In this document: positions 1 through 64,000 of the stretch, piece after piece
Position numbering within the stretch: position 1 is the stretch's first letter
How the letters are laid out: each line of letters begins with the position of its first letter
Assembly: GCF_017875395.1 (NCBI RefSeq)
Contig: NZ_JAGGMO010000001.1
Span: forward strand, 372,001-436,000
DNA: 64,000 bases
Source: Methanococcus voltae
GTDB taxonomy: Archaea; AGJL01; Methanococci; Methanococcales; Methanococcaceae
Direction of reading: 5' to 3'
Position numbers and translations under genes: made by a program
The notes under the pieces: model-generated
The model's input: the letters and a program-made list of their open reading frames with translations, nothing else
Told to the model about the DNA's origin: nothing
The model's database searches: none

Positions 1-128
1 ATAATTTCAACGTTGACTTAGTTGTATAAAATAAAAATAAAATAAAAATAAATTTAAAACTAAAACTAATAATTAAAAAATATTAAAAATAATATAATTT
101 ATCTTATATTACTTAACTAATGATTTAA

Positions 129-713
129 TTATTTTGTTTTCTTTTGGTTAGCTCTTACGCCAGGTCTTACTTTTTCAGCACCTTTACCTTTGTACATAAG
201 ACCTCTACCTTTTTTACCTGCTGAGGTTAATCCTCTGTAAACTCTACACTTGTTAGCGCCATCTGCTAAGAAGCTGTACTTCTTATCGTTTTTGATGGTT
301 GAACAGTTTACATCTACTAAGATTACTTCGAACCATTTTCTTTTACCGTCTTCGCCTACCCAGTATGAGTTTAAAACTTCCATGTTAGGGTATTTTTTAG
401 CAGCTCTTTCCTCAGCAATTCTTTGAATTGATTTTGCCATTGTAATTTTCTTAACTGCTAATGTTGCTGGTTTTTTAGAGTGTTTTGGCCTAGGTTTTCT
501 TAAACCTCCTCTTCTTACAGCAACTCTAACTACGATAATTCCTTGTTTTGCCTTGTAACCTAAGTTTCTTGCTCTGTCGATTCTTGTAGGTTTTTCTAAT
601 CTTACAACTGTTGGTTCTTTTCTCCAATCTTGCATTCTTGCCCATTGTAAGTCCTTAACATATGATTCAGCAGGTTTTTTCCATGCTTCTTGGATATGTT
701 TGTACATACTCAT
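129..713 (-). CDS. rpl15e: 50S ribosomal protein L15e
   Basis: A basic protein of about 194 residues matching archaeal and eukaryotic L15e along its whole length, including the N-terminal [12 protein letters not shown] segment, the [16 protein letters not shown] stretch and a Lys/Arg-rich C-terminus. L15e is a large-subunit protein with no bacterial counterpart. The frame opens with a GTG at 722, but that GTG is part of the GTGAT ribosome binding site; the ATG at 713 has the standard spacing and is preferred (another ATG lies at 707). The gene stands alone and is preceded by an unusually GC-rich, hairpin-rich leader, which may regulate it. Assignment is secure; the exact start is slightly uncertain. 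Confidence 0.95.
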
Positions 714-724
714 TTTTATCACTC

Positions 725-810
725 ACTGTAGTCAGTATTTTGTTTCCGGGTTCAGCATTCGCTACATTCCCTACGGGATTACTCCCGTTGATGTGAGAAC
801 CTTTTCGGTT
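725..810 (-). ncRNA. Structured 5' leader or small RNA upstream of rpl15e
   Basis: A GC-rich island in AT-rich DNA. Four consecutive hairpins can be drawn on the minus strand: AACC/GGTT (798-801 with 807-810), a perfect 6-bp stem with a 4-nt loop at 773-788, an interrupted stem with GGG/CCC outside and AGC/GCT inside (748-771), and ACTG/CAGT (725-736) just before the ribosome binding site. In AT-rich archaeal genomes GC-rich islands are a known sign of structured RNA. It could be an autoregulatory leader of rpl15e or an independent small RNA; strand and function are inferred. Confidence 0.4.
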
Positions 811-963
811 ATCTTACCTAATTAAGACACTCAAGTATATTAAGTTAACTACTACAAAATAACATGTTCAAAAATAAAAAAATAAGGATAGAAAATAATA
901 TTAAAAAATTATTTAAAAAAAATAAAAAAATAAAAAATAATTCATAATGTATTTAGCATCATA

Positions 964-1938
964 TTAAATACCCATTATTGCTAGAATTAAGCCGATTAAT
1001 CCAATTACGGTCCCCAAAAGGGATAACGGATAAACTTGCTTAAATGTCAAAACTGGGGTATATGCACTAATTACTGATGCAGATAGTGGGAATATTAAAG
1101 CTACTGCAAAGTTTAGTACCACAGTTATCGGGTTTAATAAATCAGGTGCAATTCCTAAATATAATGTTGCAAAGAGACTTCCCAATGTTATCATTAACAT
1201 TTCCCTAACTGCAAGATATATTGCTCGATACCTTCCAGAAAGCTCCATTGTAGGGCCCTCCAATACATCCGCCTTTGTGTGCATTATCGAGAATGGATAT
1301 TCTTTTAGCATTATTATATATCCTATGAAATAAGCTATAGCCCCTAATATACCGCCCAAACTGAATAAAAAGGTGTTTCCTACAACTGTGTTCAACATTA
1401 TAGAACCTTGAGGTATGAATGGCAACAATGTAGCGATATAAAATGGAAATGAGCCTACAGTTATCATTTTAAAAGCCCTAACTGCACCCAGTTGCTCTAA
1501 GGTTGTCCTTATGGATAATTTACCCTTTCCACCTTTACAGATATCTTCGAAAGGCATTCTAATTCCCATAACGGTGGATGACAAGGCTCCCATGATGATG
1601 TAAGTCATTTCTTCGATTTTTAAGAGGCCTACGATACCTATTTCATTTGACAATATATGGAAGTGAGTTAAAGAAGTCATTGCCAAAATAATCCATATTA
1701 CTAAAAAACTTAAAATTGGCATAAAATGGTATAATCTAGGCATACTTGAAACAGGTGTTATTGTTTGTTTATAAAGAGCCTTAAAAAATCCCCAATATCC
1801 GATAGAAGCCAAAGATGGACCTTTTCGTTGTTGAATTCTGGCTTGAATTTTTCTTTGAATACCTGGTATCCATGTTGATATTGCAAATGCAATTAAGGGA
1901 ATTCCCAAAATTGATGCCAATTCTTGGAGTAATACCAT
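964..1938 (-). CDS. ehbO: Energy-converting hydrogenase B membrane subunit EhbO (NuoH-like)
   Basis: A protein of about 324 residues with roughly eight hydrophobic segments, related to NuoH/ND1 and HycD subunits that join the peripheral [NiFe] module to the ion-conducting membrane arm. The N-terminal STWIPGIQRKIQARIQQRKG loop resembles the conserved cytoplasmic loop of this family. It is the last gene of the ehb run, after ehbM and a 169-bp gap. The longer frame begins at 1953, but a GGTGG site inside it points to ATG 1938. Ehb uses the ion gradient to reduce ferredoxin with H2 for carbon assimilation (family knowledge). Confidence 0.85.
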   Translation of the reverse strand: MVLLQELASILGIPLIAFAISTWIPGIQRKIQARIQQRKGPSLASIGYWGFFKALYKQTITPVSSMPRLYHFMPILSFLVIWIILAMTSLTHFHILSNEIGIVGLLKIEEMTYIIMGALSSTVMGIRMPFEDICKGGKGKLSIRTTLEQLGAVRAFKMITVGSFPFYIATLLPFIPQGSIMLNTVVGNTFLFSLGGILGAIAYFIGYIIMLKEYPFSIMHTKADVLEGPTMELSGRYRAIYLAVREMLMITLGSLFATLYLGIAPDLLNPITVVLNFAVALIFPLSASVISAYTPVLTFKQVYPLSLLGTVIGLIGLILAIMGI

Positions 1939-2078
1939 AAAACCACCAAACATAATAATTTGAACATAAATACAATAATTAATTTAAATAAAGATATATG
2001 ATAAACAATGTGATTATAAATTTAAAGTAATAATAGAATAATTATATTGATAATAATTAGTATTATTTTAATGTAAAT

Positions 2079-2102
2079 TACGTATTTTACGTATTTTACG
2101 TA
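2079..2102. repeat. Tandem 9-bp repeat TACGTATTT
   Basis: Two full copies and one partial copy of a 9-bp unit in the gap between ehbO and ehbM, just after the ehbM stop. Too short to be a satellite. It could be a protein site or chance in AT-rich DNA. Confidence 0.5.
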
Positions 2103-2107
2103 TGATT

Positions 2108-2551
2108 TTATTTTTCTAATAATTTTGGAAGTGCTTTGACTACACCGGTGATTACATCTTCAGGTCTTGGGGGACATCCTGGGACATTCACATCCACAGG
2201 TATTATATTTTTAACAGGACCATCGATAAAGTCAGAGGTACCCAAATCAGCTCCAATATTTCCATAAACTCCACCCATTAATGCACAAGCACCTGCTGCA
2301 ACTACAGCTTTAGGATTTGGCATTTCTTCATATATCTTTTTCAAAGCGGCAGAGGTAGCTTTTGTAACACAGCCTGTGACAATCAAAATATCTGCTTCAC
2401 GAGGATTCCATGTTAAAAAAACATTATATTGCTCAACATCATAAAATGGGGACAATACACAGTTTACAACTTCTATATCGCAACCGTTGCAACCCCCTGT
2501 ATAAACTAACATTACATGGATACATTTTTTTCTACTTATTTCTTTTAACAT
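2108..2551 (-). CDS. ehbM: Energy-converting hydrogenase B small subunit EhbM (NuoB-like)
   Basis: About 147 residues of the NuoB/HycG small-subunit family. The [4Fe-4S] ligands are visible: GGCNGC near the N-terminus, a Cys in VTGCV, and PGCPPRPE near the C-terminus, with [10 protein letters not shown] between. This cluster passes electrons between the NiFe large subunit and ferredoxin-type subunits. The open frame runs back to a TTG at 2590 with no ribosome binding site; ATG 2551 gives the usual family length and is preferred. It sits between ehbL and ehbO; the partner large subunit EhbN is not in the window. Confidence 0.88.
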
Positions 2552-2629
2552 TGCTATCCATCTCTTTATTTTTAGTAAAAAATATTTCAAATTATTAAAA
2601 TATTATACAATATTATACAATATTATAAA

Positions 2630-3142
2630 TTATTTCATCTTATTCTTATTTTTTACAATATTATCTAAATTAATTGACAATATTTTCATAATTGATTGAA
2701 TTTTATCTTCAGAAATTTCAACAGGTCTTTCAAGAACTTTTGAAACATCTATTTTTATTTCCTTAGAATCTCCCACGTGTCTTGGGTGTATTGGGGAAAC
2801 TTCATTAAATAAAGCGAATATAGGACAAAAATCATGACAATATAAACAGAATACGCATTTTTCAGCATCGATTACTGGTATGGACTCTTTTGAATATTCT
2901 TCAGTTAATTTAATGGGCTCAATTTTTTCCATTGTAATGGCTTTAGTCGGACAAGCATTTGCACAACCACCACAACCTATACATATGTCTTTTAAAACAT
3001 TTTCTGGCAATTCAATACCTTTTAAAATACTTTCAGTCATTTCTTTTGAAGTATATCTACCAGTACCTAATATTATACGTTCTAAATTACGATAAAATCC
3101 AGAAATAAATATTTTTGATAATTCTCTAACTCCTGAGTCCAT
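2630..3142 (-). CDS. ehbL: Ehb ferredoxin-type subunit EhbL, 2[4Fe-4S]
   Basis: 170 residues with two classical [4Fe-4S] motifs, CIGCGGCANACP (about residues 55-66) and CVFCLYCHDFCP (about 96-107), the arrangement of NuoI/HycF-like subunits. It relays electrons between the polyferredoxin or soluble ferredoxin and the hydrogenase small subunit EhbM encoded just downstream. A GGCGATATT-ATG start context supports 3142. The roughly 60-residue tail after the second cluster has no recognised motif. Family assignment is firm; the letter L comes from gene order. Confidence 0.85.
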   Translation of the reverse strand: MDSGVRELSKIFISGFYRNLERIILGTGRYTSKEMTESILKGIELPENVLKDICIGCGGCANACPTKAITMEKIEPIKLTEEYSKESIPVIDAEKCVFCLYCHDFCPIFALFNEVSPIHPRHVGDSKEIKIDVSKVLERPVEISEDKIQSIMKILSINLDNIVKNKNKMK

Positions 3143-3249
3143 AATATCGCCATATTTGCATTTTTAATAATTTTTAGCTTATTCGATAATATAATAAAAT
3201 ATAATATAAAATATTGTATTCATATTGTATTCAGTTCGTTAATTGAATA

Positions 3250-4962
3250 CTATTTCCAAGTTCTAAACGTCTTTATTGCGTTGGTTGGACATATATTTGC
3301 ACAAGCTGAGCATAATTCGCATTTATTCAAATCAATTGCTCCATAATCAATACAATTATTTGGACATATTTTATTACATAATCCGCAACTTACACAATAA
3401 TCATATTCCGTGTGTATATATGAGTATTCTTTGTCTACAGTCTTTTTTATTCCTGCAATATTGGGTAAAACATCTCTTGGACAATACATTCCACACTTTT
3501 GGCAAGAAATACAAGATTCGTCGAATAAAACTTTAAAATCTGATGCGTTATTGTCTTCTAATGATAGATTGTTTATCAAAATGGTTAGCGAGTCATTTGG
3601 ACAGATTTCTGCACAAGTCCCGCAACCTATACAAGATTCATCAATTATTTCAAAAGGTATTTCCCTTTTTACAATTTCTATTGCATCTTCAGGACATTTT
3701 TGTATACATTTTTCACACAAAACGCAATTTCCTACGAGTTTTGATTTTAAATCTTTAGAATCTTTATTAATTACCCGTCTAATACCTTGAGGGCAAGATT
3801 TAACGCATTCTATACATAATGTGCAGTTATTTTTATTATATAAAATTCTGCCATCTTTGTACAATAACGCGTTATTTGGGCATACATCTACACATGCTCC
3901 ACAATTTATACAATATATCTTACTTTGATAAGTTATATCATTATTATACTCATTAGGGTTGTTATTTTCAATATTTTTCGAATATTCTTCCGATTTTCCC
4001 TTATTAATTATCTTAAAGTTTTCAATATCTAAAACATCATTTGGACAGTTTTGTATGCAACTTGTGCATAATATACACCCGTCTCTAATCTTACCCTTAT
4101 ATATGGATTTAGGAGTAGTAGGACAGACTTCTTCACATAAGTTACATTCTGTACACATTTTTTTAGAAGATATCTTTTCAGATTTTGAATTTAATTTATT
4201 AAGGGGGTTAATAATCATTGAATTAGAATTAATACATTCATTATTCGTTAAATTTTCAAATAACTCTATTGCGTTGGTTGGACATTCATAAATACATCTA
4301 TTACAATTTATACATTTTTCCGAATTTATAATTATAGAATACCGTTGTTCGTCCTTTAATTTTAAAGATTCTTTATTTAAATCATTTTTATTATTGATTT
4401 TACCATTAACTTTATTATTAACTTCTTTTAAATTTGGCTTTAAATTTGTATTTAAATTAGTATTCAATACTTTATAGATGGTTGCATATCTTTTTGCCAA
4501 CATTTCATTTTTTGAAGTCCTTAATTCCTTTGGATTAAAGTAAATTCTAGCATTATCACAAGCTTTGGTGCATAAACCGCACATTACGCATATACCTATT
4601 GGGTATTTTTCACTGGATACTGCAGACTTATTTTCTAAGACATTACTTTTTCTATCTGTATTAATTTTAGAGGTTTTAGAAAAACATTCCTTTTCGTCGA
4701 CCATTTTAATAATTCCAATTGGACAGTTTTTTTCACATATGGCGCAACCTACGCATTTTTTTCTATCTACGTAGTATCCACCATATTCATTTTCCAAAAT
4801 TGCGTTGGTTGGACAGACTTCTGCACATTTTCCACAAGTTATGCAAGATATTGCAGTTCCGCCAATCATTTTTATTGCATCAGTCGGACAAAGCTCCATA
4901 CATTTTTTGTTACAGCCTTTTTCCTGTTCAGATATACATTTATCTAAATTAGTTACAATCAT
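3250..4962 (-). CDS. ehbK: Ehb polyferredoxin subunit EhbK with 14 cluster motifs
   Basis: 570 residues. I count fourteen Cys-rich [4Fe-4S] motifs, most in the form CxxCxxCxxxCP, so up to about fourteen clusters in seven ferredoxin-like pairs. The first motif (CISEQEKGCNKKCMELCP) is irregular and the fourth ends in CD instead of CP. Between the fourth and fifth motifs lies a Cys-free Asn/Lys-rich insert (about residues 170-205). It should act as a multi-cluster electron wire on the cytoplasmic side of Ehb. Its ATG overlaps the ehbJ stop by 4 bp, which implies translational coupling. Confidence 0.88.
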   Translation of the reverse strand: MIVTNLDKCISEQEKGCNKKCMELCPTDAIKMIGGTAISCITCGKCAEVCPTNAILENEYGGYYVDRKKCVGCAICEKNCPIGIIKMVDEKECFSKTSKINTDRKSNVLENKSAVSSEKYPIGICVMCGLCTKACDNARIYFNPKELRTSKNEMLAKRYATIYKVLNTNLNTNLKPNLKEVNNKVNGKINNKNDLNKESLKLKDEQRYSIIINSEKCINCNRCIYECPTNAIELFENLTNNECINSNSMIINPLNKLNSKSEKISSKKMCTECNLCEEVCPTTPKSIYKGKIRDGCILCTSCIQNCPNDVLDIENFKIINKGKSEEYSKNIENNNPNEYNNDITYQSKIYCINCGACVDVCPNNALLYKDGRILYNKNNCTLCIECVKSCPQGIRRVINKDSKDLKSKLVGNCVLCEKCIQKCPEDAIEIVKREIPFEIIDESCIGCGTCAEICPNDSLTILINNLSLEDNNASDFKVLFDESCISCQKCGMYCPRDVLPNIAGIKKTVDKEYSYIHTEYDYCVSCGLCNKICPNNCIDYGAIDLNKCELCSACANICPTNAIKTFRTWK

Positions 4963-5267
4963 TTTATCGCCTTTAAATTAGATTTAAATATATTTCCAAA
5001 CAATACCCCAACAATTCCTGCTAAAAAGATATGGGAAAAAGGGATTTCCTGATAGTAAGGAGTAGAACCTAATAAAAAGGCCACAAATAGTCCCAATACA
5101 AGCCAATGCAATAATTTAAGTCTCTCGTTTATTTTTAAACCTAATACAAAACCTACGATAACGCCGATTACTGATATATACATTATATCAAGCGAAGATA
5201 TCGTATTTAATAAGGTATTTGATATATCTAAATTCACATTATCACCGAAATAATGCCAAAGTTCCAT
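4959..5267 (-). CDS. ehbJ: Energy-converting hydrogenase B small membrane subunit EhbJ
   Basis: 102 residues with three hydrophobic segments (about 28-46, 55-67 and 72-90). There is no motif that I recognise by itself; the name rests on size, hydrophobicity and position between ehbHI and ehbK, matching the ehb gene order of Methanococcus and Methanothermobacter. Its TGA stop overlaps the ATG of ehbK. The start has only a weak ribosome binding site. The following 253 bp (5268-5520) contain no gene. Confidence 0.7.
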   Translation of the reverse strand: MELWHYFGDNVNLDISNTLLNTISSLDIMYISVIGVIVGFVLGLKINERLKLLHWLVLGLFVAFLLGSTPYYQEIPFSHIFLAGIVGVLFGNIFKSNLKAIK

Positions 5268-5520
5268 AATACATCTTGATTATTCATTAAATAGTAATTC
5301 ATTATTTTTTAATATAAAATCCGATTATTATATTCATAACTTTATTGGTATTCTATAATTTTAATAGCTTTATCTCATATTTATCCTGTTTTCATATTAT
5401 ATAATATTTATAGATTTAAATAATTTCATAATTATTACTCATCTTATTGGTAATTATTAGAAATTATTAAAAATTTTCAAAAGCCAATTCTTAAATTGAA
5501 GTAAATTAAATTACATTACA

Positions 5521-6327
5521 TTAAGAATTAGAACTTTTTAAACCGGAATTATTTGTAAATATTTTTTTAGTACTTAAAAGCAGGGAAATTGAAGATAAAC
5601 CGGCTAAAACCTTAAAACCTACTGCAATATTCAAATAAGGTATTAATCCAACCGCACCCATATTTTGAGGTGAAGGGAATAAGGGAATACCATTAAGTAC
5701 TGATATATTTAGTAAGTAATATCCTGATACTGCCATCCCTAATGCACCCATTATCATGAAAAATAAGGCTCCAAAGGTTTCCAATTTCTCTAAAAAGTGA
5801 TGCGTAAATCCAATAGGGGATTTTGTACCATAACCGATTATTCCCAAAATATAGGCTACGGAAATTAAAGCGCCACCTTGAAAACCACCGCCTGGAGTTA
5901 TATGACCTGCTAATATAGTTACAATACCTAAAACCATGAGTATTACACTTAAAGGCATTGTAATAACTTTTATTATCGAAGTAAATCCCAAATCATGGTC
6001 TTCATCATCTTTATAACTAGCATTTTGACCATCTTGGGTATTTTCACAGAATAAAGACTTTAAAAAGTCGGTATTGTACAAACCTCTTCCAAAAACCATT
6101 CCTGTGACCATAACCGACGTTACAAGGATTAAACACTCACCTAATGTGTCAAAAGCTCTCCAATCAAATAATACTGCAGTTACAAAGTTGGGAACAATAT
6201 AATTACTGGTATAAACTGCATTTACACCTTCTACCACGTTAATATTAAATATAGAGTACAATATGGCAACTCCAAAGAATAAAAACGATAAAAATACTGC
6301 AATATCTCTTGTTATAATATTTCTCAA
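5521..6327 (-). CDS. ehbHI: Ehb membrane subunit EhbHI (MnhB/MrpB-like fusion)
   Basis: 268 residues. The C-terminal half has the MrpB/MnhB signature, with [17 protein letters not shown] around residues 140-157, between hydrophobic helices; the N-terminal third carries a separate group of helices with ending in [13 protein letters not shown]. Such subunits belong to Mrp-type antiporter modules in energy-converting hydrogenases. One gene here seems to cover both EhbH and EhbI of Methanothermobacter. The start is TTG at 6327 behind a strong GGTGGT site. It is 15 bp downstream of ehbG. Confidence 0.78.
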
Positions 6328-6342
6328 TTAAACCACCTTATA

Positions 6343-6651
6343 TTAATGAGCAAAATACAATACAACCGATATACCGCCACAGAACATAGATAACCAGAAC
6401 AATTGCGTTGAAATATCGTTTGAATTCTCTTTTTCGAATTTAAATACTAAAGGTAATTGTGATAGCAATAAAGCCGTTAATGAAATACCTATTAATCCAT
6501 AAAGTACGTTACTATATATTCTAAATATCATAATTGCTAAAAGTACGATGAATCCATATAATGTAAATTCTGCGGTTAATACTGCACCTACAGATACTCC
6601 ATCACCGTGCTTTTTTTTGTCTAGCTCTTTTCCATACTTGTCATAACCCAT
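6343..6651 (-). CDS. ehbG: Energy-converting hydrogenase B small membrane subunit EhbG
   Basis: 102 residues: a charged N-terminus (MGYDKYGKELDKKKHGDG) followed by three or four hydrophobic segments. No diagnostic motif; the assignment depends on its position between ehbF and ehbHI and on its length. ATG 6651 has a good GGTGTCTTT context. Confidence 0.68.
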   Translation of the reverse strand: MGYDKYGKELDKKKHGDGVSVGAVLTAEFTLYGFIVLLAIMIFRIYSNVLYGLIGISLTALLLSQLPLVFKFEKENSNDISTQLFWLSMFCGGISVVLYFAH

Positions 6652-6777
6652 AAAGACACCATATCAAGATTTTATATTTATTTTAAACTTAAAATAAATT
6701 TAAGTAAAAGATATAATTAAAATATTTGATTAAGATTTTAATTAAGATATTTAATTAAGATATTTAATTAAAATATA

Positions 6778-8229
6778 TTATAAAGTACTTAAAAAATTAT
6801 CAAATGAATTGTATAACGTATTTGTGACAATTTCTGGGAAAATACCCAATATTATACATAAAATTGTCAATATAAGCAATGAAAACTTAGGATATTTTAA
6901 CATAGGGTTATTATAATCTTTTTTAAGCTCTTCAATATCTTTTAATCCATTTGGTTTTAAATATATCATATAAAATGCTTTCATCATCGATACAAAAGTT
7001 CCAATACTGACCAATATCATAATAATTGTTAATTCGGGCAAATTTGCGTTTATAGATGCTTCTGCCAATAGTAATTTACTTTGAAAACCATTGAATGGTG
7101 GTACACCACTTATTGCCAATTTTGCACAAAGCACCATAAAAGCTACAAATGGCATTACGGGTAATAAATTGCCCAATTTATCCAATTTACTAGTTTTATT
7201 TTCATTTGATACAATATGTGCCCCTAAAAAAAGAGCACTTTTGTAAATAACGTGATTTATGGCATGGAATACCCCTGCAACAAATCCTAATGGAGTCCCT
7301 AAAGCCAAACCTGCTGCTACGTAGCCACCTTGACTTATTGCGTGGTATGATAGTAATTTTCTATAGTCAGTTTGTAAAAGTGCCATTACCACACCAAATA
7401 CCATTCCCAAAATTGAAATTACAATTAATAATACTTGCAAATTTCCAAATAATGGTAAACCATAGAATAATTTAAACATTAACAGCATAAGTGCAACTAA
7501 TACGAATTTAGAGAATGTTTGTAATACTGCTGAGATAAAAGGCTTTGCTCCGGAGTACACTTCAGATTTTATAGTGTGGAAAGGAGGTAAACCGCTACCA
7601 TAGCAAAGTCCAATTATCAACATTAAAGCGCCACCATATATTACTGGATTAGTTGGGTTAGCCAATAATTGAGCGTGGATTTCTGGAATAAATAACGTTC
7701 CAGATATTGAAAGTAATAGCCCAATTCCCAGAAGTAATATGGAACCTGCGAAATTACCCATTATAAGATATCTAAGGGCTGATTTATAGGAATTTTCAGT
7801 TCCCGTAGCCAATAAAAGCCCTGTTTGAGATATTGCGGTTATCTCATAAAATACATACATGTTGAATAAATCTTCGGATAAAACAACTGCTGTGACACTT
7901 GCTAAACCCATTAAAACTAAAGAAGTAACTAGACCGCTCTGTTTTTCACCCGCTGAGGAAATTAAAGTTAGCGAAGCTATTAATGTAAGTACGATTAAAA
8001 TAAGCTGTTTAGCAGGATTGAATAAATATGCAATACCTGATGTCATGGTTTCTACCAATCCGTGGTTTCCGAAGAAATAGAACCCATAATTCGGAATAAA
8101 TGGTAATGCCATAAGGATTATTGCTAATGCTATTGAGGAATATTTAATTAATTTATCTTTTCCATGTAAAAAATTTAACACGATTGCCATGAACATAGGG
8201 AAGACTACCAATAATGGAAGTAAATTCAT
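6778..8229 (-). CDS. ehbF: Ehb ion-translocating subunit EhbF (NuoL/M/N and MrpD family)
   Basis: About 483 residues with 13-14 predicted membrane helices, of the proton-conducting antiporter family shared by NuoL/M/N and MrpA/D. Family features include an acidic helix (LSEDLFNMYVFYEI, about 118-131), the discontinuous-helix region with GSGLPPFHTIKSEVYSGA (about 205-222), and SYHAISQGGYV. In Ehb it is the likely H+ or Na+ channel. GGTGAGTAAA-ATG selects 8229 rather than the GTG at 8238. The products of ehbE and ehbG flank it. Confidence 0.88.
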   Translation of the reverse strand: MNLLPLLVVFPMFMAIVLNFLHGKDKLIKYSSIALAIILMALPFIPNYGFYFFGNHGLVETMTSGIAYLFNPAKQLILIVLTLIASLTLISSAGEKQSGLVTSLVLMGLASVTAVVLSEDLFNMYVFYEITAISQTGLLLATGTENSYKSALRYLIMGNFAGSILLLGIGLLLSISGTLFIPEIHAQLLANPTNPVIYGGALMLIIGLCYGSGLPPFHTIKSEVYSGAKPFISAVLQTFSKFVLVALMLLMFKLFYGLPLFGNLQVLLIVISILGMVFGVVMALLQTDYRKLLSYHAISQGGYVAAGLALGTPLGFVAGVFHAINHVIYKSALFLGAHIVSNENKTSKLDKLGNLLPVMPFVAFMVLCAKLAISGVPPFNGFQSKLLLAEASINANLPELTIIMILVSIGTFVSMMKAFYMIYLKPNGLKDIEELKKDYNNPMLKYPKFSLLILTILCIILGIFPEIVTNTLYNSFDNFLSTL

Positions 8230-8333
8230 TTTACTCACCGAAATAACTTAAAAATTATAAACAATACTATAATATTAAATTTTATTTAATAAGGGATACA
8301 TAATCTATTTAATTATTTAGTCTATTTATTGAG

Positions 8334-8693
8334 TTAATCAGTCTTTTTTAAAAGTATAGACGATTTTAAAGTACCGTATTTTTTGAACAAAACTATTGCA
8401 ATTCCAAGCATTATTGCTAACATAGATGCTTCAATCACGATGTTAGTAAGGACTAAAGCTTGTGGCAATGGGTATGCACTTGTAGTCGAAAATACAGGCA
8501 TAGAAACTTCCAAAGTCTTTATCGGAACTATTCCTTGAGTATAACCGATTGCAATTAAAATTAAATTTACGCCTCCGCCAATTGCCGAAAGTGCCATTAT
8601 TTTTTTAATCACATTGTCGACGAAAAACATTCCGTAAATTCCTATAACAATTAAAAGACCTGCTGTAATAAATGAAGCCATCTGTAATTCCAC
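8334..8693 (-). CDS. ehbE: Energy-converting hydrogenase B subunit EhbE (NuoK/MrpC-like)
   Basis: 119 residues with three membrane helices, typical of NuoK/MrpC subunits; LVLTNIVIEASMLAIMLGIA resembles the conserved ALVLTxIVI(E/G) motif with the buried Glu. The GTG start at 8693 follows GGTGTTATT. It is the most upstream ehb gene here, so the operon promoter should lie in 8694-9163. The name E rather than G follows the Methanothermobacter order, where the NuoK-like gene precedes ehbF. Confidence 0.78.
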   Translation of the reverse strand: MELQMASFITAGLLIVIGIYGMFFVDNVIKKIMALSAIGGGVNLILIAIGYTQGIVPIKTLEVSMPVFSTTSAYPLPQALVLTNIVIEASMLAIMLGIAIVLFKKYGTLKSSILLKKTD

Positions 8694-9163
8694 AATAACA
8701 CCTACGTTATGATTTATGGAGATTATTTAATCCTTTTTTAATATATTAAATCTTTATCATGTGTTAATTTAGATATAAACGATTATATGTATTTTTTACA
8801 AATTTCTGAATTAACTTATGAAATTGTCATTATAATTAATGATAAATATCTTTAAAAATATCTATATAAAGATTATGGTATTTGTACTATTTCTACAATA
8901 TGATACGTTTAAATATATTATAATATCGATATTAAAATTACTTTATGGATCAATAAAATTATTAATTAATAATTAGTTGGAACAAAAATGGATTTATATC
9001 TGTGATTTACATCTATGAAATATAAATATGACTAGAATTATAATGTATCTAAGTTCTAAGAATTGAATTAGGAAATAAAATACTGAATATAATTAAATAG
9101 AATTATGAACGGGATAATTGATGAGACAATTAATAGAATAAGGATAATCCGATTGGTGTTATT
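8694..9163. promoter_or_regulatory. Divergent intergenic region between the ehb operon and atwA
   Basis: 470 bp of AT-rich DNA without a convincing gene, between two divergently transcribed units. It must hold the promoters of both, but TATA-like strings are too frequent in this sequence for a single site to be named. No strong hairpin or long repeat was seen. Confidence 0.5.
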
Positions 9164-10828
9164 ATGAGTATTGTAGTTAAAAATTTAACAAAAAAATATG
9201 ATGATGGTAAAATAGCCTTAAATAATGTTAGTTTTGAAGTAGAACCTAAAAAAGTACTTGGAATTATTGGTAAGTCGGGAGCGGGGAAAACTACATTAAT
9301 TAGAATATTAAGGGGCTCTGAAAAATTCAACGAAGGAAGCATTGAAGTTTTTGGGAAAAAGGAAAACTTAAGAGATGTAACTGCGATACACTTGCAAAGG
9401 AATTTTGCACTATGGGCAGAACCTGCCATAAACAATATTATTAGAAAATTACACGCAATTCGTGAACAGTCTGATGAAAGTTTACCTATAGAGGAAGATA
9501 TGCCCGAATACACAGAAAGAGCCATGGAAATCCTTAAATTAGTGGGTTTAGAACATAAAGCAAATACTTTTTCAAATATATTAAGCGGTGGAGAAAAACA
9601 GCGTTTAATAATGGGTAGACAGCTAGCTAAAATCTATGAAAAAGGAGAAGGGGTTTTATTATTAGATGAACCTGTTACAATGTCTTGTCCCGCATCTAAA
9701 AAGATGATATTAGAGATTATAAACAATGCAAGAAAAAAATTGAATATTACCGTAATATTGACTTCACACTTGCCTGAAATACACAAATATCTTTGTGATG
9801 AGTGTATTTTATTAGAAAACGGAGAAATTAAATCAAAAGGAAAACCTGATGAAATAGTTGATGAATTTTTAAAGGACATGAACGAAGTATATATTAAGAA
9901 AAATTCATTAAATTCTGAAAAGGAATCAATAGAAACAATATATGAAGTTAAAGATATTTCAAAAAGATATTTCGTAATAAACGGTGGAGAAACCTTAAAT
10001 TTGAAAAATATATCTTTTGAAGTACAAAAAGGAGAAATACTATCCATACTTGGAGCGAGCGGTACTGGAAAGTCAGTTTTACTTAGAATACTTGGCGGTT
10101 TAGAATTACCCGATACTGGAGAAGTACGCCTAAAAGGAATAGATCTATCCCATTTTGGTTGGGAAAGAATGAATTTACGTTCAAAAATGGGCATTATGCA
10201 CCAAGAGTTTTCATTAGCGTATTATTCCACAGTAGGCGAATTACTCAAATACAGAAGAAATATTAAAAGCGCTAAAGTATTATTTGATGCAAAAGAAAAG
10301 GCCAAAATGTATAAAATACCAGAAACAGTTGTAGACGCACTCTACCAACTTTTAGATTTGCCAGACACTGAAAGAAACAACAAACTTGAAAAATTAGGAA
10401 TATCTCAGAGTATATTATTATCATTATTTAATGCTTCGGAAGAAGATATTTATTCATATGATGAATTAATGAATGCTTTAGATTTAGACTCTGAAATATT
10501 AAACAAAAGCCCCAGTGAATTAAGTGGTGGTCAAAGAGTTAGAGTTGCAATTGCTCTTCAATTGGTTAATCAACCGGAAATATTATTATTAGATGAACCA
10601 TTTGGAGATTTAGACCCGATAACATTACGGGACGTATCAAACTACTTAAAAAAGATAAATGATATGTATGGCACTACCATTATATTAATAAGCCACCATA
10701 TTGACTTCATTAAAGAAATAAGCGATAGAGCAATACTTATTGATAATGGAACTATTGATTCAGAAGGCAAACCTGAAGAAATTTGTGAGAAATTCATCGA
10801 AAAAAGTACGTTAAAATTCTGTAATTAA
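9164..10828 (+). CDS. atwA: Methyl-coenzyme M reductase activation component A2 (twin ABC ATPase)
   Basis: 554 residues with two complete ABC ATPase domains and no membrane segment. Domain 1: Walker A GKSGAGKTT (about 38-46), signature LSGGEKQR, Walker B VLLLDEP. Domain 2: Walker A GASGTGKS (about 300), signature LSGGQRVR, Walker B ILLLDEP, and switch ISHH. This is the methanogen protein AtwA (component A2), which uses ATP in the reductive activation of Mcr to the Ni(I) state. The domain 1 Walker B is followed by VTMSCPASK, with a Cys near the catalytic site. ATG 9164 follows GGTGTTATT. Confidence 0.9.
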   Translation: MSIVVKNLTKKYDDGKIALNNVSFEVEPKKVLGIIGKSGAGKTTLIRILRGSEKFNEGSIEVFGKKENLRDVTAIHLQRNFALWAEPAINNIIRKLHAIREQSDESLPIEEDMPEYTERAMEILKLVGLEHKANTFSNILSGGEKQRLIMGRQLAKIYEKGEGVLLLDEPVTMSCPASKKMILEIINNARKKLNITVILTSHLPEIHKYLCDECILLENGEIKSKGKPDEIVDEFLKDMNEVYIKKNSLNSEKESIETIYEVKDISKRYFVINGGETLNLKNISFEVQKGEILSILGASGTGKSVLLRILGGLELPDTGEVRLKGIDLSHFGWERMNLRSKMGIMHQEFSLAYYSTVGELLKYRRNIKSAKVLFDAKEKAKMYKIPETVVDALYQLLDLPDTERNNKLEKLGISQSILLSLFNASEEDIYSYDELMNALDLDSEILNKSPSELSGGQRVRVAIALQLVNQPEILLLDEPFGDLDPITLRDVSNYLKKINDMYGTTIILISHHIDFIKEISDRAILIDNGTIDSEGKPEEICEKFIEKSTLKFCN

Positions 10829-10905
10829 TGCTAAAAAATAATACAATAGCACAATATAATAATGCTAAAAAATAAAATATTAAAAATAAATAATAAATAA
10901 AATTA

Positions 10906-11166
10906 TTATTCTTCACTATTAATTTTTTCAAGTAACTTCGCTTTAAAATCTTCTAAGGATGGTGCACCTACAAATACAACGTCACCATCAATTGCAATTG
11001 CTGGAACGGCCATTATACCCAATTCAATTGCTTTTTCAGGATGTTCCATTACATTAACATGTAGTACTTCGATATTATCCATTTCTTTAACTACTTGTTC
11101 AACTACTCTTTTAGCTGCAGGACAATGTGGGCAACTTGGGGATGAAAAAACTTCTACCTTTACCAT
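10906..11166 (-). CDS. Small thioredoxin/glutaredoxin-like protein
   Basis: 86 residues with the active site SPSCPHCPAAK (CPHC) near the N-terminus and the cis-Pro motif MAVPAIAI. It has the compact archaeal thioredoxin form, similar to the thioredoxin Mj0307 of Methanocaldococcus. It probably reduces disulfides on methanogenesis and biosynthetic enzymes. ATG 11166 follows GGTGAACAC. Its upstream DNA carries a tandem repeat and an inverted repeat near the likely transcription start (separate entry). Confidence 0.88.
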   Translation of the reverse strand: MVKVEVFSSPSCPHCPAAKRVVEQVVKEMDNIEVLHVNVMEHPEKAIELGIMAVPAIAIDGDVVFVGAPSLEDFKAKLLEKINSEE

Positions 11167-11188
11167 GTGTTCACCTTAAAACTGATAA

Positions 11189-11247
11189 TTTGATACATAT
11201 TTTGATACATATGAACAGGTACACTTTTGTTCATTTAAATATATTGT
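11189..11247 (-). promoter_or_regulatory. Promoter and candidate operator of the thioredoxin gene
   Basis: Going upstream from the gene: two abutting copies of a 12-bp direct repeat TTTGATACATAT (11189-11200, 11201-11212), an inverted repeat ATGAACA/TGTTCAT (11211-11217 with 11228-11234, 10-bp spacer), and a TATA-like element on the minus strand at about 11237-11246. The inverted repeat would overlap the transcription start if the TATA assignment is right, which suits a repressor site. The rest of the 355-bp gap to 11521 shows nothing else clear. Confidence 0.45.
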
Positions 11248-11521
11248 ATTCGCTATTTATCTTCTAGATTATCTTCTATAGGTTTTTATTCACATACACT
11301 ATTTATTATGTAATTATGGGTTATATATAGTATATTATTTAAGTTTAGGAATATAAAAGTTTTTTATTAGAATTATGAATACATAATTTATCAGATAATA
11401 AACTAAAAAGCTAGAATGCTAAAAAAATATCATATTTGAATAAATACAGTGATAAAAAAAATTAAAATGAATATTAAAATGAATATTAATTTGGGATTTT
11501 AATTGATAATATTAATATTAA

Positions 11522-12205
11522 TTAACCCCAAATTTCTTTAAAGTGCTCTAAAGCTTTTATGATATTTTCTAAATCCTTTGGAGGGAATGAAAATATCAAT
11601 TCTTCTTGTTCGATTTTTCCGAATTTTCTTGAGCCATTGCAAGCTAATGTTGCATTTGCTTTTCCCCTAACTTTAACAGCTGCCACAGCATCTGCACATA
11701 ATGATTGAATACCTGAAAAGTCTGCTTCAAATCTTCCACCATTTACGTAGTTTATTGCTTGTGTTAACCTTAAAGCTTGTTTTGGAGTACATAAAACGAT
11801 TACTGCGTCAGGTTCAAAATCTACTTTATTTATTGGTGAGTAAACTGCTGCAAACATTGGTTCTGTTACCTTAGGAATTGCTTCAACAGTCTTTATTGCT
11901 GCTTCTTCTGTCTCAAAGTTTCCTAATTTATGGTATAAAACTCCTGTTTCAAGTGGTTTAGGAGGATTTTGTAAAATTCCCATAGCATATGCGCCACCTT
12001 TACACATTTGCTTTTCAACTGGTGCGTAGTATTTTTTACCTTCTTTTCTTGAAGTTTGAACTAATTCACAGTGTCTAGCTTCTTGTTCTACTTCTTCGTA
12101 TCCTTCAGGGATTTCTTCTTTGCTTTTAACTAGCTTAACAGCTACTGCAGGGTATTTTAAGCTTAATAATTCTTGAAGCTTGTTGCCCATTTCTAAAATC
12201 TCCAT
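11522..12205 (-). CDS. DUF169 family protein
   Basis: 227 residues of the DUF169 family common in methanogens and anaerobes. Conserved features are the N-terminal PAVAVKL segment, ARHCELVQ and QMCKGGAYAMG with conserved Cys, and TLACNGSRKFG near the C-terminus. The conserved cysteines suggest a metal or FeS role but no reaction is established. ATG 12205 follows GGTGATTAT. It appears monocistronic, between the thioredoxin gene and a 475-bp gap. Confidence 0.82.
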   Translation of the reverse strand: MEILEMGNKLQELLSLKYPAVAVKLVKSKEEIPEGYEEVEQEARHCELVQTSRKEGKKYYAPVEKQMCKGGAYAMGILQNPPKPLETGVLYHKLGNFETEEAAIKTVEAIPKVTEPMFAAVYSPINKVDFEPDAVIVLCTPKQALRLTQAINYVNGGRFEADFSGIQSLCADAVAAVKVRGKANATLACNGSRKFGKIEQEELIFSFPPKDLENIIKALEHFKEIWG

Positions 12206-12680
12206 ATAATCACCACTTTAGTAGTTTGATTAATTTTTGAGTATTGTATATTTATATAATTAATATAGTATTTAAGATATTATATCGTAGTTAGGTATAT
12301 AACTATTAGATATATAACATTTATGTATTATTAGATATATAACATTTTTGATTTAAATCTTACAAAATTTTTAAATATGTAATCAGTAATATATCCATTA
12401 AGATAAATGTTATAGGTAATTAAACAATTCAACACTTTTAATATTTTTAATATTTTTAAATTTTAGATACTTTTTTAAAGTGTTATAAATGTATTAATTG
12501 TAATTCAAAGATGGTTTTGACAATATGCACATATGTGGTATTAGATATCATTTTTATCGTATTTTAAGATTATGATTTAAATTTATTTATAGGATTCTAA
12601 AATTTAAAAATTTAAAAATTTAAAACTTTGAAAATAAAAATTTCAAAAAGAAGATAATAATCAACATTATAAGGGATATT
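12206..12680. repeat. Gene-free region with an 18-bp direct repeat
   Basis: 475 bp with no convincing gene between divergent units. It contains an exact 18-bp direct repeat, ATTAGATATATAACATTT, at 12305-12322 and 12330-12347 (25 bp apart start to start), about 100-140 bp upstream of the DUF169 gene, and A/T-rich runs (AAATTTAA repeated) just before the radical SAM gene. Promoters for both neighbours must lie here. Confidence 0.5.
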
Positions 12681-13550
12681 ATGAAAATAGTACTTAGAAA
12701 TGACATTTGTGAAAAATTAGAAAATATAGTGAAAGATTTAAAGGTAACTAAGCATTGCGTAGGCTGTGAAGGTCTTGATTTGAATAATAAAGACCCCTAT
12801 CACCATCCATCTATTGAAATAACTCAAAAGTGTAATCACAATTGTATTTTCTGCTATTCAAAATTAACGGAAGTAAAAGCCGGACTTTATGGGAATATAG
12901 AAGATAATAGGGCAGTTACAATAAGCCAGTATGGGGAACCGTTAACATACCCGGAAAAAGTTAAAAAAGCTGTAAAATATGTAAAGTCATATGGCAAAAG
13001 GTGTGACCTTCAAACTAATGGTTCGTTGTTAAATGAAAAGCTTATCGATGAATTAAAAGAGCTAGGTCTAGATATGGTTATGATTAGCTTAAGTTCAGAT
13101 TCTAAAAATCCTGAAAAACATTTTAAATTGTCAAATAATGATAATTATAATACCATACTTGAAAATATTAAGTTATGCACAAAAAATTTCCATACAATAG
13201 TCAGAAGTATATATATTCCAAATTATAATGGGGAAGAACTTATAAATCTTGCAAAAGAAATGGAAAAAATCGGTGTTCATGAAATTATGGTACATCAACT
13301 TATAGTTCATGATTCTAACGCTTCAGAAATTAAAGAAATAACAAATATTGATGATATAGGATATGTTAAAGATTTATTACTACTTGTAGATAAGATGAAA
13401 AAAGAAGCACCATCTGTTAATATTACCATTAAAGGATGTTTATTAGTTTATTTAAAAGATATGGATGGTTTTGTGCTAAACAATGTAAAAACAGACTGTA
13501 TTTCTGAAGTACCGTCCATAAAAAGAGAATATGTTGAATTAAATTTATAA
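12681..13550 (+). CDS. Radical SAM protein of unknown function
   Basis: 289 residues. The radical SAM signature CNHNCIFC (CxxxCxxC, about residues 51-58) sits in EITQKCNHNCIFCYS, followed by the SAM-binding GEPLTYPE segment. Upstream of the core is a Cys pair in CVGCEG (about 27-32), and CISE near the C-terminus may help bind an extra cluster. It generates a 5'-deoxyadenosyl radical; the substrate is unknown. ATG 12681 has a GGGATATT context. It is monocistronic and gives no context clue; peptide or RNA modification or cofactor synthesis are possible. Confidence 0.82.
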   Translation: MKIVLRNDICEKLENIVKDLKVTKHCVGCEGLDLNNKDPYHHPSIEITQKCNHNCIFCYSKLTEVKAGLYGNIEDNRAVTISQYGEPLTYPEKVKKAVKYVKSYGKRCDLQTNGSLLNEKLIDELKELGLDMVMISLSSDSKNPEKHFKLSNNDNYNTILENIKLCTKNFHTIVRSIYIPNYNGEELINLAKEMEKIGVHEIMVHQLIVHDSNASEIKEITNIDDIGYVKDLLLLVDKMKKEAPSVNITIKGCLLVYLKDMDGFVLNNVKTDCISEVPSIKREYVELNL

Positions 13551-13814
13551 ATTACTTTATTTTTTATAATATATGTTACTTTATTTTTTATTATTTTTTA
13601 CTTTTTTATCCATTATTGTTTATTTTTAACTCATTTATAATATATTTCGGTATTCAAGTAATTACGCCCACAGAATAAAAACATAATTAAAAATAATTTT
13701 ATATTAGTATATTCATAATATTATAAAAAAATGTATAAAGAATTAAACACAAATAATTTATTTAAGTCGATATTTTAAGTATTTTACTACGTTATCAATG
13801 TTTGAGGTGCCCAT

Positions 13815-15584
13815 ATGAAAAATGTGCTTGCAATAGGTGGCTACGACCCCACCGGTGGTGCAGGAGTAATTGCTGATGCTAAAACAATTAAAGAAACTGG
13901 CAATAATCCATTAACCATTATAACGTCACTTGTACCTCAAAACAACCAGAAAGTATATTCTAAAGAAGATGTGTCAAAACAAATACTTGAAGAACAATTT
14001 GAAGCCATATTTGAAGATTTTAATATAAAATGCGTAAAAACGGGAGTATTGTCCAAAAATGCAATTGAATTAATATTAAAATATCATAAAGACTATGATT
14101 TTAAAATAATATGTGACCCAGTTATAAAATCCACTACGGGTAGACTATTAACAGATAAAGAAACACTGGACTTATATGTGGACTTATTCAATAAATGTTA
14201 TTTGATAACACCGAATAACGAGGAATTCAAATTCATAAAACACTATATGTATACCAAATTAAAAAAAGAAAAGTACTACGATGAAAATTTAAAAGAACTA
14301 AGTGTATTAGTTACAGGGATTAATGATACACTACAAAAGTACTCAGGGACTAAAATAGCAATATTCAACGGTAGAAAAATAAATAAAGAAGTCCATGGAA
14401 CCGGTTGCGTATTTTCTTCAGCAATTGCTGGTTTCTCCACTAGAATGCCATTGATTAGTGCAATAAAGAATGCAAAAAAGTTGGTACTTGGTTCGGTTAT
14501 CTATGCAAAAAAAACTAGATATGGTTACAATACAAATCCTTTATTTATTAACGAAAAAACCATCTATAAAAATCTTGAATATTCGTTATTTTTGTTAAAA
14601 AACATCAAATATACTTTAATTCCCGATGTTGGTTCAAATATTGGTGAATGTACAATATTACCGAAAAACCGCTACGATGTATGTGCCCTTTCAGGTAGAA
14701 TAATAAAAGATAAAGATACTGGCGGATATCACAAAGCAGGCGAGTTTAAATTTGGGGCATCTAAAATATTAAGTGATGTTATAATAACAGCCAATAAATA
14801 CGACCCCAAAATAAGAGCTACAATGGGCGTTAGATTTAACGAAAAACTTATGGAAAAGCTTAAAGAAGACGGCGTATTCTGCATTAGCCATTTTAAAACA
14901 GATGGGTTTGAAAACATACGTAAAGTAGGTATTGGGATAGATAACGCATTTAAAAATTATCTAATTGAAAAATATATTGGATTCCAAGAAAAAAATTATA
15001 TGTTAGATTTAAGTATGGATACATTAAATATGGATACTAAAACCGATACAGAAATTAGCGAAATGGAAAATGAGAATAATAAATTTAAAAAAGATTTAGA
15101 AAATAATGAAAATAGTAAAGATGGTAAAGATATTGAAAGTATTGAAGATAATTCAACTGAAACAGATCCATTAAATGGATTAAATGAGTCCACTAATTTA
15201 AAAGAAATAGAAGATGAAAAAGTAGATAATTTAAAAAAATTAAAAGAAGATTTAGATGGTATTCGTGATATATTATCTACTAATTTATTGAATAAAGCAC
15301 CATTTTCTAAAAATTTGAAAAAAAATGAACTATTAGATGATTTGAAAGAAGAATGTAATAAAATAAACCCTAAAGACCGTGAAAATTGTAGTGACTGTAA
15401 ATACTGTAAAAATGAAATACTGTATGACTTTATAGGATTCAAAGAAAATTTCGACTGTACGTTAGATATAATATATAACAAAGGCGGACATCAAATAGAA
15501 CCTATGATATGGATATTAGGGCAAAACTCCATAGAAATAGTTAAAAAATTGAGAATACTTGAAAAAACCTATCGAAAATTATAA
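13815..15584 (+). CDS. thiD: Bifunctional HMP-P kinase / thiamine-phosphate synthase (ThiD-ThiN)
   Basis: 589 residues. Residues 1 to about 250 are ThiD (hydroxymethylpyrimidine phosphate kinase), with GGYDPTGGAGV at the N-terminus and EVHGTGCVFSSAIA (anion hole and catalytic region) near 190-205. Residues from about 255 are ThiN, the archaeal thiamine-phosphate synthase, with DVGSNIGE and GASKILSDVI. Unusually, ThiN appears split: about residues 397-525 form a hydrophilic Asp/Glu/Lys/Asn-rich insert before the family sequence resumes at LYDFIGFKENFDCTLDI. ATG 13815 follows GAGGTGCCCAT. The function is well supported; the role of the insert is unknown. Confidence 0.88.
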   Translation: MKNVLAIGGYDPTGGAGVIADAKTIKETGNNPLTIITSLVPQNNQKVYSKEDVSKQILEEQFEAIFEDFNIKCVKTGVLSKNAIELILKYHKDYDFKIICDPVIKSTTGRLLTDKETLDLYVDLFNKCYLITPNNEEFKFIKHYMYTKLKKEKYYDENLKELSVLVTGINDTLQKYSGTKIAIFNGRKINKEVHGTGCVFSSAIAGFSTRMPLISAIKNAKKLVLGSVIYAKKTRYGYNTNPLFINEKTIYKNLEYSLFLLKNIKYTLIPDVGSNIGECTILPKNRYDVCALSGRIIKDKDTGGYHKAGEFKFGASKILSDVIITANKYDPKIRATMGVRFNEKLMEKLKEDGVFCISHFKTDGFENIRKVGIGIDNAFKNYLIEKYIGFQEKNYMLDLSMDTLNMDTKTDTEISEMENENNKFKKDLENNENSKDGKDIESIEDNSTETDPLNGLNESTNLKEIEDEKVDNLKKLKEDLDGIRDILSTNLLNKAPFSKNLKKNELLDDLKEECNKINPKDRENCSDCKYCKNEILYDFIGFKENFDCTLDIIYNKGGHQIEPMIWILGQNSIEIVKKLRILEKTYRKL

Positions 15585-15840
15585 TTAAAATTAAAATATT
15601 TTTCTATTTTATTATATTGTACCATAGTTTATTATTTTGAGATATAAAATATTTTTTAAAGGTGATTACTATATATACTTTTAAGTATAGTATGTATTGA
15701 ATATTTTAACATTTCAAAAAAATAACAAATATTATATATAAAAATAAGTTATAATATTAAAAGTTTAAAAACAGTATTATTTAATAGTCTATAATTTTTT
15801 TAAATTAGAAATAGATTATTTTTATAACAAAATCATTTAA

Positions 15841-15914
15841 TGCAGGATTAGACTTAAAACCGAAGCCCTGTAATCTAACAATCTACATCACTCCATACCA
15901 AAAATGGTGATAAA
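15841..15914 (+). promoter_or_regulatory. Candidate pseudoknot leader of SAM synthetase
   Basis: A comparatively GC-rich stretch directly upstream of metK. CAGG (15843-15846) can pair with CCTG (15867-15870), and the loop segment ATTA (15847-15850) can pair with TAAT (15871-15874), giving an H-type pseudoknot with an A-rich connecting loop. Next, ACCA (15897-15900) can pair with TGGT (15905-15908), covering the ribosome binding site GGTGA (15906-15910). The arrangement resembles a small translational riboswitch; SAM as ligand is only a guess from the downstream gene. The remaining 15585-15840 is AT-rich and featureless. Confidence 0.4.
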
Positions 15915-17132
15915 ATGTCAAATATAGTTGTTAAAAAATTAGAAAGAGCTCCAATAAACGAAACCCCTATTGAAATTGTAGAAAGAAAAGGTATTGGCCA
16001 CCCGGACAGTATTTGCGACGGTGTTGCAGAAAGCGTTAGCGTTGCGTTATGTAAAATGTACAAAGAACATTTAGGTGTAGTTTTACACCACAACACTGAC
16101 CAAGTTGAATTGGTTGGTGGTTACGCATACCCTCAACTTGGTGGCGGGGAAATGATAACCCCTATCTATGTATTATTATCTGGTAGAGCTACAATGGAAG
16201 TATTAAATAAAGAAACTGGAGAAATTATAAAATTACCAGTTAACTCTACTGCAGTAAACGCTGCAAGAGAATACTTAAAGAAAACCATCAGAAATGCGGA
16301 TTTAGAAAGAGATATAATTGTAGACTGCAGAATAGGACAAGGTTCAGTTGATTTAGTAGAAGTATTCGATAGAGAAAGAAACGCAATACCACACGCTAAC
16401 GATACATCATTTGGTGTTGGACACGCTCCATTAAGTATTACTGAAAAATTAGTACTTGAAACAGAACGATTATTAAATTCAGATGCTATGAAAGCAGAAG
16501 TTCCTGCAATTGGTGAAGATATTAAAGTTATGGGATTAAGAGAAGAGAAGAAAGTAACTTTAACTATTGCTATGGGTGCTGTGGACAAATACATCAATTC
16601 TTGCGACGACTACATCAAAGTTAAAGAAATTGCAAAGAAAAAAGTTGAAGAAAACGCTAAAAAGTACGCTGGAGACTTCGAAGTTGAAGTATACATAAAC
16701 ACAGCTGACGATGATAAAGACTGTATTTTCTTAACTGTTACCGGTACATCTGCAGAAATGGGTGACGATGGTTCAGTAGGTAGAGGAAACAGAGCAAACG
16801 GATTAATTACCCCATTCAGACCTATGAGTATGGAAGCTACAAGCGGTAAAAACCCAATAAACCACATTGGTAAGATATACAACATATTGGCAAATACTGT
16901 TGCAGAAGATGTTGCTAAAATTGAAGGCGTTCAAGAATGTCAAATCAGAATCTTAAGCCAAATTGGTAAACCAATTAACGAACCAAAAATGTTAAGCATT
17001 GAAATCATACCTGCGGAAGGCTTTACAGTTGAAGGTTTAAATGGTGAAATTGAAAAAGTAGCTCAAAAATGGCTCGATAATGTACAAACAGTTACTGAAA
17101 GAATTATTGATGGAAAAGTAACTACATTCTAA
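15915..17132 (+). CDS. metK: S-adenosylmethionine synthetase, archaeal type
   Basis: 405 residues of the archaeal MAT family, which is only distantly related to bacterial MetK. Visible motifs are [11 protein letters not shown] (about 26-36), [12 protein letters not shown], and [16 protein letters not shown] (about 279-294). It makes SAM from methionine and ATP for methylation and for radical SAM enzymes. ATG 15915 follows GGTGATAAA. The codon use shows more C-ending codons than neighbours, suggesting high expression. Confidence 0.95.
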
Positions 17133-17624
17133 ATTAAATTCGAATAACATATCAATTTCCATTTTCTTTATTGATTTTTTAATGAGTTAATCAAAATTAT
17201 TTTTTTAATCCTATTTGTATAAAATATATAAAATTATATAAAATTATATAAAATTATATGAAATTATATGGAATATACAAAAATAGTGAAAATCATATCA
17301 TAAATTATTAATATTAATTATATAGTATTATTTATCAATTCTATTTACATATTTAAAATATTTATAATGTTAAAACTTTATATCCGTATATTTAACCAAC
17401 TAATTAATTAAATGGATATCTTAGTATATATTATAGGCAAATATTGGGCATATATTAACATAACCTATAAATTATATTAAAAAAGCATTTTTAAGTACAT
17501 ATCAAATAGTATAAATTATAGTATATTGTATAATTATATAATTATGTAATATCGTAAATTATATAACTCTATAACTATCATAATTTAACTATATAGATAT
17601 AATATATCAAAATAGTGAAAAAAG
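17133..17624. repeat. Gene-free region with a 10-bp-period AT repeat
   Basis: 492 bp without a credible gene. At about 17226-17272 a 10-bp unit AAATTATATA repeats three times, followed by two variant copies (AAATTATATG). The remainder is A+T with scattered TATA-like strings; the promoter of the GTPase-sepF pair must be near its right end. Confidence 0.55.
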
Positions 17625-18185
17625 ATGAATAATAATATTAAAAAGTATAAAATAGCAATGATGGGGCCTGAAAATTCGGGAAAATCATCTATTGTTAATA
17701 AAATATTTGGAAAAAGTATTTCAGAAGTTTCAGAAGTGGGCGGTACCACAAAAAAACCAGTTCGAAAATATTGGGGAAAGCTAAAAATAGGTAGATTAAA
17801 GCAAAATCCAGAATTTGCAGATATAACCTTTGCTGATTTGGGGGGTTTATACTCTGGTGAAGACAAATCTGTTGTAATGGTTGGCAATGTTTTAGAAAAA
17901 ACTTTTGAAGAGATAGATAGCTCAGATATGATAATTCACGTTATCGATGCAAAAGACGGTCTTTTCAAAAGTTTTGAAAAATTACATCACCTTTTAAAAT
18001 ACAGGTATCAAAAACCCATAATTGTTATTGTAAATAAATGTGATTTATTATCCTCTTCTGAAAGAAATTCCTTAACCATCGCCATTGAAGAAAGGCTAAA
18101 TAATAAAGTATACTTCACTTCTGCAATGTCTTATGAAGGTATTAACGAATTAATTAATGTAATAATAACAATACTGAAGAGATAG
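17625..18185 (+). CDS. Small Era/Rab-like GTPase adjacent to sepF
   Basis: 186 residues forming a single G domain: G1 GPENSGKSS (about 14-22), G2 Thr in GGTTKKP, G3 DLGG (about 71-74), G4 NKCD (about 139-142), and G5-like TSAMS. The G3 motif ends in Gly-Gly, as in Ras/Arf-type GTPases (DxxG). There is no lipidation motif or membrane segment. The sepF gene begins 10 bp after its stop, so the two should be co-transcribed. A role in cell division or envelope assembly is inferred from this link only. Confidence 0.82.
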   Translation: MNNNIKKYKIAMMGPENSGKSSIVNKIFGKSISEVSEVGGTTKKPVRKYWGKLKIGRLKQNPEFADITFADLGGLYSGEDKSVVMVGNVLEKTFEEIDSSDMIIHVIDAKDGLFKSFEKLHHLLKYRYQKPIIVIVNKCDLLSSSERNSLTIAIEERLNNKVYFTSAMSYEGINELINVIITILKR

Positions 18186-18195
18186 GTGTCCTAAA

Positions 18196-18570
18196 ATGTT
18201 TAAAAAAATAAAAAAAATGATATCATCAACAGAAACCTTGAAACCAAGTAGTCCTGTACCTATAGAAGAATACATTGAATTACCTGTTAAAACCTACGAA
18301 GGAAATGAATTAGTAAAAATAAAAGTTTGCGAACTTGAAGATTTCAAAGATTCTACTGAAATTTCAGTATTGGTTGAAGCCGGTTACTTAGTTATTGCAA
18401 ACACTATCGACCTTGAAAGAGATATAGATGATGACTATGCTAAAGTCCTTACAGATTTAAAAAATAAATTAAGGAATACGGGTAAAATCGTAAGACTTTG
18501 TGAAACCAAAATTATGGCAGTTCCATCTAACACCGTAATTGAAAAAATAGTCAAAGAGAAAAAAGATTAA
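18196..18570 (+). CDS. sepF: SepF-like cell division protein (DUF552)
   Basis: 124 residues of the SepF/DUF552 family. The N-terminus MFKKIKKMIS can form the amphipathic membrane-binding helix; a linker then leads to the SepF fold from about residue 35 (VKIKVCELEDF) to GKIVRLCETKIMAVPSNTVI. Archaeal SepF anchors FtsZ to the membrane. ATG 18196 follows GGTGTCCTAAA. The 322 bp after it (18571-18892) are AT-rich with no gene. Confidence 0.85.
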   Translation: MFKKIKKMISSTETLKPSSPVPIEEYIELPVKTYEGNELVKIKVCELEDFKDSTEISVLVEAGYLVIANTIDLERDIDDDYAKVLTDLKNKLRNTGKIVRLCETKIMAVPSNTVIEKIVKEKKD

Positions 18571-18892
18571 TTAAAAAAATAAGAAAATAAGAAAATAAGA
18601 AATATACCATAATATAGAATCATATAAATAAAAAAAGTATAAAAATTATACTATAATACTATCTATATTATTTTTACAAATTAAGGTATTTTTCATTATT
18701 AGATACTAAATTTTTCCTATTTTATTGTTTTAAATCAATAATTATTTGAGTGCTTAAAAACACGTTTTTTTACGATATTTATAATATTTACAAAAATATA
18801 CACTATTTTTAGCTGACGTTATTTGATAGATATTCGGTAAATTTAAATAGTGATATACAATAATAAACATAGGTTTACACTAGAGGGATTTT
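18571..18892. other. Gene-free AT-rich region between sepF and carS
   Basis: 322 bp with no open frame that looks coding and no GC-rich island. The A-rich stretch just after sepF and T-runs near 18765-18775 may serve as terminators; the carS promoter should lie near 18840-18870. Nothing more specific can be supported. Confidence 0.4.
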
Positions 18893-19435
18893 ATGGATTA
18901 TTACGTATTTTTACTATTGAGCTCAGTATGGTATATAATACCTGCATATATTGCAAATGCTATGGCTTGTGTTTTTGGAGGGGGAACTCCGTTAGATGGA
19001 GGCAAAAACTTTGTTGATGGTCGTAGATTAATAGGAAATGGGGTAACAATTAAGGGAACAATTTCTGGAATAACTTGTGGAGTTATTGGCTCAATACTCC
19101 AATATTTTGTTGGCAATTACTTTAATTTCGATTGGATGATGTTTTTAAATGCTGGATTAACACAATATGTCATATTAGGGTTACTTTTATCATCTGGTGC
19201 CTTATTTGGAGACATGTTTGGAAGTTTTGTGAAAAGAAGGTTTAATATTTCACAGGGCGGTTCTGCACCCTTATGGGACCAATTAACATTTATAGTATTT
19301 GCCCTAATATTTGGTTACTTTTACATACCTGTTTCAGTGAACATGGCTATATTATTAATACTACTCTCGCCAATTGTTCATTTGGTATCAAATATAATTG
19401 CGTATAAATTAGGAATTAAAAAAGTATGGTGGTAA
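18893..19435 (+). CDS. carS: CDP-archaeol synthase (CarS)
   Basis: 180 residues with five hydrophobic segments, of the CarS/DUF46 family. Conserved polar loops are GGGTPLDGGKNFVDGRRLIGNG (first cytoplasmic loop, about 29-50) and GDMFGSFVKRR (about 104-114) followed by SQGGSAPLWDQL. CarS activates unsaturated archaetidic acid with CTP to give CDP-archaeol, the precursor of polar ether lipids. ATG 18893 follows GAGGGATTTT. The ACT-domain gene begins 6 bp downstream. Confidence 0.93.
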   Translation: MDYYVFLLLSSVWYIIPAYIANAMACVFGGGTPLDGGKNFVDGRRLIGNGVTIKGTISGITCGVIGSILQYFVGNYFNFDWMMFLNAGLTQYVILGLLLSSGALFGDMFGSFVKRRFNISQGGSAPLWDQLTFIVFALIFGYFYIPVSVNMAILLILLSPIVHLVSNIIAYKLGIKKVWW

Positions 19436-19441
19436 TAAAAT

Positions 19442-19924
19442 ATGATATTTCTTGATTTAGAATTAAAAGATACGCCTGGTGAATTATTAAAAGCTCTTGA
19501 ACCCATATCTTCTGCAAAAGGGAATATTATAAGCGTTATACATATGCGAGAAGAAAGAACCGAAGACGGTAGGTTACCGGTAAAAGTTGTTATCGATAAA
19601 ATTGATGATGAAGAATTATCCTCCATAATTGATAAACTAGAAAGTATAGACGTAATTGTTGCTAAAATAAATGAAAAAAGAAGAAAATTAGATTTAGACG
19701 TTGTAATTATCGGTCATGTCGTAGATACTGATGTAAGAGATACTATAGATAGAATAAACGAGATAGGCCTAGTACTCGATTTAGATTTGTCTATGCCATC
19801 CCCTAACGTAGAATCATCTGCTAAAATGAGAATAGTGGTTGATGTGGAAAAAATAGATGAATTATACGAAGAATTCGATATAATTTCAAAAGAAAAAGAT
19901 TTGTTATTTGTAAAATCTTGTTAA
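19442..19924 (+). CDS. ACT-domain amino-acid-binding regulator
   Basis: 160 residues. The N-terminal MIFLDLELKDTPGELLKALEPIS is a typical ACT-domain opening, and the second half (from about 83, VVIIGHVVDTD) looks like another ligand-binding or ACT-like module. The next gene is homoserine dehydrogenase, which here lacks a C-terminal ACT domain, so this protein may supply feedback sensing in trans. It follows carS closely, probably on the same transcript. Confidence 0.78.
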   Translation: MIFLDLELKDTPGELLKALEPISSAKGNIISVIHMREERTEDGRLPVKVVIDKIDDEELSSIIDKLESIDVIVAKINEKRRKLDLDVVIIGHVVDTDVRDTIDRINEIGLVLDLDLSMPSPNVESSAKMRIVVDVEKIDELYEEFDIISKEKDLLFVKSC

Positions 19925-20068
19925 ATGTAATATAAAGTATTCCAATACGGTATAACTATTGTAATTTAAAAATAAAATATAATAAATAAAATAGAATTAT
20001 AAAAATAAATTCAATCTAAAAAACTTAAAATGCTATAATTATTCGATATTTACTACTAGAGGTAAATT

Positions 20069-21127
20069 ATGTGTGAAAAGAGTCTTAATAAAAGTAATGA
20101 CTTTAAGGAACTTAAAGTAATTTTAGTTGGCTTGGGAGTTATTGGAAAAGGCGTTTTAAAAGTTATAGACGCTAAAAACATTGATTTATTTAAAAAGTAT
20201 GGATTTAAAATAAGTGTTGTTGCTGCATGTGACAGTAGCGGTGCTACCGTAAACGAAAATGGAATTAACCCCCTTTCAATAATAAAAACTAAGGAAGAAA
20301 CCGGAAAAATAGTTAATCACGAATTTGGGGTTCAAAAAGGCATACTTGAAGTTATTGAATCTGTTAACGCTGATGTAGTTATAGAAGTAACCCCTACAAA
20401 CATAGAAACAGGCGAACCTGCAAAATCATACACTTTAAAAGCTTTTGAATCTAAAAAACACGTTGTTTCTGCAAACAAAGGAGCTTTGGCAGTAGCATAT
20501 TCAGAATTAATGAATAGTGCAGAGAAAAACGACGTAATGTTTAGATACGAAGCATCAGTAGGCGGAGCTATGCCAGTAATAAATTTAGCTAGAGAAAGCC
20601 TTGCAGGTAACAATATTAAGAACATTAAAGGAATTTTAAATGGTACAACCAACTACATATTAACTAAAATGGAAAAAGAAGGATTAGACTTTAATACTAT
20701 TTTAAAAGAAGCTCAAGAGTTGGGAATAGCAGAAACAAACCCTCATCAAGATGTTAGTGGGTTAGATACTGCTGCAAAAATGGTAATTCTTGCAAATACT
20801 CTTTTAGGTAAAGATTGTACAATCAAAGATGTAAAACTTGAAGGAATAACAAGAATTACGCCAGAAGCACTTAAAATGGCAAATAAAAGTGGTACTACAA
20901 TAAAATTAATCGGAGAAGTTTCAAATAAAAAATTAGAAGTTTGTCCTAAATTGATACCTATAGACCACCCTATGAACGTTAAAGGCTCTTTAAACGTTGC
21001 TATGTTTGATACAGATTTAGCAAAAGACGTTGTAGTAGTAGGAAGAGGAGCTGGAGACATTGAAACTTCTTCTGCAATACTAAGTGACTTAATATTTATA
21101 GGCAATTCAAAAAAGTGTAATGACTAA
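20069..21127 (+). CDS. hom: Homoserine dehydrogenase
   Basis: 352 residues: an N-terminal Rossmann domain (LVGLGVIGKGVLKVI, about 14-28) and a catalytic domain with SANKGALA (about 135-142), GILNGTTNYIL and a TNPHQDVSGLDTAAKM segment with the catalytic Asp/Lys region. It reduces aspartate semialdehyde to homoserine for Thr and Met synthesis. It ends without an ACT domain, so it is the short form. GAGGTAAATT precedes ATG 20069. Confidence 0.93.
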   Translation: MCEKSLNKSNDFKELKVILVGLGVIGKGVLKVIDAKNIDLFKKYGFKISVVAACDSSGATVNENGINPLSIIKTKEETGKIVNHEFGVQKGILEVIESVNADVVIEVTPTNIETGEPAKSYTLKAFESKKHVVSANKGALAVAYSELMNSAEKNDVMFRYEASVGGAMPVINLARESLAGNNIKNIKGILNGTTNYILTKMEKEGLDFNTILKEAQELGIAETNPHQDVSGLDTAAKMVILANTLLGKDCTIKDVKLEGITRITPEALKMANKSGTTIKLIGEVSNKKLEVCPKLIPIDHPMNVKGSLNVAMFDTDLAKDVVVVGRGAGDIETSSAILSDLIFIGNSKKCND

Positions 21128-21188
21128 TTAATAATTTTTTTTAATAACCTTTTTATAGTACTTACAAACAATATAAAAAAGTAGTCGT

Positions 21189-21278
21189 GGCACGGGGTGC
21201 TGGACTTGGTAGTTCAGGGCGGACTTCAGATCCGTCGAGTTCCATGGGAATTCGGGGTTCGATTCCCCCCCTATGCCG
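21189..21278 (+). tRNA. tRNA-Sec (anticodon TCA)
   Basis: A 90-nt tRNA. The acceptor arm GGCACGGGG pairs with the 3' strand ending in TATGCC plus discriminator G; the anticodon arm GGACTTCAGATCC presents TCA; a long variable arm (GAGTTCC/GGAATTC) and the T-arm GGGGTTCGATTCCCC follow. The long acceptor, long extra arm and TCA anticodon identify selenocysteine tRNA. CCA is not encoded; a T-run after the gene may end transcription. It serves the UGA codons of hdrA, vhuD, vhuU and fwdB further along this window. Confidence 0.95.
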
Positions 21279-21355
21279 TTTTTTTAACAAAATTTTAAAA
21301 ATAATATTATTTTTTAAGAGATATTGTATTATCTAATGTATTATATTTTAACATA

Positions 21356-22165
21356 TTATTTTTCAATTATAGTTCCATTTACCTTATTATTCAATGCTTT
21401 ATAGATATTATCTTTTTTATTCCCGTTAAAAATGATAGAGGTTACCCCCGAGTTAAAACACTCCATAACTTTCAAATACATTCCACCAGTAACATCTTCT
21501 TTTGATGAAGAAGATAGTGATTTTTTTACATCTTCAATATTTTGACTGGATATGGTATCTATGATATTTTTATTATTATCCCAAACACCTTCGACGTCTG
21601 AAGCGTGTAGGCTTAAATCTGGCTTAAGTTCTTTAGACAAGTAAGGTAGTGCATGGTCACCTGAAAAAATCTTGTACTCATTTAATTCATCTAGTACTAT
21701 ATCCCCGTGTATTACTGGCACAAGATTCTTATCGAGCATTTTTTTGAGAGCAGTTAAATCAAAATGTAAGCCTTCCTTGGTAAACATTGTAAAAGAAGAA
21801 GGTTGAACAGAAACCGCAGGTATACCATAATCGTGTAATTCGGATATAACAATATCGTTAAATTTACGCATTGCTTTCTGTATTTCCCAATAACCTGATT
21901 CCATATCTACAAATTTAGAATTTCCATCTTCGTCTTTTATAATATGTTTTTTTGCCACAGGGTGTCCAAATGAACCTCCTCCGTGTATTATTATTAATTT
22001 TGGCTTTTCTTGATTGTTAGAGGAACTCCCGGGGTTTTTTATCAATTTTTCATCAAAAAATTGTCTTATTTCCTTGCAAATTCTTGATAAATTATCCCAT
22101 TTTACAGAATAAGGGATATTTTTATCACATAATATACTACCGCCAAGTTTTAACACGATTAACAT
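21356..22165 (-). CDS. ipk: Isopentenyl phosphate kinase
   Basis: About 269 residues of the amino acid kinase fold. Diagnostic motifs are VLKLGGSIL at the N-terminus with Lys for phosphate binding, IIHGGGSFGHPVAKK with the IPK-specific His, and SGDHALPYL. It phosphorylates isopentenyl phosphate to IPP in the archaeal mevalonate pathway, feeding ether lipids (see CarS and UbiA in this window). The frame begins with TTG at 22177, but GGTGA spacing selects ATG 22165. A Ser/Asn-rich insert (NPGSSSNNQEKP) lies near residues 47-58. Confidence 0.92.
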   Translation of the reverse strand: MLIVLKLGGSILCDKNIPYSVKWDNLSRICKEIRQFFDEKLIKNPGSSSNNQEKPKLIIIHGGGSFGHPVAKKHIIKDEDGNSKFVDMESGYWEIQKAMRKFNDIVISELHDYGIPAVSVQPSSFTMFTKEGLHFDLTALKKMLDKNLVPVIHGDIVLDELNEYKIFSGDHALPYLSKELKPDLSLHASDVEGVWDNNKNIIDTISSQNIEDVKKSLSSSSKEDVTGGMYLKVMECFNSGVTSIIFNGNKKDNIYKALNNKVNGTIIEK

Positions 22166-22280
22166 TTTTTTCACCAATTTAATAATATTCCATATAAAAA
22201 CATAATAATTATTAACCTATATAAAATATATTTAACTAAAAAATTAAAAACTAAGATATTAAAATTATTTTAAAACTAAT

Positions 22281-22370
22281 ATTAAATTATATTAGATTAT
22301 ATTAGATTATATTAGATTATATTAGATTATATTAGATTATATTAGATTATATTAGATTATATTATTATAC
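22281..22370. repeat. Tandem 10-bp repeat ATTAGATTAT
   Basis: Seven exact head-to-tail copies at 22291-22360, flanked by a variant copy (22281-22290) and a decayed one (22361-22370). The array lies upstream of ipk and downstream of the marker 8 gene, both on the minus strand. The period is close to one turn of DNA, so any intrinsic bend would add in phase; it is also a likely site of copy-number slippage. There are no spacers, so it is not a CRISPR array. Confidence 0.9.
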
Positions 22371-22402
22371 AAATAAGTAATTTAACTTATAGAGTTACTT
22401 CC

Positions 22403-23317
22403 TTATTGCGGCATTTCTTGAATATCTGGCAAATTATCCTCAGTACAAATGTAAATCTTTTTATCTAATTCTTTAAAACGTTCCAATAACAAATCTTTAC
22501 CAAAATTAGATAAAGCATATATTGGTACACCTTTTCCTGCCTGTACTTTTAAAACTCCTTTTAATTCTTCATCTGTTTTCAATAAATTATAAAGACTCTT
22601 AGATGCACAATTTGTGATTAAATCGTATTCAGGGATTTCTGATTTATATTTATTAAAATCTACCCCTGTAGTATGCACTCCAAAAATACAGATTTTTATA
22701 CTATCTTCATTATTTTGTGAATTTTTTAAATTATATTCGTTCTCAATTTGCCTTATTTCTTTCAACTGCTCGGGGTATGCTACTGAAACACCAATATTTT
22801 TAAAACCAAGCTCAATTGCTTTTAAAACTCCTTTTACTTGATTAATTTCTGCAGTTTCTTCATTTAATATTGCGCCATTTGGATTTGCATTATTTATTCT
22901 TTGAATTACTTCTTTTACAGGTGTGGTTTTAACAATTCCTGATATTCTACCGCATAATCCCTGTACCAAATAAGGATTTGCTGTTATAACAGTCCCTGCA
23001 CAGTCACTAACGATAACAACTGCATCCAACATTTTTTTGTTTAAAGCAGTCATAAAAATTTCAGAAGTTCCGAAACTAACAATTTGCTCCTTTTCTTCAA
23101 CCACTCGGTCTTTTGTGAATAATCCGAAGCTTTGTATCCTAAACTCAATATTCTTCCGTATAGTATCTTCATTTAACTCTTTAATATTTCTATGTTTTAA
23201 AAATAAAGGGCAGGTCTTTATTATTGGTTTATCCACAGCTACAACCTTTCCATTAACTACGGTAACTTTTGCATTACCCAGTGCTTCCATGATGTGAATA
23301 TCTTCATTATTTTTCAT
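22403..23317 (-). CDS. Methanogenesis marker protein 8 (DUF2099)
   Basis: 304 residues matching methanogenesis marker protein 8, a family almost confined to methanogens and of unknown function. Recognisable segments are HIMEALGNAKVTVVNGKVV at the N-terminus, KTCPLF, ADVVVVSDCAGTVI-like VIVSDCAGTVITANPYLVQG, and KVQAGKGVPIYALS near the C-terminus. Two cysteines (KTCP and SDCAG) are well placed for a functional role. GAGGAAAATT selects ATG 23317 over the longer frame starting at 23347. Confidence 0.85.
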   Translation of the reverse strand: MKNNEDIHIMEALGNAKVTVVNGKVVAVDKPIIKTCPLFLKHRNIKELNEDTIRKNIEFRIQSFGLFTKDRVVEEKEQIVSFGTSEIFMTALNKKMLDAVVIVSDCAGTVITANPYLVQGLCGRISGIVKTTPVKEVIQRINNANPNGAILNEETAEINQVKGVLKAIELGFKNIGVSVAYPEQLKEIRQIENEYNLKNSQNNEDSIKICIFGVHTTGVDFNKYKSEIPEYDLITNCASKSLYNLLKTDEELKGVLKVQAGKGVPIYALSNFGKDLLLERFKELDKKIYICTEDNLPDIQEMPQ

Positions 23318-23610
23318 AATTTTCCTCAAAATAACAATTAATTGCAAGTAATTACAAATATAATAATATATGTTAAAAACATTGATTAACCATATAATTA
23401 AAAACTTTTAGATGTAAATTAGACGTAATTGGACATAATTAGATATAAATTAGATATAACTCTAATAGATCATATATACATATTTTTAATATAATTATCT
23501 ATTTAAAATAACAATAAGCACATTTAAAATCGTATTACCATACACTTAATAGCATATGATTAATTAACTAATATAAATCAAATAATTCTCAAAAAAACAG
23601 CTTTATTAAT

Positions 23611-23724
23611 ATGAGGGGTGGGAATGGGATAGGAGATAAAAATATCTCCCACACGGTGTTATCAGTAGTGATGTGGGGGTATGAGGGGGTTAAAAATATC
23701 ACTACTATCCCACACCGTGCATAA
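23611..23724. ncRNA. GC-rich tandem inverted-repeat element, probable structured RNA
   Basis: A sharp GC-rich island within the 603-bp gap between marker 8 and the next gene. It holds GGAGATA/TATCTCC (a 7-bp hairpin, AAAA loop, 23632-23649), AGTAGTGAT/ATCACTACT (23664-23672 with 23698-23706), and outside it CACGGTG/CACCGTG (23652-23658 with 23713-23719), a nested long hairpin. Two related halves are visible: each has a G-rich 5' side, TAAAAATATC, then CCCACAC. No open frame fits. Strand and function are unknown; the flanks 23318-23610 and 23725-23920 are AT-rich with nothing else clear. Confidence 0.55.
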
Positions 23725-23920
23725 CATTAGTATAATGTACTTGTATATATAATTTACTATGAATCAAAAATGTATGTGTATATCTTATGTTACGTTACGT
23801 TATACGCCACATAATATAAAATACTCAATTTAATTAAGAAATATACTATTTATATAATTAATAATAAATTAATAATAAATTAGTAAAAATTAATAAATAA
23901 TAAGACTTTAGGGTGGGATT

Positions 23921-24397
23921 GTGAAGTATATAACAACTTTATTGGCAGTTAAAGATATCAACATTTCCAAGAAATTCTATGAAAAACTTTTTAATCAACA
24001 TGTCATCTATGATTTGGGTAAAAATGTAACATTTGATGGAGGATTTGCACTACAAGAAGATTTTCCATGGCTCATAGATATTCCTGCTAATTCATTGATT
24101 AAAAAATCAAATAATATGGAATTATATTTTGAAGTAGATGATTTTGACGAATTTTTAAAAAAACTAGAAGAATATGAAAAATATGAGAAAATAGTGTATG
24201 TAAATAAACCTAAAAAACATGAATGGAAACAAAGAGTTGTTCGTATTTATGACCCTGATTTTCATATCATAGAAATAGGAGAATCAATGGAGGTTATTGC
24301 AAAACGCTATCTTAATGAAGGATATTCTATCGAAAAAACTGCAGAAATTATCCAACATCCAATTGAATTTGTAAAAATGGTTAACGAAAAACAATAA
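23921..24397 (+). CDS. Glyoxalase/VOC superfamily protein
   Basis: 158 residues. The first about 120 form a vicinal-oxygen-chelate fold (AVKDINISKKFYEKLF at the start, DPDFHIIEIGES as the closing strand with a likely metal-binding His/Glu). The C-terminal 40 residues are a small helical tail. The substrate is unknown; family members include glyoxalase, dioxygenases and resistance proteins. GTG 23921 follows GGTGGGATT. It stands alone, beside a GC-rich element, and resembles proteins more common in Firmicutes, so acquisition by transfer is possible but unproven. Confidence 0.78.
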   Translation: MKYITTLLAVKDINISKKFYEKLFNQHVIYDLGKNVTFDGGFALQEDFPWLIDIPANSLIKKSNNMELYFEVDDFDEFLKKLEEYEKYEKIVYVNKPKKHEWKQRVVRIYDPDFHIIEIGESMEVIAKRYLNEGYSIEKTAEIIQHPIEFVKMVNEKQ

Positions 24398-24771
24398 TAT
24401 AAAAAGTGATAATGATTAAAATATTAAACATTTCGATAACAAATATGCGTTTAGATAATCAATTTACTATTAAATTTTTTTCAAACTATATTATCAAATT
24501 TAAAGAATAATTTATATATATTTGGTTAAAAATATATGTATCTGTAAATAATTAATATCTCAATAAAATAAATGACGCTATTTTTAAAATTTTAACATAT
24601 TGAACGTGGATTACTATAAAACATACTTCCAAAAAACTATTTTAATTTATAATAACTAATAGCACCCATTAAGAAAATCAAGAATATATCCTTATATAAT
24701 AATGTGAGTGTATTATAAATGTATACATATTTGCACATACATTATTATTTGTTTAATGTGGAGGTGAATCC
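24398..24771. promoter_or_regulatory. Gene-free region upstream of hdrA
   Basis: 374 bp of AT-rich DNA with no gene, expected to carry the promoter of the hdrA-vhu transcript; TATA-like strings occur near 24505-24520 and 24693-24700. Immediately before the ATG, TGGA/TCCA can flank the GGTGAA ribosome binding site as a loop (24759-24774). No SECIS-type hairpin is present. Confidence 0.45.
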
Positions 24772-26751
24772 ATGAGTGACCCCAAAGTGGGGGTTTTCGT
24801 TTGTTACTGTGGTTCTAACATCAACGGTGCAGTGGATTGTGAAGCAGTTAAAGATTTCGCTTCCAAACTCGATGGAGTAGTAGTTGCTGATACATACCCA
24901 TTTATGTGTGCTGACCCTGGACAAAATCTTATTAAAGATGCAATTAAAGAAAAAGGGTTAGACAGAATTGTGGTAGCAGCATGTACTCCTAAGATCCACG
25001 AACCTACGTTTAGGGCTTGTTTATCAGAAGCAGGCATATCCCCATATTATTTAGAGTTTGTGAACATCAGAGAGCATGACGCTTTTGTTCATATGAATGA
25101 CGTAAAAGCTGCAACAGATAAAGCTAAAGAGTTAATTGCAGCAGGTATTGCTAGAGCTAAAAAACTTGAGGACGTACCTCAAAAAATTGTGGATGTAGAT
25201 AAGAGCTGTATGGTTATAGGTGCAGGTATTGCAGGTATCCAATCTGCATTAGACCTTGCCGACCAAGGCTTTAAAGTATATCTCGTAGATAAAGACGAGT
25301 CAATCGGCGGAAGAATGGCACAATTAGCTAAAACTTTCCCAACCGATGACTGTGCGATGTGAATTCTCGCACCGAAAATGGTTTCGGTGGCTAACCACCC
25401 GAACGTGGAATTATTAACTTACACAGAAGTTAAAGATATTGATGGATACATTGGTAACTTCAATGTAAAACTTGAGAAAAAAGCAAGATACATTGATGAA
25501 ATTACCTGTACCGGTTGCGGTGCTTGTGCTGCAGTATGTCCTATAGAGATACCTAACGAATTTGATTTAGGTTTAGGTACCAGAAAAGCGATATACGTTC
25601 CATTCCCACAAGCTGTACCTTTAGTATATACTATTGATATGGAACACTGTATTAACTGTGAACTTTGTTCAAAAGTATGTGCTGCAAAAGCTGTAAGATA
25701 CGACCAAAAACCTGAAGAAGTAGAAATTAAGGTTGGTACAATTATCACAGCTACAGGGTACGATGAATTTGATGCTACACAAAAAGAAGAATATGGTTAC
25801 GGAGTTTATGACAACGTTATCACAACCTTAGAAATTGAAAGGATGATTAACCCTGCTGGACCTACCGGTGGTCATGAAATCAGACCAAGTGACGGTAAAC
25901 ACCCTCACAGAACCGTATTTGTACAATGTGTTGGTTCAAGAGACGAAAAAGTCGGCAACCCATACTGTTCAAGAGTATGCTGTATGTTCGCACTTAAAAA
26001 CGCTCAGTTAATGAAAATGCACGACCCTAATGCAGAAGTATACATTTGCTACATGGATATAAGGGCATTTGGTAAAGGATACGAAGAATACTATAAAAGA
26101 GCACAAGAACAGTTCGGTGTTAGATTCGTTAGAGGAAGACCTGCAGCTGTTATTGAAGACCCTGAAACTAAAAACTTAACCGTTAGAGTTGAAGATACAT
26201 TATTAGGCGAAATCTTAGAGATTGATGCTGACTTAGTTGTATTATCAGCTGGTTTAGTGGGTAAAAAAGAAACAAAAGACCTAGCTAAAATGATGGGCGT
26301 TGATGTAGGGCCAGAAGGATTCTTTAAGGAGTCACACCCTAAATTAGCTCCAGTTAACACAAAAGTTGACGGTATCGCAATTGCAGGAGTTGCACAAGGA
26401 CCTAAGGATATTCCAGACACAGTAGCACAAGCAAAAGGTGCTGCAAGTGCTGTGGCTATTCCAATGTCACAAGGTAGCTTCAAAATTGAAATGATTAGAG
26501 CAACTGTTGACGAAGATGTATGTGGTGGATGTAAAGTATGTGCAATAATGTGCCCATATAATGCGATTACATACGAGGAAAAAGAAGGTCATTTGGTAGC
26601 TATAACAGACGACGTTGCATGTAAAGGTTGTGGAGCATGTGCAGGTGCATGTCCAAGTGGTGCTATGCAGTTAAGATACTACAGAGACTCACAAATCTTA
26701 GATTCAATTGACGGAATGTTAGATGCAGCTAATATGATTAATAACGAATAA
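24772..26751 (+). CDS. hdrA: Heterodisulfide reductase subunit A, selenoprotein (Sec197)
   Basis: 659 residues when the in-frame TGA at 25360-25362 is read as selenocysteine (context DDCAM-U-ILAPKM); the same frame continues with strong HdrA similarity on both sides, so this is not a frameshift. Features: FAD-binding VIGAGIAG near 147, cluster motifs CTGCGACAAVC (about 246), CINCELCSKVC (about 293), CGGCKVCAIMC (584) and CKGCGACAGAC (617). HdrA carries the bifurcating FAD that splits H2 electrons between CoM-S-S-CoB and ferredoxin. vhuD follows after 220 bp. GGAGGTGAATCC precedes the ATG. Confidence 0.95.
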
Positions 26752-26971
26752 TTAATTAAATTTATTAAAAAATATCTTTAATTAATATCTTATTTAATAT
26801 ATCATATATTTTAAGCAATATTTGGATATATTAATAAAAATGTATGTAATTTCAAAAATAAAGTAATATTATTCAAATAATATAGAAATACGAAATTTTA
26901 TAGATGTATTGAAAAATATTACAGAATAAATTAATCAATTCTATAAAAATAAAATATAGGAAGGGATAACA

Positions 26972-27373
26972 ATGGCCGAACCTATAATTATGGCATTCAT
27001 TTGCTATCAATGAGGTTATGGTGCTGCTGACTTAGCAGGTACTAGTAGAATGCAATACCCAGCAAGCGTTAGACCTATAAGAGTCCCTTGTACAGGTAAG
27101 TTTGATATTACCTACGCATTAAGGGCATTCCAAAAAGGTGCTGATGCAGTATTTGTTGCAGGTTGAAAACCTAATGAGTGTGCATTCGAAACAGGTAACT
27201 TCAGAGCGGAAGAAAGGGTTAAAATGACCAAGCAAATTCTCGATGAAATGGGAATAGGTGGAGATAGAATCGAAATGTTCTTCATGAGTGGAGCAGACGC
27301 AGGAAAATTCACCGAAGCTGTTAAAGAAATGACTGACAGAGCTAAAAAGTTAGGTCCAAACCCATTAAAATAA
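26972..27373 (+). CDS. vhuD: F420-non-reducing hydrogenase delta subunit VhuD with two selenocysteines
   Basis: 133 residues with two in-frame TGA codons (27011-27013, codon 14; 27164-27166, codon 65). The translation FICYQ-U-GYGAADLAG and VFVAG-U-KPNECAFETG matches the MvhD/VhuD family, where Cys normally occupies these sites and binds a [2Fe-2S] cluster. VhuD links the hydrogenase to HdrA. Standard gene callers would break or miss it. A SECIS hairpin lies 28 bp after the stop. Confidence 0.95.
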
Positions 27374-27400
27374 GTAAAGAAGTAAGAAAAAAGAGGATGA

Positions 27401-27431
27401 GTTTTGCAGGAAACCTCTGGACTTGTAAAAC
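27401..27431 (+). promoter_or_regulatory. SECIS element of vhuD
   Basis: An archaeal-type SECIS hairpin in the vhuD 3' region. The lower stem GTTTTGCAG pairs with the strand at 27423-27431 (two G-T pairs), followed by the purine internal loop GAA (27410-27412) opposite A (27421), then a CC/GG upper stem closed by TCT. The GAA/A asymmetric loop under a GC-rich stem is the known archaeal SECIS hallmark. It serves the two UGA codons of vhuD and might serve hdrA if the transcript is shared. Confidence 0.8.
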
Positions 27432-27436
27432 GACTG

Positions 27437-27475
27437 CCCCGTGTTGGGGAATATACCTTTAAGAATATAAGGTGA
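27437..27475 (+). promoter_or_regulatory. Leader hairpins covering the vhuG ribosome binding site
   Basis: Between the SECIS and vhuG: CCCC/GGGG (27437-27440 with 27446-27449, loop GTGTT), then ACCTT/AAGGT (27455-27459 with 27469-27473), which takes up half of the ribosome binding site GGTGA (27471-27475). This suggests that vhuG translation is coupled to, or controlled by, RNA folding. The short stems make this tentative. Confidence 0.4.
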
Positions 27476-27479
27476 TTAC

Positions 27480-28343
27480 ATGGCAGATAAAGTTAGGCTC
27501 GGATTAATACAACTATGTGGATGTTCAGGATGCCATATATCACTACTTGATTTACACGAACAATTATTAGATGTTCTTCCTAATTTGGAAATCGTTTATG
27601 CTCCAATCATCGCCGATGCAAAAGAAATACCAGAATGTGATGTATTTCTTATAGAAGGTGGTGCAAGAAATGAGCACGATGAACATTTAATTCATGAAAT
27701 CAGAGAAAAATCAAAAGTAGTGATTGCTTGGGGAACCTGTGCAGTATATGGTGGAATTCCAGGACTTGGAAACCTATACGACACTGAACAGTTGAAAAAA
27801 ACTGCTTATGAAACTGAATCAACAGATAATATTGGAGAATTACCTTCAGATGAAATAGTTCCTCCATTAACAAATTCTGTTATGCCGGTTCCAAGTATAG
27901 TGGATGTAGAATACGTAATTCCAGGATGTCCTCCAAGACCGGAAATTAATGCTGGTGCAATTGTAGCATTACTAGAAGGTAGAGACCCAGAATTACCTAA
28001 AAAGATTGTTTGCGACGAATGTCCAAGAACAAAAGAAAATGTTATACCAGAAACATTTAAAAGAACTTTTGAAGGAACACCAGATCCTGAAAAATGTTTA
28101 TTTGAACAAGGTTACACTTGCGTAGGAATGGGTACAAGAGCAGGATGCGGTGCACTCTGCCCAAGTGCGGGAGTTCCATGTAGGGGATGCTATGGTAAAA
28201 CTGATGAAGTACTTGACCAGGGTTCATCTTTGGCAAATACATTTGCTGCCGCAGGAGATGAAGCTTTAAAAATTTCCGACAAATCAGCATTATTCAACAG
28301 ATTTACATTGCCAGCAGCTTTGATTTCAAAAAAACAGGAATAA
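27480..28343 (+). CDS. vhuG: F420-non-reducing hydrogenase small (electron-transfer) subunit VhuG
   Basis: 287 residues of the [NiFe] hydrogenase small-subunit family. Cluster ligands: LCGCSGCH at the N-terminus, [16 protein letters not shown], then CDECPR, a Cys-rich segment (CLFEQGYTCVGMGTRAGCGALC) and CRGCYG. They give three [4Fe-4S] clusters from the active site toward VhuD. No Tat signal is present, consistent with a cytoplasmic enzyme. Co-oriented with vhuD (106 bp upstream) and vhuA. Confidence 0.93.
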   Translation: MADKVRLGLIQLCGCSGCHISLLDLHEQLLDVLPNLEIVYAPIIADAKEIPECDVFLIEGGARNEHDEHLIHEIREKSKVVIAWGTCAVYGGIPGLGNLYDTEQLKKTAYETESTDNIGELPSDEIVPPLTNSVMPVPSIVDVEYVIPGCPPRPEINAGAIVALLEGRDPELPKKIVCDECPRTKENVIPETFKRTFEGTPDPEKCLFEQGYTCVGMGTRAGCGALCPSAGVPCRGCYGKTDEVLDQGSSLANTFAAAGDEALKISDKSALFNRFTLPAALISKKQE

Positions 28344-28518
28344 TTAATTAAATCTAATTTTGATTTTATTATATTATTCTACTATTGAAATTATTAATTT
28401 ACATATTTTATTACAATATTAACTTGTAAAAATTAGTATTTAGTAATTTCATGTGACTATTAATAAGGATTTAGAATTATTTAGACTAATTTAGACTTAA
28501 AATAAGGACGGTGACTCT

Positions 28519-29781
28519 ATGGGTAAAATTACAATAGCACCACTAACCCGTCTTGAAGGGCATGGTAAAGTTACCATCAAGTTGGATGATTCAGGTAAAC
28601 CAGCTGATGTAAAATTACATATTACCGCTCTCAGGGGTTTTGAACAATTTGTAATTGGAAGACCTGCTGAAGAGGTACCAAGAATAGTCCCAAGAATATG
28701 TGGTATTTGTCAAACAGCTCACCACTTAGCTAGTGTTAAAGCTGTTGATGCTGCATGGGGCGCACAAATTCCAAGCGCTGCAGAGAAACAGAGAGAATTA
28801 ATGCATTTGGGAAATATGATTCACAGTCACGCATTACACTTCTACTATCTTGCGGCTCCAGATTTTGTCCTTGGACCAGACGCAGACCCTGCAATTAGAA
28901 ACGTTATTGGAGTAATTGATGCGGCTCCAGAAGTAGCTAAAAAAGCTATCGCAATGAGAAGAGTAGGTCAATCAATGGTTGAAGCTACTGGTGGTAAACC
29001 TATACACCCAGTAACTGGTATTCCAGGCGGTTTATCAAAATCAATGAGTGAAGAAAAAAGAGACGAACTTTTGGCTGTAATTGATACAATGATTCAATAT
29101 GGTCAGGATGGACTCGATTTAATGAAATCACTTAATGAAAAATACTTGGATACAATAAACTCATTGGGTGTAATTGATACCTGGTATTTGGGTTTAGTTA
29201 AAGATGGTAAACATAACTTCTACGGAGACACTTTAAGATTTGTTTCACCAGACGGTTCCGAAAAAATGGAATTCAAACCTGCTGAATACTTAGACTATCT
29301 TGGAGAACATGTTGTAGAACACAGTTATGTAAAATACCCTTACAACAAAAAAGTTGGTTACCCTGAAGGATTATATAGAGTTGGTCCTTTAGCTATGATA
29401 AATGTTTGTGATTCAATGTCTACACCCCTTGCAGAAGAGGCTAGAAAAGAATTTGCTGAAACATTTGGAAGACCGGCAAATCAATCAATAGCATACAACC
29501 AAGCAAGATTAATCGAATTACTTTCAGCTTGCGAAAGAGCAAAAGAACTTCTCGAAGACCCAGAGATTGTTTCAACAGATGTTAAGGCAGAAGTTGAACC
29601 AAAAGCTGGAAATGGCGTTGGTGTTGTATACGCTCCAAGAGGTACCTTATTCCACAACTACGAAACCGATGATAACGGTATCGTAACTAAAGCGAATATG
29701 ATTGTTGCTACTACGCACAATGTACCTACAATGGAAAAAGCTATCCAACAAGCCGCAGAAGTGCTTTTCAAAGACAATTAA
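28519..29781 (+). CDS. vhuA: F420-non-reducing hydrogenase large subunit VhuA, split form
   Basis: 420 residues of the [NiFe] large subunit. The N-terminal metal ligands RICGICQTAHH are at about 58-68. The usual C-terminal DPCxxCxxH ligand motif is absent because it is encoded separately by vhuU, 15 bp downstream; this split is characteristic of the Vhu enzyme. ITxxPLTRLEGHG opens the protein (as TIAPLTRLEGHG). ATG 28519 follows GGACGGTGACTCT. Confidence 0.94.
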   Translation: MGKITIAPLTRLEGHGKVTIKLDDSGKPADVKLHITALRGFEQFVIGRPAEEVPRIVPRICGICQTAHHLASVKAVDAAWGAQIPSAAEKQRELMHLGNMIHSHALHFYYLAAPDFVLGPDADPAIRNVIGVIDAAPEVAKKAIAMRRVGQSMVEATGGKPIHPVTGIPGGLSKSMSEEKRDELLAVIDTMIQYGQDGLDLMKSLNEKYLDTINSLGVIDTWYLGLVKDGKHNFYGDTLRFVSPDGSEKMEFKPAEYLDYLGEHVVEHSYVKYPYNKKVGYPEGLYRVGPLAMINVCDSMSTPLAEEARKEFAETFGRPANQSIAYNQARLIELLSACERAKELLEDPEIVSTDVKAEVEPKAGNGVGVVYAPRGTLFHNYETDDNGIVTKANMIVATTHNVPTMEKAIQQAAEVLFKDN

Positions 29782-29796
29782 GCCTCTGGTGGTAAT

Positions 29797-29931
29797 ATGG
29801 TGGATGAAACAAAATTAAATTTAATAGAAATTGTATTAAGAGCATACGACCCTTGATATTCATGTGCTGCTCACATGATTGTGGAAGATGCTGAAGGAAA
29901 CGTTGTATTTGAAATTGTAAACGATGAATAA
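29797..29931 (+). CDS. vhuU: F420-non-reducing hydrogenase subunit VhuU (selenocysteine, Ni ligand)
   Basis: A 44-residue gene with one in-frame TGA (29854-29856, codon 20). The product reads YDP-U-YSCAAH, the C-terminal DPCxxCxxH motif of [NiFe] large subunits with Sec in place of the first Cys, so it supplies two ligands of the NiFe site to VhuA. The 18 residues after His would be removed by maturation protease, as in related enzymes. GGTGGT sits just before the ATG. A SECIS hairpin begins right after the stop. Confidence 0.96.
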
Positions 29932-29963
29932 TTCTTTAACCGAACCCATTGGGAGGTAAAGAA
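29932..29963 (+). promoter_or_regulatory. SECIS element of vhuU
   Basis: Immediately after the vhuU stop: a lower stem TTCTTT-ACC pairing with GGT-AAAGAA (one bulged A), the internal loop GAA (29942-29944) opposite A (29954), and an upper stem CCC/GGG with loop ATT. It matches the archaeal SECIS consensus closely. Confidence 0.9.
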
Positions 29964-30355
29964 ATATTTCACAATTTTTTAATTTTTTAAAATAATTATA
30001 CTAATTGTCAAAAATGATATTATTAAAATATTAAATATCTATCAAAGATGTTAAATATAAAGTTTTAAATTTAAAAGATTATATTTAATTAATATTCTGA
30101 TAATTATACTAACTTAGAGATAATTTTTTGAGCATTAAAACTAATTATCAGATTTGATATCAAAATAGTAAATTTAGTAACTAACTGTCTAAATTTAAAA
30201 ATATTTATAGGAAATAAACTATATATCTAAATTGTAATTGTCTATTATAATTATCAATTATGATTAAAATAATCAAGTTTATGGTTATTTTAATATTCAC
30301 TTAAAAACCTTCATCAGAAGGCCCCATATTATCAAAAATTTAAAAGGGGTATCAA
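29964..30355 (+). promoter_or_regulatory. Intergenic region before vhuB with hairpin leader
   Basis: 392 bp without a gene. Most is AT-rich, with several TAATTATCA-like strings. At its end a CCTTC/GAAGG hairpin (30308-30312 with 30317-30321) is followed by CCCC (30322-30325), which can pair with the ribosome binding site GGGG (30346-30349) of vhuB. A separate vhuB promoter is likely but cannot be placed. Confidence 0.45.
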
Positions 30356-31543
30356 ATGGCTGGAATTAAAATTCAAGAAGATGCATGTCTTGTTTGTAAT
30401 GCTTGTTCAAAAGCATGTCCAACCGAGGCAATAGAAATTGCCCCCTTTAAGACCTGTAACTTGTGCTTTTCATGTGCAAGTGCATGTCCAACAGGGGCGT
30501 TAGTAGAAAACAATGGTAAGTTAATATACAACGGTAGCAAGTGTATAAAATGTGGAAACTGTGCAACTGCTTGCCCTACAGGCATTAAAAAAGTTGATGA
30601 TAGATTCCCATACTCAAAAGGACACTGTGTACTTTGTGAAAAATGTGTTGACGCTTGTCCAATCGATATAATTTCAATCCCTGGAAAAATTGACAAACCT
30701 GAAAAAGAAGTTACAATACCTCAGGAACCTATCAAAGTAACAGAAGCTTGCGTAGGTTGTTCAGAGTGTGTACCAGTTTGTCCAGTGGATGCTATTTCAA
30801 TCGAAGATGAACTTGCAGTTATTGACACAGAAAAATGTATATACTGTAGCGTATGTGCACAAACTTGCCCATGGAACGCTATATATGTAGCAGGCAAAAA
30901 ACCTTCAAAAAGACAAAAAGAAATTAAATCATTCACAGTTACCGAAGAATGTATAGGTTGTGAAAAATGTGTTGAAGTATGTCCGGGTGACATGATTACA
31001 TACAATGCAGAAGATTTAATTGTAAAATTGCCAGAAGCTTGTCCTGCATGTCACTTATGTGAGCAAAACTGTCCTGTGGATGCTATTTCCTTAGAAGTAG
31101 AATATGGAAGCGCTAAACCAGTTACAGAAGAAGGATTAGTATGGTATGAAGATAAGTGCAACTATTGTGGACCTTGTGCTATAAAATGTCCTACAAATGC
31201 AATTAACTTAATCAACCAGAAAGGACTTGCATTACCTTCAAGAACTAAAACAGATAAAGACCCAGAATTTAGAATGTGTATCAGATGTGGTGCTTGTGTT
31301 ATGAAGTGTCCAACTGGTGCTTTAAAAATGGGTAAAATTACTCACGAAGGTAAGGAATACAACAGAATTGAATTTAGCCCTGCTTTATGTAACCAGTGTG
31401 GTGAATGTGTAGACGTATGTCCACAAGACACATTGAAACTTACAGGCGATGAGAAAAAACCACTCGAAGGCTACTGTATACTTTGTTTAAAGTGTATAGA
31501 AGCTTGTGATAAAGCCAAAAGAAACGCTTTAGGCTTACAATAA
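30356..31543 (+). CDS. vhuB: Polyferredoxin VhuB, twelve cluster motifs
   Basis: 395 residues with twelve tandem Cys motifs, eleven of the form CxxCxxCxxxCP and the last ending CD ([12 protein letters not shown]). This is the 6 x 2[4Fe-4S] polyferredoxin of vhu/mvh operons. It probably carries ferredoxin-level electrons between HdrA and formylmethanofuran dehydrogenase, whose catalytic subunit is encoded next. GGGG-6 nt-ATG marks the start. Confidence 0.93.
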
Positions 31544-31792
31544 GACTATAATTTGTAACTTCTAAACTATTAAATAAGATAATACCTTATCAACTAATAA
31601 TAAATTAACAATTTATTTAAATATTTAAAATAACGGTTAAATATTTAAAAAAAATTTTAAATATGTATTTTTGACCTTATACATATTTAAAATAAATATT
31701 TCTTCATCTATCAACTAAATAAATTCAAATTATAAAATAAAAATACGATATAAATTACCGTATATCTGGTATCCCACCAAGGGGTGAATACA

Positions 31793-33100
31793 ATGGTAAA
31801 AGTGGTTAAAAACGTAGTATGTCCATTTTGTGGAACTCTATGTGACGATATTGAAGTTCTTGTAGAAGATGGTCATATCGTAGGTACAAGAAACGCTTGT
31901 AGAATCGGAAATGCTAAATTTATGCATTATGAAGGTTCTGTAAGATACGATAGTCCTTTAATGAGAGAAAATAAAAAGGACGAATTCAAAAAAGTAGACT
32001 ATGAAACAGCCATCGAAGAAACCGCAAGGCTTCTTGTAGAATCAAAACTTCCATTAATCTATGGATGGAGTTCTGCAGAATGTCACGCTCAACAATTGGG
32101 TGTACTATTAGGCGAAAAAGTTAATGGCGTGTTAGATAACACCGCGAGTGTATGACACGGACCATCATTATTGGCAGTACAAGACGTAGGCTATCCTGTA
32201 GCCACATTAGGGGAAACTAAAAACAGAGCTGACACAGTTCTATTCTGGGGTAGCAATCCAATGCACGCTCACCCTAGACATATGAGTAGATACTCAGTAT
32301 TTGCAAGAGGGTTCTTCCGTGAGAGAGGAAGAAAAGACAGACAAATGATCGTTGTCGACCCAAGAAAAACAGATACTGCAAAATTAGCAGATGTTCACCT
32401 TCAAGTTGAACCTCATAAAGATTATGAACTTGTAAGTGCTATGAGGGCAGCTTTAAAAGGCTTCAAAATTGAATCTGATTACGTAGCAGGAATTCCTACG
32501 GAAACAGTTTACGAAGCTGTGGACCTTTGTAAAAATGCTCAATTTGGTACATTATTCTTCTCAATGGGTGTAACCATGAGTAGAGGAAAGCACAGAATTA
32601 TCGATAACGCTATTCAGTTAATCGTTGATTTAAATGCACACACCAAATTTAGCTTAATGCCTATGAGAGGTCACTATAACGTTAACGGATTTAACCAAGT
32701 TAGCACTTGGATAACTGGTTACCCATACGGTGTAGACTTCTCAAGAGGATATCCAAGATACAACCCTGGAGAAACCGCTTCAAATGACTTGTTACAGAGA
32801 GGAGAAACCGACATGATGCTAAACATTGCGTCAGACCCTGGTGCACACTTCCCTCAAAAAGCTTTGCAGCACATGGTTAAAATCCCATTGGTATGTATCG
32901 ACCCTCACCAAACACCTACATCAGAATTAGCTAACATCGTTATGCCTACTGCATTAACCGGTGTTGAAGTTTCAGGTACCGCATATAGAATGGATGGTGT
33001 ACCAATTGAACTTAGAAAAGTTGTAGATGTTCCTGAAGGCTTACTTTCAGATGCTGAAATTATCAGTGGGTTATTGAAAGAAGTTAAAAAAATGGAATAA
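31793..33100 (+). CDS. fwdB: Tungsten formylmethanofuran dehydrogenase subunit B, selenoprotein (Sec121)
   Basis: 435 residues with an in-frame TGA at 32153-32155 (context NTASV-U-HGPSL), the position of the Cys/Sec that binds the metal in the molybdopterin family. The N-terminal [13 protein letters not shown] binds a [4Fe-4S] cluster, and later segments such as [12 protein letters not shown] and [10 protein letters not shown] bind the pterin cofactor. It catalyses CO2 reduction to formylmethanofuran, the first step of methanogenesis. ATG 31793 lies behind GGGGTGA, itself within a short GTATCCC/GGG-ATAC hairpin (31769-31791). Only subunit B of the enzyme is present here. Confidence 0.95.
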
Positions 33101-33195
33101 ATTATTAGAAATTAGATAATTGAATAAATAACAGGTAAGTTATAAAATTCCCCTTTTATGCTTACGAAATACGTCTTGAAGAATTAAGTAATTTG

Positions 33196-33223
33196 TTAAA
33201 GGGGAACCTTTTGGACCCTTTAA
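33196..33223 (+). promoter_or_regulatory. SECIS element of fwdB
   Basis: A perfect 8-bp lower stem TTAAAGGG/CCCTTTAA, the internal loop GAA (33204-33206) opposite A (33215), and upper stem CC/GG with loop TTTT: an exact archaeal SECIS, 95 bp after the stop. Its 5' arm can alternatively pair with TTCCCCTTT at 33148-33156 (see findings). The rest of 33101-33430 has no gene. Confidence 0.93.
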
Positions 33224-33430
33224 TATAATCAAATCTTTTTTTAATATTATTTATTAATTTAAACTAATTAAAAGTGTTATTTTAAACATATTATTGCTAG
33301 TTATATGGCATATAATTAGATAATTTATATAATCCATATAAGTTATAAACTAGTAGATTATTATTTATTATTGTTATTCATAGATATTCAGATATTGTAA
33401 ATTATCATAATAATTTTTTAGGTGGTTATT

Positions 33431-34156
33431 TTGGAAATAATTCCTGTTTTAGATGTTTTAGGGGAAAATGCGGTTCATGGCAAAAGTGGAAATAGGGAAT
33501 CATACTATCCTGTAGAATCAATTATTTGTAAATCCAGTAATCCAGTGGACTTATCAAATGCTTATATGTCATATGGTGTAAAAAAAATTTACATAGCAGA
33601 TTTAAACGCAATTATTGCTAAAAATCAAAGTGAAATGACTGGTAAATTTTTAAATATAGATTCTGAAAAAAATTTAGAAATTATTAAAAAAATTGAATGT
33701 GATAAGATTATTGACTTTGGAATATCTACACTATTTGATTATGAATACTATAAGTCTTTTGACTTTAGGAATACAAAATTAATCATAGGTACTGAAACAC
33801 TTGTTGATTTGGAACTTTTAAATAAAAAAGACGTAATATTAAGCTTAGATTTTAAAAATGGAGAATTATTAAGCAAAGGCTATAATTTTAAGGAATTGAT
33901 TGAAAAATTAAACCAAAATCCTGATATTCCCGTTATAGTATTGGATATTTCTTCTGTGGGCACCTTAAAAGGTTTAAATTATCCGTTAATTGAAAAAGTA
34001 GTAAAAAGTATTAAAAATGCGGTTTACGTAGGCGGAGGGGTTAAAAATATCTCCGATATAGATAAATGTAAATCTTTAGGGGTTTCTGGTGTTTTAATAG
34101 GAACTTCGTTGCATAATGGAACATTAAACTTAAAAAATTTAATTGAAAAATATTAA
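33431..34156 (+). CDS. HisA/HisF-related TIM-barrel protein
   Basis: About 242 residues resembling HisA: N-terminal MEIIPVLDVLG, VKKIYIADLNAI, and the phosphate-binding VYVGGGVKN and GVLIGTSLH near the C-terminus. It belongs to the archaeal HisA/HisF-related group, distinct from HisA proper; the substrate is not established and is probably a sugar phosphate. The frame has a GTG at 33422, but that GTG is the GGTGGT ribosome binding site; the TTG at 33431 has correct spacing and gives the HisA-like N-terminus. Confidence 0.8.
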   Translation: MEIIPVLDVLGENAVHGKSGNRESYYPVESIICKSSNPVDLSNAYMSYGVKKIYIADLNAIIAKNQSEMTGKFLNIDSEKNLEIIKKIECDKIIDFGISTLFDYEYYKSFDFRNTKLIIGTETLVDLELLNKKDVILSLDFKNGELLSKGYNFKELIEKLNQNPDIPVIVLDISSVGTLKGLNYPLIEKVVKSIKNAVYVGGGVKNISDIDKCKSLGVSGVLIGTSLHNGTLNLKNLIEKY

Positions 34157-34314
34157 CATATTCTGTGCTAAAATTATACTCCATAAAATTATAAATAATA
34201 TAATAAAGATTGTATTATATATCTTAAAATTGTATTTACAATTCATTCTTCAATTTATCGGATTAAATTATAATTGTATTAAATTTTATTAAATTGTATT
34301 AAAAAAGTGATAAT

Positions 34315-34884
34315 ATGTTAACAAGGTATCAGGTCCTAAAAATACTAATGGAATATGTAACAGACGAATACATAATATCCAACATAGGAATACCAAGTAA
34401 AGAATTACACGATATTAACGATAGAAGTGAAAACTTCTATATGCTTGGTTCCATGGGCCTAGCTTCTTCAATTGGACTTGGATTAGCATTGGGAAAAGCA
34501 TATGAAAACGATAAAAAAACAATAGTTATCGACGGAGATGGGTCTGTTTTGATGAATATGGGTTCTTTATCCACGATTGGATATACAAAACCTAAAAATA
34601 TGCTTTTAATCATTATCGATAATTGCGCATATGGCTCTACGGGTAATCAATCAACGCAATGTATAAGCACAGATTTGGAAATGGTAGCTAAAGGTTGCAA
34701 AATTGATGCTAAAACACTTGTAAAAGAGAAAGAAATAAGAAAAATGTTTTCTGAGCTAATGAATGAAAAAGAAACAAAAGCATTAGTTATAAAAACTCGT
34801 CCACACAATGAAAAAGTTAAAAATATTGAATTAGAGCCTGTAGTTATTAAAGAAAGATTTATGGGCGCTGTTGCAAATAAATAA
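34315..34884 (+). CDS. comE: Sulfopyruvate decarboxylase subunit beta
   Basis: 189 residues of the TPP-binding half of sulfopyruvate decarboxylase. The TPP/Mg motif is GDGSVLMNMGSL (about 73-84) with the NCAYGSTGNQ segment that follows. ComDE makes sulfoacetaldehyde in coenzyme M biosynthesis. The alpha subunit ComD is not adjacent, so the two halves must be separately encoded. ATG 34315 follows AGTGATAAT. Confidence 0.9.
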   Translation: MLTRYQVLKILMEYVTDEYIISNIGIPSKELHDINDRSENFYMLGSMGLASSIGLGLALGKAYENDKKTIVIDGDGSVLMNMGSLSTIGYTKPKNMLLIIIDNCAYGSTGNQSTQCISTDLEMVAKGCKIDAKTLVKEKEIRKMFSELMNEKETKALVIKTRPHNEKVKNIELEPVVIKERFMGAVANK

Positions 34885-34966
34885 TGTTTTTATTATATTT
34901 ATTATATTTATTATATTTTATTTTTTAATTTGCTCTTAGATTATTTTAGTTATTTTTGGATTAGTT

Positions 34967-35731
34967 CTATTTTTCAAAGTAATTTTTGAATAACATTAAA
35001 TTTTTAAGACCATAATCTTGATTAATTGGATATCCAATAACAGAAAAATCTTTGTCTTTATTGTTATATTTGTCTATCAAACTATTATTTTTAGAGTGGC
35101 TAGCCTTATTAAATACATTATCTATGTTTAAAAGGTAATTTTCCCAATCCCCTGCATAATTTTCTCGCCTTTTTAGGTAATTCCCCATAGAATCTACCAA
35201 TTCATTGGTGATATTTTCCATGAAGGGAATATAAACTGCGGTTCTTTTATCATATAATGTTTTATATTCGGCATTTGACTTTTTACATCCATAAACATAG
35301 TATTTTATAGAATTATTTACAATTTCCTCAATATTTTCATTACATACTAATAAATTCTCAATTCCTTCTGTACCTATCCAAACCTTATTAGTATCCATCT
35401 TCTTTTTAGCTTCGTTCAATAAAGATAATACGGATGATTTTGAGTTATCTTTTTCATATTTGTCCATATACTTTTTATTCCCATACACAAAGCAAATATG
35501 GAAATCATAACTACTGTAGAGATTTAATAAATCCATTGAATTTTCTCTTCTACATTGTATAGTAAGTTGAGAATTTTTATTTAACTGTTCTAGTATGCTT
35601 TCATCCGTTAATTGTATTTCTTCAGCATCAATGACGTGTATGTCAAAATTTTTAGTAATTAACTTGTTTAACTTAATTAATTTATCCATGTCATAATCAA
35701 ATTTGCTTAATTTTGTTGCAATTCCTATCAA
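34967..35731 (-). CDS. Conserved hypothetical protein of Methanococcus
   Basis: 254 residues, soluble and hydrophilic, with no motif that I recognise. Alternating short strands and helices (MIGIATKLSKF at the start, YVYGCKKS, DFSVIGYPINQDYGLKNLMLF at the end) suggest an alpha/beta or TIM-barrel fold, possibly distantly like a methylene-reductase or luciferase-type barrel, but this is weak. TTG 35731 lies behind GAGGGGTATT. It converges with comE across 82 bp. Confidence 0.65.
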   Translation of the reverse strand: MIGIATKLSKFDYDMDKLIKLNKLITKNFDIHVIDAEEIQLTDESILEQLNKNSQLTIQCRRENSMDLLNLYSSYDFHICFVYGNKKYMDKYEKDNSKSSVLSLLNEAKKKMDTNKVWIGTEGIENLLVCNENIEEIVNNSIKYYVYGCKKSNAEYKTLYDKRTAVYIPFMENITNELVDSMGNYLKRRENYAGDWENYLLNIDNVFNKASHSKNNSLIDKYNNKDKDFSVIGYPINQDYGLKNLMLFKNYFEK

Positions 35732-35862
35732 AATACCCCTCGTTAAACTAATAAATTAAATACTTAGTAAAAAATAAAATATAAAAATAAATGTAATAAA
35801 ATAATAATTCTAAAATTTAAAAATAAAACTTAATTTTAAAGTTAATAAGTATTAATTAAGAG

Positions 35863-36072
35863 TTATTCTGCATTTAAATCTACGTCGATAGCTTGGTCAG
35901 GACATTGTAAAACGCATAAGTTACAATGTGTACATTCATTTGGATTTACAGGTTTTGGAGGATAAATACCTTTTTTATTTAATTGCTTTGATTTTTCATA
36001 TACATCTTTTGGACATACTTGGATACAAATATCGCAACCTTTACAGTATTCTTCGTTTATTGTAATCTTCAT
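35863..36072 (-). CDS. 2[4Fe-4S] ferredoxin (KorD/VorD-like)
   Basis: 69 residues with two cluster motifs, CKGCDICIQVCP and CTHCNLCVLQCP, and the insert between them (KKGIYPPKPVNPNEC) typical of the delta or gamma-type ferredoxin subunits of 2-oxoacid oxidoreductases. No other oxidoreductase subunit is adjacent, so it may work alone or join a complex encoded elsewhere. GGTGAAATT precedes ATG 36072. Confidence 0.85.
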   Translation of the reverse strand: MKITINEEYCKGCDICIQVCPKDVYEKSKQLNKKGIYPPKPVNPNECTHCNLCVLQCPDQAIDVDLNAE

Positions 36073-36150
36073 AATTTCACCATATGCGTTATTAATTAAT
36101 GTTATCTAAATACTATGTTAAGAAAATACTATTTTAAGAATAATACTTCG

Positions 36151-37161
36151 TTAAAATTTTTTCTTTTTGGATGATTTCCACATTTTAGGATATACATTTT
36201 TATCCATAATTACTCTTTCTATATCTATGACCATTTCTTCGTCAGACTTTAAAATCGTTTTGGTATTTGCAAGAGTTTTACCAATAGCTACAGCTTCACC
36301 CTTTAATGTTTCAATCAATACCAATTCTTCTGGACCGATACCTTTTTCGATTTTAGTGATACCATTTGCATATAAGTCTGCACCGTGGCATATTGCATTT
36401 ACTGCACTATCCTTAATTACAACTTTTGGCATATGTTGCAAACCATATTCAACAGGTTTTATGATTTCACGGATATATTGTTCGTCCCCAGTTTCTTTCC
36501 AATAGATATGTTCATCTACAAGATCTTGCAAATAAATTGCTTCTTCTTCAAAGAATGGACCACTTTTAACTCTCCTCAATTCCTGCATGTGTGCTGAGAC
36601 ACCTAAAGCCTCACCAAAATCATCAACTAATTTTCTTAAGTAAGTTCCTGATTGACATCTTACCCAGAACAGCACCGAATTCAATTCGTCATTTATTTCT
36701 ATAAGTTTTAACTCATAAATTTTTCTTACTCTTAACTTTCTTGCTACAGAAGCTTTTAAGGGAGGTCTTTGGTACATCTTTCCGATGAAATTATCAAAAA
36801 GCTCCAATATTTCTTTTTCGCCAATTTTTGATTCTTTCATATCCCTATGTAATCTCATAATACATACATATTCTTTAGGAGGGATGTGCCAGTACGGTAC
36901 GCACTTTGTTGAATTACCGAGTGCAATAGGCAATGCACCTGTTACTTTTGGATCAAGTGTACCCCCGTGTCCAGCTTTTGAAACTCTTAAAATATCCCTT
37001 ACCCATGCAGAAACTTCGTGAGACGTTGGACCCGATGGTTTATCGATTATCACGATTCCCGTTTCCAGTAAGGATTTTATATCACGATTATATGGATTAG
37101 TCCCAAACTCATAGTTTGTTTTTGACTCTTCCTTAACTAACATTTCTCTTTCCATACTCAT
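36151..37161 (-). CDS. cbf5: tRNA/rRNA pseudouridine synthase Cbf5 (TruB family)
   Basis: 336 residues: a TruB catalytic domain with the active-site Asp in GHGGTLDPKVTGALP (about 83), RRVKSGPF, and a C-terminal PUA domain (about 245-320). Archaeal Cbf5 modifies rRNA with H/ACA guide RNAs and also tRNA Psi55. The N-terminal extension and Lys-rich tail (KSSKKKKF) are usual. GGTGAATT selects ATG 37161. Confidence 0.94.
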   Translation of the reverse strand: MSMEREMLVKEESKTNYEFGTNPYNRDIKSLLETGIVIIDKPSGPTSHEVSAWVRDILRVSKAGHGGTLDPKVTGALPIALGNSTKCVPYWHIPPKEYVCIMRLHRDMKESKIGEKEILELFDNFIGKMYQRPPLKASVARKLRVRKIYELKLIEINDELNSVLFWVRCQSGTYLRKLVDDFGEALGVSAHMQELRRVKSGPFFEEEAIYLQDLVDEHIYWKETGDEQYIREIIKPVEYGLQHMPKVVIKDSAVNAICHGADLYANGITKIEKGIGPEELVLIETLKGEAVAIGKTLANTKTILKSDEEMVIDIERVIMDKNVYPKMWKSSKKKKF

Positions 37162-37300
37162 AATTCACCAAATAAAAAATAAATGATACTAATTTAACTT
37201 AATTGACTAATATAAATATATAATATATGTACATAGTCATTTAAAGTATATAAATTTATAAAATCAGAATACTTTTTTCAATAATGTTATTATCAAAAGG

Positions 37301-37352
37301 TTTATATAATTTTATAACATAGTTCATTATGTTCAGAAATAATTGAACTATG
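37301..37352 (+). promoter_or_regulatory. Promoter and operator of the GbsR/MarR-type regulator
   Basis: A TATA-like TTTATATAA at about 37301-37309 is followed by a perfect 9-bp inverted repeat CATAGTTCA (37318-37326) and TGAACTATG (37344-37352). The right arm ends just before the GGTG site. A half site TGAACTAT recurs at 37944-37951, upstream of the exporter gene. The placement suggests autorepression. Confidence 0.6.
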
Positions 37353-37360
37353 GTGTTACT

Positions 37361-37897
37361 ATGCATTGTGATAATGAAAAAGAAGAAGTTAAAAAAACAA
37401 TTATGGAACTATTTAATGAAATCGCAAGGCTTACAAATTTACCAAAATCGATGGGAGAGGTCTATTCTGCCATATACTTATCTGAAAAGCCGTTATGTAT
37501 GGATGACATTATACAAACCCTTAAGATAAGCAAAGGTAATGCAAGCACTATGATAAGGCGACTTGAAGAAATAAAGGCAATAAAAAAAGTTTGGGTAGAA
37601 GGAGATCGTAAAAACTACTACAAGATTAGCGGAGTTATTCCACTTATGGATTTAGTATTTAAAAGACACGAAGCTGTATCCAATGCTTATTATAAATTAA
37701 ATTCCTTGATGGATAAAGATATTGACCTAGAAACTAAAGAATTTACGGAAAAAAAACTTTATGGAGTAATTATTCTTAAAGAAATTTCCGAAAAAGTTAT
37801 GGAAACTCTCAGAGAGTATGAAAATATTGATTATGAAGAATTACACAAAAAATTAATCGAAAATTCTAAAAAAAAGAAAGAAGAAATAGTAAAATGA
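37361..37897 (+). CDS. GbsR/MarR-type winged-helix transcriptional regulator
   Basis: 178 residues. A winged helix covers about residues 20-95 (MDDIIQTLKISKGNASTMIRRLEEI is the recognition region, GDRKNYYKI the wing), then a helical C-terminal dimerisation part. The GbsR group regulates transport and envelope genes. The frame could begin with TTG 37343, inside the operator, but GGTGTTACT selects ATG 37361. The RND exporter gene lies 79 bp downstream. The ligand is unknown. Confidence 0.82.
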   Translation: MHCDNEKEEVKKTIMELFNEIARLTNLPKSMGEVYSAIYLSEKPLCMDDIIQTLKISKGNASTMIRRLEEIKAIKKVWVEGDRKNYYKISGVIPLMDLVFKRHEAVSNAYYKLNSLMDKDIDLETKEFTEKKLYGVIILKEISEKVMETLREYENIDYEELHKKLIENSKKKKEEIVK

Positions 37898-37976
37898 AAT
37901 AAAATTTTATTAGCAACTAATAAACTAAAAATAATCAATAATATGAACTATTATCAATTATCAAGTTTGTGATACG

Positions 37977-39146
37977 ATGATTGAAGAAATACTTAAAAAA
38001 ATAGCAGGATTTTCCGAAAAAAGACCGTTATTAGTGGTAATTACCATATTAATTATGACAATCGTCATGGGTTCTATTGCATCCAATATTCGGATGGAAA
38101 CTGCATTTGAAAAGATGCTACCACAAGATGACGAAGCAATCAAAACACTCTATGAAGTTAGAGACAATTTTGGTGGAACTGATATAGTAACCACAGCTAT
38201 TAAAATAGTCCCTTCGGAAAGTTCTGAAAAAGTTACAGATATTCGAGACCCGCGGGTCCTAGAGCTTATAGATTTTTTAGAACGGGATATAAGTAGTGTA
38301 GAGTACGTCACATCGGTATCTTCACCGACTGACGTATTTAAAGAAAAAAATAATGGCATAATACCCAATGATATCGATACGGTGAACCATATTTATAATC
38401 AAATACCTGAAGAATCTCAGGGGAAAATATTCAATAATGATTATACAATGGCCACACTATATATTACGTCAGATTCAGGTTCTGATTCAATCAAAAATAC
38501 TCAACTAATTACTGAAATAGAAAATAGGGTTAAAGAAGCTCCGATACCTCCCGGAACTAAGGTAATATTAACGGGAACTCCATCTTTGAGAGTCTTAGTT
38601 TCAAGACTTATGAATGAAAGTCAATATATAACAACTGTTGTTGGTTTATTGGGCGTATTTCTAGTACTTTTATTCTACTTTAGAAATTTCTTATCCTCAA
38701 TGATGCCATTAGCACCCGTAATATTAGCAGTTATTTGGACTGGAGGTTCTATGACATTATTAGACATACCCTTGGACTTCGCTACCACGGCTATTGCTTC
38801 ATTGCTTTTAGGTCTGGGTATTGACTATGGAATTCACCTTATGCACCGTTACCATGAAGAGCGAAAAAAAGGAGAATCGATTGAAGAAGCCCTTGAAACA
38901 GCTGTTATAAATACCGGTACGGCAGTTTTGGCAACTACTGCTACTACAACGGTTGGTTTTGGTGCTTTAATACTTGCTCCGTTACCTACAATGCAAAACT
39001 TGGGTAAAAGTTGTTCTTTGGGTATAATATACTGTATGCTAGCGGTTATAATCCTATTGCCATCATTAATTGTGTTGAATGATAAATATATAGAACCGTT
39101 CAATAAAAAGCTTATATCAAAAATTAAGTTCTTAAAACGTGAATAA
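37977..39146 (+). CDS. RND-superfamily exporter (MMPL-like), single-module form
   Basis: 389 residues: one N-terminal helix (about 18-36), an extracytoplasmic domain (about 40-205), then five helices (about 210-370). This is one RND repeat, half of a classical 12-helix pump; two copies probably dimerise. GLGIDYGIHLMHRYHEERKKG has the charged cytoplasmic end typical of this family, and ASLLLGLGIDY carries the conserved Asp of helix 4. It lies between the regulator and a secreted protein. The substrate could be a lipid or hydrophobic compound (inference). Confidence 0.85.
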   Translation: MIEEILKKIAGFSEKRPLLVVITILIMTIVMGSIASNIRMETAFEKMLPQDDEAIKTLYEVRDNFGGTDIVTTAIKIVPSESSEKVTDIRDPRVLELIDFLERDISSVEYVTSVSSPTDVFKEKNNGIIPNDIDTVNHIYNQIPEESQGKIFNNDYTMATLYITSDSGSDSIKNTQLITEIENRVKEAPIPPGTKVILTGTPSLRVLVSRLMNESQYITTVVGLLGVFLVLLFYFRNFLSSMMPLAPVILAVIWTGGSMTLLDIPLDFATTAIASLLLGLGIDYGIHLMHRYHEERKKGESIEEALETAVINTGTAVLATTATTTVGFGALILAPLPTMQNLGKSCSLGIIYCMLAVIILLPSLIVLNDKYIEPFNKKLISKIKFLKRE

Positions 39147-39256
39147 TTAATTTATAATCCCAATTTGTGGATAAATACTTTAATAAATTTAAGAAAATAA
39201 TTAAAATTGCATAAAATCAATTAAATTGAATGATTAAAAATTAAATCGGTGAAATC

Positions 39257-40834
39257 ATGAACAGAATTCTAAAAATGGTTTCAATTATTGGATTAATACT
39301 ATTGGTTATAAATTCTTGCTCTGCTTTAGCAATAGAAGAACCAGAAACTACCCCGAAAGTAATTCATCCGGGTGATGATGTAGATATATGGTTCAAATTA
39401 AACAATAACGAATTGTTAGGCGATAATGAAAGAGTAGAAGATGTTTACGTAGAAATAAATCCATCTTATCCTTTTGAATTAATACAGGTTAATCCTTCAA
39501 AAGGTAAAGTAACATATAATTACTTGGAAGATGGTGTTTCGAAAGATATGCACTTTAAATTTCACGTAGATGATGATGCAAGGTCTAACGAGTATAAAAT
39601 AGATGTAAATGTAAAATATTATGTAGTAAGATATGAAGATGGCGACGAAGAATATAGATATTCAAGAAGCGTTTCAAGAAGCTTCTATGTCACAGTCTAT
39701 GGAGATGCCAACTTTGAATTAAGCTCTGAAGGAGATGTACTTACACCATCTAAAACCGAAAAAATACCGATAACTATACAAAATAAAGGCACTGGTTCAG
39801 CAAAGCAAGTTACTTTTTCAGTAGGCAATACAGAATTTGTAAATCCTGTAGAAACGACCAAATTTTACATAGGCGGTATGGCAGCATCGGAAAGTACTAA
39901 AACATATATTTCGCTACATACTGATGAAAAAGCTACAGAAGGTTCTTATTCGGTGCCCGTAACCATAACTTGGATTGACCAAGAAGGTTTGGAAAAACAA
40001 GATACAATAAACTTAGGTTTGATTGTAAAAGGGGATTTAATGATTGGAATTTCCAATATAATCACAGAACCTAAGGAAATAAAACCTAAAGACACTTACG
40101 TTCGAATAGATGCTAGTGTTTCAAATAATGGACATGGTGAAGCAAAAGACATTAACTTAGAATTAATAGCCAATTACCCATTTAGGGACAGTTGGAGTAG
40201 TTCTAACATAAAAAACATTGGAACATTAACTTCAGGGGCTTCTAAATCTGTTACATTCTATATTGATGTAGATAAAGATGCAAAAGCTAGACATTACGAA
40301 ATACCTATTAATGTGTCTTATTTAGACATATTTAACAAAAGACATTACGAAGTTGAATATATAGACATCTATGTAAAACCTAAACCAATATTAGAACTAG
40401 AATCTGATGAAATAACCATTGAAAATAAAAAAGGAAATCAAGTATTGTTAAAAATAAAAAACGTAGGTAATGAAAAAGCGGAAAATGTAAAAATTACCGC
40501 AGTTAAAAACACGGCTCAACCATTTGATTACCCCACAAAAACTGATTCCGTAGGTACATTGGATATTAATGATTCAGGAGAAGGTTTATTGATAATAGAT
40601 GTAGATAATGGCGTTGAAAAACAGTACATTATAAATTTAGAAGTTAGGGCAGTAGGAGATTCGGATATTGGCGATAAACAAGTATATATTTCGAATATAC
40701 CCTTAAAAATTAATGTAATTAACGGACATTCCGAACTTAAATTTATTGGCACAATAGCTTTAATTCTAATAGTTTTAGGCTCAGGATATTATTTACTGCA
40801 AAAAAGAAAAAAGAAAAAAGATGATGAAAAATAA
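39257..40834 (+). CDS. Secreted, membrane-anchored COG1361/CARDB-type repeat protein
   Basis: 525 residues. An N-terminal signal sequence (about 1-26) is followed by four or so immunoglobulin-like beta repeats (with recurring VxNxGxGxAKxV-type motifs, for example at about 176-185 and 293-302) and a C-terminal helix (about 498-515) ending in KRKKKKDDEK. It would project outside the cell. It lies 110 bp after the RND gene and forms a unit with the regulator and the exporter, so it may assist export or envelope maintenance. Confidence 0.8.
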   Translation: MNRILKMVSIIGLILLVINSCSALAIEEPETTPKVIHPGDDVDIWFKLNNNELLGDNERVEDVYVEINPSYPFELIQVNPSKGKVTYNYLEDGVSKDMHFKFHVDDDARSNEYKIDVNVKYYVVRYEDGDEEYRYSRSVSRSFYVTVYGDANFELSSEGDVLTPSKTEKIPITIQNKGTGSAKQVTFSVGNTEFVNPVETTKFYIGGMAASESTKTYISLHTDEKATEGSYSVPVTITWIDQEGLEKQDTINLGLIVKGDLMIGISNIITEPKEIKPKDTYVRIDASVSNNGHGEAKDINLELIANYPFRDSWSSSNIKNIGTLTSGASKSVTFYIDVDKDAKARHYEIPINVSYLDIFNKRHYEVEYIDIYVKPKPILELESDEITIENKKGNQVLLKIKNVGNEKAENVKITAVKNTAQPFDYPTKTDSVGTLDINDSGEGLLIIDVDNGVEKQYIINLEVRAVGDSDIGDKQVYISNIPLKINVINGHSELKFIGTIALILIVLGSGYYLLQKRKKKKDDEK

Positions 40835-40890
40835 AAATAAATATTTTAATATATCCTTTTATTTTTTAAATATTTTAGAATTTTAGAATT

Positions 40891-41733
40891 TTAGACTATT
40901 GAACCAATTATATAGCTTAAAAGTACTAAATTCATAGTCAATTTAATATTTTTTGAAATTTTTTTGGCATCGACATCTTTTTTACCAAATTTGGACTTTA
41001 TTATTGGATATATTGCCAATACAAATAATAAATCACAAACTAATATCCCAATTAAATAATATATACCAAATATTCCAATTAAATAAGGTATAGGACTTAC
41101 TAAAATTGCCAAAATTAATAATAATGTAGCCAATTTTAAAGACAAAGACTTATTCTTGATAGGAAGTGACATTACACCCTCCAATTCATCTCCTTTAATA
41201 TCCTCATAATCCTTAATAATCTCTCTAGACCAAATTGCTAACATAGCACTTACAAACAAAATACTTATATCATAAATATTGTTTACTGCAATTCCGCCAA
41301 ATAAAAATACTGAGCCTGTAAGATAACCTACCAATATATTTCCAACTATTTTGTTCTTTTTATATTTTTTTGCATACATAAAGAGTATAAATGCGTTAAA
41401 TATTGCTAAAATAGTGCAATAAATATTAAAAAAGGATAATATTAGCCCCAATACAACAATGCCTACGGAAAATATTTTAGCAGATTTTAAACTAATCCTG
41501 CCAGAAGGAATAGGACGTTCTGGTTTGTTTACTTTATCAATTTCTAAGTCGTAAATATCATTAATAGCGTTTCCATAGCCACAAATTAAAAATACAACCA
41601 AAAATATTATGATTAATTCGGTCAGGTAGGTAAATTGAAAGTTCGAAGCTATTAAAGCACTTATTAAAGCACCAACTGATGCAGATATACAGTTTTTAGC
41701 CCGTAATAGCTCAAAATATGCCAAAATATTCAT
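40891..41733 (-). CDS. ubiA: Digeranylgeranylglyceryl phosphate synthase (UbiA family)
   Basis: 280 residues with about nine helices. The first Asp-rich motif is NAINDIYDLEIDKVNKPERP (about 55-74), followed by IPSGRIS; the second is DYEDIKGDE (about 170). The archaeal group attaches the second geranylgeranyl chain to geranylgeranylglyceryl phosphate, just before CarS (also in this window). GGTGCTTTT precedes ATG 41733. Confidence 0.9.
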   Translation of the reverse strand: MNILAYFELLRAKNCISASVGALISALIASNFQFTYLTELIIIFLVVFLICGYGNAINDIYDLEIDKVNKPERPIPSGRISLKSAKIFSVGIVVLGLILSFFNIYCTILAIFNAFILFMYAKKYKKNKIVGNILVGYLTGSVFLFGGIAVNNIYDISILFVSAMLAIWSREIIKDYEDIKGDELEGVMSLPIKNKSLSLKLATLLLILAILVSPIPYLIGIFGIYYLIGILVCDLLFVLAIYPIIKSKFGKKDVDAKKISKNIKLTMNLVLLSYIIGSIV

Positions 41734-41964
41734 AAAAGCACCATAATAATATATTTTTTAATTTAAAAATTTAATCCTTATTTTTTATATTTTTATATTT
41801 TTTTATAATTGTATTACTACACCATACTATTTATAATATATATTTACTCAATATTATAAAATAAGTTATTTAATAAACCTAAAAATTAAATTGATTAAAA
41901 TATATTAAGTTAAAACAAATATTTTATATCGAAATAATATCAAACTGATTTAAAGCGTGATACT

Positions 41965-42825
41965 GTGATAAAATTTGGAACTGCAGGAATCCCAATAGGT
42001 GCCACTACCACGGAAAATTCTTTTGAATACTTAAAAAAACTAAATTTAGATGCTATGGAACTAGAATTTGTTAGAAGTGTGCATTTAAAAGTTGAAAAAG
42101 CTAAATACTTGAGTAAATTAACAGAAGACATTTCATTGAGTGCTCACGCCCCGTATTATATAAATTTAAACGCTAAAGAAGAAGAAAAAGTAAATTCAAG
42201 TATTGTAAGAATTTTAAAAAGTTGTGAAGTAATGGATGTATTTGCAAAAAATATCACTTCAAAAAATAAAAAGATGGATTCTAAAATTGGAATAGTTTAT
42301 CATCCAGGATTTTATTTAAAACAAGACAAAAACGAAGTTTACCAAAAAATTAAAGAAAATACCAAAAGAATAATTGAATTAAAAAATAAAATGGACTACG
42401 ATGTGATATTAAGACCCGAAACTACAGGTAAGATTACACAGTTTGGTACCGTTGAGGAGCTAGTTAACTTATCAAATGAATTGGGCAATGAAAATATACT
42501 ACCTTGCATTGACTTTTCGCATATATATGCCCGTAGCTTAGGGAAAATAAACAATTACGATGAATTTTATAAAATTATTGAGTATTTGGATGCAAATATT
42601 GGAAAAAAATGTATAAAAAATATGCATATGCACGTTTCGGGTATTGACTTTGGAAATTCTGGGGAAAAAAAACACTACCCCCTAGATAATTCATCCTCAA
42701 AGTTTAATTATAAAGACTTAATAAAGGTTTTGAAGGATTTTGAAGTTTCTGGAACTATAATTTGTGAAAGTCCTTGTTTAGAACATGACGCTTTAATTTT
42801 AAAAAATTATTATGAAAATTTATAA
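41965..42825 (+). CDS. Endonuclease IV / xylose isomerase-like TIM barrel protein
   Basis: 286 residues with the metal-binding residues of the endonuclease IV family: SAHAPYYIN, IVYHPGFY, ILRPETTGK, CIDFSHIYA, NMHMHVSG and ICESP. It probably cleaves abasic sites in DNA, although some archaeal relatives are uncharacterised. The start is GTG 41965 behind GTGATACT. Transcribed alone. Confidence 0.85.
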   Translation: MIKFGTAGIPIGATTTENSFEYLKKLNLDAMELEFVRSVHLKVEKAKYLSKLTEDISLSAHAPYYINLNAKEEEKVNSSIVRILKSCEVMDVFAKNITSKNKKMDSKIGIVYHPGFYLKQDKNEVYQKIKENTKRIIELKNKMDYDVILRPETTGKITQFGTVEELVNLSNELGNENILPCIDFSHIYARSLGKINNYDEFYKIIEYLDANIGKKCIKNMHMHVSGIDFGNSGEKKHYPLDNSSSKFNYKDLIKVLKDFEVSGTIICESPCLEHDALILKNYYENL

Positions 42826-42888
42826 ATGTTATAAAACTTATAAAAGTTATAATAATGTATTATTTAAAAAAGTAACTTAATTTTTAAA

Positions 42889-43329
42889 TTATTCTTCCTT
42901 AATTGGCTTTATTAATACTCTTTTTAAGGAATTTCCAAGAGGACATTTTACTTTAGTGTTTAAAACACTTAATATTTTATATTTTCCGCTTTCAATTTGT
43001 GGCTTGCAATATAAGTAATTTTCACACAATACATTATCACAAGATACATCCTTATGGGAAATCGTTAAACCTTCCAATGCTTTTTTTGATTCTATATTAA
43101 TGTTTAATTCAGAAGGTATTACTTCAACTACTTTTACACCCTCGGAATGAATACTACAAGGATGCGTTGTAGCCCTAACTTCCGTTATTTTATATTTAAC
43201 TCCTTTTTCCAAATTTCCATGACACATTTTTTTAAACTTACATTCGTCACACTCTGCCACGGGGCCCATGTATACAAATTCATTGTCTGTTACTGCTAAT
43301 TTGTTTCCTATTAATGTTATTTTGGTCAT
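42889..43329 (-). CDS. UPF0179 family Cys-rich protein
   Basis: 146 residues with eight or more cysteines in CDECKFKKMC, HPCSIH, CDNVLCENYLYC and KCPLG, the pattern of the archaeal UPF0179 family. The cysteines suggest zinc or FeS binding; function is not established. GGTGACAAT precedes ATG 43329. Convergent with the endonuclease IV gene. Confidence 0.87.
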   Translation of the reverse strand: MTKITLIGNKLAVTDNEFVYMGPVAECDECKFKKMCHGNLEKGVKYKITEVRATTHPCSIHSEGVKVVEVIPSELNINIESKKALEGLTISHKDVSCDNVLCENYLYCKPQIESGKYKILSVLNTKVKCPLGNSLKRVLIKPIKEE

Positions 43330-43683
43330 ATTGTCACCGATAATAATAAATTTATTTATATTTTATTTTTTATAGTATATATTATAATTATCTAATATTT
43401 TATAATATTAAATATTATATTACTATTGTTTAAGTAATATATTAATTTTAATTTTGTCGACTTTATTTTGTTGATATTACATATGTTAAAATATTTCATA
43501 ATAAATATCATAAAAGATAATATATTTGCCAATAGTATTTTAAATAAGCACTATTGATTTCAATTCAAATTAATTTAAAATGGCAATTGATTTAAATCAT
43601 CAACATAATATACAATTTATTAGAAAATAATGATTATATATTAATGATTGGCTAAAAAATGGTTACAACAAAGGTGTAATAAA
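43330..43683 (+). promoter_or_regulatory. glmS upstream region with palindromes
   Basis: 354 bp between UPF0179 and glmS without a gene. It holds a perfect 12-bp palindrome TGATTTAAATCA (43588-43599), CAATAGT/ACTATTG (43530-43536 with 43550-43556) and TGCCA/TGGCA (43527-43531 with 43581-43585) around it. These could be operator sites or hairpins in the glmS leader. There is no glmS ribozyme-like sequence. Confidence 0.4.
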
Positions 43684-45585
43684 ATGTGTGGTATAATTGG
43701 ATACATCGGGTTTAGAAATGCTTCGGAAATACTATTAGAAGGTCTAAAAAGACTAGAGTATAGAGGATATGATAGTTGCGGTATTGGAATTATAAACCTC
43801 GTAGATTCTAACAATATTTTAGTTAAAAAAAATATAGGTAAAGTTAAAGAAGTTTCAGAATCGGAAAATTTTGAAGAATTCTGCTCAAATACTGGTATAG
43901 GCCATAGTAGGTGGGCAACTCATGGTGGGATTACTAAAGAAAATTCACACCCCCATACGGACTGTAAAAATGAAATTTGTGTTGTTCACAATGGAATTAT
44001 ATCAAATTATAAAGATTTAAAGTCCAAACTAATAAAAAAAGACCATATTTTTAAATCTGAAACTGATACGGAAGTTATACCTCACCTAATAGAAGAAGAA
44101 TTAAATGAATTAAAAGAATTGATAAAATTAAAAAAAGATACGCCGAATTATAATTATTCAAAAGAAGAATACATTGATTGCGTAAAAAAAGCATTTGCGA
44201 AAATTGAAGGAACCTATGCAGTTGTTATAATCAATAAAAACTTCCCTGACACTTTGATTGGACTCAGAAACGAAAGCCCTATGGTTGTTGGATTTGGAAA
44301 GGATAATTTAGAATACTTTATTGGTAGCGATGTTTCAGCATTTTTAAAGTATACAAACAAAGCACTACCTTTAGAAGACGGGGACATGATAATCATTGAT
44401 AAAATTAATGAAAATAAGGAAAATAATAAAGAACATAATTCATACAACTTTGAAGTCTTTAATTTAAAAAATAATTGCTTAAAAGTAGATATTTCAAAAA
44501 ATATATTAAATTTAGACTGGGATATTGAAAATGCTGAGAAAAAAGGCTACGAACATTTTATGTTAAAAGAAATAATGGAAGAGCCAGAAATCATTAAAAA
44601 TTCTATGAAAATATCTCAAGAAGAAATTCAAAAACTTGCAAATTTAATAGATGATTGTGATAAAATATACATCATAGCAATGGGTACATCACTACATGCG
44701 GGAATGATTGCAGAATATTGGTTCTCAAAGTTAGGGAAACTTGTAATTCCTTGTGATTCATCCGAATTTTTAATAAAAGGTATTATAGATGAAAAAACTT
44801 TAGTTGTAGGAATCACCCAAAGTGGTGAAACGTATGATACCATCAAAGCGATTAAATACGCTAAGAGTAAAGGTGCTAAAACTGCTTCATTAGTTAATGT
44901 TATAGGAAGTACTGCAACAAGAGAATCTGATGTAACAATTATGATAGGTTCAGGCTTGGAAATATCCGTATGTGCCACCAAAACGTTTATGTCTCAATTA
45001 GTAATTCTTTACAGATTATTTATCGAATATGGTAAACTAACGAATAAAGATATGAGCGTATACGAGCAAGAATTAAAGAAAATACCAGAATACATCTCAA
45101 AAACCATAGCCCATAAAGAGGTAATAAAAAGAATTTCTGAAAATTTAACTGCTTCAAATTATTTATTTATTTCTAAAGGGATTAACTTAGCAAATGCTTA
45201 CGAAGGGGCGTTGAAATTTAAAGAAATAACCTATTTACACGCAGAAGGTATGAGTAGTGGATTTTTGAAACACGGTACAATATCATTAATAGATGAAAAT
45301 ATGGATACTTTGGCATTGATTCCACCTACGAAATCACCGTTGTTAAATTCGGTACTTGCAAATGTAGAGGAAATAAAAGCCCGTGGTGGTAAAGTAATAG
45401 CAGTAGGTCCTGAAAAAGTAGATATAGAAGCGGATACGTTGATTGAAGTTCCAGATTTAATTGAAGAAGTAAGTCCTTTCGTGTATGCGCCTGCCTGCCA
45501 ATTGTTAGCATATTATAAAGCCTTAGCAATGGGTAGAGATGTTGACAAACCACGTGGTCTTGCAAAAAGTGTAACTGTGGAATAA
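43684..45585 (+). CDS. glmS: Glutamine-fructose-6-phosphate aminotransferase
   Basis: 633 residues: an N-terminal glutaminase domain with catalytic Cys2 (MCGIIGYIG) and two SIS sugar-isomerase domains (AMGTSLHAG, ITQSGETYDT, CATKTFMSQ), ending in DKPRGLAKSVTVE as in the family. It makes glucosamine-6-phosphate for UDP-GlcNAc and glycans. The frame extends upstream to 43648, but catalysis requires Cys right after the initiator Met, and GGTGTAATAAA precedes ATG 43684. A short Asn/Lys insert lies near residues 240-252. Confidence 0.95.
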   Translation: MCGIIGYIGFRNASEILLEGLKRLEYRGYDSCGIGIINLVDSNNILVKKNIGKVKEVSESENFEEFCSNTGIGHSRWATHGGITKENSHPHTDCKNEICVVHNGIISNYKDLKSKLIKKDHIFKSETDTEVIPHLIEEELNELKELIKLKKDTPNYNYSKEEYIDCVKKAFAKIEGTYAVVIINKNFPDTLIGLRNESPMVVGFGKDNLEYFIGSDVSAFLKYTNKALPLEDGDMIIIDKINENKENNKEHNSYNFEVFNLKNNCLKVDISKNILNLDWDIENAEKKGYEHFMLKEIMEEPEIIKNSMKISQEEIQKLANLIDDCDKIYIIAMGTSLHAGMIAEYWFSKLGKLVIPCDSSEFLIKGIIDEKTLVVGITQSGETYDTIKAIKYAKSKGAKTASLVNVIGSTATRESDVTIMIGSGLEISVCATKTFMSQLVILYRLFIEYGKLTNKDMSVYEQELKKIPEYISKTIAHKEVIKRISENLTASNYLFISKGINLANAYEGALKFKEITYLHAEGMSSGFLKHGTISLIDENMDTLALIPPTKSPLLNSVLANVEEIKARGGKVIAVGPEKVDIEADTLIEVPDLIEEVSPFVYAPACQLLAYYKALAMGRDVDKPRGLAKSVTVE

Positions 45586-45732
45586 TATATGGAATTTACA
45601 CATAATAAACATAATCCGATATTAAATTTAATATTTAATATTTTTACTATCTAATTTAGTCTATTAATTAATAATGACCGTAACCTTTATATACTTAATA
45701 ATTTACTTTATTATTATATTTAATATATCCAT

Positions 45733-45847
45733 GGGGGTATGGTGTAGTCTGGTCTATCATCGGGGACTCCAAGTGCCTATACGGGCTTGGACCGAAACCC
45801 GATGCAGGAGATATCCCTGGACCTGGGTTCAAATCCCAGTACTCCCA
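45733..45847 (+). tRNA. tRNA-Trp (CCA) with a 40-nt intron
   Basis: Acceptor GGGGGTA/TACTCCC with discriminator A, T-arm CTGGG-TTCAAAT-CCCAG, anticodon stem GGGGA/TCCCT and anticodon CCA. An intron at 45773-45812 interrupts the loop between positions 37 and 38. The archaeal bulge-helix-bulge splice motif is clear: CTCC pairs with GGAG (central 4 bp), with 3-nt bulges AAG and ATA, and TGC/GCA begins the intron helix. The intron is too short to hold a box C/D guide. CCA is not encoded. Confidence 0.95.
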
Positions 45848-46077
45848 CTTTTTTTACAAAATTTGTTTATTAACTAATGTTTTCTTTTGATAGATTAATA
45901 TGGTATCGAATAATTAATTATATATATTGTCATATGTCATAAATATATACAGAGTTATGTAAACTATCTACAATAAATATAAATAATATTGAAATAAATG
46001 TTTTATATATACTATAAAGTATTTTATAAAAAATACTATGAGGCATAGATGATTACTCCAACAAACGGGTGATGAGC

Positions 46078-46293
46078 ATGTTAATGAAAAAGTTAAAATC
46101 AACAAAAGGGCAAATTTCAATGGAAGTAGGTATTTTAATTGCTGCGGCAGTTGCTGTAGCAGCAGTTGCAGGATACTTCTACTTAACAAACGTAAAGAAC
46201 GTATCTGGCGATGTTGGTAACACTGCTAGTGGCGTTATAGATGAATTTACAGACGCTGCTAATAATGCAGGTGCCAACAATACCACTGCATAA
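46078..46293 (+). CDS. Type IV pilin-like protein with class III signal peptide
   Basis: 71 residues. A short charged leader ends in STKG, followed by QISMEVGILIAAAVAVAAVA: the Q-x-S-x-E pattern and hydrophobic helix of archaeal pilins processed by EppA. After the helix comes a small Asn/Ala/Thr-rich domain ending NNTTA with possible glycosylation sequons. It probably is a minor or major pilin (Epd-like) or an unknown surface filament protein. GGTGATGAGC selects ATG 46078 over the GTG at 46069. It follows tRNA-Trp and has no pilin neighbours. Confidence 0.82.
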   Translation: MLMKKLKSTKGQISMEVGILIAAAVAVAAVAGYFYLTNVKNVSGDVGNTASGVIDEFTDAANNAGANNTTA

Positions 46294-46344
46294 ATAATAA
46301 ATAATATTTTAAATTTTTTTATTTTATTCCATGGTTGTGAAATT

Positions 46345-47007
46345 ATGAGAATTATCGGATTAACTGATTTGCATAATCGTATTATAAACTTTTCAAAAAT
46401 TTTAAAGTTAAAACCCGACTTAATATTAATTTCTGGAGACATAGTTAAAACTAACGATTATAGAATTTTAAATGTATTGAAAGAAGTAAGTAAAAAAAGT
46501 CCCATATTTACGATTTGTGGTAATTGGGATTGTCAATTATCTTCCAAACTTATGACAGACTATGGAATAAATATTGATGGAAGGTTAGTTAATTTTAAGG
46601 GTGTAAATGTTGTTGGATTAGGTGGTAGCACATATACGCCATTTAATACGCCCAATGAATACTCAGAAGAACAAATATACTCTAATTTTTTAAATACATT
46701 GCATAATAGTAAACTTAACAATTTAAAAATGAATAATTTTGAAAATTTAAAAAGGAATTTCATATTGCTTTCGCATATGCCTCCAAAATATACGATGGCT
46801 GATTTAACAGAAGTTGGTTATCTTGGTAGTTCCAGTATACGAAAAATTATTGAGGAATATCAACCATTCCTATGTGCTTGTGGACATATCCATCAGAATA
46901 AAGTTATTGATAAAATAGGGAATACATTGATAGTTAATCCTTCGTATAATGGCTTTTATATATACGATACAATTTCAAAAGATTTAGAATTGTATGATTT
47001 ATATTAA
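46345..47007 (+). CDS. Calcineurin-like metallophosphoesterase
   Basis: 220 residues with all phosphoesterase motifs: TDLH (D-x-H), ISGDIV (GDxx), CGNWD (GNxD), LLSHMPP and CGHIHQNK (GHxH). They bind two metals. The substrate is unknown; relatives act on phosphodiesters or nucleotides. ATG 46345 follows GGTTGTGAAATT. Confidence 0.87.
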   Translation: MRIIGLTDLHNRIINFSKILKLKPDLILISGDIVKTNDYRILNVLKEVSKKSPIFTICGNWDCQLSSKLMTDYGINIDGRLVNFKGVNVVGLGGSTYTPFNTPNEYSEEQIYSNFLNTLHNSKLNNLKMNNFENLKRNFILLSHMPPKYTMADLTEVGYLGSSSIRKIIEEYQPFLCACGHIHQNKVIDKIGNTLIVNPSYNGFYIYDTISKDLELYDLY

Positions 47008-47171
47008 TTTGGCAAAAATTTATTATTTTCTTTTTTTAATTTAATTTTTACCTATTTTTAATCCAGTTTTTTAGAGTTTTTTTAGAGTTTTTAAATTATT
47101 TGACTAAATTGAATAGATATAAAAAATAGTAACCCCTATATTAATATCGTAAAGTATTTAGTGGTGTTTTC

Positions 47172-48578
47172 ATGGAATATTTATCAAATATGCAAAAAGC
47201 AATCGACGAAATCTTAAAACATAAAAACGACAATATTATTGTTTATACGCACATTGATACCGATGGGCTTAATTCACGCGTTGTATTGGAAGAAACATTA
47301 TCCCGACAGGGTATTTTTCCAGAATATAGATTTTTAAGGCAAATTGATTATGGAACCATAGGAGATATTCCTTTTGGCGATTATGATTTAGTTATATTTG
47401 CAGATTTAGGAAGTGGTCAAATCGATATGATTGATACACAAATAAAATCTATGAATATAAAACCTCCGAAAATAGTGATTTTTGACCATCACATTTGTCA
47501 ATTTACAAAAATGCCAGAATATATAACGAACGTTAACCCCTCACAGGATGGATTAAACGGTAGTATAGAACTTTGTGGTGCGGGCGTTTGTTATTTATTT
47601 GCGCGTGAATTAGACGATAATAATAAAGATTTATCCAAATATGCACTACTTGGCGCCATAGGTGACGTACAAAATTTAAACGGTAAATTAGAAGGATTAA
47701 ATAGAAAAATAATATTAAAGGATGCTTTAGAGTTGAATTTAGTATCTAGTTCACCCGATTTACAATTCTATGGAAAACACACACGACCACTATTTACTTC
47801 AATAAAATATTTTACAGACGTAAGAACTGATTTAACAGATAATGACTCTAGGATTATAAATTTTATAAACCATGTTAATAAAAAATATGATTCAGAAATA
47901 ACAAATACGAATTACATTTATCAATTGACAGAATCGCAAAAGAGAGCCGTTGGTTCTGAATTTTTTAAAAAATGCGTAAGGTATGTACCAAAAGAATGGA
48001 TATCATATCTTCCAAAGGTAATATTTGGAGAAAGTTACGAACTTTTAAATCATGAATCAGGTACTAGCTTTAGAAGTTTAGAAGAATATTCGACATGTAT
48101 AAATGCCTGCTCTCGGTATAACGAATATGAAGTACCCCTTGAAATATTAAAAGGCAATATGAGTTACGAATCTAAAATGCTTAAAATGTTAAGAAAGCAC
48201 AAAAGAAATCTTGCAAAATCAATGGATACTATTAAAAATAACGTAGAAGTAGTTCAAAAAGATAAATTCCAGTATTTTGAGGTATCAAATAATGAAATAC
48301 AAGGTAATATCGTAGGTATCATTGCTGGTATGTCATATTCTATAGAAAAAGTGGATTGGAAAAAGCCAATTTTCGCAATATCTGAACTTGATGAAGGTTA
48401 TAAGATATCTGCAAGATGTCCTAAGCTATTATCCTTTGCTGAAGATATTAATTTAGCAAAAGCAATAAATTATGCCTCTGAAAAAGTAGGCGGTACTGGA
48501 GGAGGTCACAAATTTGCTTGTGGGGCATATATACCAGATAAAAAAGATTTTGTGAAATATTTGGTTGAAAAAGTATAA
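47172..48578 (+). CDS. DHH-family RecJ-like phosphoesterase/nuclease
   Basis: 468 residues: a DHH domain with HIDTDGLNSR, FADLGSGQ and FDHH (about 109), and a C-terminal DHHA1 domain with VGGTGGGHKFACGAYI. Size and domains match archaeal RecJ homologues, one of which (GAN) works with the CMG helicase in replication; others act on short nucleotides. Which type this is cannot be decided from the sequence alone. GGTGTTTTC precedes ATG 47172. Confidence 0.85.
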   Translation: MEYLSNMQKAIDEILKHKNDNIIVYTHIDTDGLNSRVVLEETLSRQGIFPEYRFLRQIDYGTIGDIPFGDYDLVIFADLGSGQIDMIDTQIKSMNIKPPKIVIFDHHICQFTKMPEYITNVNPSQDGLNGSIELCGAGVCYLFARELDDNNKDLSKYALLGAIGDVQNLNGKLEGLNRKIILKDALELNLVSSSPDLQFYGKHTRPLFTSIKYFTDVRTDLTDNDSRIINFINHVNKKYDSEITNTNYIYQLTESQKRAVGSEFFKKCVRYVPKEWISYLPKVIFGESYELLNHESGTSFRSLEEYSTCINACSRYNEYEVPLEILKGNMSYESKMLKMLRKHKRNLAKSMDTIKNNVEVVQKDKFQYFEVSNNEIQGNIVGIIAGMSYSIEKVDWKKPIFAISELDEGYKISARCPKLLSFAEDINLAKAINYASEKVGGTGGGHKFACGAYIPDKKDFVKYLVEKV

Positions 48579-48803
48579 ATTATGGAAATATTATTAAATA
48601 AACTAAATAAACTAAATAAATTAAATAAATTAAATAGAATTAGATAAAATTAGATATATTATGAGACTAGTATATCAGTATATAATTAAACAATAAAAAT
48701 ATATATTTAAAAATTCATTCTATTTTAATTAAAATATTTTATTTGTATTTTTAATTAAATTATCAATTTTATAGATATTAATGTATAAATTAAAAGGGAT
48801 ATT

Positions 48804-50504
48804 ATGAACAAAAGATTTGGTAGTGTATTAAATATATCCAGAAAAGTTTCTGAAACGCGCGGTTCTTCAAGAAAATGGGAAAAAGAAGATAAAAAATCAG
48901 CGGATGAAAAAGGAGAATATAAAAAGAATAATAAATTTGAAAAAAATAATAAATCAAAGCCGAAAAGCAATCTTTTTGATTTGGAAGATTATGTTGATAA
49001 ATCCAAAAAGAGCGACAATCCAAAAAATAAAGGTAAAACATCCCCTAAATTTAAAGGTAAAAATCCGAATAAAAATGGGGATGCTAAAAATAATAAAAAT
49101 AATAAGAATATTAAAAAAGATGGTAAAAATAAAAGCTATATTGATAATAGTAATATTGAACCAAGAGAATCGTTACAAAAGAAGTTAAATTTAAAAACTA
49201 ATTTAGAAAGTTGGTACCCTGAATTTTACTACAAACAAGATGCAAAATTCGCGTCACCTCATGAATTAAATATACTATCTAAGCTCACCAACATAGATTT
49301 TAAGGACAATGTAGTCATATTGGAACGATTAAGTGGTATGGACTATAGAAAAAGAGTAATCTATGGTAAAAAACAGCTTGGAATTTTAGAATATGATTTA
49401 AAAGAATTAATCTGGCAATTTGTACCTAATCCAGAGTATTATATGTATCTCAACAAGTACAATATAGAATTAAAGCCAAGTAAAATGAGATTGAAAGGAA
49501 AATGGATAAAAGAAGAATACTTAGTGGAAGAGAAAGATAATTTAAAAGCCTATAACACCATTGTAAATGCTCCTGAAAATGATTTGGACTCACAAGTCAA
49601 AGATGTGGGCATAAAAATGGGTAATTTTGCAGGTCACGGTGTTAAATCAGGCGATAGGATAAAATTAAAAGATTTATCAAAAATATCTGATTTTGAAGAA
49701 GAAAAATTAAGTGAATATCTTGAAAAACGTTCAAAATATGTTGAAATATTGAAAAATAATTCATTGAAAATATTAAAACATATGATTGAAAAATATAAGA
49801 AAAAAGGATATGTCATAAATGCCTCATTCAGTGGTGGAAAAGATAGTTCGGTATCTACACTATTGGCTAAAGAAGTAATGCCCGATATCGAAGTAATTTC
49901 AATAGATACCGGTTTAGAATACCCTGAAACTATAGAATATATTAAAAAATTCTCAAAAAAATATGATTTAAATATGGACATAATCGATGGAGATAATTTC
50001 TGGGAGGACATATTAAGAAATGGGGTACCTACCAAAGATAATCGTTGGTGCAATAGCTCTTGTAAGTTAAATCCATTGAGAAGTTACTTAAAAAAGAAGT
50101 ATCCGGGTAAAAAAATATTGACAATAGATGGGTCTAGACAGTTTGAAAGTTTTACTCGTTCAAATCTAGATTATGAGAGAAATAGTAGCTTTATAGACTT
50201 CCAAACTACTGCATTCCCAATTTTAGACTGGAATGCTTTAGATATTTGGACATACATCTATAAAAATGACATACCGTACAACCCACTTTATGATGAAGGA
50301 TTCGAGAGAATTGGTTGTTACTTATGCCCTTCAGCATTAAACAGCGAGTTTAATAGGGTTAAAGAATTACATCCTGATTACTATAAACGTTGGAGCAAAT
50401 ATTTGTCCAAAAGATATAGTAAAGATGAAATAGACCGTGGATTTTGGAGATGGGATGAATTACCACCCAAAATGAAAGAATTAAAAAAAGAAATGGATAA
50501 TTAA
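48804..50504 (+). CDS. PAPS-reductase-like adenine nucleotide hydrolase with disordered N-terminus
   Basis: 566 residues. Residues 1-115 are Lys/Asn/Ser-rich and probably disordered. From about 335 the PAPS reductase fold shows the PP-loop SGGKDSS and IDTGLEYPET, then WCNSSCK and IGCYLCPSA with paired cysteines that may bind a cluster or zinc. The middle part (about 125-300) may hold a PUA-like RNA-binding fold, which would point to RNA thiolation rather than sulfate reduction. The actual reaction is unknown. Confidence 0.8.
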   Translation: MNKRFGSVLNISRKVSETRGSSRKWEKEDKKSADEKGEYKKNNKFEKNNKSKPKSNLFDLEDYVDKSKKSDNPKNKGKTSPKFKGKNPNKNGDAKNNKNNKNIKKDGKNKSYIDNSNIEPRESLQKKLNLKTNLESWYPEFYYKQDAKFASPHELNILSKLTNIDFKDNVVILERLSGMDYRKRVIYGKKQLGILEYDLKELIWQFVPNPEYYMYLNKYNIELKPSKMRLKGKWIKEEYLVEEKDNLKAYNTIVNAPENDLDSQVKDVGIKMGNFAGHGVKSGDRIKLKDLSKISDFEEEKLSEYLEKRSKYVEILKNNSLKILKHMIEKYKKKGYVINASFSGGKDSSVSTLLAKEVMPDIEVISIDTGLEYPETIEYIKKFSKKYDLNMDIIDGDNFWEDILRNGVPTKDNRWCNSSCKLNPLRSYLKKKYPGKKILTIDGSRQFESFTRSNLDYERNSSFIDFQTTAFPILDWNALDIWTYIYKNDIPYNPLYDEGFERIGCYLCPSALNSEFNRVKELHPDYYKRWSKYLSKRYSKDEIDRGFWRWDELPPKMKELKKEMDN

Positions 50505-50628
50505 ATCAAATAATTAATCAAATAAATATTCCAATATCTTAAGTTTTTACTTTTTTATTTTTTTACTTTTTATTTTTTACTTCATTATTTAATTTTATAA
50601 GATTGTAATTTTACAAAATTTCAATATT

Positions 50629-52305
50629 TTAAACTGGTATTGTAGCTTTTAATAAGCTGTTTGTTACCATTTCAGTTACTACTGCCACTATAGAAGATAT
50701 CCAAACCATAGTACTAAAGTGAAGTAGTGAAACTTGATAATGTCCACCATCCATTAATTTTATAAGATAAGACGAACATAACGCGTATATTATTAAAGTT
50801 CCATACATCATATAGGAAATAAATCCAAAGTCCGAAGGTGCTACTACGTGTACCATACTTAGCATTGTATCTGGAATATCTAAGCTAGAGTATAATCCAT
50901 TAACCATTGAAGCAACCCCATAAGATGCAAACAAAGTTAACGCCATACCGCCTGAAAGACCATACATAACTCCTGCAAACTGATTTACATTCTGATATTT
51001 AGAACGTCTTAATCTTAAAATTTTACGGAAGTTTTTACCTATGATATGGGATGCCTGACCTGAGTTACCACCTAAGTAAGTACATCTCTCGTACATCTCA
51101 GAAAAGAGCTGTATCAAGTAACTACAAGTATCGTGCCCAAAGTATTTCCATGATTTTTGACCGTTTATTCTTATGGACAGTCTTCTATGCAATGCAACTA
51201 GGTCCTTAGTAAGTGGCCCAAAGTCATTAGTACATAAGTAACCTAAAGATTCTAGAGTACCTCCACCTTTTGCACTTACTGAATCTCCCAAAGATCTTAA
51301 AAAGTCAGGGAAGTTGTTTTCCTTACGAATAACCAGCGATTCTTCACGTTGTGCCATGTAACCGCCCAACATTAACGGAGTCATAGCTATTGAAAATATT
51401 AATTCATAAGGTATGTTTAATAGCTGAGGTGCCTCATAAATATATTTTCCCCAGAACAGTGCGATTGAAGCGAATATTGTTAAACCTACTGAAGTTATGA
51501 GCCATTTTCTTAATTTTCTATCTATGGCAGTCGGCTTTTCGCCAGTATGCCACAATCTATCGTAAGGTAATTTATTTTTTATGCTATATATTAAAATTAC
51601 TTCAATTATCATAAATATAAAAATTGCAACAGTAACCATTGTTACAAAATCATAAGGTAACAAAAACGGTGCAATAATTGCAAATGTTACAAAGAACGAT
51701 ACTGAGGTTATAGCGCTTACATACATCTCTTTAAAGTTATCTAATGAGTACAAAGCCCTTTCATAAAACCCTGCATATTCGTCCATTACGATATCTTGCT
51801 CTCCTGCTAAAAATTCTTTTAACTCCTGACCGCTATCTATAGAATAAGCCATTCTGTCTAAAAAATCACCAAATTGGCTACTTGGAGTCCTATTTGCTAA
51901 AAATCTACAAGATTCTGCCAATGATTGATTCCATCGTTTAACTAACACGTATATCTTACGTGATTCCTCTGCAAGTTGACCCAATTCTTCTTTTTCTACA
52001 GACAGTAATTCTAAGAGTGCTTTATTATCTAAATCAGTTATGGACAATACTCCAAATTTAGTAATATACACATGCAATCTTTCATTTATTTTTTGCTTCT
52101 GGGAATCTAGTTCAATGTAGGGATATCCTAAAGCCCCGCCCAAAAGAAGTAGGGGTAATGCTAAAACCAAAAGCCTTGTAATTCCCTCAAAATATACGAA
52201 GCCCAAAACTACCATAAATAATGAGGCCACTACTGCAGGAAGTACAAATTTTAAGAAATAATCCTTTGGCTTTAATCCTACTCTTGGTAGTATATCTAAA
52301 ATCAT
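50629..52305 (-). CDS. flaJ: Archaellum membrane platform protein FlaJ (ArlJ)
   Basis: 558 residues of the TadC/FlaJ family with about nine hydrophobic segments and large cytoplasmic loops. It is the polytopic membrane anchor on which the FlaI ATPase works. It ends the fla cluster. ATG 52305 has GGTGGTTAA before it, 9 bp after flaI. Confidence 0.95.
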   Translation of the reverse strand: MILDILPRVGLKPKDYFLKFVLPAVVASLFMVVLGFVYFEGITRLLVLALPLLLLGGALGYPYIELDSQKQKINERLHVYITKFGVLSITDLDNKALLELLSVEKEELGQLAEESRKIYVLVKRWNQSLAESCRFLANRTPSSQFGDFLDRMAYSIDSGQELKEFLAGEQDIVMDEYAGFYERALYSLDNFKEMYVSAITSVSFFVTFAIIAPFLLPYDFVTMVTVAIFIFMIIEVILIYSIKNKLPYDRLWHTGEKPTAIDRKLRKWLITSVGLTIFASIALFWGKYIYEAPQLLNIPYELIFSIAMTPLMLGGYMAQREESLVIRKENNFPDFLRSLGDSVSAKGGGTLESLGYLCTNDFGPLTKDLVALHRRLSIRINGQKSWKYFGHDTCSYLIQLFSEMYERCTYLGGNSGQASHIIGKNFRKILRLRRSKYQNVNQFAGVMYGLSGGMALTLFASYGVASMVNGLYSSLDIPDTMLSMVHVVAPSDFGFISYMMYGTLIIYALCSSYLIKLMDGGHYQVSLLHFSTMVWISSIVAVVTEMVTNSLLKATIPV

Positions 52306-52314
52306 TTAACCACC

Positions 52315-53973
52315 TTATATTGGGAAAGGTAATCCCTCCAATCCATTTTCATAAAATTTCCAAATTATATCTAATACATCGTGATAATCGTAAATTTCTC
52401 TTGCAATCATCTCTTCAAGAATTCTAACCCTAAGGTTTAATTCATCATAAATTTCTCTTGGGTCTTCATAACCAGCCACAGTTGCAATTTTATCCTCTAA
52501 AATGTAACTGTTGTTTAAACCGGTAAAGTTATGAATATCTTTTTGAGGGTCCCATTCGAAAACACCTCTTGTGATAACACCGTCAACTTCCTTATAGTAC
52601 CCTTCTATCTCTTCAACAGCTACTACACGCCTTAAAAATCTACCTCGTGTATAAACAGCTAACTGGAATAATGCGATATTCAAGTTATCCATGAATGTTT
52701 GAGGAATATTAATAGGGTCCCCAGTAAGCCTTTGAATCATTTTCCTTACGTTCGCAGCGTGGAATGTAGAAAGTACAGGGTGACCTGTCTGCATAGCTTG
52801 GAAAGCAACTGCCCCTTCTACGGACCTAATTTCACCTACAATGATGTAATTTGGTCTTGATCTTAGTGCAGCTCTTAACAAGTCAAATAAAGTAACCCTA
52901 CTTTCTTCAGGGCCTCTTTCTCTTGTAAGTAACTGCTGCCATACTGGGTTAGGGGGTTTAACCTCTGCAGTATCCTCGCAGGAAAATACCTTAGATTTAG
53001 GCTTTATAAATGGCATTATGGCATTTAATGTCGTAGTTTTACCAGAAGCTGTCTCACCACATACGAAAATACTCATACCATATTCAAGACATAACCACAA
53101 ATAAGCTGCAATCTCTGGAGACATAGTACCCCAGCTGATAATTTGGGTTATACTTGTAGGAGTATCGGAGAATTTCCTTATTGTAAAAGAAGGACCTTTT
53201 AAAGAAACGTCATTAGAGTATAGGATGTTAATCCTTGAACCATCAGGCATTGAACCATCTACAATTGGCGTAGCATCAGATACTGGCCTACCCATCCTTT
53301 CACATAAGTTCTTTAAGTAATTTGACATGTCTCCATCGTCTTCCCATACGATGTTCGTAGGTAACATATCGAAAGTTTTGTGGACAAGTTGCGTATTCTT
53401 TGGACCGATAACGTGAATATCCTCAATTGTAGGGTCTCTTTTAATAGGTTCTAAGTTACCAATACCAATTAAATCACGTCTTAAAAGGTAAACAAACTTA
53501 TCCCTTTGAACTTTTGTTATTGCAATCGAATTTGAATTTTTTAATTTATCCACTAATCCAAATTTAGATTTTTTATTAGGATTATTTGCATTTTTATCAA
53601 CTTTTGTTACAGTATCAAAAATGTCAATTAAAACTTTTGAAAATTCATCATCACTTTCAGGAATTTCACTATAAGGTGCATATTCTAAAATTTTATCCAA
53701 AATTTCAAAATATTTTGCCCTTTCTGTAGCAGTATCCAATTTAGGTTCTATTGCAATATATCTTGTTCTTTGATTAGGTGAGCCATAAACATGGATGAAT
53801 AAGGGGTCACCAATTGGATAAATAACATTTGGATACTTAATACCTTTTAAATCGCCCAAACCTCCAATATCGGTAATATAATCTGGGACTTTCATGTATG
53901 TTTTCTTAAATCTATCAACGTATCTTTTTAAATGGGGGTTTTTCTTTTGTGCAGTGTTAAAATCATCAGCCAT
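52315..53973 (-). CDS. flaI: Archaellum ATPase FlaI (ArlI)
   Basis: 552 residues of the type II/IV secretion ATPase family. Walker A GETASGKTTT (about 305), Asp box and Walker B around VGEIRS, and a His box (GHPVLSTFHA) are visible. It powers both assembly and rotation of the archaellum. An Asn/Lys-rich segment (about 130-145) lies in the N-terminal domain. GGTGAGATA precedes ATG 53973. Confidence 0.96.
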   Translation of the reverse strand: MADDFNTAQKKNPHLKRYVDRFKKTYMKVPDYITDIGGLGDLKGIKYPNVIYPIGDPLFIHVYGSPNQRTRYIAIEPKLDTATERAKYFEILDKILEYAPYSEIPESDDEFSKVLIDIFDTVTKVDKNANNPNKKSKFGLVDKLKNSNSIAITKVQRDKFVYLLRRDLIGIGNLEPIKRDPTIEDIHVIGPKNTQLVHKTFDMLPTNIVWEDDGDMSNYLKNLCERMGRPVSDATPIVDGSMPDGSRINILYSNDVSLKGPSFTIRKFSDTPTSITQIISWGTMSPEIAAYLWLCLEYGMSIFVCGETASGKTTTLNAIMPFIKPKSKVFSCEDTAEVKPPNPVWQQLLTRERGPEESRVTLFDLLRAALRSRPNYIIVGEIRSVEGAVAFQAMQTGHPVLSTFHAANVRKMIQRLTGDPINIPQTFMDNLNIALFQLAVYTRGRFLRRVVAVEEIEGYYKEVDGVITRGVFEWDPQKDIHNFTGLNNSYILEDKIATVAGYEDPREIYDELNLRVRILEEMIAREIYDYHDVLDIIWKFYENGLEGLPFPI

Positions 53974-53988
53974 TATCTCACCTACTTA

Positions 53989-54681
53989 TTATGCCACTGA
54001 GGATATCTCTACTGCAATTCCAAGTCCTGGGTCAACTCTAAATACCATTACTTTTTGGAATGGTCCTGCAGCCATGTTATATTTTACTATTTTGGCAGAA
54101 TTTTTAAGATTGCCACCGAAAGAGAATGTTTCAGTTTTTATAACCATTGTAGCAGCAGTTCTCAACATTGTCACTACTTGGTCGGAAAGTTCTTTTGGAT
54201 TTATTGTATATACAATAATCTTATTCATTGACGCTATCCTCTTTAAAAAAGACATTAAATCGCCTACTTGGACTTCGCTTGCGTCATTAGATATTAATGT
54301 GGAAAGAGAATCAAAAATAATAATATCTTTTTCATAAAATGCTCTTGTGGTCATTGATTTTTTTATAAAATCATCCTTTTGAGTATTATCTGAAATTAAA
54401 GGATAAACAGGAATATATAATAAATTACCATTTAATAATTTCTTGTTTATCATATATTTCAAAGAAGTCATTTGTTTAACAAATTCTGTGGTGGTCGATT
54501 GTGTAGAAATATAAGATAATGAATATGAATTTTGTAAAAAGCCGTAGCTAAGCCTTTGGGAAAGTATGGATTTACCAGAAGATTCCTCGCCTTCTATGTG
54601 TATAATACTACCATAAGGGATACCTCCCCCAAAACGCTTATGGACATCGTCTCTTTCAAGCTCTATTTTAGCATATTTCAT
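53989..54681 (-). CDS. flaH: Archaellum RecA-like regulator FlaH (ArlH)
   Basis: 230 residues of the KaiC/RecA-like fold: Walker A GEESSGKS (about 32-39) and Walker B IIIFDSLS (about 120). FlaH binds ATP and forms a ring with FlaI. The catalytic Glu of active RecA ATPases is absent, as in other FlaH proteins. The frame begins with GTG 54690 but GGTGGTCCTA selects ATG 54681. Confidence 0.93.
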   Translation of the reverse strand: MKYAKIELERDDVHKRFGGGIPYGSIIHIEGEESSGKSILSQRLSYGFLQNSYSLSYISTQSTTTEFVKQMTSLKYMINKKLLNGNLLYIPVYPLISDNTQKDDFIKKSMTTRAFYEKDIIIFDSLSTLISNDASEVQVGDLMSFLKRIASMNKIIVYTINPKELSDQVVTMLRTAATMVIKTETFSFGGNLKNSAKIVKYNMAAGPFQKVMVFRVDPGLGIAVEISSVA

Positions 54682-54845
54682 TAGGACCACCGATATGTGT
54701 AAATTTTAATAAAAATAATTTTTTCTAATTCATAAACATAATAAACATTGCACATTTGCAATTCAATATAATAACAAAATGAATATTATTAATCAGTATG
54801 AAACTGATAATAATTAATAATTGTATTGTAAAGTATAAATTTAAT

Positions 54846-55298
54846 TTAAACTATTTCTCCGGTAAAAGTTCTTGCAATACCTTCACTAGTTACAACTTTA
54901 AACCTATGGTAACCACTTGTGTTGTAGGTTATGTGTAACTTACCAACTTTAGAGCTACCTAGCACCCTAACAGAGCTATCGCCGTCAACATAAGTATTGG
55001 ATATTTCTACAGGATTTCCATCAACTAATACACTTATAACTTCTTTATCAAAAGTTATAGGAGATTTACCCGTATTTTTTAGATATATCATTGTAGTATC
55101 TGTTCCATTCTTGAGAACATATCCAGGATCATTTATTATTTCAAAATCCTTCGTAAGTTGAGACGAAAGAGCATCACCTCTTTGTTCTAACCCTAATGAA
55201 ATTTTATGAGTGCTCGTTGCAAGAATTCCAGATACTGCTGCAGTGATTATCAAAACACTAACAAATAAAATGATTTCTGAAAATACATTCGAAGCCAT
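54846..55298 (-). CDS. flaG: Archaellum stator-type protein FlaG (ArlG)
   Basis: 150 residues: one N-terminal membrane helix (about 8-28, FSEIILFVSVLIITAAVSGIL in two parts) and a beta-rich extracytoplasmic domain. FlaG and FlaF form a complex that binds the S-layer and holds the motor. GGTGATTAT selects ATG 55298 (the frame extends to 55322). The 164-bp gap to flaH has no gene. Confidence 0.9.
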   Translation of the reverse strand: MASNVFSEIILFVSVLIITAAVSGILATSTHKISLGLEQRGDALSSQLTKDFEIINDPGYVLKNGTDTTMIYLKNTGKSPITFDKEVISVLVDGNPVEISNTYVDGDSSVRVLGSSKVGKLHITYNTSGYHRFKVVTSEGIARTFTGEIV

Positions 55299-55482
55299 AT
55301 AATCACCTTTGACAGCAGTCAAACAAAATAATTATTTTTTAATTTATATTTAATCAAATATTTGAGTAGTTATAAATTTTTATAAATCTTATATTTTCTA
55401 ATTTCTTGGCATATACAAATCTATAATATTAATATATATTTGTTTGTATGACCACAATCAAATTATATAATACTGTTGTATA

Positions 55483-55881
55483 TTACAATTTATAATAGTA
55501 TTTATTCCCGTATTCGGAAATTATGGAAATTCTACAAGGTGTCGATCCATTTATTGATATTTGAACCGTATCTAGTGGTGCTACATAACTTTGATTTGCA
55601 ATATAGGCTTTAGGCGTCCCATTGTACATAACAGTCCAATGTTCACAACTTAACGTTTCCGTACCATTGTTGGACAGTTTCAAAACTATATCATCACCTA
55701 ATTTTGTTATTTCAACAAATTCTAAATTTTCATTCATCTTACCCTGCAAACTTTCAGCATGCTGAGAATAAGCATTTGTAAATTTAGAGGATACAACATC
55801 CACTGAGCTGTAAAGATATACAGAACAGATCAGCAATGTTGTTAGTATCAAAACCGACCCTACAGTAGAACTAAATCCCAT
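55483..55881 (-). CDS. flaF: Archaellum stator-type protein FlaF (ArlF)
   Basis: 132 residues with an N-terminal membrane helix (about 8-25) and a small beta domain outside. It pairs with FlaG to anchor the motor. Its ATG overlaps the end of flaE by 11 bp. A 184-bp gap separates it from flaG. Confidence 0.9.
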   Translation of the reverse strand: MGFSSTVGSVLILTTLLICSVYLYSSVDVVSSKFTNAYSQHAESLQGKMNENLEFVEITKLGDDIVLKLSNNGTETLSCEHWTVMYNGTPKAYIANQSYVAPLDTVQISINGSTPCRISIISEYGNKYYYKL

Positions 55882-56278
55882 AGTATTGCTCTGCTCCTTT
55901 CTTAATTCTTCTGATTTCCCATTCTAATTTATCTAATGCTTCAGAAGATACTTTTTTACCATTTAATCTTTCGATAAATAATAAAGATACTAAGTGGTCA
56001 GCAATAGTTAATTTTCCTACTGATGTTTCAATGTCGTCGTCATCTAATCCGATTCCTTTTGAGAATTTTAATAATTTAGCGATAGCTTTATCTGAAACCC
56101 ATCCTAAATTGTAATAGAATTCTAACACATCTGGAACGTTTGAATGACCAACTCTTTCACATAAGTACTCTAACCATTTGAATACAAAGATTGAGGAATA
56201 TGAGTCTTCAGGGATTGTTTCTAATTTTGCAGGTTTGTGGCTTTCAAGCAAGATTGACGATAATGTAGCAGTGTTCAT
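55871..56278 (-). CDS. flaE: Archaellum cytosolic ring protein FlaE (ArlE)
   Basis: 135 residues without a membrane segment, homologous to the C-terminal domain of FlaD: both have the PEDxxS...FKWLE(Y/F)L motif, a YY..L.W(V/I)S segment, DH(L/V)VSLL(F/Y)IE and E(I/W)xRIKK near the end. Part of the FlaCDE ring that connects motor and chemotaxis. GGAGTGAATTAT selects ATG 56278. Confidence 0.93.
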   Translation of the reverse strand: MNTATLSSILLESHKPAKLETIPEDSYSSIFVFKWLEYLCERVGHSNVPDVLEFYYNLGWVSDKAIAKLLKFSKGIGLDDDDIETSVGKLTIADHLVSLLFIERLNGKKVSSEALDKLEWEIRRIKKGAEQYYGI

Positions 56279-56346
56279 ATAATTCACTCCATTAATTCCT
56301 ATTATTTTTTAATAATTATACAATTTATAAGATATAATCAAATATA

Positions 56347-56742
56347 TTACAATGTTTGTAATTCATTTGCCCATTTTTTGATTCTTGTAATTTCTCTTTC
56401 CATTTCTTCAAGTTCATCCATTGAAATTGGTCTTCCAGCCAATTTTTCAATGTAGAGTAAAGAAACTACGTGATCTTCAGGGGTCATTGATTTACTTGCT
56501 TTCCACTCCATATCTTCGTGGAAATATTTCATATTTTTAGAGATTTTTAATAATTTATTTACTGATTTACCAGAAATCCATTTTAATGTATAGTAGTAGT
56601 CTAAAACATCTACTAAATTGTTTGTACCAACTCTGCTGATTAAAAATTCTAACCATTTGAATATAAGCATTGTTGACAATGTATCTTCTGGCAATTCGTG
56701 AAGTCTAGTATTTTCATTGATTTTAGCAATTTCTGACTCCAT
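56347..56742 (-). CDS. Internal translation product of flaD (FlaE-like domain alone)
   Basis: In frame with flaD: a perfect GGAGGT, 7-nt spacing and ATG at 56742 (MESEIAKINE...), giving 131 residues, about 15 kDa, made only of the FlaE-like domain. This is stronger than most true start sites in the window. Expression is inferred, but a short FlaD form of similar size was reported for M. voltae. Confidence 0.65.
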   Translation of the reverse strand: MESEIAKINENTRLHELPEDTLSTMLIFKWLEFLISRVGTNNLVDVLDYYYTLKWISGKSVNKLLKISKNMKYFHEDMEWKASKSMTPEDHVVSLLYIEKLAGRPISMDELEEMEREITRIKKWANELQTL

Positions 56743-57426
56743 ATTTTTTACCTCCACATAATCCATAGGAATTTTAACTTCATTTTCAAGACCTGTAGTT
56801 CTATCTAATTCTTTTTTAGGCTCAGGTAAGGATTCGATTTTTGCTGAATTATTTATTACTACATCACTATTGTAATTTTCAGAATCAATTGTATTAATTT
56901 CTGGATTTTCAATTAATTCTATCTCAGGAATCAATTCTTCTTCATAAATTGGTAATTCGTCGTCAGTATCAATTTCAGAAATTTCTATTTCATCTATTTC
57001 TTCAATTTTTTGAACATCTTCCAAAGTTTTTGGGCTTTCTAGTATTTTCGGAGATTCGACAGCTAAATCCAATTCATCTAAATTATCAATTTCCTTTTTA
57101 ATATCATCCGAAACCTTTGTTGCAGATGAAACAGTGGCTACTTTCATCAATGCATCTAATTTATGGCTTAAATCATTGATTTTATTAGTTAATTCAGCAG
57201 CTTTTTTATCTTCTGGTCTCTTACCAAAGTAAAGGTCTGAAACTCTATTTACGATTTTATTTAACTGATTTCGGGTCAAATTTCTGTTTTTTAAATTATT
57301 TTTCAATAATTCTACAATAAATGATGGAATCTTATGTCTTAATTCATCGAGATAGTCTTCCATTTCACTTTCTGTCATATACTCTTCTTCAAGAGAAGCG
57401 TAATCCATATCTACTTTACCAATCAT
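56347..57426 (-). CDS. flaD: Archaellum cytosolic ring protein FlaD (ArlD)
   Basis: 359 residues: a helical N-terminus (about 15-100), a long acidic linker rich in Glu/Ile/Pro (about 115-225) and a C-terminal FlaE-like domain (about 235-359). The start overlaps the flaC stop by 11 bp. Within the gene, GGAGGT (56750-56755) lies 7 nt before an in-frame ATG at 56742, which would give a separate 131-residue C-terminal protein; two FlaD forms have been described for M. voltae. Confidence 0.93.
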   Translation of the reverse strand: MIGKVDMDYASLEEEYMTESEMEDYLDELRHKIPSFIVELLKNNLKNRNLTRNQLNKIVNRVSDLYFGKRPEDKKAAELTNKINDLSHKLDALMKVATVSSATKVSDDIKKEIDNLDELDLAVESPKILESPKTLEDVQKIEEIDEIEISEIDTDDELPIYEEELIPEIELIENPEINTIDSENYNSDVVINNSAKIESLPEPKKELDRTTGLENEVKIPMDYVEVKNMESEIAKINENTRLHELPEDTLSTMLIFKWLEFLISRVGTNNLVDVLDYYYTLKWISGKSVNKLLKISKNMKYFHEDMEWKASKSMTPEDHVVSLLYIEKLAGRPISMDELEEMEREITRIKKWANELQTL

Positions 57427-57982
57427 CGGAATCCTCTCCTAATATCGCTTTGGAGAATTCTTCTTCTGCGAGTATTTCATTAATTACTCCATCTAAGTCA
57501 ATATCATGTTGTTGTAAGTATACATTTGCAAGAATTACTACATCATTTTGTAACTCTTCAACTCTTTTTTTAAGATTCGTAGATTCATGTTCAATTTTTT
57601 CCACTTTTTCCATACTGGTTGCAGTAACTTTGGAAATTCCAATAAATGGATTTATTTGATTTGAAACCACTTCATAGAGAGCCATCATGTCTTGAAAATT
57701 CTCGTTTATGTTATGAATGTCACTTCTAAGATTTTCATTTTCTTTTCTTAGGTTGGTGACCATCATTTCAATCTTCGGAAACTTGGATTCAAGTTCACCC
57801 ATTTTGGCAAGAAGTTCTTCATTTGCAGCTACTAAATCATTATCTGATTCGGCTGTGGTTTCCTCATCTAATACGAAGCTGAATTCGTCTTCAGAATCAT
57901 CTTCAAGAGGTGTAGTATCATTCTTCTTGCCCAATTTGATCTTCTGTTTTATATCATCGATTATTTCAGAGATATTGGGCAT
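57416..57982 (-). CDS. flaC: Archaellum cytosolic ring protein FlaC (ArlC)
   Basis: 188 residues, acidic and largely coiled coil (about 50-150), with no membrane segment. FlaC with FlaD and FlaE forms the cytoplasmic ring under the motor and receives CheF/CheY signals. GGTGATAGT precedes ATG 57982, 10 bp after flaB3. Confidence 0.92.
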   Translation of the reverse strand: MPNISEIIDDIKQKIKLGKKNDTTPLEDDSEDEFSFVLDEETTAESDNDLVAANEELLAKMGELESKFPKIEMMVTNLRKENENLRSDIHNINENFQDMMALYEVVSNQINPFIGISKVTATSMEKVEKIEHESTNLKKRVEELQNDVVILANVYLQQHDIDLDGVINEILAEEEFSKAILGEDSDDW

Positions 57983-57992
57983 ACTATCACCG

Positions 57993-58712
57993 TTATTGGA
58001 GTGCTACAACTCTGTTTGCATATACTGGTGGCGTTGTAAAATCTATTATACCAGGTGCACCGAATTCAGGAACTACTTCCCCTTGAATTCTTATTCTGTT
58101 GCCGATAGGTTCTCCGACAATGTTACCTATATTTATAGCCAATAACACCTTATCTCCGTAATTAACTGTAGGGTGATATCCAGAAATTGAATTATCCATA
58201 TCTTGGAGTACTACAATACCAAATTTCTTCTCGTTAGGATTTTCAGCACTGTCACCATAGTTTGGATCTTCAAAAGGCCATGCACCTAATGCGTATACAT
58301 CATCATATTCAAAGATATCGCATGTACCATTTGCTTTTGATAATCTTACTATCCCACTACGACTATCATTGCTGGAATCGTAAAGTAGAGACATTTTTCT
58401 ATCGCCTGCAGAAAATGTAACGACGGTGGTTGCTAAATCAATTTCATCCCCAATGTTGGGAGATACCAATATTGCTATTTTATCTAAATTGTATTGGTCA
58501 ATGCTGTGACCTGTTATTTTAACTACTTGTAAACCGCTTGCAACTTGTTGAGTACTTTCTTGCCCAACTACTGCAGCTTTATGTTGTAATTTACCTGCTG
58601 TATTTATAATAACTGAAGCAGCTACGGCCGCTACTAAAACAAGAGCTATGAAAATTATCAGCGTACCAATACCGACGGCACCCTTCTTATTTTTCATGAA
58701 ATTTTTTAACAT
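57993..58712 (-). CDS. flaB3: Flagellin (archaellin) FlaB3
   Basis: 239 residues, the longest flagellin here. The leader ends MKNKKG with cleavage before AVGIGTL by the preflagellin peptidase FlaK; the hydrophobic helix (about 13-32) forms the filament core. Sequons NGT and NDS could be N-glycosylated. It is the most divergent of the B-type flagellins and may be the hook-like proximal part of the filament (reported role in M. voltae). GAGGTGGATGGCGC precedes the ATG. Confidence 0.94.
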   Translation of the reverse strand: MLKNFMKNKKGAVGIGTLIIFIALVLVAAVAASVIINTAGKLQHKAAVVGQESTQQVASGLQVVKITGHSIDQYNLDKIAILVSPNIGDEIDLATTVVTFSAGDRKMSLLYDSSNDSRSGIVRLSKANGTCDIFEYDDVYALGAWPFEDPNYGDSAENPNEKKFGIVVLQDMDNSISGYHPTVNYGDKVLLAINIGNIVGEPIGNRIRIQGEVVPEFGAPGIIDFTTPPVYANRVVALQ

Positions 58713-58764
58713 GCGCCATCCACCTCAATATAAAAAAAATAAATTAAGTATTACCTTAATTTAT

Positions 58765-59415
58765 CTATTGTAATTGAACTACTTTTGAATCGTTTAAGTA
58801 GGTAGCTGGGGTGGTAAATGAGATGATACCTGGTGCACCAAATTCTGGTTGAACTGAACCGGTGATTGATGTTCTTGGAGTTGTTGAGAATGATGTTGTG
58901 TTAAGTGTAATTGCTACTAAGTCACCTTTGTTGATAACTGGGTTAGCTGCAGTACATGAGTCGTCAGCATCCTGAATAACTACAATACCGAATTTTGTTG
59001 CAGTTGCGTTAGTCCAGTTTACATTATCGTTGTCAAAGATGTCTCCACCATTAGTTAAGTCTTTGTATGAAGATTGATTGTATTTATAAACTCTTTTGTT
59101 TGAGCCATCTGATAACATGATTACAGCTTGGCTTAAGTCAATTGCTGAACTTCCTGCGTTAGGTGAAATGTAAATTGCAGTTTTGTTTATGTTAGCATTG
59201 TTGTGCATTCCCATAACTTGTGATATTTGTAAACCACTTGCAACTTGTTCTGTACTTTCTTTTCCTGTTGTTGAAGCTTTTTGTTGTAAAAAGCCACTTG
59301 TGTTGATTAAAACACTTGCAGCTACTGCCGCAACTAATACCATTGCTATGAATACTATTAAGGTACCTATACCTGAAGCACCTTTTTTGTTACTCATGAA
59401 TTCTTTTATTTTCAT
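58765..59415 (-). CDS. flaB2: Flagellin (archaellin) FlaB2
   Basis: 216 residues with leader ending SNKKG before ASGIGTL, hydrophobic helix and several N-glycosylation sequons (NKT, NQS, NWT, NAT, NTT). A 144-bp block of its 5' part (59249-59392) is identical to flaB1 (59972-60115). A major structural flagellin. GAGGTTATTCTT precedes the ATG. Confidence 0.96.
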
Positions 59416-59481
59416 AAGAATAACCTCTTAAATTTAATAATTTAGTCGAATAGTAATTAGAAGTAATTATTATTAATTTAA

Positions 59482-60138
59482 TTATTGTAATTCAACAACT
59501 TTTGTTGTGAATGTAGCTGGTGTTGTAAATTCGATGATACCTGCTGCACCAAATTCTGGTTGTAATTTACCTGAAACGTGTGATCTGGTAGGTACTCCAT
59601 TTGTTGTTGAGAAAACAGCTCCTGTGTTAATTGCAATAGCCACTAAGTCACCTTTGTTGATAACTTGGTTTTTAGCTACTGAACCGTCAAAGTCCTGTAA
59701 TGAAACTACCTGATATTCGGTAGCAGATGTATTTGATAATAAGGTAGCACTTAATACGTCAGGTGTTCCTGATGTACCATCTATTGCAGATTCATTTGCT
59801 TTTAAAACAGCACTTACGCCATTGTATGTAACAAATAATTTAGCCTGACTTAAGTCAATTGCTGAACTTCCTGCGTTAGGAGTAATGTATGCTACGATGT
59901 GTGTAATGTTTTCACTTGTTGTACTGTTAACACCAGTTACACCAGTTATTTGTAAACCGCTTGCAACTTGCTCTGTACTTTCTTTTCCTGTTGTTGAAGC
60001 TTTTTGTTGTAAAAAGCCACTTGTGTTGATTAAAACACTTGCAGCTACTGCCGCAACTAATACCATTGCTATGAATACTATTAAGGTACCTATACCTGAA
60101 GCACCTTTTTTGTTAGTCAAAAATTCTTTTATGTTCAT
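59482..60138 (-). CDS. flaB1: Flagellin (archaellin) FlaB1
   Basis: 218 residues with leader ending TNKKG before ASGIGTL, and sequons NST, NIT, NES and NTS. It is the first gene of the flaB1-to-flaJ transcript and a major flagellin. A strong GGAGGT lies in an ATACCTC-G-GAGGTAT palindrome (60142-60156). Its promoter with TACATA hexamers lies at 60231-60381. Confidence 0.96.
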   Translation of the reverse strand: MNIKEFLTNKKGASGIGTLIVFIAMVLVAAVAASVLINTSGFLQQKASTTGKESTEQVASGLQITGVTGVNSTTSENITHIVAYITPNAGSSAIDLSQAKLFVTYNGVSAVLKANESAIDGTSGTPDVLSATLLSNTSATEYQVVSLQDFDGSVAKNQVINKGDLVAIAINTGAVFSTTNGVPTRSHVSGKLQPEFGAAGIIEFTTPATFTTKVVELQ

Positions 60139-60141
60139 ACT

Positions 60142-60381
60142 ATACCTCCGAGGTATTTTAGTAAGTCTACTTATGCATAGTTGTATTTACCCCTGGGGGA
60201 TGTTCCCGAATAAATATGTTGTTTTTTGTTATTATATACTTTTTTTGCACTTCTTTAAGCATATGGTTTTGTATATGGTTATGTAGTAACTATTGTAGTT
60301 AAATATGTAGTTTTTTATGTAACTATTTAGGTATGTAGTTATGTAGGTAAATATGTATTTAAACATGTACATAGTTATGTA
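60142..60381 (-). promoter_or_regulatory. Promoter, leader and TACATA cluster upstream of flaB1
   Basis: From the gene outward: the GGAGGT palindrome (60142-60156), a leader of roughly 70 nt with CCCC/GGGG-type hairpin potential (60188-60206), a TATA box preceded by a run of seven A (60234-60247, minus strand CAAAAAAAGTATAT), a conserved block at 60255-60274, then seven TACATA hexamers on the minus strand and one on the plus strand (60280-60381). TACATA is the reported binding motif of the archaellum activator EarA. The following 60382-60781 is AT-rich, with T-runs on the minus strand that probably end flaA transcription. Confidence 0.7.
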
Positions 60382-60659
60382 GGTAATAACTGACCTAAAA
60401 AAGAAAATAAATTAAAAAAAATAGATAAAATAACTTAAAATTATTTTTAAAACCAATTTTATAATTTTTTACAAAAAATACATGCTAGTATACTATATAT
60501 TATAATATAAAGCTTTAAAAATCTATATTGAATATAGCCCTATTATTTAAAATTATCCCCTTTAATTAAAAAAATAATTTATTTTTTAAGTTATTACTTA
60601 GTATATTTGACTGAATGTAAAGGTGTAATTCATAAACTTGTGAATTAATCAGCTTAAAA

Positions 60660-60781
60660 ATGTAATTAAAATACATGATATATGTATTAAAAAAATAATA
60701 AAATAAAAAAATAAATAAAAAAATAAGATGCTAAAATAATAAAAAAAAGAATAATAACTAATTTGCTAAATATTTTAGTCA
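60660..60781 (-). terminator. Oligo-T terminator region after flaA
   Basis: On the minus strand the DNA after the flaA stop contains several runs of five to eight T, the usual archaeal termination signal. It separates flaA from the flaB1 transcript. Confidence 0.6.
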
Positions 60782-61438
60782 TTATTGTAATATAACTACA
60801 TCTTCAGTTTTGTCATACGCAGTTGGCAAAATGTAGGTAAATTGTGTTTTAAAACCTATTTCTGATTGTAAATATCCATTTAATCTTGTCCTAGGTGCTA
60901 AGTCTAAGTTTGTACAATTTATTGTTATTACTGCCATGTCGCCTTTTCCAAGTACGGGAGATGCTGCAGTACAGGAACCATCGTCATCTTGAATAACAAT
61001 AACTCCAAAATTATAATCTGGCAATATCCCACCGTTATTCCAAGCTTTTGAACCAGTTAAATCAAATATTTGTTCATTGACGTTTTCAAAATAAGTGCTA
61101 TCATAGGATATAGCAGCTGTTGAATCTCCGTCAGTCATTAATATTTTAGTATTTTTTAAATCCACAGGTTTACTACCGGGTGAAGGTGTAACATATATTG
61201 TAAGCTTATCAATAATTGGCCCATTTAACTTACCGCATGTTTGAACAATCTTTAATCCTGTTGAAACTTGTTCCGTACTTTCTGTTCCTGCTGTTGAAGC
61301 TTTTTGTTGTAAAAAGCCACTTGTATTTACTAAAACACTTGCAGCTACTGCCGCAACTAATACCATTGCTATGAATACTATTAAGGTACCCACACCAGTT
61401 GCACCTTTTTTGTTATTCATAAACTCTTTTACTTTCAT
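60782..61438 (-). CDS. flaA: Flagellin (archaellin) FlaA
   Basis: 218 residues with leader ending NNKKG before ATGVGTL, hydrophobic helix and the sequon NCT. It diverges from the B-type flagellins in the outer domain and ends [10 protein letters not shown]. It has its own promoter and is a minor flagellin distributed in the filament (known in M. voltae). GGAGGGAAATC precedes the ATG. A 640-bp gap separates it from flaB1. Confidence 0.95.
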
Positions 61439-61878
61439 GATTTCCCTCCAGCAATGTAAAAAGTAAAGTCTTATAACTTAAATTCAAAATTAGTAGTGCC
61501 CTACTAAAATTATTAAATCGAATAAGTAAACATTATAATAAGATATACCTATTAACGTATGTTTTAAAGGCATAACTTGGAAGATCGTAATAATAGATAC
61601 GTTTTAAAGTAATTAGATTGATAAAAAGATAATTCATTAAATTTACCGGCGATAAATTATGGATGGTATCAACCGGCGTTACATCTGAATATACTAAAAT
61701 AGTCTTTTTCTAATAATATACTTTTTTTGTAGTTTATTAAGCACTTGGTTAAGTATTTAATTAAGTACTTATGTAAGCAGGTAGTTATGTAGGTAAAATT
61801 TAAAAATAACCTACATAAGCATATGCAAAAAAACTATATTATATAAGATAACCATAATTTAAGTGTAAGCGTGATAGT
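61439..61878. promoter_or_regulatory. Divergent control region of flaA and the HEAT-repeat gene
   Basis: 440 bp. The flaA TATA box and A-run (61716-61729, minus strand) match the flaB1 promoter base for base, and the conserved block recurs at 61737-61756 with identical spacing. TACATA hexamers occur at 61770-61775 and 61786-61791 (minus) and 61812-61817 (plus). The flaA leader of about 260 nt contains a TAGTAG/CTACTA hairpin (61487-61502) and two copies of CGCCGGT (about 61647-61675). Confidence 0.7.
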
Positions 61879-63657
61879 ATGATGAATGGATACAAAGATG
61901 ATGAAAAGTATTTTGATATAAAGGTTAATTTAAATCTGAATAATATTGGCGAATTTAAAAATTTCAGAGAAATATTATTTTCAGGTAAATTCAGTATTGA
62001 AAACCCGAAAATAATAAATAAACTGATACCAGAATACAAAAAATCATTACAAAAAGACTTTAAATTCAAATGGGCCACATTAAAAGCCATGTCCATAATA
62101 GTTACTGCATATCCAGAACATTTGAAACCATTGATGCCCACGATAGTTGAAATGTTAAAAGATTCTGATTGGAGAACTCGTAAAAATTCTCTTGAATTTC
62201 TTGGTGATGCAGGATTAGTATGTTATGAGCTTGTTAATGAATATATGGACCATATCATAGCAATGTTAGATGATGAGAACCCTAACGTTGTATGTTCATC
62301 AGCTTACACAATTTCAAAAATATCATTGAACCCAAAATGTAATAATCCTAAAAAACTTATAAACTTACTAAATAACAAAATAAAATCTAAATTATTGTTG
62401 ATTGAAATTTTAAAAAATATGAGTAATATAAATCCCGAATTACTCAAAGATAGTTCAAATAATCTTTTTGAATATTTGGACGACAAAAACCCTGAAATAG
62501 TAATAAAAGCCCTTGAAATAATATATAATATTAAACCCAAAAATATTTCATATACAAATGCCGAAAAAGTAATTTTAAAAATGGATTCTAGTAATAAAGA
62601 TATTAAAATTTCTGCACTTAATACAATAGCAGAATTATCTAAATTAGAACCTGAAAAATTTCAGGATATAATGCCCGAAATTATTGAATTTATAAAGTAC
62701 GAAGAAAGGGACGTAAAAATCCCTGCTATTGATACTTTAAATAACATATGTCATCTAAGCCCAAGTGACGTAAATGAATTAGATTTAGAAGTTTACATAG
62801 ATACATCAGATTATGAATTAAAATATTCTGCAATGACATTATTACAGACATTATCCAATTTAGAATCTAAAACGGCTAAAAAATACAAAAAAATTGTCGA
62901 AAAAACCGTTGATGACGATAATGACAGCATTATTAAAAAATCAATTGCCATTATGGGAAACTTTGGAAAATTCGATAAATATTGTAAAGATAAATATATT
63001 CCTATTTTAAAATCTAAATTTTTAAATTCGGAATATAAAAAAGAATCTACCATATCATTAATTAAATTAGGATATGTGGATAAAAAAATTGTAGAATTAA
63101 TATTTAACTGTATTAAGAATATTAATTTAGAAATACAATTCTTAAAGTGTGTATTTGAACAATATCCTTATGAATTATTGGAAGATTTAAAAAAACACAC
63201 GATAAAAATAAGAGATAACGTATCTCTAAAATTAAAGAATGCCAAAAATAAATTAATAAATGCCAATGAAAATGGTGAAAAAGTTATTACGTCTCAGGAC
63301 ATCTACGATTCTGAAATGTTGGACAATTTTGAAGAATTGATATCAATAGCAGAATATAGGTTGAATGAATACGAAAATACAAACAATAGAAACATAAAAC
63401 TTGGTCAAACTTTGGAAATTTCAGATGAAGAATGTGTTGTGCTCGCACTTAAATCCGAATGTATGGAAGTAGAGCTTGAAGACGGCAGGCAGGTATATAT
63501 TGTCCCGAAAGATAAATCTATGCAAACAATATTATCAAATGAATTATTGGAATTTGTAGACAATAATCAAGATAATGAATTTGATTTGTATAAATTATCG
63601 CATGAAATAATGATACAATCATTGATTGAAACCACTTTAAAAGATAAGAGAGTATAG
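61879..63657 (+). CDS. HEAT-repeat protein divergent from the fla operon
   Basis: 592 residues. From about 40 to 420 it consists of HEAT-like helical repeats (for example MPTIVEMLKDSDWRTRKNSLEFLG and VIKALEIIYNI-type units), followed by a helical region and a C-terminal small domain (about 505-592, LEDGRQVYIVPKD). No membrane segment or catalytic motif. Such proteins serve as scaffolds. It shares its control region with flaA, so a link to motility or chemotaxis is conceivable. Two adjacent ATGs (61879, 61882) follow GTGATAGT. Confidence 0.75.
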   Translation: MMNGYKDDEKYFDIKVNLNLNNIGEFKNFREILFSGKFSIENPKIINKLIPEYKKSLQKDFKFKWATLKAMSIIVTAYPEHLKPLMPTIVEMLKDSDWRTRKNSLEFLGDAGLVCYELVNEYMDHIIAMLDDENPNVVCSSAYTISKISLNPKCNNPKKLINLLNNKIKSKLLLIEILKNMSNINPELLKDSSNNLFEYLDDKNPEIVIKALEIIYNIKPKNISYTNAEKVILKMDSSNKDIKISALNTIAELSKLEPEKFQDIMPEIIEFIKYEERDVKIPAIDTLNNICHLSPSDVNELDLEVYIDTSDYELKYSAMTLLQTLSNLESKTAKKYKKIVEKTVDDDNDSIIKKSIAIMGNFGKFDKYCKDKYIPILKSKFLNSEYKKESTISLIKLGYVDKKIVELIFNCIKNINLEIQFLKCVFEQYPYELLEDLKKHTIKIRDNVSLKLKNAKNKLINANENGEKVITSQDIYDSEMLDNFEELISIAEYRLNEYENTNNRNIKLGQTLEISDEECVVLALKSECMEVELEDGRQVYIVPKDKSMQTILSNELLEFVDNNQDNEFDLYKLSHEIMIQSLIETTLKDKRV

Positions 63658-63805
63658 TATAAAATTATACTTTTAAATATTGAAAATAATCTTTAAATAT
63701 AACCTCTATTAATTGAATGCACCTTGTAAATATATTAAAAGAATATTAAATATCATAAAATTTTGTTTTATATCATTTTATTTTAAATAATTCAATTAAT
63801 TCGTT

Positions 63806-64000
63806 TTAATCGTCTATTTTAACAAGTACTATAGGACTATGCTCCATATCACTTAAAATTTTCTCAGTTATAATATAGGTGTTATATTTTTTCATCAAAT
63901 CGTGTATTGACTTAGTATAAGGTACTTGAGAGGTATCTGCAAGATTTGCAATATATAACAATAATTCCATGGAATATTTTTTATAACAATTATTTCCAGT
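63806..64000 (-). CDS. Partial unidentified protein, C-terminal 64 residues
   Basis: An open frame on the minus strand enters from beyond 64000 and stops at 63806. The visible sequence begins TGNNCYKKYSMELLLYIANL and ends SPIVLVKIDD, without a break. It is too short to identify. The 148-bp gap to the HEAT-repeat gene (convergent) has no gene. Confidence 0.6.
   Translation of the reverse strand, partial: TGNNCYKKYSMELLLYIANLADTSQVPYTKSIHDLMKKYNTYIITEKILSDMEHSPIVLVKIDD

Follow-up and report, generated by a model that had tools for sequence, protein, structure and literature searches.

A candidate small structured non-coding RNA gene divergent from hdrA and conserved in Methanococcales

Introduction

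No gene covers a GC-rich island at positions 23611 to 23724 of a 64,000-nucleotide stretch of Methanococcus voltae DNA (the window), which raises the question of what the island encodes. The earlier note on this DNA had described an RNA-like element built of inverted repeats. We find the island as described, with the outer arms CACGGTG/CACCGTG and the exact inner arms AGTAGTGAT/ATCACTACT, and the reading as an RNA element without a covering gene is borne out. The element is almost certainly the gene of a small structured non-coding RNA on the minus strand. This reading is supported by its strand, promoter and structure, by its occurrence in single copy, by its conservation across the order and by its position next to hdrA.

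Results

The GC content of the island is 46% over 110 bp, compared with 30% for the window, and only 0.7% of window positions reach 46%. Folding of the minus strand gave -36.1 kcal/mol (z = -5.0), and none of 200 shuffles was as good; the plus-strand fold was weaker (z = -2.5). The longest frames starting with ATG had 0 to 42 codons, and no reading frame was conserved among the homologues. A plus-strand RNA was rejected, given its weaker fold and the lack of a consistent TATA box, and the strand adopted in the earlier note had to be revised, as promoter and fold both put the RNA on the minus strand. The G-runs noted previously do exist on the plus strand; since this is the template strand, the RNA has C-runs instead and cannot form the G-quadruplex that had been suggested.

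A TATA box (TTATATATA) was identified at 23744 to 23752 on the minus strand, 32 nt ahead of the first helix (P1). Every one of the 24 genomes that carry the RNA has a TATA box starting at -30 to -33 relative to P1, and in 23 of the 24 it has at least 7 of 8 matches, compared with 2.5% of background windows. The sequence CGAAAA often precedes it, as expected of a BRE plus TATA box. When a TATA box at a fixed distance was sought on the opposite strand of the same genomes, none was found. The element thus has its own promoter at the right distance, as a structured non-coding RNA gene should.

The predicted RNA, of approximately 120 to 130 nt, spans positions 23591 to 23720 of the minus strand; its 5' end, near 23720, is deduced from the distance to the TATA box and its 3' end from a U-run. 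This run of seven U (23591 to 23597, minus strand), a likely terminator, would close a transcript of approximately 130 nt in the window. A similar T-run directly follows a C-rich 3' motif of the CCCCUCCCCC type in Methanocaldococcaceae, at approximately 105 to 117 nt. Other Methanococcaceae have a CCCCUCCCC motif at approximately 130 to 210 nt, suggesting that the transcript there may be longer.

The architecture of the RNA consists of helix P1, a GGGA/AUA internal loop, helix P2 with a C-rich apical loop, usually a hairpin P3, and a C-rich tail, all on the minus strand. P1 pairs GCACGGUGU (23712 to 23720) with ACACCGUGU (23651 to 23659), and 7 of its 10 pairs show changes on both sides. In the internal loop, the GGGA side (23708 to 23711) is invariant in all aligned sequences, and the AUA side (23660 to 23662) reads AUG in G002, AGG in G003 and AUA elsewhere. 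P2, supported by both covariation and fold, pairs UAGUAGUGAU (23698 to 23707) with AUCACUACUG (23663 to 23672) and carries the apical loop CCCCCUCAUACCCCC (23673 to 23697), in or at the edge of which every homologue has a run of at least five C. P3 (GGGAGAUAUUUUUAUCUCCU, 23631 to 23650) is missing from some Methanocaldococcaceae homologues. The tail AUCCCAUUCCCACCCC (23615 to 23630) hardly varies among 14 Methanococcaceae; the C-rich 3' motif of Methanocaldococcaceae is another one, ACACCCCUCCCCCAC or a similar sequence. The outer and inner helices and the short 3' hairpin coexist in one fold, rather than forming the mutually exclusive folds proposed before. As for the tandem duplication suggested by TAAAAATATC, this sequence is indeed present twice, but the repeat is a loop sequence common only to the nearest relatives, G005 and G006, so that a tandem duplication is not supported.

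Comparison of the homologues showed that standard pairs fill 98.8% of 408 cells in an alignment fitted to the covariance model, which leans towards structure. Changes on both sides were found in 11 of 18 pairs, none of 500 shuffles reached the real values, and control structures slid by 1 to 3 columns were only 23 to 63% paired. RNAalifold, run on an earlier MAFFT alignment of 14 sequences, also recovered these helices and showed 6 pairs to be compensated. The helices are thus conserved through compensatory changes, as in a structured non-coding RNA gene: pairing is kept, G-U pairs included, while the sequence changes. The internal loop and the C-rich segments are conserved more strongly than the helix sequences. 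Since variation in the helices is compensated, whereas the internal loop and C-runs are retained, the latter are the likely working parts of the RNA. A pseudoknot between GUGGGA and UCCCAC was inspected and rejected for want of covariation support.

A hairpin with the P2 core, a C-rich loop and CUGAAAACA was also observed at G002:C1:519820-519917, G004:C1:1028340-1028410 and L107 3411-3502 (minus strand). The gene that it directly follows gave no Pfam match when checked in G002, where a LysR-type regulator gene is the divergent neighbour of that gene.

When 22 Methanococcaceae genomes were searched at the nucleotide level, 14 yielded clear homologues; the aligned sequences begin with GCACGGTG or a variant and carry the C-rich tail. 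A covariance model built from them (R1) revealed further copies in Methanocaldococcaceae, including one in G025, which we take to be M. jannaschii (G025:C1:1129104-1129195, minus strand). A second model built from both families (R2) found one strong copy each in 24 of 36 Methanococci genomes, with E values of approximately 2e-11 or better, and no match in the other 12. This type of search, proposed in the earlier note, shows the element to be conserved through Methanococcales, and as genomes with the element have one clear copy each, the mobile element that the note had considered is excluded. A strict pattern scan of 84,980 species genomes, whose pattern hit only four records, returned no homologue outside Methanococcales; the widest covariance-model search covered the same 36 Methanococci genomes.

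The twelve genomes without a match indicate that the RNA is dispensable. At least eight of them keep a Sec-type HdrA, and in seven that were checked at hdrA, by upstream sequence or open reading frame layout, no element was present. On the HdrA tree, the losses of the RNA need approximately three changes, and G001, which lacks the RNA, also lacks a Sec-type hdrA. Together, these observations indicate that the RNA is probably ancestral to Methanococcales and was lost several times. All 20 RNA-bearing genomes with a completeness of at least 90% have an FdhA match. Nevertheless, co-occurrence with formate dehydrogenase was rejected, as RNA-less G001 and G034, and weakly G024, also have FdhA matches; genome reduction may explain the pattern. 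G001, a Methanococcus, keeps a Sec-type formate dehydrogenase, and its HdrA match is only of the Cys type.

The constant neighbour of the element is hdrA, a key gene of methanogenesis: the RNA is divergent from a Sec-type hdrA wherever this gene falls on the examined stretch. In the window, hdrA occupies 24772 to 26751 on the plus strand, with an in-frame TGA (selenocysteine) at 25360 to 25362. A glyoxalase-family gene (23921 to 24397) separates it from the RNA in this genome (G000), as does a homologue in G005; the other relatives examined are without it. The gene on the 3' side varies among carS, methanogenesis marker 8 and a predicted membrane protein, and in G028 no same-strand open reading frame of at least 100 amino acids lies within 1.5 kb downstream. 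In the window, the next gene on the RNA strand is methanogenesis marker 8, and carS lies away from the element at 18893 to 19435. This variability suggests an independent transcription unit rather than a cis leader of one gene. The window also holds a selenocysteine tRNA gene at 21189 to 21277, approximately 2.3 kb from the RNA, and an Rfam match to the eL15-Euryarchaeota ribosomal protein leader at 744 to 787 (minus strand).

Discussion

By analogy with archaeal sRNAs, we give roughly an even chance to the RNA regulating mRNAs in trans by base pairing, without claiming any particular target. A stable non-coding RNA of approximately 120 to 130 nt would be made from its own archaeal minus-strand promoter and ended at the U-run. 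P1 and P2 would hold a rigid hairpin presenting the C-rich apical loop, the C-rich 3' tail would stay single-stranded, and loop and tail could pair with the G-rich ribosome-binding sites of mRNAs, a mode of action favoured by the same analogy. The loop and tail are candidate seed regions: they are conserved and unpaired in the predicted fold, and the C-runs are unpaired in every homologue. Sequences complementary to the tail, the loop or the 3' motif showed no clear enrichment over a reversed-pattern control. Hits to long complementary targets were approximately equal in number to those of the reversed pattern, and any excess for the tail pattern was slight. In most genomes, shuffled sequences did at least as well as the real ones in forming duplexes with the hdrA leader. 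Some Methanocaldococcaceae ribosome-binding sites do fit the 3' motif, such as GGGGGAGGGG before a predicted membrane protein (G025:C1:355775). At this site and at G025:C1:50833, the core of the Methanocaldococcaceae 3' C-rich motif is matched by exactly complementary ribosome-binding sites, GGGGGAGGGGTATG.

The main rival to base pairing is a protein-binding role, as a scaffold, decoy or component of a small RNP, in which the GGGA/AUA internal loop and the C-runs would be protein sites rather than base-pairing sites. We regard it as somewhat unlikely, although the stronger conservation of precisely these parts is in its favour, as is the search for complementary targets, from which none stood out. 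The weakly related hairpin in a 3' UTR of three Methanococcus genomes (G002, G003 and G004), which shares the P2 core and the C-rich loop with the RNA, is also what a shared protein site predicts. However, Hfq, the obvious candidate, does not track the RNA: it is absent from most Methanococcaceae that carry it, at odds with an Hfq-dependent sRNA. The internal loop, by inspection, does not fit a kink-turn either. H/ACA guide RNAs, marked by a pseudouridylation pocket with a 3' ACA, and C/D guide RNAs, marked by boxes C and D with a kink-turn, were rejected, as the internal loop is only 4x3 with no GA/AG tandem by inspection, and there is no Rfam match.

Readings that tie the element to a neighbouring gene are less probable. 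A leader that acts in cis on the next same-strand gene, as a riboswitch or attenuator, would suit the many Methanococcaceae in which carS follows on the same strand approximately 200 to 350 nt downstream, with a second C-rich motif before a T-run in between; the inconstant downstream gene, and the distance of carS in the window, make this quite improbable. It is very improbable that the element instead serves the hdrA-vhu operon as a DNA operator or enhancer, with incidental inverted repeats. It does adjoin hdrA wherever both are seen, but compensatory changes that preserve RNA pairing, its own promoter and the intervening glyoxalase-family gene speak against it. We give virtually no credence to a selenocysteine insertion element (SECIS). 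The archaeal SECIS, found in the 3' UTR of selenoprotein mRNAs, has a GAA/A internal loop, 2 to 3 G-C pairs and a loop of 4 to 8 nt (PMC9622424). Like it, the element adjoins a selenoprotein gene and places an asymmetric internal loop between a basal helix, here of approximately 10 bp, and a second helix; unlike it, the element has GGGA/AUA, a long upper helix (7 to 10 bp), its own promoter and a position on the strand opposite to the divergent hdrA. The Sec-type HdrA genomes that lack the element argue in the same direction.

Returning to regulation in trans, a more elaborate version, which we consider unlikely, is that a new, order-specific regulatory RNA links the translation of other mRNAs to the expression of the hdrA-vhu methanogenesis operon, or to the selenium state that this operon reports. 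A protein would then recognize the region of P2 and the internal loop, which is also present in the weak 3' UTR relative beside the LysR-type regulator gene.

In Methanosarcina, trans-acting sRNAs such as sRNA154 and sRNA162 are intergenic and structured and have their own promoters. The element resembles them in having unpaired segments that could meet ribosome-binding sites, but it belongs to a different order, and the target search found none here; we know of no sequence relation between them. Klein, Misulovin and Eddy (2002) and Schattner (2002) reportedly found non-coding RNAs by their high GC content in AT-rich hyperthermophiles. A review puts the numbers of RNAs that the two screens proposed for M. 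jannaschii at 5 and 18 (PMC3432209). The G025 homologue would qualify by its high GC content in an AT-rich genome, so the 2002 screens may already have seen this RNA. For M. maripaludis, Term-seq gave 38 intergenic non-coding RNAs (PMC7515710), among which a homologue beside hdrA would be expected if expressed. In the literature searched, we found no paper describing the RNA, and no family in Rfam 15 reaches its gathering cut-off for the element. By annotation, the RNA is a new family of a known kind, the structured non-coding RNA gene.

The regulatory RNAs of Methanococcales are little known, even though methanogenesis has a genetic model in M. maripaludis. This work yields a covariance model for a family absent from Rfam. 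Deletion and pull-down work on this candidate can begin directly, given its covariation-backed structure, its promoter and predicted ends, and its constant position next to heterodisulfide reductase.
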